Positions 1 to 64,000 of a stretch of 64,000 nucleotides of DNA are shown piece by piece; positions within the stretch are counted from its first letter, which is position 1; each line of letters opens with the position of its first letter. Made by a program: the position numbers and the translations under genes. Below the pieces are notes generated by a model. It had not been told where the DNA came from and did not search any database. It saw only the letters and a program-made list of their open reading frames with translations. Source of the stretch: Fimbriimonadaceae bacterium (GTDB lineage Bacteria; Armatimonadota; Fimbriimonadia; Fimbriimonadales; Fimbriimonadaceae); NCBI GenBank assembly GCA_019638775.1, contig JAHBTD010000001.1, forward strand, positions 682,001 to 746,000, given 5' to 3'.

Positions 1-537
1 CTCTTCAACCGCCTTCACGGTCATCGTGTCCATGGGAGTTCCATCGAGCTTAACGTTAAGGTCATGCTGCAGCTTGGCGATCAGCTCAGCGTCCCCATCG
101 AGGGCTTTGCGAATGTCCTCGGCTTTCCAAATCGCGGGCTGCGGTGGCAACTCACCTTCGTTGAGGTCGTTCATCACCATCACAAAGCGGCTCAGCGACT
201 TTTCGTTGCCCTGCAGCGACTCCAACAGCTCACGCATCGGAACGCGCTTTTTTTCCGCATCTTGAGCAGAGCTTTCCGCGTTGTAATCCGTGTCGTGCTT
301 CATGCCGGGGTTTGCCCCACGCACAAGCTGCGCCATGTTGTTCGCCACCACGATGTGGTAGCCCACACCCGTGTCGACTCCAACCAGGTTCACCCGCGCG
401 GGCGCAATCGGCTCAAAGGACAGACCCGATACGCGCCAGACGTTGTAGCTGCGATAACCAAAGAACAGGGCGACGACGATAACGACAAATCCAATGGCGA
501 TCTTCGTTGCCGGTCTTATCTTCTTTTTTCCTTTCAT
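1..537 (-). CDS. membrane-anchored protein of unknown function, 3' end outside window
   Basis: The reading frame is open from an ATG at 537 down to the window edge (179 codons), so the gene is partial at its C-terminus. The start is supported by AAGGAG about 14 nt upstream. Residues 1-11 are basic (MKGKKKIRPAT) and are followed by one hydrophobic segment (about 12-28), giving a single N-terminal anchor with the rest outside the membrane. The soluble part is acidic and helix-rich with no motif I recognise. It is the third gene after an ABC ATPase and permease on the same strand, 104 nt behind the permease, so it may be an accessory part of that exporter (inference from position only). Confidence 0.7.
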   Translation of the reverse strand, partial: MKGKKKIRPATKIAIGFVVIVVALFFGYRSYNVWRVSGLSFEPIAPARVNLVGVDTGVGYHIVVANNMAQLVRGANPGMKHDTDYNAESSAQDAEKKRVPMRELLESLQGNEKSLSRFVMVMNDLNEGELPPQPAIWKAEDIRKALDGDAELIAKLQHDLNVKLDGTPMDTMTVKAVEE

Positions 538-641
538 GGAATGGATGATTGCTCCTTGCCGGACTCAACAACGCAAACCGTCGATAAGTTCGGGCGACGC
601 CACAACCTCGCAATGGGCGCGTAGATTTTACCGCCCACTGC

Positions 642-2321
642 CTATTCGCTTGGGTTGAAGCTCGCGTACAAGCCACCCGCAACCCAGGATGCAAGAAGGC
701 CTATCCCAACGCAAGCGCCCCCCGCTACAGCCCCCGCAATCCAAATCGGAACTCCCAATGCCCACAGGCCGCCGAAAACGACAACTCCCGGCAACGACAG
801 AATCCCCGTCCCGATCATCATCATCATCCCCCGAAACTGACGCTGGCTCGCATCGTCCACATCTGGAAACAGCATGATCACCAAGAACATCGTCGAGCTG
901 AGAAGATAGGTAAAGCAGGGCATCAGCAGCAAGCCACCCAATACCGCCGACCAAAAACTTGGCTGAATAATCAGCGCCACCACTCCCGAGAGCAGACAAA
1001 CCAGCGAGCCCAACAACGCCTTAGAAAGCACCTCATAAGCCACCGTCGCCTGAGGCTTGAAGGGCAAAGGCTTTTGGAGATCGACACGTCGAAGAACTTC
1101 GATAAACCCAGTCTGCGCCAAAGCCGTGGTCGCCATAAACGCCGCCGAAGCCTGCATCACAAAGTAGAAGATCGCCTGCGCCATCTCCTGGCTTGGCAAG
1201 AAAACCGGCAGCAGACAGATAAACAGGCCAAGCAGGCCCATGCCGATCCACAACCCTAGCAAGCCTCGAACCTGAAGAATGATCTCCTTCCAGACGATAG
1301 CCATCGCCCCTTGCCAGCGCAGGCGAAACATCCAGCGAGCCCGCCCCGCCTTCACCTTGCCCGAACGTGCATGTTCGGCAAGCATTGCAAAGGAGTCACC
1401 CTTCCTCTGCAGGTCGCGCATCGTGTTCGACTTAAAGCCTCGAACCGCCGCTTGGTCATACATCCATCCAGCGTTTTGGAACGCGTAGCCGAAAGCCACC
1501 ACAATCAGGGTGAGAAGCCCTCCAAAGCCCGCCAAACCGTTCCAAATGTTCGCCTGAAAAGCCGCCATCGTCATCCTTGTCGCCAGACTCGCTGTGAAGA
1601 AGATCGTCCTCAACACAGGCGAACCCGCAATCGACAGCAACTCTTGCGAGGACTGACTCTGCCGAACCTCCCATCCGATGTGAGCAAAAGCCACCACAAC
1701 AAGGATGCCAACACTCCAACCCAAAATCTTTCGGTTCCTATCGCTCTGCGTATCGCTCCGATTGATCGCAAGACTCAGCGCGTAGTTGATCGAGATCCAC
1801 ACCATCGAAAGCAAAATCCAACTCAAAAAGATAAGCCGAATCGCCATCCCCGAATACTCCGGATTTGGCATATTCCGAAAGAGCGCTTCCCAACCCATCC
1901 GCACCGGCTGAAAGCCCAAGAGCAGAATGAGAAAAGGCAGAAACAGCGTCAAGAAGTAATCCCGCGCCATCCGAAACACCAAGACGATTCGCGGGTGGAT
2001 AGGCGTCGGAAACAGAATATCGACATCCGCTGCCTGAAACCCCTTGGTCTGCGTTGCTGTGCCCATCATCAAAAACATCGTCAGCAGCGCAAAGATGCCA
2101 AAAACCAGCGCGTCAATGATCTGAAGCGGAGGAAACTCCAGGACTCCATTAATCCTGCCCCCAAGGGAACTTGGCATGGGGCGACCCATCGTCGGACGGA
2201 TAAACCAGAAGAAGTAATAACTTAAGAAAAACAAGGCGCCGATGATCCGCCTCGGCGAACTGAAAGCCCGAATAAGCCCATTCAGGAACGACTTATAGCT
2301 CAAAAACAGCAGGGGCTTCAT
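642..2321 (-). CDS. ABC exporter permease subunit
   Basis: A 559-residue polytopic membrane protein with about 10-12 hydrophobic segments in two halves separated by a basic cytoplasmic stretch (about residues 300-340). The sequence and length fit the putative ABC exporter permease family (PF16962 type). The N-terminus (MKPLLFLSYKSFLNGL) and the cytoplasmic PTPIHPRIVL stretch near residue 105 fit that family, and the gene overlaps the end of an ABC ATPase gene by 29 nt. The two products presumably form a heteromeric exporter; the substrate cannot be read from the sequence. Confidence 0.85.
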   Translation of the reverse strand: MKPLLFLSYKSFLNGLIRAFSSPRRIIGALFFLSYYFFWFIRPTMGRPMPSSLGGRINGVLEFPPLQIIDALVFGIFALLTMFLMMGTATQTKGFQAADVDILFPTPIHPRIVLVFRMARDYFLTLFLPFLILLLGFQPVRMGWEALFRNMPNPEYSGMAIRLIFLSWILLSMVWISINYALSLAINRSDTQSDRNRKILGWSVGILVVVAFAHIGWEVRQSQSSQELLSIAGSPVLRTIFFTASLATRMTMAAFQANIWNGLAGFGGLLTLIVVAFGYAFQNAGWMYDQAAVRGFKSNTMRDLQRKGDSFAMLAEHARSGKVKAGRARWMFRLRWQGAMAIVWKEIILQVRGLLGLWIGMGLLGLFICLLPVFLPSQEMAQAIFYFVMQASAAFMATTALAQTGFIEVLRRVDLQKPLPFKPQATVAYEVLSKALLGSLVCLLSGVVALIIQPSFWSAVLGGLLLMPCFTYLLSSTMFLVIMLFPDVDDASQRQFRGMMMMIGTGILSLPGVVVFGGLWALGVPIWIAGAVAGGACVGIGLLASWVAGGLYASFNPSE

Positions 2322-3054
2322 GCGATGCCGGCACTCCTTCCATCGTGAGTTTGAGGAAAATATCTTCGAGCGACATCTTCTCCATGCCTGGCGTGCGCCG
2401 TAACTCTTCCAGAGTCCCCTGAACCAGCATCCTGCCCCGCGACACGATAATCACACGGTCGCAAAAGCGCTCTGCCGTATCCAGCAAGTGCGTCGAAACC
2501 AAGATCGAACAGCCCGCTGCTCGCGCCCGATTCAACTCCGCCTTCACCTCGGCAACACCCGCCGGGTCAATCCCGATAATCGGCTCGTCAAAAAGTAAAA
2601 CACTCGCGTCGCGAATGAACGCACAGGCAATCGCCAGCTTCTGACGCATCCCCTTGGAAAGCGTGGCAACAAGCTCCTTTTTCTTCTCAAGCAGGACGTA
2701 TCGCTCAAGCAGCATATCTCCGTTCTGCTCAAACTTGTCCAGCGAATTGAAGCACATCGCCACAAACCGCAGATGCTCCTCAACCGTGAGCAATTCATAC
2801 AGAGAAGGCATCTCCGGAACAAACGCCAGCGCCTGTTTGGCCTTCGCCTGATCCTGCTCAAGATCGTAACCATTGATGCGGATGGCCCCGGCATTCGGGC
2901 GGAGAATCCCCGCAATGCAGCGAAGCGCGGTGGTCTTGCCCGCTCCATTCGGCCCGAGCAGACCCACAATCTCCCCTGGCTGAATGGTGAAAGTTAGGTC
3001 GTCGACGGCTCGCAGATTCTTGTACTCTTTGACGAGCCCGGTCACTTCAAGCAT
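2293..3054 (-). CDS. ABC transporter ATP-binding protein (exporter type)
   Basis: A 253-residue ABC ATPase with all catalytic motifs: Walker A GPNGAGKTT (about 34-42), signature LSKGMRQ (about 132-138), Walker B LLFDEP (about 153-158) and a switch histidine in STHLLDTAE. The start at 3054 is chosen because conserved sequence (MLEVTGLVKEY) begins there with GAGG just upstream; an in-frame start 45 nt earlier would add residues that do not belong to the family. It belongs to the CcmA-like exporter ATPases and is first in an operon with the permease. It is divergent from the lipoprotein gene at 3194, with the promoter region in the gap of about 140 nt. Confidence 0.93.
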   Translation of the reverse strand: MLEVTGLVKEYKNLRAVDDLTFTIQPGEIVGLLGPNGAGKTTALRCIAGILRPNAGAIRINGYDLEQDQAKAKQALAFVPEMPSLYELLTVEEHLRFVAMCFNSLDKFEQNGDMLLERYVLLEKKKELVATLSKGMRQKLAIACAFIRDASVLLFDEPIIGIDPAGVAEVKAELNRARAAGCSILVSTHLLDTAERFCDRVIIVSRGRMLVQGTLEELRRTPGMEKMSLEDIFLKLTMEGVPASHEAPAVFEL

Positions 3055-3193
3055 TGATGCCTCGCCAAGGTTGTACCTTACGCGGCATCGAACCGGCACG
3101 GCCTTGGCACAGGGTGACCAAAACCGGGAACTTCCACAACAAAATCAAGTGTATGAACGCATGATACGTAAACTTTCGTAGGAGAACACGCGA

Positions 3194-3859
3194 ATGCTAA
3201 AGAAGCTATTCATCACCCTCGCCACCGTTTTGGCCGTCACCGCTTGCCAAGCCCAGATTCAATTGACCATCGGTGGCAACGCCGTGAACTATCAAGCCCT
3301 CACACGCAAAGACGTCGCCAGTGACCTTGCCCTTGAACCCGGACAGCAAACCAAGATCGCCGCCGCCCTCAAGACACATCAAGAAGACGTCCACGAGGAG
3401 ATTCAGTCCATCTTCTCTGGCGGAGTGTCGAGCCAAGAGGAAGCCCAAAAAGCAGTCAACGATCTGATCACTCGGCTCGACGTCGAGCTAAGAAAAAAGC
3501 TATCCGCCATCCTCACGCCCGATCAGCTCAAGAGATTCGATCAGATCGAACTTCAAATCAGCGCGGTCCGCGCATTCTCCCGTGAAAACATCGCAAAGGC
3601 GATGGACTTCTCAGCCGATCAAAAGAAGAAGCTCGACTCCATCATGGAGACCTACAACCAAGGAATGCGCGCCATCAACGAAAACGCTCAGCACGAGCAA
3701 GTCGACGGCGGCTTCCGTGTCATCCTCGGCCCCGAAGACGAGAAAAAGCTGGATCAGTTGCGCATCAAAGCGCTCGACGACATCAAAAAGCTGATGACCC
3801 CCGAACAAAAGAAAAAGTGGGATGAGCTAACTGGTCCCGAATTCAAAATCTCCAAATAA
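3194..3859 (+). CDS. Spy/LTXXQ-like helical lipoprotein
   Basis: A 221-residue protein with a lipoprotein signal (basic MLKK, hydrophobic core, lipobox VTAC with the cysteine near residue 18). The mature part is almost entirely charged amphipathic helix and carries repeated LT/MTPxQ-type motifs (LTPDQLKRFDQ, MTPEQKKKWDEL), as in periplasmic Spy/CpxP-like proteins that bind unfolded proteins or metals. The family assignment rests on these motifs; a periplasmic chaperone or sensor role is inferred. GGAG precedes the start. A long hairpin without a U-tract follows the stop codon. Confidence 0.65.
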   Translation: MLKKLFITLATVLAVTACQAQIQLTIGGNAVNYQALTRKDVASDLALEPGQQTKIAAALKTHQEDVHEEIQSIFSGGVSSQEEAQKAVNDLITRLDVELRKKLSAILTPDQLKRFDQIELQISAVRAFSRENIAKAMDFSADQKKKLDSIMETYNQGMRAINENAQHEQVDGGFRVILGPEDEKKLDQLRIKALDDIKKLMTPEQKKKWDELTGPEFKISK

Positions 3860-3877
3860 GCCACTCGCAGAATAGAC

Positions 3878-3911
3878 GCGCGGTTGACTCAGCCACCAGA
3901 GTTAACCGCGC
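3878..3911 (+). terminator. hairpin after the lipoprotein gene
   Basis: 13-bp arms (GCGCGGTTGACTC and GAGTTAACCGCGC, one G-T wobble) enclose an 8-nt loop 18 nt after the stop codon. There is no T-run after it, so it may protect the mRNA 3' end or act as a weak terminator. Confidence 0.45.
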
Positions 3912-4026
3912 TCGCAAAGCCACCGCAACACGCCACTCCCAGAACCCCTCGATATTCTTTAAGCAATAAGCGAACGTCCACACATGGTGGGGTACCCTGC
4001 AACGCAATATCTAAGGTTGAAAAAGT

Positions 4027-4974
4027 ATGAGCGTTGCAGATTTTGGCGGTCGAATTAAACAGGAAGTTGCCAAGGCGATCGTTGGTCAAGAGCATGTGAT
4101 CGAGCACACCCTCGTCGCGATTCTCGCGAACGGGCACGTGCTGATCGAGGGCGTCCCCGGCGTGGCCAAAACCCTGCTCGTCAGAGTTTTAGCGAAGACC
4201 CTCAACCTCGAATACGGACGCATCCAATTCACCCCCGACCTCATGCCCAGCGACGTTCTGGGAACTCGAATCTTTAATCCCAAAGAGGGTGAGTTCGTCC
4301 TCCGAACGGGACCGATCTTCGTCAACGTTCTCCTCGCAGACGAAATCAATCGAACCCCACCCAAAACTCAGGCCGCACTCCTCGAAGCGATGGAAGAGCG
4401 GAGAGTCACCATCGACGGGGAACCGCTCCAACTTCCGCCCCCATTCCTCGTTTTCGCCACCCAAAACCCCATCGAATTCGAAGGCACCTACCCGCTCCCC
4501 GAAGCCCAGCAAGACCGATTCCTGCTCAAGGTGCTTGTCTCTTACCCGCCCGACGAAGTTGAGATTGATGTCCTGCGCAAGCATAACGCTGGCTTCCGGC
4601 CCCAAAACCTCGAAGACGCTGGCATTCAAGCCGTCGTCACCGGGGATGAGCTCGTAGCGATGCAAAAAGCCGTTCAGGAAATCACCATCGAAGACAAGGT
4701 TTTCAGCTACATCCAACAGCTCGTCAAGGCCACGCGAAACTCCAACGACATCCTCGTCGGCGCTTCGCCCCGCGCTGGCATCGCTCTCGTCAACTGCAGC
4801 AAAGCAATGGCCGCCCTCCGAGGGCGCGATTTCGTGATCCCAGACGACGTCAAAGAACTCGCGCTCCCAATCCTCAGACACCGCGTGATCTTGCGTCCCG
4901 AAGCCGAAATCGAGGGTCTGACCGTTGACCGCGTACTCACGACCTTGATCGACGTCCAAGTCGTTCCGCGATGA
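4027..4974 (+). CDS. MoxR-family AAA+ ATPase
   Basis: A 315-residue MoxR-type AAA+ ATPase, the family of chaperone-like ATPases that usually work with von Willebrand factor A proteins in metalloprotein or envelope assembly. Visible motifs are Walker A GVPGVAKT (about 42-49), Walker B region LLADEINRTPPKTQAALLEAMEE, sensor 1 FATQNPIEFEGTYPLPEAQ and the sensor-2 region SPRAGIAL. Unusually, no VWA or DUF58 partner follows. The stop overlaps the start of a glycosyltransferase gene as ATGA, so the genes are translationally coupled. Confidence 0.93.
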   Translation: MSVADFGGRIKQEVAKAIVGQEHVIEHTLVAILANGHVLIEGVPGVAKTLLVRVLAKTLNLEYGRIQFTPDLMPSDVLGTRIFNPKEGEFVLRTGPIFVNVLLADEINRTPPKTQAALLEAMEERRVTIDGEPLQLPPPFLVFATQNPIEFEGTYPLPEAQQDRFLLKVLVSYPPDEVEIDVLRKHNAGFRPQNLEDAGIQAVVTGDELVAMQKAVQEITIEDKVFSYIQQLVKATRNSNDILVGASPRAGIALVNCSKAMAALRGRDFVIPDDVKELALPILRHRVILRPEAEIEGLTVDRVLTTLIDVQVVPR

Positions 4975-5996
4975 AGCTGCTCCTTCTCAAACGGCAGACG
5001 CTCGGGGGCATCCACTCCCATGCAACCAGCCTGGCGGAAGAACTGCGACGTCAAGGCCACGAAGTCCACCTTGAAGAAGCGACGGATTGGATTCCAAACG
5101 AAACGGGAAGGAAGCCAGACAAGGCCGTTAGCGAACGCCTCAAAGCCCTCGCCGAGCCCTACGACCTTGTCCACGCATTCGGATACCGCGCGGCTTGGGC
5201 CTGCAGCGCCGCCTTCGCCCACAAAGAAGCATGGCTATACACCGCCTACGATCTCCCCAAAACCACCCACCGCCAACTCATCAGCCGTCTAAACGATTCC
5301 CAAGCCGGCATCTGCAGCTCACGAGCCGTCTTCCGCGTCCTCGACGAAGCCATCGCCATTGACCTCACCACCATACGCCCCGGCATTGCCGTCCCAATCG
5401 AAAGCCCCGCCGACAAAACCACCAGCAAAAAGGCATTCGATATCGAGGCGGACACCCCCGTCATCGGCGTCGCCACCCGCCATATCCTCGACTGCGGCCT
5501 CAGCAGCGTCATCGCCGCGATGGAGGAGGTCTGGGCGACCAAACCCGACACAACCCTCCTCATCGCAGGCGACGGTCCCGAGCGAGAAAACTTCGAGCGG
5601 GAAGCCAAGATCACGACCAGGAACCAGCAAATCCGCTTTCTTGGCGTCATCGACGACCCCGCAACCCTTTACCGCGCGTCCGATGTAGTGATTGCCGCCA
5701 GCCTCAAAGCCGGATTCAGCATGAGCGCGCTCGAAGCGATGAGCCTCGGGGTGCCCGTTCTGGCCCGAAACCGACAAGGACTTATCGAACTCTTTGATCG
5801 CGAGATTTCTGGCTTTTATTTCGAGAGCGACGACGAACTCAGCCGGACTATCGTAGACCTGCTGGAGATGCCACTCACCCTCGAATCGGTCGGGCGAGCA
5901 GGCCGAATTCGTGCGATGGACCGCTACAGCCTCGAACAGTGTGCCAATCAAGTCGTCGAACTGTATAGAACTATCCTCAGAGTGAACTCAGAATGA
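4971..5996 (+). CDS. glycosyltransferase family 4 protein
   Basis: A 341-residue GT-B fold glycosyltransferase. The N-terminal half begins MKLLLLKRQTLGGIHSHA, typical for the acceptor domain. The C-terminal half has the nucleotide-sugar site region LLIAGDGPERENFE, LGVIDDPATLYRASDVVI and the conserved ExxSLGxPV stretch SALEAMSLGVPVLA (about 253-266). The donor and acceptor sugars cannot be inferred. It sits between MoxR and PpiC with 4-nt ATGA overlaps on both sides, so all three are probably made together. Confidence 0.88.
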   Translation: MKLLLLKRQTLGGIHSHATSLAEELRRQGHEVHLEEATDWIPNETGRKPDKAVSERLKALAEPYDLVHAFGYRAAWACSAAFAHKEAWLYTAYDLPKTTHRQLISRLNDSQAGICSSRAVFRVLDEAIAIDLTTIRPGIAVPIESPADKTTSKKAFDIEADTPVIGVATRHILDCGLSSVIAAMEEVWATKPDTTLLIAGDGPERENFEREAKITTRNQQIRFLGVIDDPATLYRASDVVIAASLKAGFSMSALEAMSLGVPVLARNRQGLIELFDREISGFYFESDDELSRTIVDLLEMPLTLESVGRAGRIRAMDRYSLEQCANQVVELYRTILRVNSE

Positions 5997-6859
5997 ACTT
6001 ACTTACCCTTTGCATCTGGATCGCCTTCTCCCAAGCAGGCGGTCAACTTCCCGCCAAGTATCAACCCAGCCTCCCCGAACCCACCAAAGTTGTCGCCCGC
6101 GTCGATGGAAAAGACATCACCGCTGGCGAACTCATGCCGTTACTCTGGGACTGGCGCGCAAACGAAGTTCTCGAAGATGTGATCCAGCTGCGTCTGATCA
6201 AAATTCAGGCCGAAAAGCTCCAGGTGACCGTAAGTCAAGAAGAGATCGAGTCCTCACTCGCAAAGCAACTCGAATCTGTCAAAGCCAACCTTCAACCTGG
6301 GCAAGACCTTGAGGCATACATTCGCGAACAAGGCTTCCCCCGATCCCGCCTCTATCTCCGACTCCATGCCGAACTCCTACTCGACAAGATCGTGCTCAAG
6401 AGCTTCGACCCCAATCGCTACGTCGAAATATCCACCATCATCGTGCGCCCAAAGTCCGAGGCCGCCAGCGATCTTGCCGAGGCGATCAAGAAGGCTCAAG
6501 AAGCCTACGATCTCCTCAAGAACGGCTCAAAGTGGGAGGACGTGCTCAAGCGATACGCCAATGAGCCAGAAGCGCTCACCGCAAACGGAAGGCTTGGCTG
6601 GCGGATGATGGGCGTCTTTCCAAAGCCCGTCCAAGAAGACCTCATCAATATCAAAGCTGGCGACTACACCCGGCCCGCTCAAACTCAGAACGGCATCCAA
6701 ATTTTCCGTCTTGATCGACGAGGCAAAGACGCCACTGGAGCAGAGCTTGAGGACCTCAAAAACCAACATCGAAGCGAAGCCCGCGCGACGATCCTTGAGC
6801 AGATCCGAAAGGATACGAAGATCGAGAGAATGCTGGGTTCAGGAACCGGCCTTTATTGA
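5993..6859 (+). CDS. SurA/PpiC-type peptidyl-prolyl isomerase, exported
   Basis: A 288-residue protein with a short signal peptide (LLTLCIWIAFSQAGGQ). An N-terminal SurA-like helical region (about 30-140, with DGKDITAGEL and a QVTVSQEEIE-like stretch) precedes a PPIC rotamase domain (about 145-250: STIIVRPKS, YANEPEALTANGRLGW, GDYTRPAQTQNGIQIFRL). It should help fold exported or outer-membrane proteins in the periplasm. Its start overlaps the previous stop as ATGA. The family is clear; pairing with MoxR and a glycosyltransferase is unusual. Confidence 0.85.
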   Translation: MNLLTLCIWIAFSQAGGQLPAKYQPSLPEPTKVVARVDGKDITAGELMPLLWDWRANEVLEDVIQLRLIKIQAEKLQVTVSQEEIESSLAKQLESVKANLQPGQDLEAYIREQGFPRSRLYLRLHAELLLDKIVLKSFDPNRYVEISTIIVRPKSEAASDLAEAIKKAQEAYDLLKNGSKWEDVLKRYANEPEALTANGRLGWRMMGVFPKPVQEDLINIKAGDYTRPAQTQNGIQIFRLDRRGKDATGAELEDLKNQHRSEARATILEQIRKDTKIERMLGSGTGLY

Positions 6860-6952
6860 CGAAATTTAGTCAAATCTTCTAAGAAATACCGGTTTCCACG
6901 CACGGGTACTTCCCAACCGAACGTCGATCCATTATCATAGCGTCAGATTGAA

Positions 6953-6971
6953 GAGCGGTTTGAAACCGCTC
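6953..6971 (+). promoter_or_regulatory. palindrome in the leader of the Asp-box gene
   Basis: A perfect 19-nt inverted repeat, GAGCGGTTTGAAACCGCTC, lies about 66 nt before the chosen start of the next gene. It is followed by a G-rich stretch. It could be an operator or an RNA hairpin; the 131-nt gap holds nothing else I recognise. Confidence 0.35.
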
Positions 6972-7036
6972 GGGGGGATCGGGCCGGTGGGATGGACCCC
7001 GAACTCACCCAAAACGTGTGTGGACCAGGAGGAATG

Positions 7037-10000
7037 ATGGGTACTGCCTATCCTTGCGGGCGTAAGAGCCTGTTTCGTCTTTCGTTGTTTGTAATTCTGT
7101 TCAGCCTGTTTTGCTGCTCGTTTGCGGCGAATCGGCACCCCCAAGTTCCGCTCGACGTCCGCGTCGAGCTTAAAAACGGACGCCAGTCCGACGACGTGGC
7201 GCGAATGCTCGCCGAGGGCATCGGCTCAGTCAGCCACAAAGCTTCGGCGGGCGTCTATCACATTCGTCTGTATTCGAACATGCCTCTTGCCGACGCAATT
7301 ACGCGTCTCGAAAAACGGCCCAGCGTCGCCCGAGTAAGCGCCCTTGCGCCAAAAATGCCCGGCAACATCCTCCGCGAAGGCGATGTCACACGCATCGAAG
7401 CGATCGTCGATGGATTTAAGCAGGCTTATTCGGAATACAAGCACGCCACCGGACGGCCCGACGAAGAGGAAGAATCTGGCGAAGAGACAGAAGAAGACGC
7501 CGCCCTCGACTTCCTTCAAGGGTATCTGCAGCACATGCAGATCCGCGCCTATCCCTTCAAGCGCGTCGATTGGACCGGCCTGCAAAGCGCCATCAGCGAG
7601 CGGATGGAACGCTTGGAGGCGACCGACCCGAAAATGTACACACCCCAGTCGATAGGCTGGGAGTTCATCGGCCCGACCAACCTTGCCGTCCCCTACCGCC
7701 AATACTACGGCAACGGCCCCTGCAATGGCCGCGTCAATTCGATCTGCTATGCTCCCCCGCCCACAGGTGGAGCCAACCCCACGATCTACATTGGAGCCCC
7801 CCTCGGCGGCGTCTGGCGAACTGAAAACAACGGATCGACCTGGGAAGCCCTCTCGAATAACTGGCCGTGGCAATCCGTCGGCGCGATAGCCGTTAGCCCC
7901 GCCGATCCAAACCTCCTTCTTGTCGGAACGGGCGACTATTTCGGCTTCGATTGGCCCGGTTTTGGCGTCATGCGATCCACAAACCGTGGAGCCACATGGA
8001 CCCAAGTGGGCTCAGGAACGTCAGGCACGGGGCGGTTCAGCTCAATTACATTCGATCCCGACAATCCCAACAACGTGATCGCATCGGCAACCAACGGAAT
8101 TTTCCGCTCAACGAACGCCGGTGCAACCTGGACCATCGTCGCCTCCGGCGATTACTCCAGCGTTAGCTACGGAATCTCCTCGGGCGGTTCGCGTACATGG
8201 TACGCAACTCGCCCCAACGCCCCAACAGTTTGGAAATCGACGAACAGCGGCGCGTCTTGGACCTCCATGACCGATCCCATCGTCAGCCCCAGCAACCGAC
8301 CCGCCATCGCCGCATCCAAGGTCACTGCCGGAACCCTCTATCTTCTGGACACGACGAACAGAAAGGTATTCAAGAGCACAACCGACGGCGCATCCTGGAC
8401 CGACGTCAGCGCCGGATTCCCCAACGGCTCAAGCAACTACAACTGGAGCCAGGCTTGGTACGACTACCACATCAACACCTCCTCGAACGGGGCCACCGAT
8501 GTGATCTACATCGGCCTCATCGACATCGTACAGTCCAAAGATGGCGGCGCAACCTGGCGAAACATGGGTGGCTCCAACTGGACCGCCACCTACACCAGCA
8601 CCGCAATCACGCACAACGATCAACATTGCTGGGCCGTGAACCCGAATAATCCCAACGAAATGATGGTCGGCAACGACGGCGGCATCTACAAAGCCGTCTT
8701 CAACTCAGCCGCCGACACCATTACGTGGACGTTCATGAGCGCCAACCTTGGCATCACCCAGTTCTACTCCATCGCGACCCACCCTACCGACCCCGATCAC
8801 ATCGCCGGTGGAACCCAAGACAACGCAACGCCACACTCCAGAGGCAACCTCTCAAGCTGGAGCAACCCCGGAGCGGGCGACGGCGCGGGCACGGTCATCA
8901 ACCAAAGCAATCCGCTTAACCAATACATCAGCTGGCAGTATCACGGGATCTACCGAACCAACAACGCTTGGTCCTCAAGATCGACCATCACGCCGACCTT
9001 GACCGGACAGTCCAAACCGTTCATCGGCAGGCTCTATCTCGACGCGAACAATCCGCGTTATCTCTACATCAACACCAACTTCTTCAACCGATACGATTCA
9101 ACAACCAGCGCTTGGACAGTTGCCATCAGCAACTTCAACTTTGGTTCCATCTTCGAAGGGTTTGAAGTCGCCCCCGGCGATAGCAACACGCTCTATGCCG
9201 GAACCCGCAACGGAGCGATGTTCAAGAGCACGAACTGGGGTACCAACTGGACGCAGATCAACCCCGCTGGCTCTGGCCTGCCAAATCGCACGATCACCTC
9301 GGTAAGCGTCAACCCCACCAACAAGAACGACATCATAGTCGGGCTCTCCGGCTCGGGTGCTGCTCACCTGTGGCGTTGCACAAACACAACGGTCGCTGTC
9401 CCGATCTTCACCAGTGTCAGCGGCTCTGGAGCCACCGGCCTTCCCGACGTTTCCCTAAATACCATCGTCCGCGATCCTGACGATCCCCAGATGACATGGT
9501 ACGTCGGCACCGATATCGGCGTGTTCCGAACCACCAACGCGGGAGCAACCTGGACCGACATCTCGCTCGGCAACGGCATGCCCCCCGTGATCGTCAGCGA
9601 GTTGAGCATCCAAAAGCAAACCGGATACCTCACTGCGGCAACCTACGGACGCGGCATGTATCGCCTTCTCGTTGGCGGAAATGCCACCGTGAGCACAGTC
9701 ACCTTCTCGCCAAGCTCTGTCCTGGGCGGAAACAGCTCCATCGGAACTGTGACGCTTACAAGCCAAGCCCCATTCGGCGGCGCGGTCGTCTCGCTTACCA
9801 GCGGCTCGGGAGCCGTCACGGTACCAGCAACGGTAACTGTTCCCGAGGGCTCCGTCTCCGCGACGTTCACCGCCAATACAACCCCCGTCGGTGCGGTTAC
9901 GAACGCATCCGTCACCGCGAGCTATCACGCCTCGCAAGCCTCCGGCAACCTGCAAGTTCTCCCCGAGTGGTACTACGGCGCGCCCGACCAGGTCTCTACG

Positions 10001-10411
10001 CTGAACCTGACGAACGTCACGGGTGGCGTAAGCAGCGTCGCCGCGTCAGACAACGACTACTACGCAGGCGATTCGACCAACGTATCGAAGTCGTCTCAGT
10101 TCTACTTCGCCACCCAAGCCCCGACGACGAACCCGACAGAACTCAAGTTTGAGCTTGAGATCAAGGCGGGCGCTCAAGGACTCCCGTACAGCATCATGAT
10201 GTTCGACTATGTGTCCAACAGCTATGTCAAGGTGGGTGGAAGCACAACAACCCTCAACGATACGCTCGTGACGCTGAACGTGCCCAACCCAGGCCGATAC
10301 ATCAGCCCGACGAACCGAATGGAGGTCAGGATCGTGGTCAGCACCGCCATCCGTTCAACCCCCGTCTGGCGTCTCAGTGTCGACTGGGTCCGCTGGGGGC
10401 TGAAAAAGTAA
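7037..10411 (+). CDS. large secreted Asp-box (BNR/sialidase-like) beta-propeller protein
   Basis: About 1124 residues from the ATG at 7037, which follows AGGAGG by 4 nt; the immediately preceding ATG at 7034 and one at 6992 are alternatives. A basic N-terminus and hydrophobic core (LSLFVILFSLFCCSFA) form a signal peptide. Residues about 200-890 contain at least eight Asp-box repeats of the form S-x-D/N-x-G-x-T/S-W (SKDGGATW, STNRGATW, STNAGATW, STTDGASW and others), typical of sialidase or VPS10-like propellers. An Ig-like domain (about 895-990) and a C-terminal beta domain follow. No catalytic sialidase arginine triad is apparent, so carbohydrate or protein binding at the cell surface is more likely than hydrolysis (inference). 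Confidence 0.85.
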   Translation: MGTAYPCGRKSLFRLSLFVILFSLFCCSFAANRHPQVPLDVRVELKNGRQSDDVARMLAEGIGSVSHKASAGVYHIRLYSNMPLADAITRLEKRPSVARVSALAPKMPGNILREGDVTRIEAIVDGFKQAYSEYKHATGRPDEEEESGEETEEDAALDFLQGYLQHMQIRAYPFKRVDWTGLQSAISERMERLEATDPKMYTPQSIGWEFIGPTNLAVPYRQYYGNGPCNGRVNSICYAPPPTGGANPTIYIGAPLGGVWRTENNGSTWEALSNNWPWQSVGAIAVSPADPNLLLVGTGDYFGFDWPGFGVMRSTNRGATWTQVGSGTSGTGRFSSITFDPDNPNNVIASATNGIFRSTNAGATWTIVASGDYSSVSYGISSGGSRTWYATRPNAPTVWKSTNSGASWTSMTDPIVSPSNRPAIAASKVTAGTLYLLDTTNRKVFKSTTDGASWTDVSAGFPNGSSNYNWSQAWYDYHINTSSNGATDVIYIGLIDIVQSKDGGATWRNMGGSNWTATYTSTAITHNDQHCWAVNPNNPNEMMVGNDGGIYKAVFNSAADTITWTFMSANLGITQFYSIATHPTDPDHIAGGTQDNATPHSRGNLSSWSNPGAGDGAGTVINQSNPLNQYISWQYHGIYRTNNAWSSRSTITPTLTGQSKPFIGRLYLDANNPRYLYINTNFFNRYDSTTSAWTVAISNFNFGSIFEGFEVAPGDSNTLYAGTRNGAMFKSTNWGTNWTQINPAGSGLPNRTITSVSVNPTNKNDIIVGLSGSGAAHLWRCTNTTVAVPIFTSVSGSGATGLPDVSLNTIVRDPDDPQMTWYVGTDIGVFRTTNAGATWTDISLGNGMPPVIVSELSIQKQTGYLTAATYGRGMYRLLVGGNATVSTVTFSPSSVLGGNSSIGTVTLTSQAPFGGAVVSLTSGSGAVTVPATVTVPEGSVSATFTANTTPVGAVTNASVTASYHASQASGNLQVLPEWYYGAPDQVSTLNLTNVTGGVSSVAASDNDYYAGDSTNVSKSSQFYFATQAPTTNPTELKFELEIKAGAQGLPYSIMMFDYVSNSYVKVGGSTTTLNDTLVTLNVPNPGRYISPTNRMEVRIVVSTAIRSTPVWRLSVDWVRWGLKK

Positions 10412-10818
10412 CCGAGCGAATCTCAAAAAAATCTGAAGTTAAGCAGCCGACCTCAAGGGGAGGAATCCGCCTCTCCCTTGAGGTCAGCACCACATAACTA
10501 CGCAAGGATGGATGAGATTGTGAACGCAGTGAACAGCCCGAGAGCCATTCCAATCTCCAATCCACAATCCACAATCCACAATCTACAATCTACAATCTAC
10601 AATCTACAATCCCCGCGCGACGGGAATCGAGCGGATTTCGTTCGACTCCCGTCCCGTTTTATCCACAATTCTGCCGGGCAGGTCCTGGGTTCGGGCCTAA
10701 GCTGTGGTAAAGTCTAAGCGTAGGAGTCACCACGGACTGGTGGAAACGGAGGTCGGGATAAGGAAGTCCCCTCCCACTCTTCTCTCCTCTTCCTTGCTTC
10801 AAGTAAGCTTCTCGCGAC
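10412..10818 (+). other. 407-nt gap: terminator-like hairpin, heptamer repeats, structured leader
   Basis: Three things are visible. A strong hairpin at 10449-10485 (GACCTCAAGGG and CCCTTGAGGTC arms) closes the preceding gene but has no T-run. A run of ATCCACA/ATCTACA heptamers covers about 10549-10610. From 10703 to 10774 several complementary segments can form alternative hairpins ahead of the gene at 10819: GTGGT with ACCAC, CACCA with TGGTG, and GGAG-GGGA with TCCC-CTCC. No protein gene is convincing in this stretch. Confidence 0.5.
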
Positions 10819-11736
10819 ATGCCCCGAACGTTGCTTGTCGGTTCTCCAAATGTTTCTTGGCGACAGTGGATCGTTGACGCTGCCCCGTCCCCAAACGTTC
10901 TCTGCCTCGATCCCGCCGACACCGATTTTGGACTCCCCGCAAGACTCACGCTGTTCACCGGCGAAAAGGTCGTCAAATGGCGATTCTTCGGCGGCCTGAG
11001 CGCCCTTCGCTCCCCAAACAGCCTGCTCGTTTCCCTCAACGAACTGCTTCAAGACACCCCCGAAGACCTCACGATCCAACTCTTCCCCTACCGCCCCAGC
11101 CCACTGCTGCGCCAACTCACACTCCAAATCGCCCAAATCCTCCAACCCAAACACGTTCTCATCACCGACGACCTCGCCATCGACACACGAGGGTGGCCCG
11201 TCGGCCCCGAAGTCATCCCCGCCCCCAAGGGTTACCCCCCGATGGTCCGCCACGCCCAGCGCAAAGCCCGCTGGCTCAAGCTGCTCGAAGACTGCGAACC
11301 GCACCAACTCCGCATGCGCGATATCGCCATCGAAGGGGCTCGCCTGGGTTCAGGAACAGAGCTGGACCGCGCCCAATACGGAAAGCTCTCCCTCGACAAC
11401 GCCCACCGCATCGAGGTTTGCGGCACTTCCCTGCTCGTCATCACCGACGAATACCCAAACGACGGACAGATCGCCCGAGCCCTCGACATCACCCACTGCA
11501 GCAAAGCCCACGTCGTCAACACATCCAGCTACGAAAACCTCGTCTGCACCTTCGCCGACGACTCCGGTGCAGAGTTCGGATTCGGAATGATCGAAAAGCT
11601 CGATTTCAAGGCCGAAATCGCCCGTATCCGCGCCACCGCCGAACCCGGCACACCCGTGCGACTGCTCAAGCTCGGTGGGCTGAAGGTCGATCTTGAGGGA
11701 CGCGAACTAGGGGAAGCCAAGCCCTGGGAGGTATAA
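10819..11736 (+). CDS. conserved-looking protein of unknown function
   Basis: A 305-residue soluble protein without signal peptide or membrane segment. I do not recognise the family. The N-terminal 110 residues look like an alpha/beta fold (RTLLVGSPNVSWRQWI, NSLLVSLNELLQD). The C-terminus (GFGMIEKLDFKAEI ... RLLKLGGLKVDLEGREL) faintly resembles the tail of Clp1/Nol9-like polynucleotide kinases, but no P-loop is present, so I would not transfer that function. It lies 7 nt before a histidine phosphatase gene and heads an operon ending in lnt. Confidence 0.6.
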   Translation: MPRTLLVGSPNVSWRQWIVDAAPSPNVLCLDPADTDFGLPARLTLFTGEKVVKWRFFGGLSALRSPNSLLVSLNELLQDTPEDLTIQLFPYRPSPLLRQLTLQIAQILQPKHVLITDDLAIDTRGWPVGPEVIPAPKGYPPMVRHAQRKARWLKLLEDCEPHQLRMRDIAIEGARLGSGTELDRAQYGKLSLDNAHRIEVCGTSLLVITDEYPNDGQIARALDITHCSKAHVVNTSSYENLVCTFADDSGAEFGFGMIEKLDFKAEIARIRATAEPGTPVRLLKLGGLKVDLEGRELGEAKPWEV

Positions 11737-11743
11737 CCGCCCC

Positions 11744-12382
11744 ATGCGCCTGTACCTGGTAAGACACGCCCAAACCGAGTGGAATGCGCAAGGGCGCGCC
11801 CAGGGACACACCGACATCGAGCTCGACGCCGAGGGCCAAACCCAAGCCGAACTCCTTCAAAACGCCTTCGACGGCGTTCGCATCGCCCGAATTCTCTCAA
11901 GCGATCTCAAGCGCTGTCTCCAGACCGCTGAGCAGGTCGCAAAAGCCACCGGCGCACCCCTCATCCAAGACGCTCGCCTCCGCGAACGAGGCTTCGGAGA
12001 ATGGGAAGGACTGCCGTTCGAAGACATCCTTGCTCGCCGACAAGAGTTCGAGGCGCAAGGCGGCGACCCGTTCGACCATCGCCCCCCCGGCGGCGAATCC
12101 ATGCACGACGTTTGGAACAGGCTTGGCTCGTTCATCGAGCAGCATGAGTGCGAAAAGGAACCTTTAGCGGTCGTTACACACGGCGGTGCCCTCGCGATTT
12201 TCCTCGCCCAGATCATCAAAGGTTCCGGCTCCACCGCAAGGGCTTTCCGGTTTGGAAACACAGCCGTCACCGAGCTTGAAAGACACCCCGACGGTCACTA
12301 TGTGCTGATCCGGTTCAACGACACGTCTCACCTGCAGGAGAAGCGTTCCATTGAAGGAAACCTTGAAGGCACGCATCGGTAA
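11744..12382 (+). CDS. histidine phosphatase family protein (phosphoglycerate mutase-like)
   Basis: A 212-residue branch-1 histidine phosphatase. The phosphohistidine motif is RHAQTEWN near residue 7, and the second catalytic histidine lies in VVTHGGALAIF near residue 147. The sequence between them (SSDLKRCLQTAE, REXXFGEWEG-type LRERGFGEWEG) is typical of CobC/PhoE-like phosphatases. The substrate may be a phosphorylated metabolite such as alpha-ribazole phosphate or a sugar phosphate; there is no cobalamin context. Its 3' end overlaps the lnt start by 32 nt. Confidence 0.9.
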   Translation: MRLYLVRHAQTEWNAQGRAQGHTDIELDAEGQTQAELLQNAFDGVRIARILSSDLKRCLQTAEQVAKATGAPLIQDARLRERGFGEWEGLPFEDILARRQEFEAQGGDPFDHRPPGGESMHDVWNRLGSFIEQHECEKEPLAVVTHGGALAIFLAQIIKGSGSTARAFRFGNTAVTELERHPDGHYVLIRFNDTSHLQEKRSIEGNLEGTHR

Positions 12383-13859
12383 ATGGGCTCCAACCGTCGC
12401 GAGCGCGGCCCTGCTGTTTCTCGCCTTCCCTCCCGTCCACCTCAAGGTCTTCGTGTTCATCGCTGTCGTCCCCTGGCTCTACAGCCTCACCAAAGAGGAC
12501 GCCCGATACGCAGGCCGCTCGGGATTTCTTTTCGGCTTCCTCGTTGGGCTCAGCCAGCTTTACTTCATCCCAAAACTGGCAGTCGATTGGACCGGCAGCG
12601 TCGCGCTCAGCATCATTCCATACATCCTTGCGTGCATCGTTTACGGCCTCTATCACGCCGTCCTCGGTAGAGTTCTTTGGTCGGCAATCCAAAGCAAGCA
12701 GCTTTGGCTGCTGCCCCTAATCTGGACGGGTTGGGAAGTCGCCCGTTCCTACATCCCCGGTCTGGCCTTCCCTTGGAGCATGCTCGCAACCCCCCTGTAC
12801 GACTCCCCCAACCTCGTCCAGCTCGCCTATTTCGGCACCGTTTACGCCGTCAGCGCATGGGTCATGATCGCCAATGTCCTTGTGACCAAGATCTTCCTCG
12901 GAACGCATTTCACCCGCCTAAGAAGCTGGTACGCAGTCTTCATTTTGCTATTCGCCGCAAGCATCATCCGCGCAAACATGCCCCAAGAAGGCACGGTAAC
13001 CACGTTCACCGCCGGGCAACCGGGCGTCAACATGGCGTTCACCTCCCAAGACGGCCAAGACTCTGCCTTCGCCTCCATCGTTCCTGTCTTGGCTGAGGAG
13101 GCCAAAGCTCAAGGATCAAAGCTGCTCATCCTCCCCGAAGGGCTAGTGCTCGGCGGCGACGGGATCCCGCCCGAAACATCTTTCGAAGTCCCCCGCGACA
13201 TGCCCCTCATTTTTGGCGGCAAGCGCGGCACCAACCCCGCACACCAGGCTGCGTTCGCTTATGACGGAACGTGGAGCTATGCCGACAAGACGCGTCTTGT
13301 CCCCTTTGGCGAGTACGTTCCAGGAAGGGCGATCTTCCCCGGAATCGCTACCGTTTTCAAACTTCCCGACGGCGACATTGTCCCCGGCAAAAAAGTGAAA
13401 GCCGTAACTGTCAACGGCCTAAAAGTCGGCGCGCTATTGTGCTTCGAAGGGCAGTTCCACGACGTTGCCCAAGCTCAGGCCGATGACGGCGCCCAGGTCC
13501 TCGCGGTGATGTGCATTGACGATTGGTACTTCGGAACGTCCGCCCCCGAACAGCTAATGAGCGCGTCCATCTTCCGCGCCATCGAAACCGGCCTGCCCGT
13601 CGTTCGTGCCTGTGGCCTCGGTTATTCGATAGGGGTGGATCAACGCGGGGAGATCATAGCCGACGCGCCTCTTGGCAAACTCGCAGCCCTCAAAATCGAC
13701 GTGAAAGTCCCCGAAAAGACAACGCGCTTCCCCCTCGTGCGCCTCTTCCCTTGGCTCGCATTCATCTGCTTCGCCGGGTGGCTTCTCGGCGGTAGATGGC
13801 TCAGCAGAATGCTGCTTGGAAAATCAGTATCTGAATCTGAACCTAAGTCTGATTTCTGA
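12351..13859 (+). CDS. lnt: apolipoprotein N-acyltransferase
   Basis: A 502-residue membrane enzyme that adds the third acyl chain to lipoproteins. The N-terminal third has about six hydrophobic segments with the family stretch WEVARSYIPGLAFPWSML. The C-terminal nitrilase domain carries the expected triad: Glu in LPEGLVLGG, Lys in DKTRLVPFGEYVPG and Cys in GALLCFEGQFHD. A last membrane segment precedes the C-terminus. The start is a TTG inside the preceding gene, with AGGAGAAG about 10 nt upstream. This enzyme fits the several lipoprotein signals in the window. Confidence 0.93.
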   Translation: MKETLKARIGKWAPTVASAALLFLAFPPVHLKVFVFIAVVPWLYSLTKEDARYAGRSGFLFGFLVGLSQLYFIPKLAVDWTGSVALSIIPYILACIVYGLYHAVLGRVLWSAIQSKQLWLLPLIWTGWEVARSYIPGLAFPWSMLATPLYDSPNLVQLAYFGTVYAVSAWVMIANVLVTKIFLGTHFTRLRSWYAVFILLFAASIIRANMPQEGTVTTFTAGQPGVNMAFTSQDGQDSAFASIVPVLAEEAKAQGSKLLILPEGLVLGGDGIPPETSFEVPRDMPLIFGGKRGTNPAHQAAFAYDGTWSYADKTRLVPFGEYVPGRAIFPGIATVFKLPDGDIVPGKKVKAVTVNGLKVGALLCFEGQFHDVAQAQADDGAQVLAVMCIDDWYFGTSAPEQLMSASIFRAIETGLPVVRACGLGYSIGVDQRGEIIADAPLGKLAALKIDVKVPEKTTRFPLVRLFPWLAFICFAGWLLGGRWLSRMLLGKSVSESEPKSDF

Positions 13860-13980
13860 TAGCCGATTGCCGATTGCTGATCGCTGATAGCTGATAGCCG
13901 ATAGCCGATAGCCGATAGCCGATAGCTGACCCTTTACGATCTTTACAACCCTTACAATCCTTACAACCCTGACAATCCTT
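13857..13980. repeat. heptamer and nonamer short tandem repeats
   Basis: Directly after the lnt stop codon come about nine 7-nt units of the type GATTGCC/GATAGCC/TGATAGC, then 9-nt units TTACAACCC/TTACAATCC. The same TTTACGATCTTTACAAC string occurs again near 34876. No coding potential is evident. Confidence 0.85.
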
Positions 13981-13981
13981 C

Positions 13982-14068
13982 TGGCGGAGAGAGAGGGATT
14001 CGAACCCCCGGGGCTATTCACCCAACGGTTTTCAAGACCGCCGCATTAAACCGCTCTGCCATCTCTCC
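13982..14068 (-). tRNA. tRNA-Ser(TGA)
   Basis: An 87-nt class II tRNA including an encoded CCA end. Acceptor arms GGAGAGA and TCTCTCC pair, the discriminator base is G, the T-loop carries GGTTCGAATCC, the variable arm is long as in serine tRNAs, and the anticodon loop CTTGAAA gives anticodon TGA, reading UCA. It is not tRNA-Sec: the anticodon is TGA rather than TCA. Confidence 0.95.
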
Positions 14069-14130
14069 GGCGGCGATTGTACCGTAAGCAGTCCCTCCGC
14101 AGTAGACCCTCCGACTCCCTTCAAGACCAC

Positions 14131-14188
14131 AAAAAGAAGCGCGGCGGAAGAAGCATCTGGGCATCAACCCAAGCTCTATCCACCGCGC
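14131..14188 (-). terminator. Rho-independent terminator of the TlpA-like gene
   Basis: On the minus strand, arms GCGCGGTGGA and TCCGCCGCGC (one G-U pair) enclose a loop of about 30 nt and are followed by CTTTTTG. It lies 27 nt after the stop codon at 14215. Confidence 0.65.
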
Positions 14189-14214
14189 CTTTTCATCAAG
14201 TGCTCAAAGACTCG

Positions 14215-14763
14215 CTAAGCTTTCTCTTTGAGGAGCAGTTCGATCGCTCGGTCAACCTCGGCATTGGCCAAGTCGACAACGCGAACGATTCCCTTGCGGT
14301 CGATCACCACGTAATCAGGGTAAGAGTCGCACCCGAAGGCTTTCATAAGCTCGCCGGGCTCGTCAAAGGCGATCAAGAAAGGAAGTTTATTCTCCTCAGC
14401 AACGACTCTGCCCTTGGCGGTGTCTTTGTCGGAGTGGACTCCAATAAGGACCAAACCTTGGTCCTTGTAACGTGCATGCAGCTCCTTCAGGTGCGGCATG
14501 GACGCCTTGCATGGGCCTCACCAATGAGCCCAGAAGTCCAGAACGATGACCTTGCCCTTAAGGCTCTCCCATGTGGGAGCTTTCTCGGTCGCGTTCATCC
14601 ATTCCTTGATGTTGAGTTTTGGTGGCGCTTTGCCTTCCCATCCATTCTTAACCTCGTCCGTCTTTCCGCCTCGTTCACGTTTGAAGTCGTCAGAAGATTG
14701 AGCGATCAAGACCGATGCGAACGCGAATACACCACAAATCAGGATTGCGATTTTGCGTCCCAT
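14215..14763 (-). CDS. TlpA-like thioredoxin-fold protein, candidate selenoprotein (UxxC)
   Basis: Reading through one in-frame TGA (14518-14520) gives a 182-residue exported thiol-disulfide protein. It has a signal peptide (MGRKIAILICGVFAFASVLI), a TlpA-type lead-in (GKAPPKLNIKEW, KGKVIVLDFWAHW), then TGA-G-P-C at residues 82-85. The fold continues with SMPHLKELHARYKDQGLVLIG and the cis-Pro region YPDYVVIDRKG. TGA thus replaces only the attacking cysteine of the WCGPC motif. The start is chosen for the signal peptide; TATAAT lies 15 nt upstream. It would act as a periplasmic reductase or isomerase. A nonsense mutation or base error is the alternative, but the intact frame on both sides and a SECIS-like stem-loop argue for selenocysteine. 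Confidence 0.8.
14476..14499 (-). promoter_or_regulatory. candidate bacterial SECIS of the TlpA-like gene
   Basis: Counting from the base after the TGA, positions 19-42 form a stem with two symmetric mismatches: AUGC-C-GC-A-CC, loop UGAA, GG-A-GC-U-GCAU. The loop G is the second loop base and lies 30 nt after the TGA, matching the known rule for bacterial SECIS elements (G among the first two loop bases, about 16-37 nt away). Confidence 0.6.
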
Positions 14764-15220
14764 AACAGATTCATTATAGGGCAATCGGAGAAATGGCGAA
14801 CTGCAATCGGCGATCAGCAATCAGCAATCAGCAATCGGCAATCAGCGATCGGCAATCGGCGATCAGCGATCAGCGATCAGCGATCAGCGATCTACAATCT
14901 ACAATCTCCAATCCACAATCTACAATCTACAATCCAAGGTTGCCTCTCCTCATGTACTCATCACTTATCTTCGTCACTCATCGTCTCCCCAGCAATCGGC
15001 AATCCAAATTCCAAAATCCAAAATCTTAGACCCTCCCCCTTGATGGGGGAGGCCGTGAGCGCAGCGAACGGGGAGAGGGTGACGAGTACCGGCAAGCCAT
15101 GGGAAATACAATCAGCTACTAATTCAGGTCCAATCCCCATTACGCAAAACTAAGCCCACCCCCACCATGCAAGGGCACAAGCCGAAGGATCAGCCTCCCA
15201 ACTTATCGTAAACTAACCCC
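14764..15220. repeat. 457-nt gap filled with heptamer repeats and a palindrome
   Basis: About 14797-14940 is a mosaic of 7-nt units that drift through AATCGGC, AATCAGC, GATCAGC and TACAATC/TCCAATC. A second short CCAAAAT/CCAAATT run is at about 14996-15026. A perfect palindrome built on CCTCCCCCTT follows at 15032-15052. No gene is seen. Confidence 0.85.
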
Positions 15221-16156
15221 ATGCTTGCCCTCCTCCTCGCCGCCACCATCATCAGCCCACAAAACCCCGAATTCATCGTCCAGCCCTACTACATCTATCC
15301 CGCCGACCAGCCAAGGCACGAGGAGTACGTCAAGGCCATTGACAAATGCACGAAAGAGGTTCAGGCTTGGTACAAGAAGCAAGCTGGCGTTACCTTCAAA
15401 ATGGCCCCCCTCAAGATCATTCAATCAAAGCAGACATACGCCCAAATGCGCGGCAATCCACGCCCCGACACCAACGACAAAAAGCTTCTCAACGAGATGC
15501 CCAATTGGTGGCCCGCACTGGAGCAAACTCTTGGAGGCTGGCCACAAAAGCAGGTCTCTTGGGTCTTCGCCCAAGGCGGCGGCGGGATCGCCCAAGCAAA
15601 TTTGGTGAAGGACTGGCAGGGCATGGGCATCTTCGGCGACTGGGTGCTCGAACCCATCTCAGGCGTGCGTGAAGAAGCCGCCGTCCACTCAGGATTTGCA
15701 ACCTGGGAGGTCGAAGGCGGCACTCCTATCGGCACCACCGCTCACGAACTCGGCCACGCCTTTGGCTTGCACCACCCCGACAATTACGAAGGCAAATCCG
15801 TGATGCGCGCTCACTGGGACTACCCAAGCACCGGACTCCTCCCCCACGAAATCCTCATCCTCAAGAACTCGCCATTCTTCGTCGCCGACGCTTATGACAA
15901 GGAAGCGCCTCACCTTGACTTCGAAAACGCAGACGTGATGAAATGGGGAGAGACGGTTCAACTCACCGGCAAAGGATTCGACTGGCGTGACATCGTCGAG
16001 TTCGTCGCCGTCGATAGAACCGTAAGAATGCCCGCGACCTTGGTAGACGGCAAACTCGAAGTGATCGTGCCGGACAAGCAAGGGCCGGGGTTTATCCGCA
16101 TCAAACAGGGTAATTTACGATCAAATATCGTACCGGTGAACTTCTATGAAAAATAA
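15221..16156 (+). CDS. secreted zinc metallopeptidase (zincin) with C-terminal Ig-like domain
   Basis: A 311-residue protein with a short signal peptide (LALLLAATIIS). The extended zinc site HELGHAFGLHH starts at His175, giving the metzincin pattern HExxHxxGxxH, and a methionine in SVMRAHWDYP about 17 residues later could be the Met-turn. Residues about 240-311 (VQLTGKGFDWRDIVEF, GPGFIRIKQGNLRSN) look like an IPT/TIG Ig-like domain. It likely cleaves extracellular peptides. The next gene overlaps its end by 11 nt and may encode a partner. Confidence 0.75.
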   Translation: MLALLLAATIISPQNPEFIVQPYYIYPADQPRHEEYVKAIDKCTKEVQAWYKKQAGVTFKMAPLKIIQSKQTYAQMRGNPRPDTNDKKLLNEMPNWWPALEQTLGGWPQKQVSWVFAQGGGGIAQANLVKDWQGMGIFGDWVLEPISGVREEAAVHSGFATWEVEGGTPIGTTAHELGHAFGLHHPDNYEGKSVMRAHWDYPSTGLLPHEILILKNSPFFVADAYDKEAPHLDFENADVMKWGETVQLTGKGFDWRDIVEFVAVDRTVRMPATLVDGKLEVIVPDKQGPGFIRIKQGNLRSNIVPVNFYEK

Positions 16157-16952
16157 GCCCATTATTCCGCTGGCCATCCTCGCCGCCGTTGTGGCAATCG
16201 GCGCCTATGTGACCTTCTTGTCGCCCGCTGCCAAAGACAAGGTTCTGCAAGCCGAACTCGAAAAGGCTGAGATTAACCTTGGGACCTACCAAGAGGTCGA
16301 TCAATATCCGCCCGCGTATCTCGCTCGTCTGGACGAGGTCTACACCAAGCTCGCGGACTTGCATTCCGACAAGCCGGAATACATGCTCGAACTCGTAAAA
16401 ACAGCTTGCTATAAACAAGACTTCAACCTTGCCGAGGACCGCATCGAGACCATGCGCCGAAACTGGCCCGAAGCCCCCGAGACCGCCGAGGCCCCAAGGT
16501 ATGTCCTGCAATACAAAGACTACTGGGCTGGAGCCGAAGAGCGTAAAACTCAGCGCGAAGAACGACAAAAGCGCGCCGAAGAGCGTCGAAGACAGCGCGA
16601 ACAGCAACAGCAAGACGGTGGCGCGGGCAATGCTGACGGTGGCGCCCCCGGCGCAGGTGGCGGACGGCCTGGAGGCGATGACCAAACCGGAGCCGCTGCT
16701 GGTGGTCCAGCCCCCGATGGTGCCACGGGCAGAAGTCGCCCCGGTGGTGGAACACCCGAGAGCACAACAGGATCGACGGCCCCCAGCGGCGGCGCAACCG
16801 GCTCTCCCGATGGATCTATGGGCCGAAGACGTCCTGGTAGCGGTGGTGGAGCGGCCCCGTCAGGTGGCGCAGCGCCCTCTACTGGCACCGACACCAAGCC
16901 CCCTGCCAACGGCGAGAAGACTGCCCCCGCATCCAAATCCGGCGGCGCATAA
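16146..16952 (+). CDS. membrane-anchored protein with Gly/Pro/Ser-rich tail
   Basis: 268 residues: one N-terminal membrane segment (PIIPLAILAAVVAIGAYV), a helical, TPR-like region (about 35-125), a charged coiled-coil stretch (AEERKTQREERQKRAEERRR) and a 110-residue low-complexity tail rich in Gly, Pro, Ala and Ser. No known domain is recognised. The tail could be a flexible spacer in the envelope. It overlaps the metallopeptidase gene by 11 nt, so the two are co-translated. Confidence 0.65.
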   Translation: MKNKPIIPLAILAAVVAIGAYVTFLSPAAKDKVLQAELEKAEINLGTYQEVDQYPPAYLARLDEVYTKLADLHSDKPEYMLELVKTACYKQDFNLAEDRIETMRRNWPEAPETAEAPRYVLQYKDYWAGAEERKTQREERQKRAEERRRQREQQQQDGGAGNADGGAPGAGGGRPGGDDQTGAAAGGPAPDGATGRSRPGGGTPESTTGSTAPSGGATGSPDGSMGRRRPGSGGGAAPSGGAAPSTGTDTKPPANGEKTAPASKSGGA

Positions 16953-17129
16953 TCCTTCGATAGCCTCCAACACCCCCTCGCCCTGCGACGAAGGAGCGAG
17001 GGAGAGGGGGCAGGGGGTGAGGGTCACCCCCGACGCAGTCGGGGAAAAGCATGCTGGTTCAGTTCAAGAAACTCCCCATCCAACCACCAATCCAAAATCC
17101 AAAATTCGGACATTCAATCGGCGCAAGCC
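16953..17129. repeat. palindromic and heptamer repeats
   Basis: Contains an inverted-repeat module (CCCCCTCGCCCT ... AGGGAGAGGGGGC) followed by ACCCCCGACGCAGTCGGGG, which is itself palindromic, and a short AATCCAAAAT run. No gene. Confidence 0.6.
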
Positions 17130-17321
17130 CTACTCTTCGTCCTCATCCTCATCATCCGATATCTGCCGCACCTTAAACTCAAACCTTCGCTTGCGAATAA
17201 ATTCATCCAGAGCGAATTCAATCTCCCCGTTGACACTGCGAAAGTCCGCTTCAGCGAGACGCTGAAGCTCATCGAAGAGCTTTTTATCGAGCCTGAGCTG
17301 GAGGATTTTCTTTTCGGACAT
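17130..17321 (-). CDS. Arc/CopG-like ribbon-helix-helix protein
   Basis: 63 residues. The N-terminus KKILQLRLDKKLFDELQRLA followed by RSVNGEIEFALDEFI matches the beta-strand/helix/helix plan of Arc-type DNA-binding proteins, with a strongly acidic C-terminus (SDDEDEDEE). It follows the SPFH gene on the same strand after about 100 nt, a pairing known in many bacteria. It is a candidate for binding the phased octamers upstream of that gene. Confidence 0.8.
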   Translation of the reverse strand: MSEKKILQLRLDKKLFDELQRLAEADFRSVNGEIEFALDEFIRKRRFEFKVRQISDDEDEDEE

Positions 17322-17418
17322 GGTTTTTAGAGATCAGAGATCGGAGGCCGGAGCTAAGAAGGGAGAAACCGGAGACGAGAAAGATACTGATCTCCGATTT
17401 CAGATTTCCGATCTCTCA

Positions 17419-18309
17419 CTACGTATACAGCGACCCCGTATTCAGAACCGGCTGCGCTGCCGACTCGCTGCACAAAACGACCATCAGGTTGCTCACCATC
17501 GCCGCTTTGCGCTCGTTGTCGAGATCGATAACGTTGCGCTCGGCAAGATGAGCAAGCGCCATCTCGACCATGCCCACCGCGCCATCGACAATCCGCTGGC
17601 GAGCCGCAATGATCGCCGCTGCCTGCTGCTTGCGCAGCATCACGCCCGCAATCTCCGGAGCATAAGCCAGGTGCGACAGCCGTGCTTCAAGCACCTTCAC
17701 ACCAGCTCGGTTGAGCTTGTCCTGAACCTCGTCTTTGAGGTGGGCAGAGACCTCCTCTCCGTTTCGCATAAGCGAAATCTGATCGTCCTCGGAATCGTAT
17801 GGGTAGCTCGACGCCGAATGCCGCAAAGCGGTCTCAGTCTGCAGCGCCACATATTGCGCATAGTTCTCCACCTCAAAGCACGCCTTAAACGTGTCTTCCA
17901 CTTGCCAGACCACGATCGTCGCAATCTCGACCGGGTTGCCCACCAGGTCGTTGACTTTTAAGCGATCTCCATTAAGCGTTTGCGCCCTCAGCGAAAGCGT
18001 GATCTTGCTGTAAAACGGGTTCGCCCAGTGGAATCCATCGTCGCGTACGGTGCCGACGTACTTTCCAAAAAGCGTCAAGACCTTGCTCGTGTTTGGCTGA
18101 ATCACGAAGAAGCCTGGCATCAGGAAGATGCCCACTAATATGGTCCCAAACATCATGATGTATTGGCCCGTTGTGTTCCCCGGCCCGCCTTGTTCAGTCG
18201 ATGACGAGATCAATGCGTACATCGAATATCCGAACCCTGCCCATACCGCCAAGGTGACAATTAGCATAAGCCAGCCCGATAGGGCACGAATGTTTTTTTC
18301 TCTAGTCAT
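17419..18309 (-). CDS. SPFH domain (stomatin/prohibitin-like) membrane protein
   Basis: 296 residues. Two N-terminal membrane segments ([19 protein letters not shown] and [20 protein letters not shown]) are followed by an SPFH domain ([20 protein letters not shown] ... [20 protein letters not shown]) and a helical tail with [16 protein letters not shown]. The start at 18309 has GGGAG 8 nt upstream; an ATG 21 nt earlier is possible. SPFH proteins form membrane microdomain scaffolds. A regularly phased operator-like array precedes it. Confidence 0.9.
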
Positions 18310-18332
18310 GGATTTGTCTCCCGACATCATAA

Positions 18333-18373
18333 TGATAGCATAATGATATGATTTTCATATCAAAATGATATGA
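18333..18373. promoter_or_regulatory. phased octamer operator upstream of the SPFH gene
   Basis: Four octamers start at 18333, 18344, 18355 and 18366, an exact 11-nt period: TGATAGCA, TGATATGA, TCATATCA (the reverse complement of the second) and TGATATGA. One-turn spacing on the same DNA face is typical of ribbon-helix-helix repressor operators. It lies 24-64 nt before the SPFH start codon, so it probably controls the SPFH-Arc operon. Confidence 0.6.
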
Positions 18374-18389
18374 TAGTCCTATACAGGGA

Positions 18390-18613
18390 AAGAGGTACGA
18401 ATTTTGGATTTTGGATTGCCGATGCCGATCGCTGATTTCGGATTTTGGATTTTGGATTTTGGATTGCCGATGCCGATTGCCAATTGCTGATTTCTGATCG
18501 CTGATAGCCGATAGCCGATAGCTAATGCCCCTTACAACCCTTACTCCTTACAATCCTTACGGCCCCTGCAAACACCTATACATTTCTCTACCGTCTTGGC
18601 TATAATTGCTCCC
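18390..18613. repeat. heptamer and nonamer repeats
   Basis: Runs of TTTTGGA (about 18400-18465), GATTGCC/GATAGCC (about 18466-18520) and TTACAACCC/TTACTCC-type units (about 18530-18560) lie between the divergent SPFH and DUF2786-like genes. The last 50 nt before 18614 are free of repeats and probably hold the promoter. Confidence 0.75.
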
Positions 18614-19075
18614 ATGGCTGACCTCCTTCAGGACCGCCAAAGGAAGCTCAATACCGCCGTTGCTCTGACCCAAATGACGGTCGCACGGGGCTGCACTCCC
18701 AACGAAGCCGCGAGTGCGCAAGAGAGGTTGAATGCGCTTTCTGAGAAGTACCGCTTCACTGCGGTTGAACTTGCCACGGGCTACCTTGAGCACAGACCAA
18801 GCTCAAAACAAAAGCCCGTTGAAGAGAAGCCTTGGCGCGCAAGTCGAACGAAGTGCGATCCCAAATACCGATCGGGCAGGATGTGGCGACCTCAGGGAGG
18901 CACCGAGATTCCGATTGAGGAGATGGACGACAACCATCTGATGAACGCTTTCATCCTGCTTTCGGAGCGGTTGTACGACCCTGCATTCACGAAAAAGTGG
19001 CCGATCTATAAGCTGCGGCTCAGTTGGTTGGCTGACGAAGCTCAACGAAGAGGAATGGACTTGTCGGATTTCTAG
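18614..19075 (+). CDS. DUF2786-like protein
   Basis: 153 residues. The N-terminal segment RQRKLNTAVALTQMTVARGCTPNEAASAQERLNALSEKY has the pattern of DUF2786 (PF10979), a small helical domain of unknown function. The C-terminal part (IPIEEMDDNHLMNAFILLSERL ... LSWLADEAQRRG) is also helical and unassigned. The start at 18614 fits the homologous N-terminus (MADLLQDRQRK); an in-frame start 18 nt earlier is possible. Repeats flank it on both sides. Confidence 0.6.
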   Translation: MADLLQDRQRKLNTAVALTQMTVARGCTPNEAASAQERLNALSEKYRFTAVELATGYLEHRPSSKQKPVEEKPWRASRTKCDPKYRSGRMWRPQGGTEIPIEEMDDNHLMNAFILLSERLYDPAFTKKWPIYKLRLSWLADEAQRRGMDLSDF

Positions 19076-19240
19076 CAGGCGGCGATCAGCTATCAGAAAT
19101 CAGAAATCAGCATCGGCAATCCAAAATCCAAAATCCAAAATCCAAAATCGAAAAATCTGATCCAACTGCCCGATGCCGTCTCAATTTGTTGTGTGTCATC
19201 TGGCGAATGTGTGTCCTTCAGCATTTGAGATAGCGCTGAA
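19076..19240. repeat. heptamer repeats
   Basis: ATCAGAA/ATCAGCA and TCCAAAA units occupy about 19085-19150. Nothing else is seen in the remaining 90 nt apart from an AT-rich stretch before DUF4127. Confidence 0.75.
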
Positions 19241-20887
19241 ATGCCAAAACTGCGGAATAGCGAGGGCCGCTACCGGGTATCTTTCTCAACTGTGATGAGG
19301 GCATGGGCAATCGCCATTTTGGCGTGCATAACGACAGTCGCCCACGCTCAGAGAATCCTCCTTGTTCCGCTTGATAGCCGTCCGGCGGCAGGCCAATTCT
19401 CTCAGATGATCGGGAGGATGGCGAGCGTGGAGGTTCAGCTGCCGCCCTACAATCTTCTTGGCCGCTATACCGAGCCGGGGAAGCCCGATCTCATCTTGGA
19501 CTGGCTAGAACAGCAAGACTTTAAGACCGTCGACGCGATTGTGATCAGCGTTGACATGATGGCCTATGGCGGACTGATTCAAAGCCGTGTTGACGACACC
19601 TCACTTGATGTGGCGCAAGGGCGGTTGAAGCGGCTTGTTGACCTCAAAAGAAAGCATCCCGAACTCCGGCTTTACGCTTTCGCGGCGATCATGCGGCTCT
19701 TTCCGACCTCTACCCGAGCCAACGCGAGTTGGCGCCTCAACCTCGGGCGCTATGCCGAGTTGAAGGAGCGCTGGGTTCGGACGAAGGACAAGGCGATCAA
19801 GCAGCGGCTTGATGCTCTCTCGACCAAGATTCCTCCCCTTGAGATCGACCGATATGAGCGCACACGCGCGCGAAACATGACGATCTCGAAGCTTCTGCTT
19901 CAGCATTCGAAGGCGGGGATTTACGACTATCTCATCTTTGGGCAGGACGATGCCCAACCGTTTGGCCCGCACATCCCCGAGCAGCAAACCTTGAAAGCAG
20001 AAGTCAACCGCTTGCAGATCGGAGGGCTCGTGTATCAGTGCGAGGGTATTGACCAGCACTCCAATATCCTTCTTAGCCGTGCCCTTCTCAAAATCGAGGG
20101 GTGGGTGCCCCGAGTGCGCATCGTCTACAGCGATGAAGCAGGAAAGAAAAAGGTCGCCAACTACGAATCCAAAAACGTTGAGACCTCTCTGCGCGACCAG
20201 CTTTTTGCGAGCGGAGCACGTCCGATGCTCACGAACGGCTCATACGATTACACGCTTTATGTGAACACCCCCGATCCTCGGCCTGACCGCTTCCAGGCGT
20301 TCTTGAAAGCTCTCGATGAGGAGATCGACCAAAGCTTCCCGGTTGCGGTCGCCGACATCAACCTTGGGCACGACGGCACCGCCGACATGCGGCTGTTTGA
20401 CACGATCTGGAAGAACGGGCGAATGGTCAAACTGTTGAGCTATGCCGGTTGGAACACGGCGGGCAACACGATGGGAACCTCCATCCCGGCGGCGAACATC
20501 TATTTGCTGGCTCGGCGACTCCAGGTAGATCCTCTTCAGCGCGAAGTTGCGCAGAGGGAGTTCTTGCTTCATCGTTATGTGAACGACTTCATCTATCACA
20601 AGTACATCCGACCTAACGCCTATTCGCTGATCGACAGTTTGCCGAAGGCCAGTCGAGAAGAGACTTTTGGAGAGGAGTTTGAGCAGGTGGATGCGCTGGT
20701 GCGAGTGAGCATGGCGAAGGAGTTGCAGCGCGTCTATACCGAGCAGTTTGCGGGCAAAACTTTCTTTGCGGGGGACAGTCAGTACGTGTTCAAGGGCCTG
20801 AGCGATATGAAGATTTTTCTGCCGTGGCCCAGGGCGTACGAGGTGCGGCTGGAGTTTCGGATGGAGACGGAGAAGCTTGGCGGGTGA
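19241..20887 (+). CDS. DUF4127 family protein, exported
   Basis: Up to 548 residues. The ATG at 19295 gives a clean signal peptide (MRAWAIAILACITTVAHAQ), so the true start may be there. The conserved opening RILLVPLDSRPAAGQFSQMI, followed by PPYNLLGRYTEPG and VDAIVISVDMMAYGGLIQSR, matches DUF4127 (PF13552), a large family of unknown function found in Firmicutes and Armatimonadota. Conserved later stretches are YLIFGQDDAQPFGPH and DINLGHDGTADMRL, and an Asn/Gly/Thr pattern AGWNTAGNTMGT that suggests a catalytic pocket (inference). Confidence 0.88.
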   Translation: MPKLRNSEGRYRVSFSTVMRAWAIAILACITTVAHAQRILLVPLDSRPAAGQFSQMIGRMASVEVQLPPYNLLGRYTEPGKPDLILDWLEQQDFKTVDAIVISVDMMAYGGLIQSRVDDTSLDVAQGRLKRLVDLKRKHPELRLYAFAAIMRLFPTSTRANASWRLNLGRYAELKERWVRTKDKAIKQRLDALSTKIPPLEIDRYERTRARNMTISKLLLQHSKAGIYDYLIFGQDDAQPFGPHIPEQQTLKAEVNRLQIGGLVYQCEGIDQHSNILLSRALLKIEGWVPRVRIVYSDEAGKKKVANYESKNVETSLRDQLFASGARPMLTNGSYDYTLYVNTPDPRPDRFQAFLKALDEEIDQSFPVAVADINLGHDGTADMRLFDTIWKNGRMVKLLSYAGWNTAGNTMGTSIPAANIYLLARRLQVDPLQREVAQREFLLHRYVNDFIYHKYIRPNAYSLIDSLPKASREETFGEEFEQVDALVRVSMAKELQRVYTEQFAGKTFFAGDSQYVFKGLSDMKIFLPWPRAYEVRLEFRMETEKLGG

Positions 20888-21065
20888 GGGGGCGGCGATC
20901 AGCGATCAGCGATCAGCTATCGGCTATCAGCTATCAGCGATCAATGCTCTTCCGGAGTTTCACGCCGAGTTCACAGAGAACACAGAGTTTTGGCAGACGT
21001 TGGGAATCTAACCTTACAACCCTTATGCCTTACAATCCTTACCTCTTACTCGCACGACGCTTCGA
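20888..21065. repeat. heptamer, CGC-type and nonamer repeats
   Basis: GATCAGC/TATCAGC heptamers (about 20892-20942), a TTTCACGCCGAGTTCACAGA stretch of the widely seen 'cgc-aga' type, and TTACAACCC/TTACAATCC units (about 21012-21042) fill the gap between the convergent DUF4127 and TPR genes. Confidence 0.75.
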
Positions 21066-21965
21066 TCACTCAATCGCAGCTTGCTGTTTGAGGTGCGTTA
21101 GCCTCTCGAATTCGTTATAGAAAATATATTCGTCTTGCGAGAGGATCTTATACGCTGCCTTGAAGTGCGGTTTGGATGCGCCGGACATGCCAAGAGCGAC
21201 CATGTTTTCGCCGATCTCTTCGTGGGCGTAGCCGTCGGTTTCATCTTCCGCCGCCAAGTCGCGAGCCATTTGAAGGGCGGTCGTGTAGTCGCCAAGGAAT
21301 CGCAACGTTTTTGCCACCGCATATCTGGCGTGACGAAGCTTCATGGCGTTACCCTCTTCTCGCCGGAGCGGGACGGCTTTGTGGAAGCTGTCCAGCGCCA
21401 ACCCGTACTCTTCGCGCTCGAAGTAGGTCCAGCCGATGTTGTTGTAGAGGCTCGCCATCCACTTTTGAGCTTTGGGGTCTGGCGATTTACTGGCGAGCTC
21501 CAGGGCGCGTTCGTTCCACTCCAGCCCTTTGTCTCCCGGCTCGACAATTCCGAGCATGTGGGCAGCATCTACAGCAAGCCCATCAATCCCTGACACCGAA
21601 GAGGCGAGTCCCCACGCGTGCATGAAGATGCTGTGGCTCTCCTGCTTTTTGCCTGATGAATTGAAGACCCTTCCGCGCTCAAGCAGGTAGCGGACGCGCA
21701 GTCTTGGCCTATCTTCGGTGGCGTGAGGCTCGACTTCGTCGAGGACCTTGTGGGCTTCGTCGTACCGGCGCTGAAGTCCGATGGAGCGGGCCAACTGTGT
21801 TTTGGCTTCAAGAACAAAGTCGGAGACGCTGGGTTCATCCATACCGGGCTCAAACTCAGCGATTAGGTCTCGGAAGCGCTGTTCGCTGGCCTTCGGATTC
21901 TCGAAGGTCCATAAAGAATCGAGGTCGGGAAGGTTCGCAACTGACATGCCTCTATTATTCGACAT
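21066..21965 (-). CDS. TPR-repeat protein
   Basis: A soluble protein of up to 299 residues built from helix pairs with TPR spacing: AKTQLARSIGLQRRYDEAHKVL, WMASLYNNIGWTYFEREEYGLALDSF and RHARYAVAKTLRFLGDYTTALQMA. No signal peptide or catalytic domain is seen, so it is probably an interaction scaffold. An ATG 18 nt downstream (21947) is an alternative start. It is divergent from the pilin-like gene. Confidence 0.8.
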   Translation of the reverse strand: MSNNRGMSVANLPDLDSLWTFENPKASEQRFRDLIAEFEPGMDEPSVSDFVLEAKTQLARSIGLQRRYDEAHKVLDEVEPHATEDRPRLRVRYLLERGRVFNSSGKKQESHSIFMHAWGLASSVSGIDGLAVDAAHMLGIVEPGDKGLEWNERALELASKSPDPKAQKWMASLYNNIGWTYFEREEYGLALDSFHKAVPLRREEGNAMKLRHARYAVAKTLRFLGDYTTALQMARDLAAEDETDGYAHEEIGENMVALGMSGASKPHFKAAYKILSQDEYIFYNEFERLTHLKQQAAIE

Positions 21966-22082
21966 TTCTCGCCCATGTCCTTCAAGACTCGATTGTTAGG
22001 AGTCGGTGAAGGTGATGTCAACGATGAGTTAAACCCCTTGCAGGGTTAACAGTCGACTGCCAATCTGCAGTTGGAGGTACCC

Positions 22083-22904
22083 ATGCGAAAAGCTTTTACA
22101 CTGATTGAACTTCTTGTGGTGATCGCGATCATTGCCATTCTTGCCGCCATCCTGTTCCCCGTTTTTGCGCAAGCCAAGGCTTCTGCCAAGAAGACGGCCT
22201 CGATTTCGGGTCTCAAACAGGTTGCCCTCGGTTTGCCGATGTACTCTGTGGATTACGACGATATTGCCGTTCCCGAGTATGGCTACGGAACGCCGACTCA
22301 ACCTGACGCTTACCTTAATGGCAACACCTGGGTCGGACGAATCTACCCTTACGTGAAGAACCGCGGCATCTTCTTCGACAAGCTCATGAACGAGCCTAAA
22401 GGGGACTTGTTCCCCGATCCATTCTTCCCTGGCTACACCTACCGCTGGGAATGGATCACCAACTTCTCACTCAACACCGACGGCTATTCTCGGCGGTTCA
22501 GCGGTGACAGTTGCAACAACATCTCTTGGACGACGACGGGCTACCGTTCCTTGACTTCTTTTGACGACTCGGCGGCGAGGCTGGCCGTTGCCGTCACTCG
22601 ATATGCAAACCTCGATTACGCGTGGATGCGCTTTTATGGCATCGATGCAAGTTGGCCGACGATTGATCGCTATGCGACTGGGTGGAGTTGGTATCAGGTG
22701 ATTTGGGATTCTCGCCGGCAGTGGGGCAACCGGTTCACGGGAGCCTTTGCGGATGGACACGCCGGTAAATACGGTCGAGAAAAGTTCGTCGGCTATTACG
22801 CAGACAATCCTTCGCAATCGGAAGCAACAACCTATGCGCAGTACTGCCAGCGGATGGATGACAAGAACCTGTGGTCATTCTGGGGACGTCCGTGGGCAGA
22901 GTAG
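22083..22904 (+). CDS. type II pseudopilin-like protein with H-X9-DG motif
   Basis: 273 residues. The prepilin cleavage/methylation site is FTLIELLVVIAIIAILAA directly after a basic MRKA, and the C-terminus carries FADGHAGKYGREKF, as in the H-X9-DG/DUF1559-like group expanded in Planctomycetes and Armatimonadota. The start at 22083 has GGAGG 6 nt upstream. It would be processed by a prepilin peptidase and placed at the cell surface; function is otherwise unknown. A small lipoprotein gene follows. Confidence 0.88.
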   Translation: MRKAFTLIELLVVIAIIAILAAILFPVFAQAKASAKKTASISGLKQVALGLPMYSVDYDDIAVPEYGYGTPTQPDAYLNGNTWVGRIYPYVKNRGIFFDKLMNEPKGDLFPDPFFPGYTYRWEWITNFSLNTDGYSRRFSGDSCNNISWTTTGYRSLTSFDDSAARLAVAVTRYANLDYAWMRFYGIDASWPTIDRYATGWSWYQVIWDSRRQWGNRFTGAFADGHAGKYGREKFVGYYADNPSQSEATTYAQYCQRMDDKNLWSFWGRPWAE

Positions 22905-23071
22905 CTCTGTTGGCGCTGTTCGGCGGCATCCTCCTGCTTGGGGGGTGCACCAAGGCTGACGATGCGGAGGGGCAGAATGCCCGCAATATGACACCTCAGC
23001 AGGAGAGCGAGCAGCGAAAAGATGCCTATTCTGCCGAGCAAAGGGAAGCCAGAGCGAGCCGCCCTCGGTAG
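22892..23071 (+). CDS. small lipoprotein
   Basis: About 59 residues from a GTG at 22892 with GGGGA upstream; a GTG at 22871 is also possible. The signal GRVALLALFGGILLLGGC is a textbook lipobox (LGGC), followed by a polar, charged tail (TKADDAEGQN ... REARASRPR). It overlaps the end of the pilin-like gene by 13 nt, so the two are coupled. No domain is recognised. Confidence 0.7.
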   Translation: MGRVALLALFGGILLLGGCTKADDAEGQNARNMTPQQESEQRKDAYSAEQREARASRPR

Positions 23072-23083
23072 CCCAGTATGAGA

Positions 23084-23132
23084 AAAGCCAGCCTTGCGAG
23101 GATTGCGAGGCTGGCTTTCACTTAGTTTTTTT
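23084..23132 (+). terminator. Rho-independent terminator between convergent genes
   Basis: Perfect 11-bp arms AAAGCCAGCCT and AGGCTGGCTTT enclose a 13-nt loop and are followed by TTTTTTT at 23126-23132. On the other strand a TTTT tract follows, so it may serve the convergent pckA gene as well. Confidence 0.9.
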
Positions 23133-23182
23133 GGCACAAGGGTTGAGGCGTTGGTAAGTCTGCCCTCAGCATGCAAGAAACG

Positions 23183-24721
23183 CTACGAGAACTTCTTGTA
23201 GTTGTTCTCGAACATTGCGCGAAGCTCTGTTGCCTTGGCGTCGTAAGCTTCCTTGTCTTCCCACGTGCTGCGGGGGAGCAGAACCTCATCCGGCACGTTG
23301 GGGCAGGTGGTGGGGACGGACAGTCCGAATACCGGATCGGTCGCGTACTCCACGTTGTCGAGCACTCCGCTGAACGCAGCGTGGATCATGGCTCGCGTAT
23401 AGGAGAGCTTCATCCGGTTGCCGACTCCATAGGGTCCACCGCTCCAGCCCGTGTTAATCAGCCAGACGCGTACGTTGTGCTTGGCGATCTTTTCTCCAAG
23501 GAGCTTTGCGTAGCGGGCGGGTGGCAACGGCAAGAAAGGTGCGCCGAAGCATGTGGAGAAGGTGACCTGCGGCTCGGTAACGTCGGCTTCTGTGCCGGCG
23601 ACCTTTGCCGTGTAGCCATTCAAAAAGTGATACATCGCCTGCTCGGGGTTGAGCCGTGAGATGGGGGGCAGCACTCCGAAGGCGTCGCAGGTGAGGAAGC
23701 AGATATTTTCGGGATGTCCGCCGATGCTGGGGATCACGGCACCTTCGATGTACTCGACCGGGTAGGCGCATCGTGTGTTTTCGGTGAGCGAGCCGTCGTC
23801 GTAATCCGGTTCGTTTCGGCTGTTGAGGACTACGTTTTCGAGGACGGAGCCGAATCGGATCGCGTCCCAGATTTGGGGTTCGCCTTGCTTGCTTAGCTTG
23901 ATGCACTTGGCGTAGCATCCGCCTTCAAAGTTAAACACTCCCTTCTCATCCCAGCCGTGCTCGTCGTCACCGATGAGGCGTCGGGTTGGGTCGGCGGAGA
24001 GAGTCGTCTTTCCGGTTCCGCTCAGGCCGAAGAAAAGTGCGGTGTCGCCCTTCTCACCGATGTTTGCGGAGCAGTGCATGCTCAGGACGCCCTTCAGGGG
24101 GAGCAGATAGTTGAGGATGGTAAAGACCGACTTCTTCATCTCACCCGCGTAGTGGGTGCCCATGATGAGAACTGTCTTTTCGGCAAAGTTGAGCGCGATC
24201 ACGGCTTCGCTTCGGGTGCCATCGACAGCGGGATCGGCTTTGAGCTCGCAGAGGTCGATGACGGTCCAATCGGGGACATACGTCGCAAGCTCTGTGAGTT
24301 CGGGGCGGATGAGGAGGGTCTTGATGAAGAGGGCGTGATAGGGTCGCTGGACGATGAACCGGGCTTTGATGCGGTGCTCGGGGTCGGCTCCGCCAAAGGT
24401 ATCGACGACGTAGAGCTTCTTGCCCTTGACGTATTCGTTTGCCTTGGCGAGGAGCTTTTTGAACGTCTCGGGCTCCATCGCGGCGTTGTTGTCCCACCAG
24501 ACGTTGCCTTCGCTCTCTGCATCCCGGACGGTGAACTTGTCCTTGGGTGTTCTTCCCGTATATTTGCCGGTATAGGCTACGAGAGCGCCGTTGTCGGCAA
24601 GCTTATCGCCCTGTCTTACGGCGTGTTCGACGAGAACAGCAGAGCTGAGGTTCGTAAAAAGTTCGGAAGCCTGGTCAAGGTTCAAAGGGCCGGATAGCGA
24701 AAGCGGTGACGACACTGTCAT
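23183..24721 (-). CDS. pckA: phosphoenolpyruvate carboxykinase (ATP)
   Basis: 512 residues, normal for ATP-dependent PEPCK, which converts oxaloacetate and ATP to PEP, CO2 and ADP for gluconeogenesis. Visible motifs are [14 protein letters not shown] near the N-terminus, the kinase P-loop [14 protein letters not shown], the metal site region IGDDEHGW, and [12 protein letters not shown]. The start at 24721 has GAGG about 11 nt upstream. The open frame extends upstream but lacks family sequence there. Confidence 0.97.
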
Positions 24722-24835
24722 GAAGATGATCCTCGGGTTAAGATTCGAGGACGACAAAACGCTGTCCTGCTTGAAATCTTGTGTGCAGTTTACCTTTTGG
24801 ACACAAATGGGTCGGGTAGGGTTAAGGAGAAGGTC

Positions 24836-25126
24836 ATGTTCCCACTTGAATACAAAAAACTCGCCGATGAGCAGATTCAGCAAGGTCTCCTTTCGCTTGA
24901 TGGATGGGCTTACGATGGCAGCCAGATCGTGAAAACGTACTCGTTTTCGAAATATCCGGAGGGGCCAGCTTTTGCCGTAAAGGTCGGGGAGCTTGCGGAG
25001 GAGTTGAACCACCACCCGGACATTTTGATCACTTGGTGCAAGGTTCGAGTGTCGATGAACACTCATGATGTGAGCGGCATCTCTCCCTACGATTTTGAGC
25101 TTGCCAAGAGAATCGACCTCGCTTGA
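24836..25126 (+). CDS. pterin-4a-carbinolamine dehydratase
   Basis: 96 residues. The sequence has the PCD/DCoH core: [17 protein letters not shown], then the catalytic [24 protein letters not shown] (His-His-Pro) and [14 protein letters not shown]. It recycles 4a-hydroxytetrahydrobiopterin produced by aromatic amino acid hydroxylases. AAGGAG precedes the ATG by 6 nt. It lies divergent from pckA and convergent with the metallophosphatase; no hydroxylase gene is in the window. Confidence 0.93.
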
Positions 25127-25134
25127 GCCGCCAG

Positions 25135-26304
25135 CTAAATCTTGTCTTTGTCGAACGGCCATTGATAGGGGCCGTGGATGTTTCCATCGTCGTCGATAAG
25201 GCTGAAGCAGCAGTGGGGCGTATCAATCGACCAATCCCCTGAGTTTAGGTAGGTGAGCCCTCCGGGGAATCGGTAGCAATCGGGGATGTGGGTGTGCCCG
25301 AACGTCACCACTTTCACGGTTCCTTTGCTGCCTCCGAGTTCGCGGAATCGGCGTCTGGCGGCGTGTCGATATCGGTGTCGGGCGAGCCATTCGATCGGCT
25401 TATCGCGATATTGGGGGGATTTTTCGCGTTCGGTGGAGGGCCATCCGTACAGCTTTTCGTCGTAGACTCCGGCGGCAACCATCTCAAACATCTCCATCTT
25501 TCGGGTGTCGGTTTTCTTGCCCATGCCGGTGCGTCCACCTCTCTGCATGACGGATTGGATGCCCACTCTGGTGAGGTCAAGGAGGGCGTACCGCAGGTAA
25601 AGCCAAAGGAATGGATCGACGAGGTGTCCGTGTTCGATGTAGACCGCTGATCGGTCGGTGGCGCGGTAGATGACGCTTGGCCCCCATGCGATCTGGGCGG
25701 GCCAGAATGATTGATCTTTGCGTGCGAATCGGAGGCCGTTGATGCCTATGTCGTGGTTGCCGGTGAGGAAGATGCAAGGGTAGTCGCCACGGCCCACCAT
25801 CGTGCGGCTGAGCGCCCCAATTTCGGATAGAACTTGATCGAATTCGGGCTGGAGGCTGCCGGGGACAATTCGACTGTCCTTTAAGAAGAAGGATACGTTT
25901 CCTTGAGAATCCAGTTGGATCGGGGCGTTCTCGGCGGGGAAATGGTTGGGGTGGGTGGGGAGGTCCATCAGGTCGCCGTTTAAGTAGAAACGCTTCACCC
26001 GGGGGTTGGCGGCGACGTGCTTGAGGAATGCTTGGAATTGGGGGAGCTTTTGGTCGCCAAAGCCGGAGTAATCCCAGAAGTCGAGGTGGAGGTCGGAGAC
26101 GAGAACGGACAGGCTTCCTGTTGTTGGCGGGCCGGAAGCGCCTAGGGGTGTTTCGTGGGATTTGCGGCGTGGGTCGAGAAATCTTTCGGTGAGGTACTCC
26201 TGAATCGGTCCGGCGACGGCCGTCCAGACGAGCGTGATGATGAGCGCCCAAGCAAGACCACAGGCCAAGCCAAATCCGTAACTCATGAGCTTAAGGGTTT
26301 CCAT
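25135..26304 (-). CDS. membrane-anchored metallophosphoesterase
   Basis: 389 residues. An N-terminal membrane segment ([19 protein letters not shown]) precedes a calcineurin-like phosphoesterase domain with all metal motifs: [20 protein letters not shown] and GHTHIPD, ending [10 protein letters not shown]. The plan resembles UDP-2,3-diacylglucosamine hydrolase-type enzymes, but the family is broad and the substrate is not assigned. Its start lies 4 nt after the stop of a small membrane protein, so the two genes are coupled. Confidence 0.88.
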
Positions 26305-26308
26305 GAGC

Positions 26309-26539
26309 TTACATGCCGGACGCGGCTTTGTCGATCCTGCCGATCACCCAGTTGATGGCGAGAAGGCCGACGATAATGCCAAACCCTGCGCCAAATCCAC
26401 CGGTGAACCCACCCCAAAACGGGGTTTTGTCGATTCGGAACTCTTTGATCCCGAGCCAACCCAGAAGTGGGATTGCGGCAGAGAATAGGAGAAACCCAAC
26501 GACGAGACCGGCGATGAAGCTCTTCAGCGTGTTCCTCAT
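26309..26539 (-). CDS. small two-helix membrane protein
   Basis: 76 residues with two hydrophobic segments (FIAGLVVGFLLFSAAIPLLG and GFGAGFGIIVGLLAINWVI) joined by a polar stretch. No known family. The stop codon is 4 nt from the metallophosphoesterase start, so it may anchor or modulate that enzyme (inference from position). Confidence 0.65.
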   Translation of the reverse strand: MRNTLKSFIAGLVVGFLLFSAAIPLLGWLGIKEFRIDKTPFWGGFTGGFGAGFGIIVGLLAINWVIGRIDKAASGM

Positions 26540-27110
26540 GGGCTTACGATAGCACTTCGGTTGGGGTGCGGCAAGGCTGGCGGGCAAGTTCGTCAGATAA
26601 GTGCAATGGGGGGATGGGCTCAGCCTTGGTTGGAGGGGAGTGTCCTCAGGCCGGTGGGGGCGGGGATAGGTTGCTGTCTGCCAATCCGAAAGTTGGCGAT
26701 CTACGTCACCCTCTCCCCTACCCCTCTCTCCCATCAAGGGAGAGGGGATTTTCCCGAGTTCGTGTAGTGGCGCGAGCTGTAGCCTCCAGCCTTTGGGAGG
26801 GTGGAAGCATGGGGTCACGGTCACTGAGGACAGTGACTCTCCAGCCGTGTTTTCCAGATCGCGGTGCGGCTAAAGCCGAAAGAAGCGGTTGTCGTCACCC
26901 TCACCCCCTGCCCCTCTCCCATCAAGGGAGAGGGGGGTCCCCAGTTCGTACCGTAGTTTGAGGTGTAGCCTCCATCCTTTGGGAGGGTGGAGGCATGGAA
27001 TACGGTCACTGAGGACAGTGACCCTCCAGCCGTGTATTCCAGATCGCGGGGTGGCTAAGGCCGAAAGACGCTATTAGCGTTGGGAAAGCGCAGGAATCAA
27101 AACAATAATA
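26540..27110. repeat. 615-nt gap: two copies of a ~185-bp three-hairpin repeat unit
   Basis: Two consecutive units (starting about 26706 and 26895) each contain three inverted repeats in fixed order: CCCCTCTCCC/GGGAGAGGGG, GCCTCCAnCCT/AGGGTGGAGGC and GGTCACTG/CAGTGACC. The end of each unit reads towards the next with a GGCTAAGGCCGAAAGA-type tail. The last part of the gap, after about 27111, holds the marR promoter. Confidence 0.85.
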
Positions 27111-27116
27111 TTTTGT

Positions 27117-27151
27117 TTGATATTCACCAATAATTTGATATAATCAAACTA
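27117..27151 (+). promoter_or_regulatory. sigma70-type promoter with overlapping palindromic operator (marR)
   Basis: -35 TTGATA (27117-27122) and -10 TATAAT (27139-27144) are 16 nt apart. The perfect palindrome TTTGATATAATCAAA (27134-27148) covers the -10 box. The start codon at 27155 is only about 11 nt after the -10 box and has no Shine-Dalgarno, so the mRNA is probably leaderless or nearly so. Autorepression by the encoded MarR protein is the likely logic. Confidence 0.75.
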
Positions 27152-27154
27152 TCC

Positions 27155-27619
27155 ATGCAAGACGAACTCGTCGAGCTGGTTTTGGAGTTGTATCCGCTCA
27201 TCTATTTCGGCTGTCACACGCGGCACGAGCCCGACCCTGAAACCAGGAAAGGACTCACGCACCAGCAAGAGATGATCTTGGGACACCTCGATGAAGAGGA
27301 CGCGACCAACTTGAATTGGTTGGCCTCTCACATGGGGGTGACACCGTCGACGATGAGCATTCATGTGGACCGGTTAGTGAAGAAGGGGTTTGTCCAGAGA
27401 GTTCAAGCTCAGGACGACCGTCGAAAAGTTGAGCTGCGGCTGACGCCTGAGGGCGTGGCGATCATTGCATCGCAAAATGTGCTTGATCCCGAGCGGGTGG
27501 CGCTTATGCTTGAGCGTTTGACCCCGGATCAGAGGAGAGAGGGCGTGGAAGGGTTACGACTTCTCGCTGAGGCAGCAGGGCAAATCGGTTATGGATACGG
27601 CTCCAAAGACGACACTTAG
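27155..27619 (+). CDS. MarR-family transcriptional regulator
   Basis: 154 residues with a winged-helix domain. The recognition region is LASHMGVTPSTMSIHVDRLVKKGFVQRV, followed by the wing QDDRRKVELRLTPEGV, typical of MarR proteins. The C-terminal helix pair should dimerise. It overlaps the promoter palindrome and shares a transcript with the SRPBCC gene, so it probably represses both and responds to a small ligand. Confidence 0.92.
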   Translation: MQDELVELVLELYPLIYFGCHTRHEPDPETRKGLTHQQEMILGHLDEEDATNLNWLASHMGVTPSTMSIHVDRLVKKGFVQRVQAQDDRRKVELRLTPEGVAIIASQNVLDPERVALMLERLTPDQRREGVEGLRLLAEAAGQIGYGYGSKDDT

Positions 27620-27629
27620 GAGCAACACC

Positions 27630-28175
27630 GTGAAGCGGAGGAAGAAACCGATGATGATTCTTTTGTATTGCGTTTTGGGGCTAGTTGGCCTGGTCGCACT
27701 TTTGGCGATCATTGGCTCGTTTATGCCCAAGTCGCACACGACGATCAGCCAAATCACCTTGGACAAGCCACGATCGGAGGTCTGGGAAACGATCAGCGAT
27801 TTTGAGCATCAGGATTGGCGCACCGATCTCAAGAAGAACGAGCGGCTGCCGGATCAAGACGGGAAGCCTGTGTGGAAAGAGTCTGTGAGCGATATGGACC
27901 TCGTCTTGCGCACCGACGTTTTTGACGCCCCAAGCCGGATGGTTCGCACCATCGCCGATCCGAAGCTGATGTTTCAGGGGCGGTGGGAGTATGAGCTTGA
28001 GGATGAGGGGTCGGGTTGCAAGCTGAAGATCACGGAGCATGGCGAGGTTGCCAACCCGTTGATTCGATTTATGAGCTTGTTCTATGATCCGTCGGCGACA
28101 ATGCGGGAGTATATGACGGGCTTGGCGAAGAAGTTTGGGGAGGAGCCAAGGATTGAGGTTCTGAGGAAGAAGTAG
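27630..28175 (+). CDS. membrane-anchored SRPBCC (START-like) domain protein
   Basis: About 181 residues from a GTG at 27630 with AGGAG 7 nt upstream; an ATG at 27651 with GGAGG is the alternative. One membrane segment (LLYCVLGLVGLVALLAIIG) is followed by a polyketide cyclase/START-like fold (ISQITLDKPRSEVWETISDFEHQ ... GRWEYELEDEGSGCKLKITEHG). These domains bind hydrophobic ligands. The gene follows marR after 10 nt. Confidence 0.85.
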   Translation: MKRRKKPMMILLYCVLGLVGLVALLAIIGSFMPKSHTTISQITLDKPRSEVWETISDFEHQDWRTDLKKNERLPDQDGKPVWKESVSDMDLVLRTDVFDAPSRMVRTIADPKLMFQGRWEYELEDEGSGCKLKITEHGEVANPLIRFMSLFYDPSATMREYMTGLAKKFGEEPRIEVLRKK

Positions 28176-28758
28176 GGGGCCTCTGTGACGCGGCCCGTTG
28201 AGTGGCCTCCACCCTTTGGGAGGGTGGAGGCATGGGGTCATGGTCACTGAAGACAGTGACCCTCCAGCAGCGCGCAGTTTGTGGGGCGTGGGCTAAGGCC
28301 GGAAGTAGTGATTGTCGTCACCCTCACCCCCACCCCTCTCCCATCAAGGGAGAGGGGATTTCCCCGAGTTTGTGCCGTGGTCAGTGGTGTAGCCTCCACT
28401 CTTTGGGAGGGTGGAGGCATGGAAGACGGTCACTGAGGACAGTGACCCTCCAGAGGTGCTGTAGTTTGTGGGACGTGGGCTAAGGCCGGTAGTAGCGATT
28501 TTCGTCACCCTCTCCCCTGGCCCCTCTCCCATCAAGGGAGAGGGGATATGCGCGGTGTTGGAGTGAGGGTTTCCTCCCCCTTGATGGGGGAGGAATCAAA
28601 GGAGGGGGTGATTGGACAGCTCAACCTGCCTCGTCAACGAAGGGCCTCACGACCGACGTTCCGCTTGGGGAAAAGCTGCGGTCATCCTCACCCTCTCCCC
28701 TGACCCCTCTCCCATCAAGGGAGAGGGGCTATCTCGAAGAGCCGGGGAAGGGTCTGGA
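28176..28758. repeat. 583-nt gap: three-hairpin repeats and a 140-nt direct repeat
   Basis: Two ~185-bp three-hairpin units (about 28200-28510) are followed by the block at about 28545-28688 (GTTGGAGTGAGGGTTT ... AGCTGCGGTCAT). This block recurs almost unchanged at about 29982-30123, on the other side of the DUF554 gene. A final CCCCTCTCCC/GGGAGAGGGG palindrome lies at about 28704-28728. Confidence 0.85.
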
Positions 28759-29493
28759 TTACACTGAATCCGGTTCTGGCGGAGCCGTTCGCTTTCTTCG
28801 CTTTTGAATCTGCCAGATGATGAGCGGTGTGATTGCCAAGGCGGGGAGGTATGAAGCCGTTTCGACTCTCTTCATATCGAGCAAGCCGAAGCCGATCGCC
28901 ACCAGCATGAGACCGCCGGTTGCCGACGTCTCGATCAGCATTTCGGCGTTCTCGGCGAGCGGTTTGAGTTGGCGGGCGAGGAGGGTGAGGATGCCCTGGA
29001 AAATAAGGACGATCCCGGCGACAACGACCATCGCTATCCCATCCTTCCCAAGCGATACGGCAAAAAAGAAGGCAACGATGCCATCGAGGGTGGACTTGAT
29101 GGCGAGCAGGTCGATCTTCTTTTCGAGTGCGTCTTGCATGCAGCCCAGCAGCGTCATGGGGCCCACGCAGAAGAGCACGGAGGTTGTAATGAGGGCTTCT
29201 TGGAAGTGCTGCGTTCCACCGCCTGCAAAGTTCGTCTTTGCCCAGTCTGAAAACAGTTCGATCCCGTGGTGGATGCCAAGCAGCAGTCCAAGGCAGCCGC
29301 CAATGACGAGTGAAATGGCCACGACGATGATGTTCTTGGTTTCCAGAAACTGTTTGAGCCCTATTCCGACCGTAACGAGGCCGAGCGCGGTGATGGCGAT
29401 GGTTTTGTACTCCGTTGGGATGTACAGTCCGACGGTCATGCCCAGCACGCCTCCACCGGCAACTGTGGCTGTGTTCAGAAGCGTTCCGCGCAT
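28759..29493 (-). CDS. DUF554 family membrane protein
   Basis: 244 residues with about seven hydrophobic segments. The N-terminus MRGTLLNTATVAGGGVLG and later stretches (TALGLVTVGIGLKQFLET, SVLFCVGPMTLLGCMQDAL, LDGIVAFFFAVSLG) match DUF554 (PF04474; YdfK/YqgA type), proposed transporters of unknown substrate. Near-identical direct repeats of about 140 nt flank it, so it could be lost or duplicated by recombination. Confidence 0.9.
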   Translation of the reverse strand: MRGTLLNTATVAGGGVLGMTVGLYIPTEYKTIAITALGLVTVGIGLKQFLETKNIIVVAISLVIGGCLGLLLGIHHGIELFSDWAKTNFAGGGTQHFQEALITTSVLFCVGPMTLLGCMQDALEKKIDLLAIKSTLDGIVAFFFAVSLGKDGIAMVVVAGIVLIFQGILTLLARQLKPLAENAEMLIETSATGGLMLVAIGFGLLDMKRVETASYLPALAITPLIIWQIQKRRKRTAPPEPDSV

Positions 29494-30250
29494 GGCTGAT
29501 GATTATGGACGGTTTAGGGATGGTGGGGGTGATTGGTTAGACGCAGAACCTGCTCTGGGCACTTGCGGAGCCTTGTTTTCGTCAGACTCTCCCTTGCCCC
29601 TCTTCCATCAAAGGAGAGGGGATTTTCCGGAGTTCGTGCCGCGGTTGAGGTGTAGCCTCCACCCTTTGGGAGGGTGGAGGCATGGACGATGGTCACTGAG
29701 GACAGTGACCCTCCAGCGGCGCTGTAATTTGCTAGGTGTGGGCTACGGTCAAGGAAGCGGTTGTCGTCACCCTCTCCCCTAGCCCCTCTCCCATCAAGGG
29801 AGAGGGATTCTCCCGAGTTCGTACCGTGGTTGAGGTGTAGCCTCCACCCTTTGGGAGAGTGGAGGCATGGAAGACGGTCACTGAGGACAGTGACCCTCCA
29901 GCCGTATATTCCAAGTCGCGGGCGGCTAAGGCCAAGGAAGCGGTTGTCATCACCCTCTCCCCTCTCCCATCAAGGGAGAGGGGATGTGCGCGGCGTTGGA
30001 GTGAGGGTTTTTTTCCCTTGATGCGGGAGGAAGCAAAGGAGGGGGTGATTGGACAGCTCAACCTGCCTCGTCAACGAAGGGCCTCACGACCGACGTTCCG
30101 CTTGGGGAAAAGCTGCGGTCATTGTCACCCTCTCACCTCCCCCTTTCCCATCAAGTGAGAGGGGATTCACGCGGCGAAGGAATGAGCGTGAGCCCTATGC
30201 CTCCCGTCAAGGAAGAGGGGAGTCCTTGTTTCGGGGAGAGAGATGCGGGG
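29494..30250. repeat. 757-nt gap: tandem three-hairpin units and direct repeat copy 2
   Basis: Two units begin at about 29581 and 29768, each with the CCCTCTCCC, GCCTCCACCC and GGTCACTG inverted repeats. A shortened third unit (29949) runs into the direct repeat at about 29982-30123. The last part is degenerate (TTTCCCATCAAGTGAGAGGGG). Short reading frames across it, on either strand, only translate the palindromes. Confidence 0.85.
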
Positions 30251-30733
30251 TCACTTGATTCGGCAGGAAGAGACGCCCATCTTTTCGTAGTATCGCTGGT
30301 GATACTCTTCGGCTCGGTAGAACTCGCCAGCGGGCGAGAGCTGCGTTGCGATCTGACGATTTGCATTGCGCGTTGCGTTGATCGAGTCCAGATATGCCTG
30401 AGCCTGCTGCGCTTGCTCATCGGTCGTCGTGAGAATAATGCTTCGGTATTGCGAACTTGCACCCCGGCTGAACGATGCGTCGTGGATCGAAAAGAACTGC
30501 TTGAGCAGGGTCTCATAAGTGACCATGCTTGGATCAAACTGCACACGTACGACCTCGGCATGACCGGTGCCGCCATCGCAGACCGTTCTGTAGGTAGGGT
30601 CAGGGGTGTGCCCTCCGGCATACCCACTCTCGGCTTCAACCACTCCGTCCAACTGACGGAAGGCGTCTTCTACGCCCCAAAATCAACCGGCGCCGAAGAT
30701 CGTGTATTCCAATCTTGAGTTTATTGTGTTCAT
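30251..30733 (-). CDS. msrA: peptide methionine sulfoxide reductase MsrA, candidate selenoprotein
   Basis: Reading through the TGA at 30683-30685 gives a complete 160-residue MsrA. Residues 11-20 read TIFGAG-U-FWG, placing TGA at the attacking cysteine of the invariant GCFWG motif. After it come VEDAFRQLDGVVEAESGYAGG, TGHAEVVRVQFDP, QYRSII, the PAGEFYRAEEYHQRYYEK block and a resolving cysteine near the end (SSC). The ATG at 30733 is the only start that includes the motif; no strong ribosome site is seen. The enzyme repairs methionine-S-sulfoxide. Without readthrough the product would lack its catalytic residue. MsrA selenoproteins are known from algae and some clostridia. Confidence 0.85.
30643..30661 (-). 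promoter_or_regulatory. candidate bacterial SECIS of msrA
   Basis: Positions 22-40 after the TGA form UUCCGUC and GACGGAG arms (7 bp, one U-G) with apical loop AGUUG. The loop G is the second loop base and lies 30 nt after the TGA, the same distance as in the TlpA-like gene. A second hairpin (GGCGU/ACGCC) lies between TGA and this stem but is too close to the TGA and has an A-first loop. Confidence 0.6.
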
Positions 30734-31063
30734 GTCTACAGTCAAAGAAGTATTGAAATCGCATTTGGATTCCAGGGCCTAGCGTTCTTGCGGGACCCTA
30801 GACGAATCGCACAAACCGACTTGAACGGTTCCTTATTGCCTGTGCACAGGGGCATAATCGGGGAGCGGGCTCCCAGGGGAAGGTGGTTTCTCGCAATATA
30901 GCAAGAGTGAATGATTGTCTCTTGCAAAAGCGCAAAGCCGCGAAGTGAATGCAAAGGTGAATGATTGTTTCTCGCAAAGGCGCCAAGTGAACGCACAGGT
31001 GATTCATTGATTCTCGCAAGGACGCCAAGATACGAAGTGAACACTCAGAGATTTATCGGACTC
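30734..31063. repeat. 330-nt gap with imperfect CGC-type direct repeats
   Basis: About 30900-31035 holds four diverged copies of a unit like GTGAATGATTGTTTCTCGCA followed by AAGGCGCCAAG. Related strings occur near 36560 and 38435. The start of the gap (30734-30890) lacks recognisable features apart from one short palindromic stretch (GGGAGCGGGCTCCC). Confidence 0.7.
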
Positions 31064-32344
31064 ATGAAACGCCTCATCTCCCAGATATGCACGATTGCGC
31101 TCGTCGCTGGCGTTTTGTTCATCTGCCTGTCGTGCAAGCGTGCGGAGGCGGGCAACAAGGTTGTTATTCGCATCTCGAATTGGGGCGGCGTGCAAGACGA
31201 CAACGAATATGAGCGGACGATCAAGGCGCTTTACGATCAGTTTGAAAAGGAAAACCCCGATACCGACGTTGTGGTTGAGCGGGTTGCGGGCGAATACGTT
31301 CCCAAGATGCTTCTAAGCTTTGTGGCGGGGGCGGAGCCGGACATCATGACTTTGGATGCCAGCAGCGCTGCCGTGTTCATGAACAACGGGGTTCTCAAGG
31401 ACCTCAGCCCGTTGATGGAGGCCGAAAAGGACTTCAACTTGGACGATTATTTTCCGAACGTTGTGGACATTGCACGGCGGGGCGATAAGCTCTTTGCGGT
31501 CCCGATCGACTTCACCCCGATGGTGCTCTACTACAACAAGAAGATGTTCCGCGATGCGGGCGTGCCCTATCCGAAGCCGGGTTGGACGTGGGACGAGTTT
31601 CGGGCGACGGCAAAGTCGCTGACCCGGGGAGAGGATCAGTACGGATTTGTCTTCGCCAATTGGATGCCCGGTTGGATCATGTGGCTTTGGAATAACGGTG
31701 GAGACGTTCTTTCCCCCGATGGCACGAGAGCCTCTGGCTACCTGGACAGTCCACAGAACGCCGAAGCCGTTAGCTTTCTCCGCGACATCATCAACGTCGA
31801 CAAGTCAGCCCCAACGCTCAGCCAAGCCGAGTCGATGGGTGTTGATCTCTTTGCCCAAGGCAACGCAGCGATGACGATTGTTGGGCATTGGGCGATCGTG
31901 GGCTATAAAGCTCCAGGCTCAAAGATTAGGGTGGAGGATTTGGGGGTTGTGGAGTTGCCGCGCAAGGTCCATGACCAGTCGGTGACTGTGATCTATGAAG
32001 CTGGTCTGGCGATGAGCAAGAACTGCAAGCATCCAGAGGAAGCTTGGCGGCTGATCAAGTTTTTGACCAGCTATCGGTATCAGAAGGCTTATAACTCGAC
32101 GGGGATTGCGATCTGTGCACGGAAGGATATTGCGGAAGAGCATGCGCAAGGGGAACTGGAGGAGTCGTTCTTGCGGATTGTGCCGAGTGGGCGGGTGCCG
32201 TGGGGTGCGAAAGTCGAGGGTTATGATTACGTGGAAACGATGGGGGTGCAGTTGATGGACAGCGTTCTGAAGCAAGGGCGCGATCCACAGCAGGCGTTGA
32301 CCATGGCGGCGAAGAAGATCGATAAGGATTTTGCGAGGAAATGA
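31064..32344 (+). CDS. sugar ABC transporter solute-binding lipoprotein
   Basis: 426 residues. The signal ends in a lipobox (CLSC), so the protein is lipid-anchored. The mature part is a family 1 extracellular solute-binding protein: VVIRISNWGGVQDDNEYERT, LLSFVAGAEPDIMTLDASSA, KDLSPLMEAEKDFNLDDYF, FAVPIDFTPMVLYYNKKMFRDAG. It should deliver an oligosaccharide or similar sugar to the permeases encoded next. The stop codon is the start of a palindromic repeat element. Confidence 0.93.
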   Translation: MKRLISQICTIALVAGVLFICLSCKRAEAGNKVVIRISNWGGVQDDNEYERTIKALYDQFEKENPDTDVVVERVAGEYVPKMLLSFVAGAEPDIMTLDASSAAVFMNNGVLKDLSPLMEAEKDFNLDDYFPNVVDIARRGDKLFAVPIDFTPMVLYYNKKMFRDAGVPYPKPGWTWDEFRATAKSLTRGEDQYGFVFANWMPGWIMWLWNNGGDVLSPDGTRASGYLDSPQNAEAVSFLRDIINVDKSAPTLSQAESMGVDLFAQGNAAMTIVGHWAIVGYKAPGSKIRVEDLGVVELPRKVHDQSVTVIYEAGLAMSKNCKHPEEAWRLIKFLTSYRYQKAYNSTGIAICARKDIAEEHAQGELEESFLRIVPSGRVPWGAKVEGYDYVETMGVQLMDSVLKQGRDPQQALTMAAKKIDKDFARK

Positions 32345-32582
32345 TGGGGGAGGAATCAAAGGAGGGGGTGATTGGACGGCTCAGTCAGCGTCGTCAACGA
32401 AGGGCCTATAGCCCGGCCTTCCGTTTGGGCGGAGGCATCGGCAGTTGTCACCCTCTCCCCTACCCCTCTCCCATCAAGGGAGAGGGAGGTTCCCTCTCTC
32501 GGCGACTGTCGTCACCCTCTGCCCCGGATAAATCGGGATCTAAGGACCTGCTCCTCTCCCATCGAGGGAGAGGGAGGGGGCC
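32341..32582. repeat. repeat element inside the sugar transporter operon
   Basis: A diverged relative of the 140-nt block (ATGGGGGAGGAATCAAAGGA ...) starts at the stop codon of the binding protein gene and is followed by two CCCCTCTCCC/GGGAGAGGG palindromes. The right arm of the last one (about 32566-32580, GGGAGAGGGAGGGGG) serves as the apparent Shine-Dalgarno of the next gene. Confidence 0.8.
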
Positions 32583-32585
32583 GCA

Positions 32586-33464
32586 GTGAAGCGTTCCCGA
32601 ATCGGCTACCTGTTTGTGGCACCGGCTTTTGTTCATCTGCTGGTGTTTGCGTTGATTCCGATCCTTTACGCGCTGTATCTCAGCTTCTTCAAGTGGCACA
32701 TTCTGAAGGAAGAGAAACCGTTTGTGGGGATGCAGAATTACGTGGACGCAGTAACCGATCCGCCGTTCTGGAATGCGATGTGGAACTCGCTGCGGTATAC
32801 GCTGGTGAGCGTTCCGGTTGGGCTTTTGGTAGCGCTGCTGGTTGCGATTCTGGTGAACCAGAAGATGCGCGGAATGACGATCTTTCGCACGATCTATTAC
32901 ATCCCTTCGATCTGTTCGGGCGTTGCTATCGCGATGATGTGGATTTACATCTATCTGCCTACCAACGGACTGATTTCCGGCACCCTCAACGCCATCGGGA
33001 TCAAGAACGAGATCAACCTTTTGAACAACGTGGCAACAGCGATGTGGGCACTGGTTTTCATGTCGATCTGGACCGGGCTGGGACCGCGGATGGTGCTGTT
33101 TTTGGCGGGGTTGGTGGGGATCCCACAATCGCTTTATGAGGCGGCTCAGCTTGATGGTGCGAACAAGCTGCGCGAGTTTTGGTCGATCACGCTGCCGATG
33201 CTGGCCCCGACCACGATGTTTGTGGTGATCACCAGCACGATCTCGGCGATGCAGATTTTCACGCCGGTATATATGATGACCAAGGGCGGGCCGGAGGGTT
33301 CGACCGATGTGATCGGCTACCACATCTACACCGATGCTTGGCAGAAGTTTCACATTGGGCTGGCGTCGTCGAAGTCGTTCTTGCTGCTGATTGCGATCTT
33401 GGCGGTGTCGGTGTTTCAGTACCGGTTGATGAAGCGGCAGATGGAGGGCTATAGTGCGGGATAG
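32586..33464 (+). CDS. sugar ABC transporter permease, MalF type
   Basis: 292 residues with six predicted membrane segments. The EAA loop that contacts the ATPase is EAAQLDGANKLREFWSITLP (about 186-205). The start is GTG at 32586, 5 nt after a G-rich stretch supplied by the preceding repeat. The protein forms the membrane channel with the MalG-type permease encoded downstream. No ATPase gene is in this operon, so a shared MsmX-like ATPase elsewhere is expected (inference). Confidence 0.92.
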   Translation: MKRSRIGYLFVAPAFVHLLVFALIPILYALYLSFFKWHILKEEKPFVGMQNYVDAVTDPPFWNAMWNSLRYTLVSVPVGLLVALLVAILVNQKMRGMTIFRTIYYIPSICSGVAIAMMWIYIYLPTNGLISGTLNAIGIKNEINLLNNVATAMWALVFMSIWTGLGPRMVLFLAGLVGIPQSLYEAAQLDGANKLREFWSITLPMLAPTTMFVVITSTISAMQIFTPVYMMTKGGPEGSTDVIGYHIYTDAWQKFHIGLASSKSFLLLIAILAVSVFQYRLMKRQMEGYSAG

Positions 33465-33642
33465 TCAAATCAAACTCGTTGGTATTACGCTCGTACTGGT
33501 CGGCTTTGCTCTGGAAGTCTATGGCTGGTGGCAGGTCGTTTTCGTAGAGGCAACCGTATTGGCATTCGTAGCAATCTTTGCGGGAGTTATTCTTGGTTTT
33601 ATAGCGGTCACGATGACCCCGAGGGGAGGTCGCAATGCGTGA
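33454..33642 (+). CDS. small two-helix membrane protein within the sugar transporter operon
   Basis: 62 residues from a GTG at 33454. Two hydrophobic segments (LVGITLVLVGFALEVYGWW and a longer one at about 28-54) end in a basic tail (TPRGGRNA). It overlaps the MalF-type gene by 11 nt and the MalG-type gene by 8 nt, so all three are translated together. I know no standard component of this kind in CUT1 sugar transporters; it may be an extra membrane subunit. Confidence 0.65.
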   Translation: MRDSQIKLVGITLVLVGFALEVYGWWQVVFVEATVLAFVAIFAGVILGFIAVTMTPRGGRNA

Positions 33643-34651
33643 AGATCAAGTTGACCGTGGGTGGCGACGCATTTGGCTCTTTTTGGGAGTCCTCGTCGCG
33701 CTCTTGTTGCCGATCGCTTTTGTACCGGTCGAGCCCTTTGCAAAGCTCATTCTGGCCTGCATTGCGATATTGCTGACTTCGAGCATCCTTGTGCCTTCGA
33801 TTGTGGAGCCAGTGAATCCCGACGCGGCAAAGTCGGTTCGGATGGGATTCAACATCGTCTGGCTGCTCGCGCTTGGCGTCTTTCTTATCGCGCCGTTTGT
33901 TTGGATGATCTTGATCTCGCTGCGTGAAAGCAACACACCTATCCCGAGTCTTTATGAGGTGATTCCCGAGAATGCGCATTGGGAGAACTACGCGAAGATC
34001 GTCACGATGGAGGACATCCCGGTGCTGCGGTTCTTTTGGAACTCAGTGTTTGTCTCCGTTAGCGTTGTGCTTGGGCAGTTGCTCGTTTGTAGCATGGCGG
34101 CGTATGCCTTTTCCAGGCTCAAGTTTAAGGGTCGGGACAGCCTTTTTATGGCGTTCCTGTTTAGCATGATGTTCGGCGGGCCGGTGGTGCAGATTCCGGT
34201 CTATCTGATGATGCGGGGCTTTGGGTGGCTGGACACTTATGCAGCGCTGATCGTCCCGGGCGTGAGCAGCGCTTTCAACGTTTTTTTGTTCCGGCAGTTC
34301 TTTATGCAGATTCCGATGGAGCTTGACGAAGCCGCGAGGATCGACGGAGCGGGGGAGTTTCGCATCTATTGGAAGGTGATTTTGCCGCTGAGCAAGGCGG
34401 CCTTGGCGACGGGTGGGGCGTTCACTTTCTTTGCGGTTTGGACCGACTTCTTCTGGCCTTTGCTGGTGACGAATTCGATGGAGATGCGGACGCTGGAGGT
34501 TGGGCTGAGCGTGTTTAAGACGAGCTATGGAAACAGCAATTGGCCGTTGCAGATGACGGCAGCGGTGGTTGTGCTGATCCCGATGCTGCTGGTTTTCCTC
34601 TTCACTCAGCGGTTCTTTACAAAGGGCGTTGTGATGGGGAGTGTGAAGTGA
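33635..34651 (+). CDS. sugar ABC transporter permease, MalG type, with N-terminal extension
   Basis: 338 residues. The typical MalG part begins with the segment IVWLLALGVFLIAPFVWMIL (about 70-90) and contains the EAA loop DEAARIDGAGEFRIYWKVIL. Before it are about 65 extra residues with two additional hydrophobic segments (IWLFLGVLVALLLPIAFV and LILACIAILLTSSILVP). Standard MalG proteins of about 275 residues lack these. The gene overlaps the small membrane protein gene by 8 nt. Confidence 0.9.
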   Translation: MREDQVDRGWRRIWLFLGVLVALLLPIAFVPVEPFAKLILACIAILLTSSILVPSIVEPVNPDAAKSVRMGFNIVWLLALGVFLIAPFVWMILISLRESNTPIPSLYEVIPENAHWENYAKIVTMEDIPVLRFFWNSVFVSVSVVLGQLLVCSMAAYAFSRLKFKGRDSLFMAFLFSMMFGGPVVQIPVYLMMRGFGWLDTYAALIVPGVSSAFNVFLFRQFFMQIPMELDEAARIDGAGEFRIYWKVILPLSKAALATGGAFTFFAVWTDFFWPLLVTNSMEMRTLEVGLSVFKTSYGNSNWPLQMTAAVVVLIPMLLVFLFTQRFFTKGVVMGSVK

Positions 34652-34912
34652 TTGGAGATCAGATTTGGGTTGAGGAGGGAGCTGCTCTTATGGAGAAGCG
34701 AGGCGTCACCCCCACCTCGGTCCTCCCCCGTCAAGGGGGAGGAGGACGTCCCTCTACACATGCGGGGATATCCAGGTCTGTGATCGGCAATAGCTAGTAG
34801 CAGGGAGCTTTGACATAGGATGCGGAGTTCTGATTGCAGATTTCGGTCCTCATACTCCCCCTTACAATCCTTACCCTTTACGATCTTTACAACTATTGCC
34901 GAGCCCAGAAGC
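34652..34912. repeat. palindrome and nonamer repeats
   Basis: A TCCTCCCCCGTCAAGGGGGA palindrome lies at about 34722-34741, and TTACAATCC / TTTACGATCTTTACAAC units, matching those near 13930, lie at about 34861-34893. No gene in this stretch. Confidence 0.7.
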
Positions 34913-34952
34913 AAAAAAAGCTCCCCACGCTCAACTGAGCGCGGGGAGCTTT
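34913..34952 (-). terminator. Rho-independent terminator of the FlgM-like gene
   Basis: On the minus strand, AAAGCTCCCC-G-CGCTC and GAGCG-T-GGGGAGCTTT pair around a 4-nt loop and run into TTTTTTT. It begins 8 nt after the stop codon. Confidence 0.95.
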
Positions 34953-34960
34953 GAATTTGA

Positions 34961-35230
34961 TTACCGAACCTGATCGGCGATGTTTCTTCGAATCATCGCG
35001 TCGGCGATTTCGTCGCCTGTTGGGTTGTATTGACCGGACTCGATCTTCGCCTTGAGTTCTGCAACTCGATCTTCTCGGTCTGGCATTTCAACGACCAGCT
35101 TCGTGACGGCCTCGACCATTTCTGGTTCGATCGGATATTCCGGGTCGTCGATGCCGTGCGCCAGGTCTTCGATGTCGCTGATGACTCCGCGACCCATTAT
35201 TCTCTTTACTTCTTCGTTCGAAATTTGCAT
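34961..35230 (-). CDS. FlgM-like anti-sigma factor
   Basis: 89 residues. The C-terminal half REDRVAELKAKIESGQYNPTGDEIADAMIRR has the FlgM signature (helix, SGxY, helix) by which FlgM holds sigma-28. The start at 35230 has GGAGG 6 nt upstream. FlgM represses late flagellar genes until it is exported through the hook-basal body. No flagellar gene lies in the window, so it stands as a single transcription unit with its own strong terminator. Confidence 0.8.
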   Translation of the reverse strand: MQISNEEVKRIMGRGVISDIEDLAHGIDDPEYPIEPEMVEAVTKLVVEMPDREDRVAELKAKIESGQYNPTGDEIADAMIRRNIADQVR

Positions 35231-35668
35231 GGAAACCTCCAAAGACTTCCTGCCTCCGAACAGGCAACCCGGCCATCTCGCGCTTGTTTACGGTGCGAGA
35301 TCCGTTGGCTTTGCGTGATCGGGGTCACCCCCGTCTTGCCGTTTTTCTGATCGAGGCGGTTAACCTCTTGTTCCTCATTAAGGTCGTTTCTGAGAAATCT
35401 TTAGAGGGAGAGGGGAGAGTTTTTGGATTTTGGATTTTTGTGGGCATTGGGTTGGATGTATAGAGAGTCTCCCTCCTCGTTAATGCCAAAGGCTTAATGA
35501 GGAGGGAGTCGGGGGTGGAGACAACTTCCAACATCCCGGGTTTAGCCTCAACGCTTTGGGAGGGTTGAGGCATGACAATTCATCGCCCGCGGAGACCCCT
35601 TTCCACACCCACGCTCCACCTCATAGCCTTGCCGCATGGCAAGGGCTCAAGAATCGCCATAATAAGCC
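35231..35668. other. 438-nt gap: FlgM promoter side, heptamer run, palindromes
   Basis: 35231-35390 should hold the flgM-like promoter. A TTTTGGA heptamer run is at about 35418-35436, followed by a palindromic module (TCCTCGTTAATGCCAAAGGC / TTAATGAGGA) and GCCTCAACGCTTTGGGAGGGTTGAGGC. No gene is convincing. Confidence 0.6.
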
Positions 35669-36388
35669 ATGCCCGCCGATGACCTCTTTAAGCTTTGGAA
35701 ACTCCACGAAGTCGACTCCACCATCGCCGAACTCCGAGCCAAAGCCGCCGCTCTCGACCCCGGCAAAAAGTTGATGGCAGAGATTAAGGCTCTCGAAGCC
35801 AAAAAAGCGGAAACGGAGAAGACATACCACGAGCTCCACGGCGAGCAGTCCGACCTCGAACTCAAACAAAAAAGCATCAGCGACAAGATCAAGAAGATCG
35901 AAGCCGATCTCTACGGCGGCAAAATCGTTAGCTCCCGCGAAGTCGAAGCCTTCCAAAAGGATGTGGCGATGCTAAAAAAGCAGCGCGAAGAGTTCGATGG
36001 GCGGGTGATGGAGCTGTGGGATTTGGTCCCGCCCGCTAAAGCTGCTGTTGCCGAGATGGAGAAAGAGATCGCCGCAAAGCGGGCCGAGCTCAAAGAGCAC
36101 CAAACCAAGGTGATGGCCTACAAAGGTCAGATCGAAGAGCTGTTCAAGCAGAATATGGCCAAGAGGCCAGACGCCGCCAAAGGTATCCCTCCGGCGATGC
36201 TATCGCGTTACGACAACATACGTCAAAAAGCCGATGGTGTCGCCATGACAAGAGTGAACAAAGGCGGGTTTTGCAGCACTTGCGGGATGCACCTTGCCGA
36301 GAAGCTGATCGAGAGCGCAAGAGAAGGCAGAATGGCAATGTGTGAAGGCTGCGGAAGGATCCTTTACTGGTCGGAAAGCGTAGTCTGA
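35669..36388 (+). CDS. C4-type zinc-ribbon coiled-coil protein
   Basis: 239 residues. Residues 5-170 form a long coiled coil; the C-terminus carries two CxxC pairs (FCSTCGMHLAE ... MCEGCGRILYW), the zf-RING_7 plan (PF02591). Homologues are widespread and associated with nucleic-acid or translation-related functions, but the biochemical role is not established. A run of repeats follows directly after the stop codon. Confidence 0.9.
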   Translation: MPADDLFKLWKLHEVDSTIAELRAKAAALDPGKKLMAEIKALEAKKAETEKTYHELHGEQSDLELKQKSISDKIKKIEADLYGGKIVSSREVEAFQKDVAMLKKQREEFDGRVMELWDLVPPAKAAVAEMEKEIAAKRAELKEHQTKVMAYKGQIEELFKQNMAKRPDAAKGIPPAMLSRYDNIRQKADGVAMTRVNKGGFCSTCGMHLAEKLIESAREGRMAMCEGCGRILYWSESVV

Positions 36389-36760
36389 AAAAGCAGGAGA
36401 GCCGATTTGGATTTTGGATTTTGGATTTTGGATTTTGGATTACGGATCGCGAAGCAAGGATCACGGCTTACAGATCACGGATCACGGATCGGCCACGCGT
36501 GTTGGTGCCGCTTCGTTCGGGCAGCCAAGCGGGTTCCCAGTATTGAACTGCAACCCTTTGTGTCTTTGCGCCTTGGCGAGAAAAAGGCAATCGTCTCCAC
36601 GTTGCACGACCGAGAACAGGAGGATCAGGCTCTGCGTTCTCCGCGCCTCTGCGAGAAACAAACCAACTCAGACCCGGCCCAGCCCTTTGCTCCTCTGCGC
36701 ACTTGCGAGAACCTAATCCAAAATCGAAAATCCAAAATCCAAAATCCAAGCTGGGCCGCT
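36389..36760. repeat. 372-nt gap: heptamer and CGC-type repeats
   Basis: TTTTGGA units (36405-36440) are followed by GATCACGG-type units (about 36445-36490), then CGC-type strings (TTTGTGTCTTTGCGCCTTGG, TCTGCGTTCTCCGCGCCTCT, TCTGCGCACTTGCGAGAA) and a TCCAAAA heptamer run (about 36718-36750) that reaches to within a few codons of the next protein's lipobox. Confidence 0.8.
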
Positions 36761-37429
36761 ATTGCCGCAATCCTCATCTTTGCCACAACAGGCTGCGCCA
36801 AGTTCCCCAGCAATCCAAGCGGTGACCAAACGACCCGCGTCACCTTCACGATCACGATGGACCAAGCCATCAATCAAAACTTCGTCTATATCTTCGCCCT
36901 CAACCCGTCCGACCAGGTCAATCCACCATCGCAGGGTCCGATCCCAGTCATCTCGCCGCCGTGGGGCAACGGATTTGTTGCCGGAAATGCCCGGTACTTC
37001 ATCCGCTGGGACCCCAGCCAAAGCCCACGATTCCAGATTTTTCGGTTCGAAGACACCGACCTCCTCAACTTCATCCCCATTGGCACACCGGTTAACTTTG
37101 AAGATGTCCAGCCCGGGGACCGTACTTTCCACTTCGATATCGACATGAGCCAGATCGCCGACACCATCCCCATCGCCGAGGCCTATCAAACGCTGCAAGT
37201 CAACATCCTCACCATGGACAACGTGCCTCAAGGAAACGGCGGCGGCAAAGCTTGGGACGCCCTCGGCAACAGCACCTCGCCATCTGGCATCAACGATTTT
37301 CTCAACGTCGATCTCCGCACTTCGCGAACCTATCGCCCGCTCGACCTCATCACGGGCGAGCCCGTGGGTGATGTCGCCGACCCCAGACTGGACATCTCTG
37401 ATTTCAGGATTGAGGTAAGACCGCGATAA
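36761..37429 (+). CDS. lipoprotein of unknown function with uncertain start
   Basis: About 222 residues. A short hydrophobic segment with a lipobox (AAILIFATTGC) is followed by a beta-rich exported part (TRVTFTITMDQAINQNFVYIF ... DISDFRIEVRP). No ATG, GTG or TTG lies between a heptamer repeat tract and the lipobox; the coordinate given starts at an ATT codon, and the frame stays open far upstream through the repeats. The original start was probably replaced by the repeat or lies within it. The stop overlaps the start of the next glycosyltransferase gene by 1 nt. Confidence 0.6.
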   Translation: MAAILIFATTGCAKFPSNPSGDQTTRVTFTITMDQAINQNFVYIFALNPSDQVNPPSQGPIPVISPPWGNGFVAGNARYFIRWDPSQSPRFQIFRFEDTDLLNFIPIGTPVNFEDVQPGDRTFHFDIDMSQIADTIPIAEAYQTLQVNILTMDNVPQGNGGGKAWDALGNSTSPSGINDFLNVDLRTSRTYRPLDLITGEPVGDVADPRLDISDFRIEVRPR

Positions 37430-38346
37430 TGCCGCGTGTTTCGGTCATCCTGACCTGCTATAACCACATCAAGTTTCTGCCCGCTGCCTGGGAAGGAATC
37501 TGCAATCAGACCTACACAGATTGGGAGGTCATCGCCATTGACGACGGTTCTACCGATGGCACTCGCGACTGGCTCAAGACCATCGAAGACAAAGCCAAGG
37601 TCATCCTGAACGAGCAAAATTTGGGCACGTACGGGTCGCTCAATCGAGCGCTAAAGGAGTGCACCGGAGAGTTCATCGCCATCCTCAACGACGACGACCT
37701 CTGGGCGCCCACCAAGCTCGAAAGCCAGCTTGAATTGTTCGAAAAGCATCCAAAGGTGGGCCTTGTCCACACGGATGGCTGGTTCATCGACGGCAACGGC
37801 AACAAGATGGAAGGCTCGCCACTCGGCTTTGAGTTCCCCAAGACCGAGACCGGAGACATCCTCATCCCCCTCCTCTATGCCAACAAAATTATCGCTAGCG
37901 CGGCCCTCATCCGCAAGGAGTGCTTCGACAAGCTGGGCGGGTTCAACGAGGCGTATTTTGGGTCGGGCGATTGGGAGATGTGGCTACGCATCGCCGAGAA
38001 GTACGAGGTTGGGTGCGTGCAGGACCAGCTGACTTTCTATCGCGTCCACGGAGGCAACGCCAGCCACAAACTGGATCGAATTTGGAAGGACGATCAGATG
38101 CTGCGGGAGTGGATGCAGACCAAGTATCCGATCCTCGAAGGCCACGGCTATCTGCCTGACGCCATTACCAACGCCAAGGCTCACAACGAGGCTTGTCTCG
38201 GCACGGTGCGCACGCTCAACGGTGACCCAAAAGGCGGCCGCGAAGCCTATGCCGCCAGCATCAGACTGGCCCCAAGACGGTACAAAAGCCACCTTCGATG
38301 GTTGGCGACATTCCTGCCCAGATCGGTGTTTCGAAAGCTGCTTTAG
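37429..38346 (+). CDS. glycosyltransferase family 2 protein
   Basis: 305 residues with a GT-A fold: VSVILTCYNHIKFLPAAWEG at the N-terminus, AIDDGSTDGT, then the metal-binding FIAILNDDDLWAPTKLE (about 80-96) and a later GSGDWEMWLRIAEKYE that likely holds the catalytic base. It transfers a sugar to an envelope polymer or lipid; donor and acceptor are unknown. It begins in a one-base overlap with the lipoprotein gene. Confidence 0.93.
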   Translation: MPRVSVILTCYNHIKFLPAAWEGICNQTYTDWEVIAIDDGSTDGTRDWLKTIEDKAKVILNEQNLGTYGSLNRALKECTGEFIAILNDDDLWAPTKLESQLELFEKHPKVGLVHTDGWFIDGNGNKMEGSPLGFEFPKTETGDILIPLLYANKIIASAALIRKECFDKLGGFNEAYFGSGDWEMWLRIAEKYEVGCVQDQLTFYRVHGGNASHKLDRIWKDDQMLREWMQTKYPILEGHGYLPDAITNAKAHNEACLGTVRTLNGDPKGGREAYAASIRLAPRRYKSHLRWLATFLPRSVFRKLL

Positions 38347-38627
38347 TTCTCGAGACTTGCTTTTGTTTCTCGCAAAGCCTGGTAGCGACGTTGGGTTCTT
38401 GACGAGGTTGGCGGCAAATCCGAAGGTTGTTTTTATATTTCTCGCAAAGGCGCAGAGCTCGCAGAGCCTCCAACTTAAACTCTGTGCTCTTTGCGAGCTC
38501 TGCGTGAAACAAAGAAAGTCCCCACGTACACCCCTATCTATGGCAGAACGAAAGCAAAGAGGCCAGGCTTAGCGTCTTTGCACCATTCCCAGAAACAAAA
38601 TCAGCCGTTAGGGTTCACTAACACCAA
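38347..38627. repeat. CGC-type repeats
   Basis: TTTCTCGCAAAGGCGCAGAG / CTCGCAGAGCC and the converse CTCTTTGCGAGCTCTGCGTGA make an interrupted inverted repeat at about 38437-38512. Similar strings lie near 30960 and 36560. No gene. Confidence 0.7.
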
Positions 38628-39800
38628 ATGCGCCGCATTTACCTCGACCACGCCGCGACTACCCCCATGCTCCCCGAAGTCCGGGAAGCCATGCTGCCGT
38701 GGCTAAACGTCGAGTTCGGCAATCCCAGCAGCCTCCACGCCGAGGGCCGCAAAGCCAAAGAGGCCATCGACGCCGCCCGGGAAATCCTCAGTGACTCCAT
38801 CGGCTCTCTCTTCGCCGAGGTCCTCTTCACATCTTCCGGAACTGAGGCCGCCAACCTCGCCATCGTTGGGGCTGCCCTCGCAAACGACGATCCAAAAAGA
38901 AACCGCATCCTTGTCAGCGCCGCCGAGCACCATTGCGTTCTTCACCTTCAACCCCTTCTCGAAAAACTCGGCTACAAAGTTGAGCTTATCCCGGTCACAT
39001 CCGAGGCAGAAACAAAGCCTGATGCAGTAAAGGAAAAGCTCAGTGACAATGTGCTCATGGTCTGCGTCATGCACGCCAACAACGAGCTCGGCACCATCAA
39101 CGACATCGCCGAGATCGGCAGCTCCGTAAAAGCAAACGGCAGCCTGATGATGGTGGACGCCGTCCAAACCTACGGTGTCCTCCCCATAAACGTCAAAACG
39201 TTCCCCATCGATCTTCTCACCTTCGCCGCTCACAAGCTCTACGGACCCAAGGGAGTCGGCGCGATCTACATCCGCGCAGGAACCAAGGTCAAACCGATCC
39301 TCTACGGTGGCGGGCAAGAGCGGGAGATGCGAGCAGGAACTGAAAACGTCGGCAACATCGTCGGCTTTGCCGAAGCCGTCAAACAGGTTCTTCCCAACGA
39401 CGAAGGCCGCCTGCGCAAACGCCAAACCCGCGACACATTTCTCGCCGTCCTCATGGCAGAACCCTCCGCTGGTGTGCGCCTGACCGTAGACCCCAGACAA
39501 GCCACCCCCATCCTTCCCGGACACATTCACCTCCGCTTCCCGGGCATCAGCGCCGAATCCATGCTCATCCGCCTCGATCGTATGGGAATCAGCGCGAGCA
39601 GTGGAGCTGCCTGTTCGTCGGGGAGTCTGGAGCCAAGCCACGTCCTCCTCGCCTGCGGATACACCGAACAAGAGGCCAGCAAAGGGCTCCGATTCACCTT
39701 CGGGATCCACACAACCGTCGAGGATGCAAAGGAAGCCGCTGCCAGAGTCGTCGAGGCCGCTTCCCAGGTCCGGGGAACCAAATCAAGCCCGATCAGGTAA
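38628..39800 (+). CDS. cysteine desulfurase (NifS/IscS family)
   Basis: 390 residues, a class V PLP enzyme. The N-terminus RRIYLDHAATTPMLPEVREAM is typical; the PLP lysine is Lys203 in FAAHKLYGPKG, and the active-site cysteine is Cys329 in the loop SSGAACSSGSLEPS, as in NifS/IscS-type (group I) enzymes. It supplies sulfur for Fe-S clusters and tRNA thiolation; such enzymes can also mobilise selenium, which matters given the two candidate selenoproteins (inference). No iscU or suf gene is nearby. Confidence 0.95.
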   Translation: MRRIYLDHAATTPMLPEVREAMLPWLNVEFGNPSSLHAEGRKAKEAIDAAREILSDSIGSLFAEVLFTSSGTEAANLAIVGAALANDDPKRNRILVSAAEHHCVLHLQPLLEKLGYKVELIPVTSEAETKPDAVKEKLSDNVLMVCVMHANNELGTINDIAEIGSSVKANGSLMMVDAVQTYGVLPINVKTFPIDLLTFAAHKLYGPKGVGAIYIRAGTKVKPILYGGGQEREMRAGTENVGNIVGFAEAVKQVLPNDEGRLRKRQTRDTFLAVLMAEPSAGVRLTVDPRQATPILPGHIHLRFPGISAESMLIRLDRMGISASSGAACSSGSLEPSHVLLACGYTEQEASKGLRFTFGIHTTVEDAKEAAARVVEAASQVRGTKSSPIR

Positions 39801-39809
39801 CTTACCTTC

Positions 39810-40421
39810 GTGAAGTTTGCAAGCGTTTTGGCCCTCATCGTCGTGGCTTCGTGGGCCAGCGCAGACCGGCTCTTCTTCCTCCCGGTCGGCAAAAAAATCC
39901 CCTTTGGCACCGCTCGCGTGGAGTACATGTTCGACGGTGGATCGCACGATACCAACCGAGGCTGGCTCGGACTCGGCATCACCAACATCTTCGATCTTGA
40001 GCTCACTTACGAGCAATTCAATGGACGCAATAAGGTCAATTCGGTAGATTTCAGCTACAACTACCTCACGCCCATCACCGACTTTGGCCCCGGGATCAGC
40101 GTTGGCGTTCGCGACGCGCTCAACGAAACCCGCGAAGGGCGATACTATTACATCGCCGCAACCAAGTACGTCGGGCTAGAGGGCGAGCTAAACCAGAACG
40201 TGCCGTTGGAATTCACAATCGGCTACGCCGGCGGATCAAGAAACGGGCTTTTCGCCGGAGCCGATGTGCCGATCACCGAGTTCTTCCACCTGATCACCGA
40301 ATTCAACAAGAGCGGAGTCACGAACGGTCTGGAGCTGCGCCCGCATCGGGGGTTGTCGGTTCGGTGGATGCATCGAGATCAGCAGGTGCTTTGGTCGCTG
40401 GGTTGGACGAAGCGCTTCTGA
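39810..40421 (+). CDS. exported beta-barrel-like protein
   Basis: 203 residues from a GTG at 39810. A signal peptide (KFASVLALIVVASWASA) precedes alternating beta-strand sequence rich in aromatic and glycine residues (GWLGLGITNIFDLELTYEQF, ITDFGPGISVGVRD, YYYIAATKYVGLEGEL) and ends in Phe, as outer-membrane barrels do. Function unknown. Its last 104 nt overlap the 3' end of the convergent plsC gene. Confidence 0.65.
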   Translation: MKFASVLALIVVASWASADRLFFLPVGKKIPFGTARVEYMFDGGSHDTNRGWLGLGITNIFDLELTYEQFNGRNKVNSVDFSYNYLTPITDFGPGISVGVRDALNETREGRYYYIAATKYVGLEGELNQNVPLEFTIGYAGGSRNGLFAGADVPITEFFHLITEFNKSGVTNGLELRPHRGLSVRWMHRDQQVLWSLGWTKRF

Positions 40422-41058
40422 CGTCGTAGCCACCCTCGTGGCAAAGCTCCAAAATCCGCCGCTCAAGCTCAGCTAAAAACTTCTCTTCGCGCTCTTTTTC
40501 CGAGTCTGCCGGGATGTCGGCGTATCGCATAGGCTCACCAAAAAGAACCTTCACCCGTCCAAAGCGCATCTTCTTGCTGCCCTTCGGCCAACGCTTGAAC
40601 GTGCCACAAATCCCTACCGGCTGAACCCACGCCCCCGTCTTCCGGGCAAGCAGGCTTACGCCCTTGTTGAACGGCCCCAAATACTCCCCAAATCCCCGTG
40701 TCCCCTCGGGAAACATGATGATCGCCTTCTCCATCTCAAGGATCTGCAGGGCAAGCCGAATCGCCTCCCGATCCCCCGCCCCCCGCTTAACAGGGAAGGA
40801 CCCAAGGGAGGAGATCAGCCAGCCAAACGCCTTCGACTTAAACAGCTCGGCCTTGGCCATAAAGCTCAGCATTCGGGGAATGGCGCAAGCCACCGCTGGC
40901 GGGTCGAGATAACTGACGTGATTGGGAGCTACAATCACCGCCCCCTTCTTGGGCACGCGCTCCTTGTACCGAACCGTAAACCCGCCCGTGAATACAAAAA
41001 AACCGATCCGCACCAGGTTCCGGACAAACCAATACCAGCTTGTTTTGAGGGCGCGCAT
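40318..41058 (-). CDS. plsC: 1-acyl-sn-glycerol-3-phosphate acyltransferase
   Basis: 246 residues. The acyltransferase motifs are NHVSYLD (HX4D, catalytic) and FPEGTRG (substrate binding), with LGSFPVKRGAGDREAIRLAL between. The start at 41058 places MRALKTSWYWFVRN at the N-terminus. It makes phosphatidic acid at the inner membrane. The last 35 residues (from about 40425) are a low-complexity tail rich in Ser, Ala, Pro and Thr, encoded in the region that overlaps the convergent gene. Confidence 0.93.
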   Translation of the reverse strand: MRALKTSWYWFVRNLVRIGFFVFTGGFTVRYKERVPKKGAVIVAPNHVSYLDPPAVACAIPRMLSFMAKAELFKSKAFGWLISSLGSFPVKRGAGDREAIRLALQILEMEKAIIMFPEGTRGFGEYLGPFNKGVSLLARKTGAWVQPVGICGTFKRWPKGSKKMRFGRVKVLFGEPMRYADIPADSEKEREEKFLAELERRILELCHEGGYDVRSASSNPATKAPADLDASTEPTTPDAGAAPDRS

Positions 41059-41127
41059 CGGGAACTCATTATATCTGCCGGGAGCAAAACAATCATTCAA
41101 GGACCTCAAGAACGTAAAATAAGGGAG

Positions 41128-43563
41128 ATGACTTCCCTGATTCTCGCCGCCACGCTTGCTTATGCTCCGATGCAAAACATCAACCTCACACCGGGACTGA
41201 CCATCACCCAGTCATGCAAAGTCAATCGGGCTGAGTTCCTGCGTCCATGGGGCGACGAGAGCGGCAAAACCGGCGTGATCACCATCAAAGGCGAAGGCAT
41301 CACCGTCGACTTCAACGGAGCCACGCTGCGGGGCACACCCGAAACCACCGAGCCCGATCAGCGAAAGGGAACAGGCATCCGCATTGAAGGCAAGAACATC
41401 ACGATCAGAAATTTGAACGTTCGGGGTTATAAGATCGGCCTCATCGCCGATGGTGTGGAGGGTCTCAACCTCTTCGACTGCGATGTCAGCTACAACTGGA
41501 AACAGCACCTGAAGAGCACACTCGAAGCCGAAGACACCGCCGACTGGATGAGTTACCACCACAACGAAACGGACGAGTGGCTCAAATACGGCGCGGCGAT
41601 CTACCTCAAAGGCTGCACCGGATTTGAAGTCAAGCGAGCCCGCGTCAACGGCGGTCAATGCGGCCTGATGATGACGAACTCAACCAAAGGGCTCGTCTGG
41701 AACAGCGATTTCTCCTTCAACAGTGGCGTCGGTGTCGGCCTCTACCGCAGCTCTGACAACCGCATCATGCACAACAAGATCGACTGGTGCGTTCGCGGAT
41801 ACTCCCACGGCGTCTACAACCGAGGACAAGACTCCACGGGCATCATCATCTTCGAGCAATGCCATCGAAACACTTTCGCCTTTAACTCAGCAACCCACGG
41901 CGGCGATGGCTTCTTCCTTTGGGCTGGTCAGCACACGATGGATACGGGGCAAGGCGGCTGCAACGACAATCTGCTCTATGGCAACGATTTCAGCCACTCC
42001 CCCGCAAACGCGATTGAGGCCACGTTCAGCCGAAACGTCTTCGTCAACAACTTTTTGGTGGACTGCTGGCACGGGGTCTGGGGTGGTTATAGCTACGACA
42101 CTGCGATCCTTGGAAATGTCTTTGGGATGAATGGCGAGTCCATCGCCATCGAGCACGGGCAAAAGAACCGCATTGCCTACAACTACTTCGACACCGACAA
42201 CAACGCGCTGTATCTGTGGCAAAACGACAACCCGCCCGATCCAAAGTGGGGCTACCCCAAGAACAAAGACACGCGCAACGTGGGATCAGAGGTCTTCGCC
42301 AACGTATTCCGCGACGTCACCGGCATCGCCGTCGATCTTGGTTCTGGCTCAGACATCGGCATCCGCGAGAACATGTTCGACGGCTACAAGACCGCCTTTA
42401 ACTACCGAGGAACCCAGTCCGGTATTGAGATTGAAAAGAACACTCTTCGCGGCACGCTTCCGACCTATAAGGACGGCATCCAGAACGTCGACAACCAGTG
42501 GATGCAGATCGGCAGGCCCATCTCGGCTGAGATCATGACGCGAGGCGGCAACTCGTTTACCGACACCCCCAGCGCCCCCCTCGGAACCCGCTCCATCGAA
42601 AAGCAAAGAGACGATCTTCTTGACAAGCTTTGGAAGCTCTGGAACCCGTTTGGTGTGTCCACGGTCCTGCCCAAGCCCGTCCGCGACTATCTCGGCCCGG
42701 ACCGCACGAAACTTGCCGAAGCCGAAGTCCAAAAGTACGCCGTCAAACCGATGGACGGCGGCCTCAACGCGTTTCTACCAGCAGGCCATCCGCGTGGACG
42801 CCGGTACATGATGGTGGACGAATGGGGCCCCTACGACTTCAAGCGCCCGATTTTGTGGCCGGTCGGAAAGACCATCGAGGGCAACAAAGTCTTCGAAGTC
42901 ACCGGGCCTGAAGGGGAGTTTCGCCTATCGGTCAAAAAAGGACTCGGTCTGGTACAGGTGAACAGCAAGTCGCTAAGGCAGACAAACGGCGAAACTTGGT
43001 ACACGCTCCCCGCAACCATCGAGATTCAGCCGAGCCTTGCCTCGTCCAACGACCGCGAACTCGGCATCATCTACGTCGGCAAAAGCGCCGTCACCGACTA
43101 CCGCGGAGTCGTCACCCCCGCCGGAAAGCCCTTCAAATTCGGATGGTCGCAGTTCCTCGCCCCCATCGATTGGAACGTTAAGTTCGTGGCGTGGGATGCA
43201 AACTCGGACCCGCGCACCAAGCTCGACGCCTTCCACAAGCTGTTCGACGGCCCGCCCGTCAAACAAGAGAAGATGACCGAGCTCAAGATCGTTGACGGGA
43301 TGCCGGGACTCCCTGCAAACAACTACGGAACCCTCGCCGAAGGCACCTTAACCATCGATCCGGGCAACTACATCCTTGATGTCACTGCCGATGACGGCGT
43401 TCGTGTGTGGCTTGACGGCAAGCTTTTGCTTGACGAATGGCATTGGCAAGGTCCAACGGCGTATCCGATCAAAGTCAAGCTCGGCGGCAAGCACAAAATC
43501 CGCATCGAACATTTCGAAATCGACGGCTACTCAACGCTGCAACTCCGTGTAAAAAAGGCCTGA
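41128..43563 (+). CDS. secreted right-handed beta-helix protein with C-terminal PA14-like domain
   Basis: 811 residues. A short signal (SLILAATLAYA) is followed by a parallel beta-helix (about 40-530) with repeating turns such as ITIRNLNVRGYKIGLIADGV, NRIMHNKIDWC and NVFGMNGESIAIEHGQ, as in polysaccharide lyases and epimerases (PbH1). The C-terminus (LTIDPGNYILDVTADDGVRVWLDGKLLLDEW) is a PA14-like carbohydrate-binding domain. It likely binds or cleaves polysaccharide outside the cell. Confidence 0.85.
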   Translation: MTSLILAATLAYAPMQNINLTPGLTITQSCKVNRAEFLRPWGDESGKTGVITIKGEGITVDFNGATLRGTPETTEPDQRKGTGIRIEGKNITIRNLNVRGYKIGLIADGVEGLNLFDCDVSYNWKQHLKSTLEAEDTADWMSYHHNETDEWLKYGAAIYLKGCTGFEVKRARVNGGQCGLMMTNSTKGLVWNSDFSFNSGVGVGLYRSSDNRIMHNKIDWCVRGYSHGVYNRGQDSTGIIIFEQCHRNTFAFNSATHGGDGFFLWAGQHTMDTGQGGCNDNLLYGNDFSHSPANAIEATFSRNVFVNNFLVDCWHGVWGGYSYDTAILGNVFGMNGESIAIEHGQKNRIAYNYFDTDNNALYLWQNDNPPDPKWGYPKNKDTRNVGSEVFANVFRDVTGIAVDLGSGSDIGIRENMFDGYKTAFNYRGTQSGIEIEKNTLRGTLPTYKDGIQNVDNQWMQIGRPISAEIMTRGGNSFTDTPSAPLGTRSIEKQRDDLLDKLWKLWNPFGVSTVLPKPVRDYLGPDRTKLAEAEVQKYAVKPMDGGLNAFLPAGHPRGRRYMMVDEWGPYDFKRPILWPVGKTIEGNKVFEVTGPEGEFRLSVKKGLGLVQVNSKSLRQTNGETWYTLPATIEIQPSLASSNDRELGIIYVGKSAVTDYRGVVTPAGKPFKFGWSQFLAPIDWNVKFVAWDANSDPRTKLDAFHKLFDGPPVKQEKMTELKIVDGMPGLPANNYGTLAEGTLTIDPGNYILDVTADDGVRVWLDGKLLLDEWHWQGPTAYPIKVKLGGKHKIRIEHFEIDGYSTLQLRVKKA

Positions 43564-44022
43564 CCTGCAGGGAGGGCAACGCTCTGTCGTTGCCGTATGC
43601 GATCCCTCCATAACTAACCCTGCTGGGAGGGCAACGCTCTGTCGTTGCCGCGATCTGATCCCTCCATAACTGCAGTTATGGAGGGTACTTTTTATAATTG
43701 CCCGGCTACAGTACCCCTGCTTGTCTCGACGTGGACAACGAGGAAAGAAGTATAGATTCTCATCCCTCCAACCGCTTGCGGTGGAGGGTACAGCCATCTT
43801 CAAAAAGATTTGGTCAAGAGCCTTGCCTGCGTCTCTCGCGTACGCCTCACTCCCGACTATTCACACCCAGCCCCCCGCTACTCACGACTCAATTCATCCC
43901 TCCAACCGCTTGCGGTGGAGGGTCTATCGAACCTCAGAAAGAGATCACCCAGCTCCCCGCTACTCACTACCCACTACTCACTACCCACTACCCACTACTC
44001 ACTACCCACTACTCACTACCCA
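43564..44022. repeat. 459-nt gap: palindromes and CACTACC heptamers
   Basis: Two copies of GGGAGGGCAACGCTCTGTCG / TTGCCG (GGCAACG/CGTTGCC palindrome), a perfect 24-nt palindrome on CCTCCATAACTG (43661-43684), two CCTCCAACCGCTTGCGGTGG elements, and a tract of about ten CACTACC/CACTACT heptamers (about 43967-44041, running into the end of the next gene). Confidence 0.85.
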
Positions 44023-44718
44023 CTACTCACTACTTACTACCCTCACCAACTTCACCCGCAGAGTATAGGTATCCCCCGAACCCCCCGGCATCTCCACACC
44101 CTTCGCGCTCATCGTGATCGAATTCGGAATACAAGAATCCTCCGGGAAAACTGCCTCGCCCTTTGCCTCAATCCCTTTAGCCCACCCCGAATCGCTCATC
44201 GCCACAGCGCACCTAAAAGTCTTCTTCTCTTTGTCCCAAACGCCCGCCGAAAACTCCAACCGCGTCACCTTCGGCGTATCAGCCTCCTCGATCGTGCGCT
44301 TAAAAGCGCTGCTCGCGTTCGGCCCAAACCGATCGGGACACAGGAAATCCACCAATTGATTCAGCCTCTGTTCCTGCTGCTGCCGCCCACCCTCCACGAG
44401 CTTTGTCCGAAGTCCATAAGGGTCCACCGTATATTGCTCAATTAACGGCTCAAGCCCCGGCGGCATTGGAACGTCAACCTCACCGATCTTGTTGCCCGTC
44501 ATCGTCCGCTTCGATTCGATAGCGAATGAACCCTTCAACCGCTCAAGGACTTTCTTCTCGACACGATAGGTGAAGGACTGCTCTAGTTCTCCGGTCTCCG
44601 AATCCAAAAACTCCTCGGTCACCGTCGAGACCCACGTCTCGCCTTTGGTCAAAGGAAGCGTATCCTGAGCCGGGGTTGGCAGGCCAAGAATGGCAACGGC
44701 AATAGCTGCAACCAGCAT
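44023..44718 (-). CDS. exported protein of unknown function
   Basis: 231 residues with a signal peptide (VAAIAVAILGLPTPAQ). The mature part is beta-rich (TWVSTVTEEFLDSETGELEQ ... YTLRVKLVRVV) with no motif I recognise. The start abuts the stop of the DivIC-like gene (shared base at 44718), so it is part of an operon with that gene and pyruvate kinase. Its 3' end is inside a CACTACC heptamer tract. Confidence 0.6.
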   Translation of the reverse strand: MLVAAIAVAILGLPTPAQDTLPLTKGETWVSTVTEEFLDSETGELEQSFTYRVEKKVLERLKGSFAIESKRTMTGNKIGEVDVPMPPGLEPLIEQYTVDPYGLRTKLVEGGRQQQEQRLNQLVDFLCPDRFGPNASSAFKRTIEEADTPKVTRLEFSAGVWDKEKKTFRCAVAMSDSGWAKGIEAKGEAVFPEDSCIPNSITMSAKGVEMPGGSGDTYTLRVKLVRVVSSE

Positions 44719-44987
44719 TAACGTCCACCTTCGAGCGGCTTTTCGCCAGCTTTGGTGTAGCCTTGCTCTCGGGCAAGCTGTTCGCGCCCAGACGGGCTCT
44801 CATACTGCCCCTTCTGCCTCAGGAGGGCCTCACGGTCTTGTTCGGCCTTCTTCATCTCAGAAACCTTCTTGTCGGCCTTGACGCGCTGCTGATTGTACGT
44901 GTCCCACGTTCGAGCGCTCAGCGCAATGCCCACGGCAACCGCAACCCCAACAAACACCATCTCCCAAACGATTCTTTGCTTTTTCAT
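44718..44987 (-). CDS. DivIC/FtsB-like small membrane coiled-coil protein
   Basis: 89 residues: one membrane segment (WEMVFVGVAVAVGIALSA), a coiled coil (about 30-60) and a C-terminal SGREQLAREQGYTKAGEKPL stretch. That last pattern (a helix, then ARExLGYxKxGE) is typical of FtsB/DivIC septum proteins. It overlaps the end of pyk by 4 nt. A division role is inferred from family resemblance only. Confidence 0.6.
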   Translation of the reverse strand: MKKQRIVWEMVFVGVAVAVGIALSARTWDTYNQQRVKADKKVSEMKKAEQDREALLRQKGQYESPSGREQLAREQGYTKAGEKPLEGGR

Positions 44988-46387
44988 TTCACAAATTGAT
45001 GCAGGATCAGGTTCGTATTCCCAGGGGCTCCTGCCGGTACGCCCGCCGTTACGATCACCGAGTCCCCAACCTTTAGACGTTTGTGTCGAAGAAATCCGTC
45101 CATCGCCCGCTCAACGATTTCGTCTGTCGTGCTGGGCAGGCCGATATGAATGGCCTCAACGCCCCACACCACCGCCATCTGAAGCTGAGTTTTATTGTCC
45201 CAAGTCGCACACAAGATCGGCATGTCCGGCCGGAATTTGCTCACCAAACGTGTCGTCTGCCCGCTTGTGGTGGTCGTCAAAATCGCCTTCGCCCCAATCA
45301 GGCTCGCCAGCCTCGCCGTGGAGTGCGCCACAGCCTCCGTCGACTCCAGTTCATTGCGCTTCACCGGCTTGTTCAAAAGCGCCTCGTGGTCGAGCATATC
45401 CTCTGCTTCACACGCGATCTTTGCCATCGTCTTGACCGCTTCAATCGGATACGCGCCGGAAGCCGTCTCGCCGCTAAGCATGATCGCGTCCGTACCGTCC
45501 AAAATTGCGTTCGCAACGTCGGAGGCCTCCGCCCGCGTTGGCCGCGCCACCGTCATCATGCTCTCAAGCATCTGCGTGGCCGTGATCACCGGCTTGCCCG
45601 CTTCATTGCATTTGCGGATGATCTTTTTCTGCGCCATCGGCACCTGTTCAAGGTCCATCTGTAGGCCAAGGTCGCCCCGCGCGACCATGATGACATCGCT
45701 CGTCTTCAAGATCTCTTCGATGTTGCGCAGCGCTTCTTTGGTTTCAATCTTCGCACACAGCCGGATGTCCTTGTCGTAGGTGTCGGTGAGCCGCCGAAGT
45801 TCGCGCATATCAGCTGCTGTCTTCACATAGCTCAGCGCGATGAAATCCACCCCCAACCGACAGGCTTCGTAAACGTCCTGGCGGTCTCGATCCGTCAGAG
45901 CTGGGGTGTCGAAGACCCTCCCCACAACCGTCAAGCCTTTTTTGCTCTTGAGGGGGCCTCCATTGACGACTTTCGCATCCCAATACCCCTCATGCTTGGC
46001 GCCCAATCGAAGCTCAATCTCTCCGTCGCCCATCAAAATCCGGTCGCCCGTCGCCAAAACTCGAACGATCTCCGGCTGACGAATTGGAATGAGCACCCCA
46101 TCCTTCTCTCCAACCGTGACGCTCTCACCAGCCTTCAAGTCCACCACGCCGCCCTTCAGCTCACCGATCCTAAACTTGGGCCCCTGCAGGTCAGCCAGGA
46201 TCGCCACCGGACCAAGGTCGGGCGAGAGCTCCCGAATCCAAGCGACAGCCGCCGCCTTGCTCTCCCAGTCGCCGTGGCTGCAGTTAAGCCGGGCAACGTT
46301 CATCCCCGCGTCGATCAGCTCCTTGATCTTTTCGCGCGTATCCACGGCGGGCCCGAGTGTGCAGACAATCTTTGTGCGTCGTTTCAT
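44984..46387 (-). CDS. pyk: pyruvate kinase
   Basis: 467 residues. Family motifs are TKIVCTLGPAVDTREKI at the N-terminus, MNVARLNCSHGD, the phosphate/metal region IMVARGDLGLQMDLEQVP (signature) and DGTDAIMLSGETASGAYP. It makes pyruvate and ATP from PEP at the end of glycolysis. The start at 46387 has AAAGGA 7 nt upstream. Genes for a DivIC-like protein and an unknown exported protein follow in the same operon. Confidence 0.96.
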   Translation of the reverse strand: MKRRTKIVCTLGPAVDTREKIKELIDAGMNVARLNCSHGDWESKAAAVAWIRELSPDLGPVAILADLQGPKFRIGELKGGVVDLKAGESVTVGEKDGVLIPIRQPEIVRVLATGDRILMGDGEIELRLGAKHEGYWDAKVVNGGPLKSKKGLTVVGRVFDTPALTDRDRQDVYEACRLGVDFIALSYVKTAADMRELRRLTDTYDKDIRLCAKIETKEALRNIEEILKTSDVIMVARGDLGLQMDLEQVPMAQKKIIRKCNEAGKPVITATQMLESMMTVARPTRAEASDVANAILDGTDAIMLSGETASGAYPIEAVKTMAKIACEAEDMLDHEALLNKPVKRNELESTEAVAHSTARLASLIGAKAILTTTTSGQTTRLVSKFRPDMPILCATWDNKTQLQMAVVWGVEAIHIGLPSTTDEIVERAMDGFLRHKRLKVGDSVIVTAGVPAGAPGNTNLILHQFVK

Positions 46388-46490
46388 AGTTCCTTTGCCT
46401 CCAGACGCATTGCCCAAAGGCTCATGCTCACACTCGCTAACGGAGGGCGCGTATCAAACACTAAAGACGTTCAAACTCCCCTTTACGCCC

Positions 46491-47585
46491 CTAACCCGAT
46501 GAATCTCGCGTCAACCGGCTCAGCGTCGCCTCCATGATGTCGGTCGTTTGCGCACTCACGCTATAGACCAGCGCCTCCCGATAAATCCGTTGAGCGGGGT
46601 GAGTGATGATGTTTGCCGCTCCGCTGGAAGACACGATCGCCGCATGGGCGCAGCGCACGGCAAGCTCAATCGCCCAGGCCCTAATGCGCAGCTTCTCATC
46701 GGTCACCACATCAAGCCCACTCTCCTGAGCCTTGCCCATCGCGGCCCTGCAAGCCCCAAACTCCTCAAGCAGCGCGCTGTAAGTCACTGGCAAGAACGGA
46801 AGTGGTTTCTTCTCGGCGTTGCGCTCCAAAACGTCAAGCCCCGCCCGCGCGCACCCAATCGCATAATGACCCTGCAGGACGATGTTGATCATGTCGTTGC
46901 GGCGAGCCCACTCCGATGGCTTGATGAACAGGATCAAAGAATCGGGGATAAACCAATCCCTTAGCGTCGCGCCCACCGTCTGCGCCGACTCCATCGCACA
47001 CAGCCGCATCGGTTCGGAGAGCGTCGTCGTGCCGGCATTTGGGGGAGCCTGCGCTATCGTCTCCAATGGGGCAATCCCGTAAACCGCCTTACCGTCGGGC
47101 AGCGTTGCGCCAACGATGTATTCAGGATAGAAGCTCCAGCCCGTGATCCAAGGCACCGACCCGTTGATAACATAGCCGCCTTCGACCCTCTCAGCCGTGA
47201 TCATCGGATCTCCTGCCCTTCGCAACTGGCTGATCCCAATGCCGAGCAACCGTTCACCGCCCGCCATGCGCGGAAGGTACTCGGCCTTCAAACCGTCGTT
47301 GTCGCATTTGGCGATGAGCGATACCGCGCTCTGATGTTGGGTCATCAAGAAGGAGAGCGAGCCCGAATAGCGCGCACTTGCCTCTTGAAACTCTCTAAAC
47401 TCTTTCTCGGGCAGCGCAGGCCCGCCAAACTCCATCGGACGCTTGAGCGCCATCAAATTCTTGTCGCAAAGACCCCTGAGGGCTTTGCGCAGGGCCTCAG
47501 GATCAAGGTCGATATCCGCCGCACTCGGCCCGACCTCTTCTCGAAGATAGGTTTCTGCTTCGTGCAACACTTCTTGGGGAGTCAA
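46491..47585 (-). CDS. acyl-CoA dehydrogenase family protein
   Basis: 364 residues. N-terminal helices, a middle beta domain (GIGISQLRRAGDPMITAERVEGGYVINGSVPWITGW) and a C-terminal helical domain are in the usual order. The start is a TTG at 47585, one base after the glyS stop codon, with GGAGGG 6 nt upstream. Substrate unknown; the QLRRAGDP loop differs from the common 'TEP.GSD' consensus, so it may belong to a divergent branch. Confidence 0.85.
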   Translation of the reverse strand: MTPQEVLHEAETYLREEVGPSAADIDLDPEALRKALRGLCDKNLMALKRPMEFGGPALPEKEFREFQEASARYSGSLSFLMTQHQSAVSLIAKCDNDGLKAEYLPRMAGGERLLGIGISQLRRAGDPMITAERVEGGYVINGSVPWITGWSFYPEYIVGATLPDGKAVYGIAPLETIAQAPPNAGTTTLSEPMRLCAMESAQTVGATLRDWFIPDSLILFIKPSEWARRNDMINIVLQGHYAIGCARAGLDVLERNAEKKPLPFLPVTYSALLEEFGACRAAMGKAQESGLDVVTDEKLRIRAWAIELAVRCAHAAIVSSSGAANIITHPAQRIYREALVYSVSAQTTDIMEATLSRLTRDSSG

Positions 47586-47586
47586 T

Positions 47587-49665
47587 TCAACCCTCCACCA
47601 CAATCTTCGTGAAGTCGCAAGCCTGCAAAAGCTGAATTCGCGCGGCCTGAAGAAGTGTCAGTCGTGCCGTTCGCACCTTCTCATCCTCAACCATCACCAT
47701 CGTCGAATCAAAGAATGCGTTGATCGGCCCCTGAAGCTTTCGCAGGGCAGCAACCATCTTTCCAGGCGTAGATTTGTCGGCGGCATTCGCTTCGTCCAGC
47801 GCCAACGCCAAGCTCAAACCCTCAGCCGAGTCCAAAGCAGTCCGGTCGAGCGATTGCAAAGGGGCCAGCTTTTCAAATCCGATCCCCTTCTGTTCTGCCG
47901 CACTCACAATATTGATCGGACGCGTCGCCGTCTGGATAAGCGGAATATCGTCAGCGATCAGCTTGACGCACTCAAGCCCAAATTTCACCGCCTCAGGATT
48001 AAAGGCGCGACTCGGGTCGTCCGCCTGAATCGCCGCATCCAAGTGATCCTTCTCGGCATCCGGGAACAGATTGACGTACCGCGCCACGAAAAGCTCTTTC
48101 GCCGCAGTTAGGGTTTTAGACAGGTCCAACTCGTGTCCCTGCCCCCGATAAATCTCCGATGCCTTGGTGAGCAAATCTTGATAGTCCGACGTCATCCCCG
48201 GCATCATCCACGCCGCCTCGATCAACAGCGTCACCGCTCGACGGAGCCCAAACGGATCGCTCGAACTCGTGGGAATCAAACCCAACCCGAGGTAGCCCGC
48301 TAGCTTGTCGAGCTGGTCCGCCATCTGCAGGCGAACCGCCGTCCGCGAGCCTGCGCAGTTCGGCGGGTTCGGATTCTTGCCCAAATCATAGTGGCTCGCC
48401 ACTGCATGACATGCGGCATCCGGGAAGCCCTCCCGCCGCATATACTCGCCGCCCACCACGCCCTGCAATGAAGCCAACTCGCTGACAAGACCCGTTGAGA
48501 GGTCGGCCTTGGCATACAGACCTGCCGTTGCCGCAAACTCAATCTCTTCCTCCGGCCCACCCGACTCCTGCGCCACCAAAGACGCCAGCTTGGCAAGCCG
48601 GTCAGCCCGTTGCCGAACCGAGCCTAACTTTTCCTGGAACACAATCCCTTCGCACTTGTCGAGAAAAGCAGAGATCGAGTGCTTCTTGTCCTCATCGAAG
48701 AAGAATTTGGCATCGTTGAATCGAGCGTTCAGCACCCATTCGGTCCCAGCCCTAACCGTCTCATCTTCCCCCGAATTCCGGATGAAAATGAACTTGTTCG
48801 TCAGCTTTCCGTTACTGTCACGGATCGGAAACATCTTCTCGTGCTTCGCCATCGCTGTCACGAGCACTGATACCGGTAAATCCATGTAGGAAGTCTTGAA
48901 GCTGCCCTCGATCGGTGTGGGCCACTCCGTTAGAAAGACGTTCTCGGCAACAAGCGCATCCGGCATCTCTGCGGTTCCGCTCGCGCTAATGGTCGCCACT
49001 TCACGAATGGTCTTTTCGCGCTCTGCTGGATCGGGCTCAACTTTGCGTGAAAGCAACCCGTTCACCAACTCTTCGTAGCTCTTCGCTCCGAACGCATCCG
49101 GGCTATAGAAGCGATGCCCTCGGCTCTCCAACCCCGCCTGGACGCCCTCCACGTCAAAAGGAACGACGCTGCCACCAAACGAGGCCAGAATCCACCGAAT
49201 GGGACGGGCAAAGCGCATCTTAGAGGCGCCCCACCGCATCGACTTATCGAAGTTCAGCCCTCGAATTGACGCAGGCAAAACCTCAGAAAGCACTTCGAGG
49301 GTCGGACGCCCAGGGATCGTCTTCGTCACCCAAACGTAGCCGTCGCGCTTCTCTGCCTGACCGGGATCGACCCCCTGGCCCCGACAAAACCCCTCCATCG
49401 CCTTACTGGGGTTGCCGTCCGCATCAAAAGCCGCCGCAAGCGCAGGACCGCGCTGCTCCTTCACCTGGTCGGGCTGCCGGTCGGCAACGTCGGAAAAATG
49501 CACGATGAGCCGTCGCGGCGTTCCAATCGGAGGATTGCCTTGAGTAAAAGGGATGTTCGCCTCGGTGAGCCTTGTCTCGATGTTTTGGGCAAGGTCGGTG
49601 TAAGCCTTCTTGACGAAGGTCGCGGGCAGTTCTTCAACACCAAGCTCAAGGAGCAGATCGGGCAT
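47587..49665 (-). CDS. glyS: glycine--tRNA ligase beta subunit
   Basis: 692 residues, normal length. N-terminus LLLELGVEELPATFVKKAYTDL, then GTPRRLIVHFSDVADRQPD and the central MRWGASKMRFARPIRWILA are diagnostic for GlyS, the tRNA-binding half of the heterotetrameric enzyme. The alpha subunit gene (glyQ), normally adjacent, is not next to it here; the upstream neighbour is rmuC. Translationally linked to the acyl-CoA dehydrogenase gene. Confidence 0.96.
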   Translation of the reverse strand: MPDLLLELGVEELPATFVKKAYTDLAQNIETRLTEANIPFTQGNPPIGTPRRLIVHFSDVADRQPDQVKEQRGPALAAAFDADGNPSKAMEGFCRGQGVDPGQAEKRDGYVWVTKTIPGRPTLEVLSEVLPASIRGLNFDKSMRWGASKMRFARPIRWILASFGGSVVPFDVEGVQAGLESRGHRFYSPDAFGAKSYEELVNGLLSRKVEPDPAEREKTIREVATISASGTAEMPDALVAENVFLTEWPTPIEGSFKTSYMDLPVSVLVTAMAKHEKMFPIRDSNGKLTNKFIFIRNSGEDETVRAGTEWVLNARFNDAKFFFDEDKKHSISAFLDKCEGIVFQEKLGSVRQRADRLAKLASLVAQESGGPEEEIEFAATAGLYAKADLSTGLVSELASLQGVVGGEYMRREGFPDAACHAVASHYDLGKNPNPPNCAGSRTAVRLQMADQLDKLAGYLGLGLIPTSSSDPFGLRRAVTLLIEAAWMMPGMTSDYQDLLTKASEIYRGQGHELDLSKTLTAAKELFVARYVNLFPDAEKDHLDAAIQADDPSRAFNPEAVKFGLECVKLIADDIPLIQTATRPINIVSAAEQKGIGFEKLAPLQSLDRTALDSAEGLSLALALDEANAADKSTPGKMVAALRKLQGPINAFFDSTMVMVEDEKVRTARLTLLQAARIQLLQACDFTKIVVEG

Positions 49666-49705
49666 AGGCCCACAGTTTACCGGGATGCCCCAGGTTCAAA
49701 TGAGC

Positions 49706-51184
49706 TTAGGACTCAATAGTTTCTTCCACAGGCTCATCAGAAACCAGAGCTTTGAGTGGCACGTCTTCTGTCGCGGGCAGCAAGGCAGGCCAATCCGCCG
49801 ACGCCAAATTGCGAACGTTGCCGACAACCGGCTCCAACTGGGCGACCTCCTCGCCAACCGCAACCTTGGTTTCGTGGAACCGCCGTGCGCGAGGAAGCAC
49901 CCGCGCTTCCAACGACCCAACCGTATCGTTGTACGACTTCACCGCTGTATCCAAATTCCGCCCCACACGCTGGAAATTCCCCGCCATTGTGCGAATGCTC
50001 TCATAGAGGCTCTTGCCAAGCTCGCTGACCTCTTTGGCGCTCTGCGCAAGCTGCTCTTGTCGCCAACCGTAAGCCACCGCCTTGAGAAGGGCAATCAAGG
50101 TTGTCGGCGTTGCAATAATCACGTTGTTCTTCGCACCAAACTCGATCAACTCTGGGTCTTGGTGGAGCGCCGAACTGTACTCCGACTCCAACGGCAAGAA
50201 CAAAACCACAAACTCGGCCGACTCGAACGCTTGCCAATATGACTTGCTCGAAAGCTTCTGCACGTGCTGACGAATCAAGACGGCGTGGTGCTTGAGCCGC
50301 TCGGCCCGCGCGCCCTCCTCCTCCATCTCCATCGCATCCAAATAGGTCGAGGTCGGCGCCTTGGCATCGACGACGATCTGCTGGTTGTTCGGCAGGCGCA
50401 CGATCAGGTCAGGACGCTGGCGGACATCTTCGGTAGTCACGGAAACCTGCTCCGTGAAGTCGCAGTACTCGATCAGGCCCGCCATCCGTACGACGTTCTT
50501 CAGGTGCATCTCGCCCCAACGTCCGCGAGTCGCAGGGTTGCGCAAAGCCTGCACAAGGTTCTGAGTTTGGTTGTGAAGACCCTTTTGAAGATCGCCCAGT
50601 GCGCGAATCTGCTCGGTGACCGTCGCCGTTGAGTCGATCCTGGACTTCTCAATCTCCTCAATCTTTTTCTGATAGCCCGCTAAGGCCTCGTTGATCGGTT
50701 TGACCAATTGATCAATGGCCTGCTTTCGCTGCTCCAGGTCCCCAGCCGACTCCTTCTTCAGGGCATTAAAGCGCTCATTCGCTAACTCTAAGAAGCGTGC
50801 GTTATTCTTCTCGAGCGCAGTAGTCGATGCGGCAAGGAAAGCCTCCTTGAGCTCCTTCTCAGCCTCCTCAAGGAACTTCTTCGTCTCTTCGAGGTTTTTC
50901 TTCTCCGATTCAAGCGTCGCGACGTGCGTACTCAACTGAGCGATCTTAGCGGTGAGCTCCGAGCGCTCAGATTCCAGAGCGCCCACCCGCCCGGCCCGCT
51001 CTTCGAACTTCGCACGATCCGACTGGACCTCCGAAAGCTGCTTGCGGATCTCCTCTGCCTCTTGGGTCTTTGCCTGCAACAGTTCGGAAGATCCCGACTG
51101 CTGAGCACGCAAGATCGCTCTGGCGATAAAGTATCCGCCAACCAAGCCCACCACTCCCGCGACAAGAACCCAAAGATTTTCCAT
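49706..51184 (-). CDS. rmuC: DNA recombination protein RmuC
   Basis: 492 residues: an N-terminal membrane segment (LWVLVAGVVGLVGGYFIARAI), a long coiled coil (about 35-190), and the nuclease-like RmuC domain (about 200-440) with RGRWGEMHLKNVVRMAGLIEYCDF, PDLIVRLPNNQQIVVDAKAP and EFVVLFLPLESEYSSAL. The protein limits recombination at inverted repeats in E. coli, which is of interest in a genome this rich in palindromes (inference). Confidence 0.95.
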   Translation of the reverse strand: MENLWVLVAGVVGLVGGYFIARAILRAQQSGSSELLQAKTQEAEEIRKQLSEVQSDRAKFEERAGRVGALESERSELTAKIAQLSTHVATLESEKKNLEETKKFLEEAEKELKEAFLAASTTALEKNNARFLELANERFNALKKESAGDLEQRKQAIDQLVKPINEALAGYQKKIEEIEKSRIDSTATVTEQIRALGDLQKGLHNQTQNLVQALRNPATRGRWGEMHLKNVVRMAGLIEYCDFTEQVSVTTEDVRQRPDLIVRLPNNQQIVVDAKAPTSTYLDAMEMEEEGARAERLKHHAVLIRQHVQKLSSKSYWQAFESAEFVVLFLPLESEYSSALHQDPELIEFGAKNNVIIATPTTLIALLKAVAYGWRQEQLAQSAKEVSELGKSLYESIRTMAGNFQRVGRNLDTAVKSYNDTVGSLEARVLPRARRFHETKVAVGEEVAQLEPVVGNVRNLASADWPALLPATEDVPLKALVSDEPVEETIES

Positions 51185-51292
51185 AAAGTATTTGTAAGCT
51201 ATCGGCTATCGGCGATAGCTGATCGCTGATCTCCCCCAATTATATCCCTTCTGTAGACGTATCTCTACCTGGATTCGGCTTCCGTGGAAAAC
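51185..51292. repeat. heptamer repeats upstream of rmuC
   Basis: CTATCGG/CGATAGC/TGATCGC units at about 51196-51230 lie between crcB and rmuC. Confidence 0.65.
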
Positions 51293-51673
51293 TCATCCCC
51301 GCGCCAGTGACCATGCCAACCAGCATCCCAGAATCCCAAACGCCACGCTTCCCAACACATAAAGCAGCGCCATCAACCCCCGACCCTGGTCTACAAGTTG
51401 GAATGCCTCCCAGGAGAATGTGGAAAAAGTTGTAAAGCCGCCCAACACTCCGACGCCCAAAAACACACGCCACGATCCGGACATCTCTTGCCGGAACATA
51501 ACCCCCATCAAAACGCCGATCAGGATTGAGCCGACAACATTGACGATAAACGTCGCCCAAGGGAATCCAGGGATAGTCGATTTGGATGCAAAGGCGAAGC
51601 TAATCCAAAACCGGCCAAGCGCGCCGACTCCAGCGCCCAAGAAAACAACGAGACTATCCGACCACGAAGGCAC
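51293..51673 (-). CDS. crcB: fluoride channel CrcB/FluC
   Basis: 126 residues with four membrane segments. GAGVGALGRFWISF at the N-terminus and GVGVLGGFTTFSTFSWEAFQ in the middle are the Fluc motifs (GxxGAxxR and GxxGGxTTFSTF). The channel exports fluoride as a dimer. No fluoride riboswitch is visible in the short gap behind the YkvA gene. Confidence 0.95.
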   Translation of the reverse strand: MPSWSDSLVVFLGAGVGALGRFWISFAFASKSTIPGFPWATFIVNVVGSILIGVLMGVMFRQEMSGSWRVFLGVGVLGGFTTFSTFSWEAFQLVDQGRGLMALLYVLGSVAFGILGCWLAWSLARG

Positions 51674-51682
51674 GAACAGAAG

Positions 51683-51910
51683 TTACCGCACGGGGGCGGT
51701 GATTTCCTTCCGCTTCGCCATCTTCGTCTTTTGTCGAAGGATCAGCGCGTAGGCCAAAATCGTCGCCCATAATGCCACGTCGTCGGCGAGGCCAAGCACA
51801 GGAATAAGGTCAGGAATGAGGTCAACCGGAGACACGCCGTAAGCCAATCCGCCGACAAACAGCGCGGCTATGCGCATCCAAGGATAACGGCTTGAAGGAA
51901 TTTGACTCAT
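51683..51910 (-). CDS. YkvA (DUF1232) family membrane protein
   Basis: 75 residues. The core YGVSPVDLIPDLIPVLGLADDVALW is the DUF1232 signature; it has two hydrophobic segments. Function unknown. It precedes crcB by 9 nt on the same strand. Three 42-bp tandem repeats lie just upstream. Confidence 0.9.
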   Translation of the reverse strand: MSQIPSSRYPWMRIAALFVGGLAYGVSPVDLIPDLIPVLGLADDVALWATILAYALILRQKTKMAKRKEITAPVR

Positions 51911-51966
51911 ATCCCTTATGACCACATCCCGAAAGCCTGGGTTGCAGGGATAGGGACTCTGGTGAA

Positions 51967-52080
51967 GGGAGGGCAACGCTCTGTCGTTGCCGTTAAATCT
52001 CAGCAGTCGGGAGGGCAACGCTCCGTCGTTGCCGTTAAATCTCAACAAACGGGAGGGCAACGCTCCGTCGTTGCCGTGAA
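51967..52080. repeat. three 42-bp tandem repeats with internal palindrome
   Basis: Units start at 51967, 52009 and 52051, exactly 42 nt apart. Each contains GGGAGGGCAACGCT and CGTTGCCG, i.e. the GGCAACG/CGTTGCC palindrome also found near 43570 and 43630. Units 1 and 2 share a GTTAAATCTCARCAR spacer. They lie between the YkvA start and the end of the AraC gene. Confidence 0.9.
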
Positions 52081-52097
52081 CCAAACCAGCAATTTCC

Positions 52098-52895
52098 CTA
52101 AAGCGCAAACCGATTGCGTCGGAATCGTGCCGGGGTCATTCCCATCGATGTTTGGAACGTCCGCGTCAGGTGGCTCTGATCGGCAAATCCGGTCTGCACC
52201 GCGATCTGCGAAAGCGGCAACTCTGTGTCCCGCACCAACCGCACCGCTGCGGCAAGCCTTAGCTCACGAACGTACTCGGCAATCGAGCAGTCGAAGTGGC
52301 GCTGGAACATGCGGGTGAGGTGGATCGGGTGAACGCCAACCAGATCGGCGATCTCTCGTACCTTCAAGCCCTTGCTGTAGTTCGATTCGATAAAAGACTT
52401 CGCTGTAAGAATCCACTTGGGGATATCGCGCTCGGTTGGGTTGCCAAGTCTTGCAGCTTCGGTGAGGATATCAAGCACAACCGACTCGATAGCTAACGTC
52501 GCGACCGCATCGTTCCGTCGAATCTCAGCATAAAGCCGCTCGGCAAGCTGGATCGCTGGCCCAGCCTCGATGGTATGGGGAACTTCAAGAACCCGTGTGG
52601 TTTCGGTCAGGTGTCGGCCTCGCTCGCCAAAGAACTCGATATTGATGCTGTGCATCTCTTCCGGTCCAATCTGGTCGGCGTGAGGCATGCCCGCAGGCGT
52701 AAAGGCGAGGGTTCGTGTGTTCAGCTCGCGAGAACCGTTGTCAAGGTGCTCAACGCAGCTTCCCGCAAGGATAAAGGTGATATACGGATTGTCATGGACA
52801 TGCATCGGCATCATGAGTGATGCTGGATAGACCAACTCAATCACACGCATGCCATCCAACGTATTGGCCCTTATCTGACGCCCATAGAATTCCAT
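52098..52895 (-). CDS. AraC-family transcriptional regulator
   Basis: 265 residues from an ATG at 52895 with GAGGGTGG upstream (an earlier in-frame start exists at 52928). The N-terminal cupin (YPASLMMPMHVHDNPYITFIL) should bind a ligand; the C-terminal two helix-turn-helix motifs are typical (LKVREIADLVGVHPIHLTRMF and LPLSQIAVQTGFADQSHLTRTF). It is divergent from nothing nearby; the regulated genes are unknown. Confidence 0.93.
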   Translation of the reverse strand: MEFYGRQIRANTLDGMRVIELVYPASLMMPMHVHDNPYITFILAGSCVEHLDNGSRELNTRTLAFTPAGMPHADQIGPEEMHSINIEFFGERGRHLTETTRVLEVPHTIEAGPAIQLAERLYAEIRRNDAVATLAIESVVLDILTEAARLGNPTERDIPKWILTAKSFIESNYSKGLKVREIADLVGVHPIHLTRMFQRHFDCSIAEYVRELRLAAAVRLVRDTELPLSQIAVQTGFADQSHLTRTFQTSMGMTPARFRRNRFAL

Positions 52896-53037
52896 TACAC
52901 GTACCACCCTCAACGTTACGAAGTGCATTCAGGCTAAGTTGCCGAACTGCACCAACAGACCGAATGTTAGGTCTAATTTGGGCAACTTGATTTCAAATAG
53001 CCTCAAATAATGCCTAACGAATCTTTTTGAACAAAGT

Positions 53038-54018
53038 TCACAAATCTCTGTCAGAACTATGTCCCGGAAAAAGTTTTGCCTCAGGATCAAGCCGAGTTTT
53101 CGCTACACACACCGCGGTCACGGCCTCTCCGACGCCTGTTGCAATGAGCTTGAGTTTACCGTCGAAACCGCAAACATCCCCCACAGCAAAGACACCAACT
53201 TTGTTCGTCTCATAACTGACGGGATTTGCAACAATTTGGTTCTTGTCAATCTCCAAACCCCAGTCTTTTATGGGGCCAAGGCTCGATTTAAACCCGATGT
53301 TAACAATAACTGCATCCACATCAAGCCGCTCGGTCTCCTTCGTCTGCGTGTTCTCCAGAGTCACACCGCAAAGGCAGTCCTCACCGTGCAACTCCTTCAC
53401 CACGCTCCAAAGCTTCATCTGCACCGAACTCTTCTTCACGTGCTCAACCGTATCTTCGTGAGCCCGAAACTGATCTCTACGGTGGACCAGGTGAATCTCC
53501 TTGGCGATGGGCTCAAGGTTCAGACACCAATCAAAAGCGCTGTCCCCGCCACCAACGATCGCAATCCGCTTGCCCTCAAAGATCGCCTTCTCTTTAACTC
53601 CGTAATAGATGCCCTTGTGTTCCAGCTCATCCTCACGCGCCACCCCGATCTTCGTCGGTGAAAACGCGCCAATGCCCGCTGAGATGATGACGGTTCGGGT
53701 CGGATACCGCCCCTTTTCGGTCGAGATCGTATAGCCCTCCGGCTCCTCTTCAAGGGTCAGCGCCGTCTCACCCAAGACCACCTCCGGGTTGAACTGCGTC
53801 CCCTGAATGACCATCTCCCGCGCCAAATCCCTCGCAAAGACCTTCGGAAACCCCGGCATATCAAAAACGTACTTCTCGGGATAGAGGGCAACTAGCTGTC
53901 CGCCAAGCTCGGGAAGGCTGTCGATAATACGAACGGACATCCCGCGCATCCCCGCATAGAACGACGCAAAGAGGCCGCAAGGGCCCCCTCCGATGATAGT
54001 GATATCGACGCGATCCAT
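53038..54018 (-). CDS. ferredoxin--NADP(+) reductase, thioredoxin reductase-like (YumC type)
   Basis: 326 residues. Two dinucleotide folds: FAD site ITIIGGGPCGLFASFYAG and NAD(P) site KRIAIVGGGDSAFDWCLNL, then GVFAVGDVCGFDGKLKLIATGVGEAV. The CxxC pair of thioredoxin reductases is absent, which points to the YumC-type ferredoxin-NADP reductase. It would move electrons between NADPH and ferredoxin in the cytoplasm. Confidence 0.93.
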   Translation of the reverse strand: MDRVDITIIGGGPCGLFASFYAGMRGMSVRIIDSLPELGGQLVALYPEKYVFDMPGFPKVFARDLAREMVIQGTQFNPEVVLGETALTLEEEPEGYTISTEKGRYPTRTVIISAGIGAFSPTKIGVAREDELEHKGIYYGVKEKAIFEGKRIAIVGGGDSAFDWCLNLEPIAKEIHLVHRRDQFRAHEDTVEHVKKSSVQMKLWSVVKELHGEDCLCGVTLENTQTKETERLDVDAVIVNIGFKSSLGPIKDWGLEIDKNQIVANPVSYETNKVGVFAVGDVCGFDGKLKLIATGVGEAVTAVCVAKTRLDPEAKLFPGHSSDRDL

Positions 54019-54082
54019 GGCTGTGTGCGGAAGAACAACTAGGAGAATACTCGCTTAAGCGCGGTTCATAATGGGCCCGAGC

Positions 54083-54370
54083 ATGACCGAAATCGACCTC
54101 AGCCCCGGACTCCAATCAACCGTCGAATCAAGGGTGGACGCTTGCGCCGAGCGGCTGGGACTCCTCTCGCAAAAGGGGTCCTTAAAGTCGTATCCCGGCT
54201 GTACACACTGGCACTTCAAGAAACCCGGAACAGCCGGAACCCTCGAAGCGACATGGTGGCCCAAAACGGGACGGCTTTGGCTCAAGATAGCCGCCAACCG
54301 CAAAGCCGATTGGATGAGCGATGCGATAGAAGGGCTTGCAGCGGAGTTCGGTCACTCAATAGACGAGTAG
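54083..54370 (+). CDS. small protein of unknown function
   Basis: 95 residues, soluble, with conserved-looking Trp and Gly residues (YPGCTHWHFKKPGTAGTLEATWWPKTG). No family recognised. An ATG 12 nt earlier is possible. It is divergent from the ferredoxin reductase gene. Confidence 0.55.
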   Translation: MTEIDLSPGLQSTVESRVDACAERLGLLSQKGSLKSYPGCTHWHFKKPGTAGTLEATWWPKTGRLWLKIAANRKADWMSDAIEGLAAEFGHSIDE

Positions 54371-54497
54371 TCTTCGGCTGAGTGGAACGCCAGGGTAACG
54401 GGTCCGCATGATCCCCTAACCGCTCAACATTCAAGCTAATCCTCGCAAACTCCCCACCAATTTCAAACCTGTGAAATACAATATCAGGGACAGGTGA

Positions 54498-56531
54498 ATG
54501 GCTATGTTGATTGCGATTGCGATTCTATTCAGTCAACCCGCGAAGATTGATCTAACCATCAGCGCCGCTCCACTCAAATCCGTTGTCGCGGCGATGAGCG
54601 AAAAGTCCGGTGAAACCCTCACCGTGAGCTTGCCACTCGCCAGTGAGATCATGTCCGTTGATGCTCAGGGTGTGGAACTAAGCGACCTGATGAACCGCAT
54701 CGCCAACGCTGTTTACGGGAATTGGGAGAAGCAGAGCGACCGCTGGCTCCTCACCCGCGACACTCAGCGCAAGCGGGACATGGAGAGCGCGGAGATGGCT
54801 TCGCGTCGCAAGTTTTGGGACAACACCATAGGCGTACGGATCAAGGAGTTCGAGAAGCAGCCGGAGTTTACGCTTAAGCAGGCTTTCGCGGTCGAAGACG
54901 ATCTTGCCAAGCTCGACGCGAAGGCGCAAAAAGCCGACGAGCCGTTCTTGATGTTCCAAGAGTACAAAAAGCTCTACGACAAGGCTCCTGCAAACCGGCT
55001 TGCCATGAAGCTCCTTTCGATGGTCGATCTGACGAAGGTTTGCCAGGCCAAGCTCGGTGAAAACGTTGTCTTCTCCACGCGTCCAACGCAGATTCAGAAC
55101 GCCTTCCCTTCACAAGCAAGAAAGGCGTTGGATGATTTTTCCAAAGAGCACGCTATTTGGGCAGATGCCATGGCAAAAGCTCCCGAGCGGCCTAACCGTG
55201 GAAGCAGTTTTGGCGGCGATCCCCGATTCGGTACCGACTTCGGCAGCGCGGGTCCCTTCGATGCTGCGGTTGTGATCTGCACGCTGGCGAACTATGTCAA
55301 CACCCAGATTTACATCACCGGCCCGGATGGAAAGACGGTTGCCGTGGCGGGAGTCCAGCAGACAGCTCCTTGGTTCGAGGCGGCGCTGACCGGGACACGG
55401 ACCGAAACGCCCGGCGAGAAGGAGCCCTACCGGCTCAGCTCCGCAGCCTACGAGTTCCTGAGAATGCGCGATCTTAGCTACGGCCCCGACCGGATGCCCC
55501 TCAACGACGAGTGGAGAAAGCGACTGCTGCAGCCGGAAGTCGATGAACCGCTTGGATTTGTCGCGGGGGAGATCGCTCATGCCTGGGCGAAACGCCGCAA
55601 AAAGCATCTTGTGGCCCGTCTGCCAGACGATCTCCTCATCCCCTATGAAAGGGCCGTGCAGAAGGATCGCATCGACTTGGAGCTCTGGACCTCCTATGCC
55701 AAGAATGCTCTGCACCTAGAGTTTCAGGAGGATGGCGACTGGCTCACCATCCGCCCAGAGAGGCCACAGCAGACCGCAATCGAGCACACCGATCGTTTGG
55801 CTCTCGCCAAACTAGCTCGGTCCCTTGTCGAAACAGGCATGGTCCGCTTGAATGTGATCGCAGACTACGTGAAGACGAACGGAAGCATCGGAGAGTGGGA
55901 CCCCATGGGTTTCTACTACGCGAGCATCCTCCTGCCACGCTGCGAACGTATCTTGCAGTTTATGAACTGGCCTGCGGTGAGAGTTTATGCCGAACTGAGC
56001 TACAGCCAGCGCGAAGCCTTCATTGCAGGTGTGCCGATTCCAGTCGATCAGCTTTCACCCACGGCTCGCCAGTCCATGAAACATCTGGTTTACGATGGCA
56101 ATGTTTACAATGTGTTTCAGCCGAACGATCGTTCTGGCGAGACCGTTCATCCCGCCCTGTCCTCGCTGCCGTCCGTTGTCGCACCGAACGGGATCGTCTC
56201 TGGGATGGTCCTGCGAGGGACTGCCGTAAACGATGAGATCGTCCATGTGGCAACGCCTCAGCGAGACAATTACGCGGCATGGGCTCAACAGCTCACGGCG
56301 GCTCAACTTGCCGGTGCCCTTCGTCAAACGGGTGGGAATATCCGAAAAGAGGATTCGTATTGGCTCGGGGAATGGACGAACGCGACCATGATCGTGGATT
56401 GCGGCGGTGGAATCAAAGCCAACTATCATCCGCTCGTCGACTTCAGAGTTGACCTGCGCACAAATCCCACAACCTACGACGGCCTCCCACAGGTGTTCAA
56501 AGAAAAGGTGAAGGCGGCTGAGGGAGGATAG
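54498..56531 (+). CDS. large exported protein of unknown function with STN-like N-terminal domain
   Basis: 677 residues with a signal peptide (MAMLIAIAILFSQPAK). Residues about 20-75 (IDLTISAAPLKSVVAAMSEKSGETLTVSLP ... LSDLMNRIAN) resemble a secretin/TonB short N-terminal (STN) domain. The rest is helix-rich and unassigned. CAGGTGA precedes the start. No secretin or receptor barrel is present, so the role is unknown. Confidence 0.65.
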   Translation: MAMLIAIAILFSQPAKIDLTISAAPLKSVVAAMSEKSGETLTVSLPLASEIMSVDAQGVELSDLMNRIANAVYGNWEKQSDRWLLTRDTQRKRDMESAEMASRRKFWDNTIGVRIKEFEKQPEFTLKQAFAVEDDLAKLDAKAQKADEPFLMFQEYKKLYDKAPANRLAMKLLSMVDLTKVCQAKLGENVVFSTRPTQIQNAFPSQARKALDDFSKEHAIWADAMAKAPERPNRGSSFGGDPRFGTDFGSAGPFDAAVVICTLANYVNTQIYITGPDGKTVAVAGVQQTAPWFEAALTGTRTETPGEKEPYRLSSAAYEFLRMRDLSYGPDRMPLNDEWRKRLLQPEVDEPLGFVAGEIAHAWAKRRKKHLVARLPDDLLIPYERAVQKDRIDLELWTSYAKNALHLEFQEDGDWLTIRPERPQQTAIEHTDRLALAKLARSLVETGMVRLNVIADYVKTNGSIGEWDPMGFYYASILLPRCERILQFMNWPAVRVYAELSYSQREAFIAGVPIPVDQLSPTARQSMKHLVYDGNVYNVFQPNDRSGETVHPALSSLPSVVAPNGIVSGMVLRGTAVNDEIVHVATPQRDNYAAWAQQLTAAQLAGALRQTGGNIRKEDSYWLGEWTNATMIVDCGGGIKANYHPLVDFRVDLRTNPTTYDGLPQVFKEKVKAAEGG

Positions 56532-56590
56532 CCCTTCGCCCCTTCACAGACCCAACGCCCAAAACCCCATCCCAGTACACTCCTGGGCCT

Positions 56591-57460
56591 ATGGTTCTCA
56601 AACTCGGTATCCCAAAAGGCAGCCTGCAAGAGGCGACCTTTGCGCTGTTCGAGCGCGCGGGCTTCCGGTTTCGGACATCTTCACGATCCTATCAACCGGT
56701 CGTAGATGATCCCGAAATCGAACCCGTCTTGCTCCGTCCCCAAGAAATCCCGACCTACGTCGAGGATGGTGTGATCGACGCTGGCCTAACCGGGCATGAC
56801 TGGATCACCGACTGCGGCGCGGACGTCCATGAGATCTGCGAACTGCGCTATTCCAAACTCACCGACAACCCCATCAGGATCGTTCTAGCCGTCCATCAAG
56901 AGAGCCATTTCGAGAAGCTGGAACACCTTGCAGGAAAGCGGATCGCCACCGAATATGTCCGCCTTGCCGAGCGGGCATTCAAGGATCGCGGCATCACCGC
57001 CGACATCGAGTTTAGCTGGGGGGCGTGCGAAGTCAAAGTCCCTCAACTCGTCGATGCGATTGTGGTCAACACCGAAACCGGCTCCTCCCTCCGGGCCCAT
57101 AACCTCCGCATCATCGAGACGCTGTTGACGTCAACCACTCGGTTCGTGGCGGGAAAGCATGCCTGGGCCGACGATTGGAAGCGCACCAAGCTGGAGTCGA
57201 TGGCGATTCTCCTCACCGGGGCGATGAACGCCAGCCGACTGGTTGGGCTCAAAATGAACATTCCGGTGGAGAAGAAGGATGAAGTTTTGGGGCTGCTTCC
57301 TGCAATCCAAAACCCAACCCTTTCGCCACTGGCCGATGCGCAATGGTTCGCTGCAGAAGTGATCCTAAGCGAGAAAGAGGTCCGCGAGCTCATCCCGGCC
57401 CTCAAACGCGCCGGGGCGACGGGCCTGGTGGAGTATCCGCTGAATAAAGTGATCTACTGA
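56591..57460 (+). CDS. hisG: ATP phosphoribosyltransferase (long form)
   Basis: 289 residues, the long HisG form with a C-terminal regulatory domain. N-terminus LKLGIPKGSLQEATFALFERAGF, then DAGLTGHDWITDCG and the PRPP site region VDAIVVNTETGSSLRAHNL. The C-terminal ACT-like domain (VGLKMNIPVEKKDEVLGLLP ... GATGLVEYPLNKVIY) gives histidine feedback. It catalyses the first step of histidine biosynthesis; no other his gene is near. Confidence 0.95.
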   Translation: MVLKLGIPKGSLQEATFALFERAGFRFRTSSRSYQPVVDDPEIEPVLLRPQEIPTYVEDGVIDAGLTGHDWITDCGADVHEICELRYSKLTDNPIRIVLAVHQESHFEKLEHLAGKRIATEYVRLAERAFKDRGITADIEFSWGACEVKVPQLVDAIVVNTETGSSLRAHNLRIIETLLTSTTRFVAGKHAWADDWKRTKLESMAILLTGAMNASRLVGLKMNIPVEKKDEVLGLLPAIQNPTLSPLADAQWFAAEVILSEKEVRELIPALKRAGATGLVEYPLNKVIY

Positions 57461-58148
57461 TTTTGGATTTTAGATTTCGGATTTTGGATTGAGGAAATCC
57501 CCTTCCTTGCGAACGGCGAAGCCTTCGTGAGGGAGGGGACTAAGGGGAGGGAGAAAACACCATTTGTATGCCTCAGTCCTCCCAAAGGGTTGAGGCTGCA
57601 TGAGCGCGCCAGTTTAGCCTCAACCCTAAGAAGGATTGAGGCATAAAACGAACCACAAGCCCAGTCGGTGATCGTCCATCAGGCCGCAGCATTTGCAAGC
57701 AACCCCCATCCCTTAATCCCTTCCCCTAAATGCAGGGGGAAGGGACCGTTGCCAAACACCAGGGTCAACTCCATGCCTTCCATGCCTTCCATGCCTCAGT
57801 CCTCCCAAAGGGTTGAGGCTGCATGAGCGCGCCAGTTTAGCCTCAACCCTAAGAAGGATTGAGGCATAAAACGAACCACAACCCCGGTCGGTGATCGTCC
57901 ATCAGGCCGCAGCATTTGCAAGCAACCCCCATCCCTTAATCTCTTCCCCCTAAATGCAGGGGGAAGGGACCGTTGCCAAACACCAACGTCAACTCCATGC
58001 CTTCCATGCGTCAGTCCTCCCGAAGGATTGAGGCTAAGAACTCGGTGGGAGTTAAGAATCAACCCAGCCGTAAGGACGGTTGAAGCATTCTCTCAACCAT
58101 TTACGTCCCGATGCCTTGAACCTGACTGTGCCAAAATTCAGGCTTATC
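57461..58148. repeat. 688-nt gap: a 223-bp tandem duplication and palindromes
   Basis: After a TTTTGGA heptamer run (57464-57492), two near-identical copies of a 223-nt unit begin at 57568 and 57791 (GCCTCAGTCCTCCCAAAGGG ...), and a truncated third starts at about 58006. Each contains GCCTCAACCC/AAGGATTGAGGC and TCCCC/GGGGGAAGGGA palindromes. The gap ends at the proS start. Confidence 0.9.
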
Positions 58149-59663
58149 ATGAGCAGCAACAAAGGGATCACGTCTCGCTCAGAAGACTACAGCAGATGGT
58201 ACAACGAGCTGGTTGAGCGAGCTCAACTCGCCGAACACTCCGGCGTCCGCGGATGCATGGTCATTCGCCCGAACGGTTACGCCGTTTGGGAACTCATGCA
58301 GCGCGGCCTTGACGATATGTTCAAGGAGACCGGACACGAAAACGCTTACTTCCCTCTGCTGATCCCTAAATCTTTCTTGAGCAAAGAGGCCGAGCACGTT
58401 GATGGCTTTGCGAAAGAGTGCGCGGTGGTGACGCATCACCGACTTATGAACGCGGCGGACGGCTCGGGCGTGGTTGTAGACCCCGACGCCAAACTGGAAG
58501 AGGAGTTGGTCATCCGCCCGACCTCGGAAACGGTGATTTGGAACCAATACAAAAGTTGGATTCAGAGCTACCGCGACCTGCCGATTCTCATCAACCAGTG
58601 GTGCAACGTCATGCGCTGGGAGATGCGAACGCGTTTGTTCCTACGCACGGCTGAGTTTCTTTGGCAGGAGGGGCACACCGCCCACGCGACCCTTGAGGAG
58701 GCCGAAGCCGAGACCATGCAGATGGTGCGCGTGTATCAGCGCTTTGCCGAGGAGTTCATGGCGGTGCCGGTTTTGGTTGGGAAGAAGTCGGACAACGAGA
58801 AGTTTGCCGGGGCTTTGCACACCTACTGTATCGAGGCTTTAACGCAAGACCTTCGCGTCATTCAAGCGGGGACTTCACACAACCTAGGGCAGAACTTCGC
58901 CAAGGCTTTCGACGTGACGTTCACCAACGCCGAAGGCAAGATCGACCACGTTTATGCGACGTCATGGGGCGTTTCTACGCGGTTGATCGGGACGCTCATC
59001 ATGGCGCACTCCGACGACAAGGGCTTTGTCCCGCCGCCCCGGCTTGCGGCAACACAGGTCGTTTTCGTGCCGATGGGACGCGACGAAGAGACTCGTGAAC
59101 TCACCTACGGAGTGAGCGATAAGCTTGCGGCTGAACTGAAAGGCATGCGCTGGAAGGAGATGCCGATCCGCGTTAAAGTCGACAAGCGCGAGAAGGAGTC
59201 GCCGGGCTTTAAGTACAACGATTGGGAGCTGAAAGGTGCGACGATCCGGGTGGAAGTCGGGCCGCGTGACCTTGAGCAGAACTCCGTGATCCTCTCCCGC
59301 CGAGATACGGGCGAGAAGATGACGCTGACCTTGGATCAGGTCGTAGGGGAGATCCCGAAGCTGCTGGATTCCATTCAGCAAAGTCTGTTCGACAAAGCTC
59401 TCGCATTCCGTAACGAAAACACGCACCGCGTGGATACGTGGGAAGAGTTTGAGAAGGCGTTCGAAGGCGAAGGCGGCCCGGGGCTGGTCATGGCGCATTG
59501 GGACGGCACCAATGAAACGGCAGAACTGATCGCGGCGAAGACAAAGGCGACGATCCGGTGTATTCCGTTCGAGCCGCTCGATCCGGCGGATGCTCAGCCT
59601 GGGAAGTGTGTGTTGACGGGTAAGCCGAGCGAACAGCGGGTTGTGTTTGCGAAGGCGTACTAG
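58149..59663 (+). CDS. proS: prolyl-tRNA synthetase, archaeal/eukaryote type
   Basis: 504 residues. Class II core with [22 protein letters not shown] (motif 1 side), [23 protein letters not shown] and [27 protein letters not shown] (motif 2), and a C-terminal zinc-binding-like domain, without the insertion domain of the E. coli type. This is the ProS type 3 group found in archaea, eukaryotes and some bacteria such as Thermus. The start at 58149 has no clear ribosome site. Confidence 0.95.
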
Positions 59664-59940
59664 GAGCGTTGGCAGGTGGTTGGCAAGTTGTTGGCAAGTG
59701 GTCGGCGCAGTCCGATTTATGCTGGGATTTCTCACAAAAACACTAAGAACCACAAAGGAGAGTTCGCTACCTCAAAAAGCTTGCCCTTTGAGGTTGGAGG
59801 GACATTGTCCTCAATGTCCAACAGCAGTCACTGTGGACTGTGACCCTCCATAAAGAGGTTGGAGGGACATTGTCCTCAATGTCCAAGAGCGGTCACTGAG
59901 GACAGTGACCCTCCAGCGAAAGACTAGGTCGAACCAAAGC
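59664..59940. repeat. palindromic repeats after proS
   Basis: Two GGACATTGTCCTCAATGTCC palindromes (59799-59818 and 59866-59885) each precede a GGTCACTG/CAGTGACC-type palindrome of the kind seen in the 185-bp units (AGTCACTGTGGACTGTGACC and GGTCACTGAGGACAGTGACC). No gene. Confidence 0.85.
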
Positions 59941-60112
59941 AACACGCTCTTTTGCCCCGCACACCAATAGGCGCCGCAACCTTAACACGGGCTTAACCAC
60001 CGGACTCTTAACAATCGTCCACACTCTCAAGGCAGGACTCTTAACTGAGGGAGTAAACTCCGCAGACGGTTTCTGCGTCTCGGCGCAGGTTCAACTGAGG
60101 AGATATACAGAC
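59941..60112 (+). promoter_or_regulatory. structured leader of the barrel-sandwich gene
   Basis: Direct repeats of GGACTCTTAAC (60003 and 60035) are followed by two small hairpins, GGAGT-AA-ACTCC and GCAGA-CGGTT-TCTGC (60050-60076), then AACTGAGGAG close to the TTG start at 60113. The hairpins could regulate translation. Confidence 0.4.
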
Positions 60113-61234
60113 TTGGGAAGCGCATACACACCCGGACTTACGGTTAGCGGAGACATTGTCGTCCGACGCCTGCGACGATTGCCGATCAAAGGCGAAGTGC
60201 TGATTAACGTCGGCGACGCCGTGGAACCGGATACCGTCGTTGCCCGTGCCGTCCTGCCCGGCGTACTACAGACCATCAAGCTTTCGGAAAAGCTCGGCAT
60301 CGAAGCGAGAGACATCCGACAGTTCTTCCGGTTTTCGGAGGGCGACGCGGTTGAGAAGGGCCAGGTCGTTGCCGAGACAAAAGGGCTCTTTGGGTTCTTC
60401 AAGTCCACGGTTCTTGCCGACTACGGCGGAACGATTGAGGCGATTTCAGAAGTGACGGGCAACGCGCTCGTACGGGAGCCGGGCATTCCTGTCGATATCG
60501 ATGCTTACATCAAAGGCAAGATCGTCGAAATCCTTCCTGAAGAAGGCGCGATCGTCGAGACTCGCGGAGCGATGGTGCAGGGCATCTTCGGTGTCGGCGT
60601 CGAGAGATCGGGCGAGATTCGAGTTGCGGTTGCTGGGCACGATCAACCGCTTCACGCCGACAACATCCACGAATCGGACAAGGGCAAGATCCTCATCGGT
60701 GGTTCGGGCATCACGCTTGACGCCATTCAGAAAGCGGTGCAGGTAGGTGCGCAGGGCCTTGTTGCTGGTGGCATCCGTGACCGAGATTTGATCTCCTTCC
60801 TGGGATACGACATTGGAGTTGCGATCACGGGGCAAGAGGAGGTCGGCGTTTCGATCATGGTTACCGAAGGGTTCGGCTACCTTGCGATGGCGCAGCGAAC
60901 CTTCGATCTTCTTCGGTCGCTGGAAGGAAAGCAGGCGAGCATCAACGGCGCGACGCAGATTCGTGCGGGCGTTATCCGCCCCGAGATCATCGTTCCGATG
61001 CCCGACCTTACTGGCGCTCCGCAGTCGGATTCGGGGGCAGGAGAGCTCACGATGGGCACGCCGATCCGAGTGATTCGCGAGCCGTACTTCGGGCAGATCG
61101 GGAAGGTGACCGAACTGCCGCCAACGCTCGTGGTGGTGGATTCGGGCGCGGAGGTCCGCGTGTTGAAGGCCATGTTGGATGGTGGCGAAGAGGTAACGGT
61201 GCCTCGCGCCAATGTCGAAATCATCGCGACCTAA
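60113..61234 (+). CDS. conserved protein with barrel-sandwich (lipoyl-like) domain, function unknown
   Basis: 373 residues from a TTG start with GAGGAG 11 nt upstream. The N-terminal third (GEVLINVGDAVEPDTVVARAVLPG, GDAVEKGQVVAETKG, VLADYGGTIEAISEVTGN) is a biotinyl/lipoyl-like barrel-sandwich hybrid, but no modified lysine site is seen. The middle (KILIGGSGITLDAIQKAVQVGAQGLVAGGIRD) looks like a Rossmann-like fold and the C-terminus (TPIRVIREPYFGQIGKVTELPP) like a KOW/SH3 barrel. I do not know the function. Confidence 0.7.
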   Translation: MGSAYTPGLTVSGDIVVRRLRRLPIKGEVLINVGDAVEPDTVVARAVLPGVLQTIKLSEKLGIEARDIRQFFRFSEGDAVEKGQVVAETKGLFGFFKSTVLADYGGTIEAISEVTGNALVREPGIPVDIDAYIKGKIVEILPEEGAIVETRGAMVQGIFGVGVERSGEIRVAVAGHDQPLHADNIHESDKGKILIGGSGITLDAIQKAVQVGAQGLVAGGIRDRDLISFLGYDIGVAITGQEEVGVSIMVTEGFGYLAMAQRTFDLLRSLEGKQASINGATQIRAGVIRPEIIVPMPDLTGAPQSDSGAGELTMGTPIRVIREPYFGQIGKVTELPPTLVVVDSGAEVRVLKAMLDGGEEVTVPRANVEIIAT

Positions 61235-61236
61235 GG

Positions 61237-61270
61237 ACGCTCTCGGCACGGTGGTGTGAGTTGAGAGCGT
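61237..61270 (+). terminator. hairpin after the barrel-sandwich gene
   Basis: Arms ACGCTCTC and GAGAGCGT around an 18-nt loop lie 2 nt after the stop codon, with only a weak TGTT tail. Confidence 0.45.
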
Positions 61271-61329
61271 TGTTAGATCGCAACGACCGTCTCGCGCCCG
61301 TGTTAGAGAGTTGAATCTTAGGTGAATGC

Positions 61330-62001
61330 ATGAAAGTTTTAATCGTCGACGACGAACAGACGTTGCTGGAAACGGTAGAGAATAAGCTTCGGAAGGAGGG
61401 GTTCTCTACCTTTACGGCAGAGTCGGCTGAGGACGGAATGCGCCTCTTTCGGCGCGCAAAGCCCGACTTGATTATTCTGGACATCATGCTCCCACAGAGA
61501 TCAGGCTACGACCTCTGCAAAGCCGTACGACGGGAGTCGACGACCCCGATCATCTTCCTTTCGGCACGAGCCGAGGAGACTGACCGCGTTCGCGGTTTGG
61601 AGATGGGGGCGGACGATTACGTCATCAAACCGTTCAACCTTAGCGAGCTTACGGCAAGGGTGAAAGCTGTGCTTCGCCGCGCCTCGGGCGATAAGCCGAT
61701 TGAGGTTGTGGAGAGCGGAAATCTGCGCATCGACCCAGCGAGCCACGAGACGCTTATCGACGGCAAACCGCAAAGCCTTTCTCCGAAGGAGTTTGCTCTG
61801 CTTCACTTCTTGGTCAAGAACGCCGGGCAGGTTTTCAGCAGGGAAACGCTGCTCGATCGGGTGTGGGGCAAAGATGCATTTGTGAGTCCGAGGACGGTGG
61901 ATGTTCACGTGCGCTGGCTCAGAACGCGGATTGAGCCGGACCCGGATAACGCCACGCGACTCATGACTGTTCGCGGTGTGGGTTATAAGTTTGTGGGCTA
62001 G
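61330..62001 (+). CDS. OmpR-type response regulator
   Basis: 223 residues: receiver domain with acidic pocket VDDE, phospho-aspartate Asp51 in LIILDIMLPQRSG and conserved Lys in DDYVIKPFNLSEL, followed by a winged-helix DNA-binding domain (SPKEFALLHFLVKNAGQVFSRETLLDRVWG ... RTVDVHVRWLRTRIE). It is a DNA-binding regulator of the OmpR/PhoB type. No histidine kinase gene is adjacent, so it is an orphan in this window. Confidence 0.95.
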   Translation: MKVLIVDDEQTLLETVENKLRKEGFSTFTAESAEDGMRLFRRAKPDLIILDIMLPQRSGYDLCKAVRRESTTPIIFLSARAEETDRVRGLEMGADDYVIKPFNLSELTARVKAVLRRASGDKPIEVVESGNLRIDPASHETLIDGKPQSLSPKEFALLHFLVKNAGQVFSRETLLDRVWGKDAFVSPRTVDVHVRWLRTRIEPDPDNATRLMTVRGVGYKFVG

Positions 62002-62330
62002 CCCGGCGGCCAATCGAACTTCCGTCCGCCTAGCAGGTGCATGTGCAGATGGTCCACGGTCTGACCAGCGTCGATGCCCTGATTGATCACCAGACGATAG
62101 CCGTCGTCAAGGCCGAACTTCTCGGCGATTTTTCGTGCGGCGTTGATGAGGTGCTGATGATCGCCGGAATTGGGGACGGACGCCACCCCGGCGATCTCTT
62201 GTCGGGGCACGATGAGGACGTGGACGGGAGCCTGCGGACTGATGTCCTTAAAGGCGACGCAGTGATCGTCTTCATAGACGATCTCGGCGGGAATCTCTCT
62301 TTCGATAATTTTTGTAAACAGAGTTGGCAT
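61998..62330 (-). CDS. HIT family protein (Hint-type nucleotide hydrolase)
   Basis: 110 residues. N-terminus TLFTKIIEREIPAEIVYEDD and the histidine triad HLHMHLLGG (94-102, nucleophile His96) identify a Hint-like purine nucleoside phosphoramidase. It overlaps the 3' end of the response regulator gene by 4 nt on the opposite strand. Confidence 0.95.
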   Translation of the reverse strand: MPTLFTKIIEREIPAEIVYEDDHCVAFKDISPQAPVHVLIVPRQEIAGVASVPNSGDHQHLINAARKIAEKFGLDDGYRLVINQGIDAGQTVDHLHMHLLGGRKFDWPPG

Positions 62331-62964
62331 AGGCAAGCTCTGTATTCTGTGTTTAGTTGGGGATGTCCTGCTGCGCTGGACCGGGGGTCTCCTCCCCCTT
62401 GATGGGGGACGAACCAAAGGAGGGGGAGATTGGATGGCTCAACCTGCTGAGATAGGGGATTCCTGTGCCTCGGTCTGCCCTTGAGCTGGTGCCGGGGTAA
62501 TCGTCACCCTCTCCCCTGCCCCTCTCCCATCAAGGGAGAGGGGATTATCCCGAGTGTAGCCTCCAGCCTGGTTTTCCAGACCGCGAGCGTTTACCAAGAC
62601 CAAAGGCGGCTTTTCAATCCATATTTTTTTGTCATTGGCCTAACACCAGCAAAGAGTCCAAATGATCGGGTACATAAGTTGAAGGCAAGCGGAATGGCAA
62701 CGAGGATATGCGTCCCTCAATGCTGAGGCTCCTGCTTGACGAACGGTGAGGGTAGCCAGATTTTATGTGTTTCAAACACACAACTTCGCCTCACTGATCT
62801 TTTTTGCTCGTTGGGACCCTCGTGAATCAAGAACGAAGAAGCGAATCGGACGAACCTCATCGGAGCTGTTGCGGCATCCTCCCACTGGGTACCGTCATTG
62901 CAGCAGGTGAGCTGCATCGTTCGCTATCCCATTCCGACAGAGCAAATTCCCCTTCGGAGGCGAA
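62331..62964. other. 634-nt gap: palindromic repeats and ctaA promoter side
   Basis: 62385-62545 contains a TCCTCCCCCTTGATGGGGGA element and a CCCCTCTCCC/GGGAGAGGGG palindrome joined by a diverged relative of the 140-nt block near 28600. The remaining 400 nt show no repeat or gene I recognise; GGAGG lies 4 nt before the ctaA start. Confidence 0.65.
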
Positions 62965-64000
62965 ATGAAGACCGCCTCTAACTTCGCCAAGTACGCTTTT
63001 GGCGTTCTCATCTACAACCTTTTCGTGATCGCTTGGGGTGTTGCCGTTCGTGCGACGGGATCGGGCGACGGGTGTGGACAGAACTGGCCCAATTGCGATG
63101 GCGCGGTCATCCCGATTTTCCACGACGCGGCGACCTTCCTTGAGTATGGTCACCGTGTCTCCACGATGATTTCTGGCTTGCTCGTGCTTGGAATGATGGC
63201 ATGGGCAATCGTCGGCTTCCCGAAAGGCCACATCGTTCGCAAGGCTTCCGCGGCAACGCTTTTCTTCCTCATTCTCGAAGCTCTTATTGGTCGAGAGTTG
63301 GTGATGAAGGGTTATGTCGTACACGACACGTCTGCGATGAGGGTGTTTTGGCTGTCGGTTCACCTTCTGAACACGCTCGTTTTCATTGGGTGTATCGCTG
63401 CAGTAGTCTTCTGGGCAAGCGGACATGCAACACCCAAGTTCAAGGGTCAGGGAGCGATTGGCTGGGCGATTGGTGCGGCAATCCTTGGCATGTTTGTGCT
63501 TGGCGTGAGCGGCGCGATGAGCGCCCTCGGCGACACGCTTTTCCCGAGCGACGGGCTGCTTAACGGCATCAAGCAAGATTTCACACCGGGCGTACACTTT
63601 CTGGTCAGCCTTCGTCCGCTTCACCCGCTGATTGCGACCTCTGTGGCTCTGTATATGATTCTGTTGGCAGGGTTGCTCGTGAAATTCCGACCCAGCGAAC
63701 ACGTAACGCGTGGCTCGAAGTGGGTCGTCGGATTGGTCATCGTACAGATGGCGATTGGAGTGGTCAATCTCCTGTTGCAGGCTCCGCTCGTGATGCAGCT
63801 GCTTCACCTTCTCGGTGCCGATCTGATGTGGCTCGCCTTCCTTTATCTGAGCATGTCGGCACTGGCGAGCAACGTTCAGCATACAGAGGAGTTCACAGAG
63901 GATCAGGAGCAGGCCCCAGAGCTGCATGGCATGGACCTCGTGAAGGCTTATGTTGCCCTCACTAAGCCCCGAGTCATCAGCCTTCTCCTCTTTACGACCT
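62965..64000 (+). CDS. heme A synthase fused to protoheme IX farnesyltransferase, 3' end outside window
   Basis: At least 345 residues. The first 305 are a CtaA/COX15-like membrane protein: ATGSGDGCGQNWPNCDG, EYGHRVSTMISGLLVLGM with a heme-binding His, and later VHLLNT and LLHLLGADLMW. After a hydrophilic linker (HTEEFTEDQEQAPELHG) the sequence VKAYVALTKPRVISLLLFTT is the typical start of CtaB/COX10, and the frame is open at the edge. Such a fusion is known in Thermus. It makes heme O and heme A for cytochrome oxidase. Confidence 0.9.
   Translation, partial: MKTASNFAKYAFGVLIYNLFVIAWGVAVRATGSGDGCGQNWPNCDGAVIPIFHDAATFLEYGHRVSTMISGLLVLGMMAWAIVGFPKGHIVRKASAATLFFLILEALIGRELVMKGYVVHDTSAMRVFWLSVHLLNTLVFIGCIAAVVFWASGHATPKFKGQGAIGWAIGAAILGMFVLGVSGAMSALGDTLFPSDGLLNGIKQDFTPGVHFLVSLRPLHPLIATSVALYMILLAGLLVKFRPSEHVTRGSKWVVGLVIVQMAIGVVNLLLQAPLVMQLLHLLGADLMWLAFLYLSMSALASNVQHTEEFTEDQEQAPELHGMDLVKAYVALTKPRVISLLLFTT

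Follow-up and report, generated by a model that had tools for sequence, protein, structure and literature searches.

A tlpA/resA-like gene with a predicted selenocysteine at its active site in a Fimbriimonadaceae bacterium

A TGA-interrupted thioredoxin-like gene and its surroundings

The window analyzed here, a 64,000-nt stretch of a Fimbriimonadaceae genome, contains on its minus strand a 182-aa frame closed by TAG whose translation meets a single internal stop, a TGA in the context ...VLDFWAHW-U-GPCKASMPHL... (Table 1). Under the standard code this frame would be split into one piece that ends at 14518 and a 94-aa ORF (14499-14215). Standard gene calling cuts the gene at its active site, so that the protein would be missed or mis-annotated. 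A preliminary description made from the DNA alone had proposed a TGA at residue 82 of an otherwise undisrupted TlpA-like frame and the same two fragments if the gene were called at this codon. Translation bears out its coordinates and residue number, a TlpA frame left intact except for one TGA, and the split. Well over 100 TGA-interrupted frames of 45 + 45 codons are found in the window, and only this one was recognized with a thioredoxin-like active-site motif. We judge this match to be beyond chance because the orthologues detected in a search of 201 genomes, at 41-65% identity, also hold exactly one TGA each.

A tRNA-Ser gene on one side and a repeat tract on the other flank the gene, which stands alone; the position of the tRNA-Ser gene next to it may be a coincidence. 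Heptamer tandem arrays are found at 14795-14934, 13858-13926, 10551-10611, 18401-18519, 20895-20943, and 43947-44042, with units such as GATTGCY/GATCGCY, CAATCTA, GATAGCC, and similar ones, and many of them lie between larger ORFs; GATTGCYGATYGC has 23 matches with at most one mismatch versus 0.7 expected. A TATAAT hexamer seen by eye at 14773-14778 on the minus strand, nine bases 5' of the ATG, was not reported by the promoter scan; it would place the transcript start near the start codon, which would mean a leaderless mRNA. A comparison of the window with nine genome regions of 12 kb and five further loci found no conserved gene neighbor.

Table 1. Features of the locus, in coordinates of the window
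Feature	Position	Strand	Basis or remark
tlpA/resA-like gene, predicted selenoprotein	14215..14763	-	182 codons + TAG, one in-frame TGA
Hydrophobic N-terminal segment, putative signal peptide or signal anchor, MGRKIAILICGVFAFASVLIA	14701..14763	-	by eye
TGA (UGA) codon 82, predicted Sec, first position of UxxC in W-U-G-P-C	14518..14520	-	TGA conserved in orthologues
TGC codon 85, Cys of U-G-P-C with a predicted resolving role	14509..14511	-	invariant in alignment
Candidate bacterial SECIS hairpin spanning nt 12-49 past the UGA, with UGAA as apical loop (nt 29-32)	14469..14506	-	folding and covariation
Pro149 (in SYPDYVVID)	14317..14319	-	invariant in alignment
tRNA-Ser (tga anticodon)	13982..14068	-	directly downstream of the predicted selenoprotein gene and on its strand

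The read-through product is predicted to adopt a thioredoxin fold

Pfam searches with the read-through product matched Redoxin (PF08534, 2e-21) and AhpC-TSA (PF00578, 2.6e-20) over residues 58-167, spanning the TGA, and an AlphaFold2 model from a 10-sequence alignment with Cys substituted for Sec showed a thioredoxin fold with a mean pLDDT of 87.6. The solved structures closest to this model are ResA, DsbE-like, and DipZ C-terminal domains (best Foldseek match 4nmu, E 2.2e-12). The product thus has the Redoxin/AhpC-TSA domain, the (C/U)xxC motif, and the conserved Pro of the superfamily; Pro149 lies where thioredoxin folds have their conserved cis-Pro. The best NCBIfam match is the ResA subfamily with 72.5 bits against a curated cut-off of 170 (NF002854), and DsbE (TIGR00385) likewise stays below its threshold (50.6 versus 123.15 bits). 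Because these scores are far under the curated cut-offs, we file the protein neither as ResA nor as DsbE. The model shows a helix at residues 4-19, within the N-terminal hydrophobic segment, and this segment suggests that the mature protein would reside outside the cytoplasmic membrane.

Conserved TGA and selenocysteine machinery in related genomes

Homologues were searched in 201 genomes, i.e., the bacterium's own and those of 200 relatives, which revealed a clear gap separating close orthologues from the TlpA background at large, and a profile search over 291 genomes of the phylum recovered the same orthologue set. The gene with its TGA is present in 11 Armatimonadota genomes including the one studied here, with two copies in one of them (G004), as well as in three MAG contigs labeled Planctomycetota (L050, L051, and L052); the contig scan back-translates Cys, so that TGA loci are under-sampled by it. 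Wherever it is present, the TGA sits in a W-U-G-x-C motif, which agrees with the preliminary assignment of this codon to the nucleophile position, and the Sec/Cys pair aligns exactly at residue 82 when homologues with either residue are compared. Cys forms were found in G006 (L025/L130), inside the ingroup, and further out in G214 (L138). In a phylogenetic tree, the Cys protein of G006 is nested in the Sec clade (94/87 with L023; 90/92 for the clade).

The four genes named in the preliminary description as a check on its reading, selA, selB, selC, and selD, are all present in the genome, with matches to SelA (422 bits), SelB (377 bits, over its cut-off), SelD (358 bits), and tRNA-Sec(UCA) (70.8 bits; SeC(tca) in ARAGORN). 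The selD gene (L018; G000:C3:202514-203419) has an in-frame TGA of its own (...NCAGUASK...), and the selenophosphate synthetase that it encodes is probably a selenoprotein itself. Across the 10 other genomes with the TGA, tRNA-Sec is over its cut-off in all 10 and SelB and SelA are found in nine each; the missing SelA match concerns G035, a 74% complete assembly in which SelB and tRNA-Sec are found, and the missing SelB match G096, an 88% complete one with SelA and tRNA-Sec. G006, at 99% completeness, lacks SelA and tRNA-Sec as well as any SelB match above the cut-off, and TGC stands at this codon of its orthologue. Because its protein lies within the Sec clade, the simplest reading would be a single event in which Sec changed to Cys together with the loss of the machinery. 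Since SelA occurs in 142 of the 291 genomes of the phylum, we take the association of machinery and TGA, drawn from ca. 12 genomes and one in-clade Cys orthologue, to be informative but not by itself decisive.

A candidate SECIS hairpin follows the UGA

To assess a possible SECIS, the folding of the 51 nt that follow the UGA was set against synonymous-codon shuffles, which preserve both the encoded protein and the codon usage of the gene. The gene's own sequence folds with -16.3 kcal/mol versus a shuffle mean of -9.2 kcal/mol (z -2.38, p 0.02), a modest result alone, and the mean z is -2.27 in 15 Sec orthologues versus -0.43 in 30 Cys TlpA-like sequences (Mann-Whitney p 7e-6). In the helix of nt 12-20/41-49, 72.6% of cells are paired versus 31-48% in slid registers, a figure that leans in favor of this helix since its register was picked after the folds had been inspected. 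The same helix has 17 cells changed on both sides versus 4-8 in slid registers and a covariation of 0.337 versus 0.10-0.15. Its double changes include G-C to U-A at 15/46, G-C to A-U at 19/42, and C-G to G-C at 18/43, and such compensatory changes would be hard to obtain from protein constraint alone.

When the 50-nt fold of the gene's own sequence was compared with dinucleotide shuffles, the z of only -0.56 was uninformative, and RNAalifold found no consensus structure over the 15 sequences because three of them (L024, L027, and L029) form another hairpin, which is shorter, and further ones deviate in their details. This shorter hairpin has 6-7 bp (nt 11-17/24-30) and a 6-nt loop, and we take it to resemble the mini-hairpin of E. 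coli fdhF.

Readings of the UGA codon

Translation table 11 has TGA as a stop codon and other genes here terminate with it, as would be expected if a nonsense mutation had truncated a TlpA gene and left a pseudogene. However, the codon is shared by 10 other Armatimonadota genomes and three Planctomycetota-labeled MAGs and always is the nucleophile codon. Furthermore, differences among five close orthologues over the 33 codons after the TGA (0.224/0.103/0.376 at codon positions 1/2/3) indicate that coding constraint persists beyond it, and with selection maintained downstream we consider a pseudogene exceedingly improbable. An error of sequencing or assembly at a true TGC or TGT would be just as surprising: while the window is known from a single assembly and one base change would restore the Cys, the TGA is found at the same codon in independent assemblies that include a single-contig genome of 5.23 Mb (G061).

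If UGA were reassigned to Trp or a different amino acid, or read through non-specifically, translation would likewise cross the codon, but the genome has tRNA-Sec and the SelA-SelB-SelD set, homologues show Cys and never Trp at residue 82, and three orthologues (L023, L024, and L027) themselves terminate with TGA, which leaves this reading next to no weight. It is also conceivable that the locus makes two functional products, a short 5' one and a C-terminal one initiated at the ATG at 14499 where the 94-aa ORF begins, and partial termination at the UGA under selenium limitation is plausible. Yet, this split would cut through the thioredoxin core at its active-site helix, with loss of the active site, and the start Met is replaced by Val in several orthologues, so that we regard two functional products as extremely unlikely.

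Judging from its sequence, the frame is almost certainly the gene of a TlpA/ResA-type thiol-disulfide oxidoreductase, predicted to be exported, in which Sec replaces the nucleophilic Cys of CGPC. The machinery and the hairpin can be seen in the sequence itself, and from them we infer that SelB and Sec-tRNA(UCA), aided by the coding-sequence hairpin just past the UGA, would decode UGA82 as Sec. As the fold and its invariant UxxC suggest, the selenolate of Sec82 would then attack a substrate disulfide and Cys85 would resolve the mixed selenosulfide. Its most likely role would be in the envelope, reducing or repairing disulfides in general.

Relation to known selenoproteins

The preliminary description had regarded UxxC thioredoxin-like selenoproteins as an established class, and they are indeed catalogued: Table 1 of PMC13188914 lists a Prx-like thiol:disulfide oxidoreductase (PF00578, UxxC/UxxU), a thiol-disulfide isomerase-like protein (cd02966, UxxC), and a Redoxin family protein (PF08534, UxxC), and PMC2398784 describes a "Trx-like 1" family (COG0526, UxxC). 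Because UxxC selenoproteins of PF00578, PF08534, and cd02966 have thus already been catalogued, the UGPC protein is a further member of this known class, with which it shares the PF00578/PF08534 families, the UxxC motif, and one Sec at the nucleophile. ResA, CcmG-DsbE, and TlpA (4nmu, 1su9, 2b1k, and 1jfu) have the same fold and active-site position but carry Cys first in their CxxC where the UGPC protein has its predicted Sec. Other thioredoxin-fold families with Sec-containing members are the ResA-like WAxxUGC selenoprotein NF041054 and the TUGYCR redoxin NF053656, which our protein matches far below their cut-offs (41.9 versus 300 bits and 20.2 versus 100 bits, respectively) and whose motifs are UGC and TUGYCR, not UGPC.

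Going by the descriptions of the catalogued entries, the Armatimonadota clade, with its W-U-G-P-C and E-G-K-x-P-P motifs, may be a separate subfamily. Our search of the open literature found no paper describing Armatimonadota selenoproteins, and "selen" is absent from the main text of the Fimbriimonas ginsengisoli genome paper (PMC4072686). It is conceivable, though we lean slightly against it, that the Armatimonadota/Planctomycetota clade forms a distinct uncatalogued subfamily, marked by two SECIS architectures (a long hairpin spanning nt 12-49 and, at nt 11-30, a short one of 6-7 bp whose loop has 6 nt), Sec-to-Cys reversion upon loss of the Sec genes in one lineage, and a two-Sec fusion with Thioredoxin_7 (L051 and L052). 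As a compact natural contrast, the clade sets UGA with a hairpin in the presence of Sec genes against TGC without hairpin excess after their loss.

Additional selenoprotein candidates

The same genome contains a second selenoprotein candidate (L143; G000:C1:1200549-1200989), a frame of ca. 388 residues with a C-terminal TlpA-like domain bearing W-U-G-P-C, and its relatives L042 and L047 also have the TGA; this second TlpA-like UGPC family shows no hairpin excess against synonymous-codon shuffles (z +0.6 to +1.2). In two of the Planctomycetota-labeled MAGs, the TlpA-like W-U-G-P-C domain runs in frame into a C-terminal Thioredoxin_7 domain (L052:2263-3303 and L051:639-2537, both on the plus strand; PF13899 matches of 4e-14 and 2.8e-12 for the pair) with the motif P-W-U-G-Y-C or P-W-U-G-W-C. 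From their sequence, these two would be double-Sec fusion proteins and as such more unusual than the single-Sec UGPC gene.
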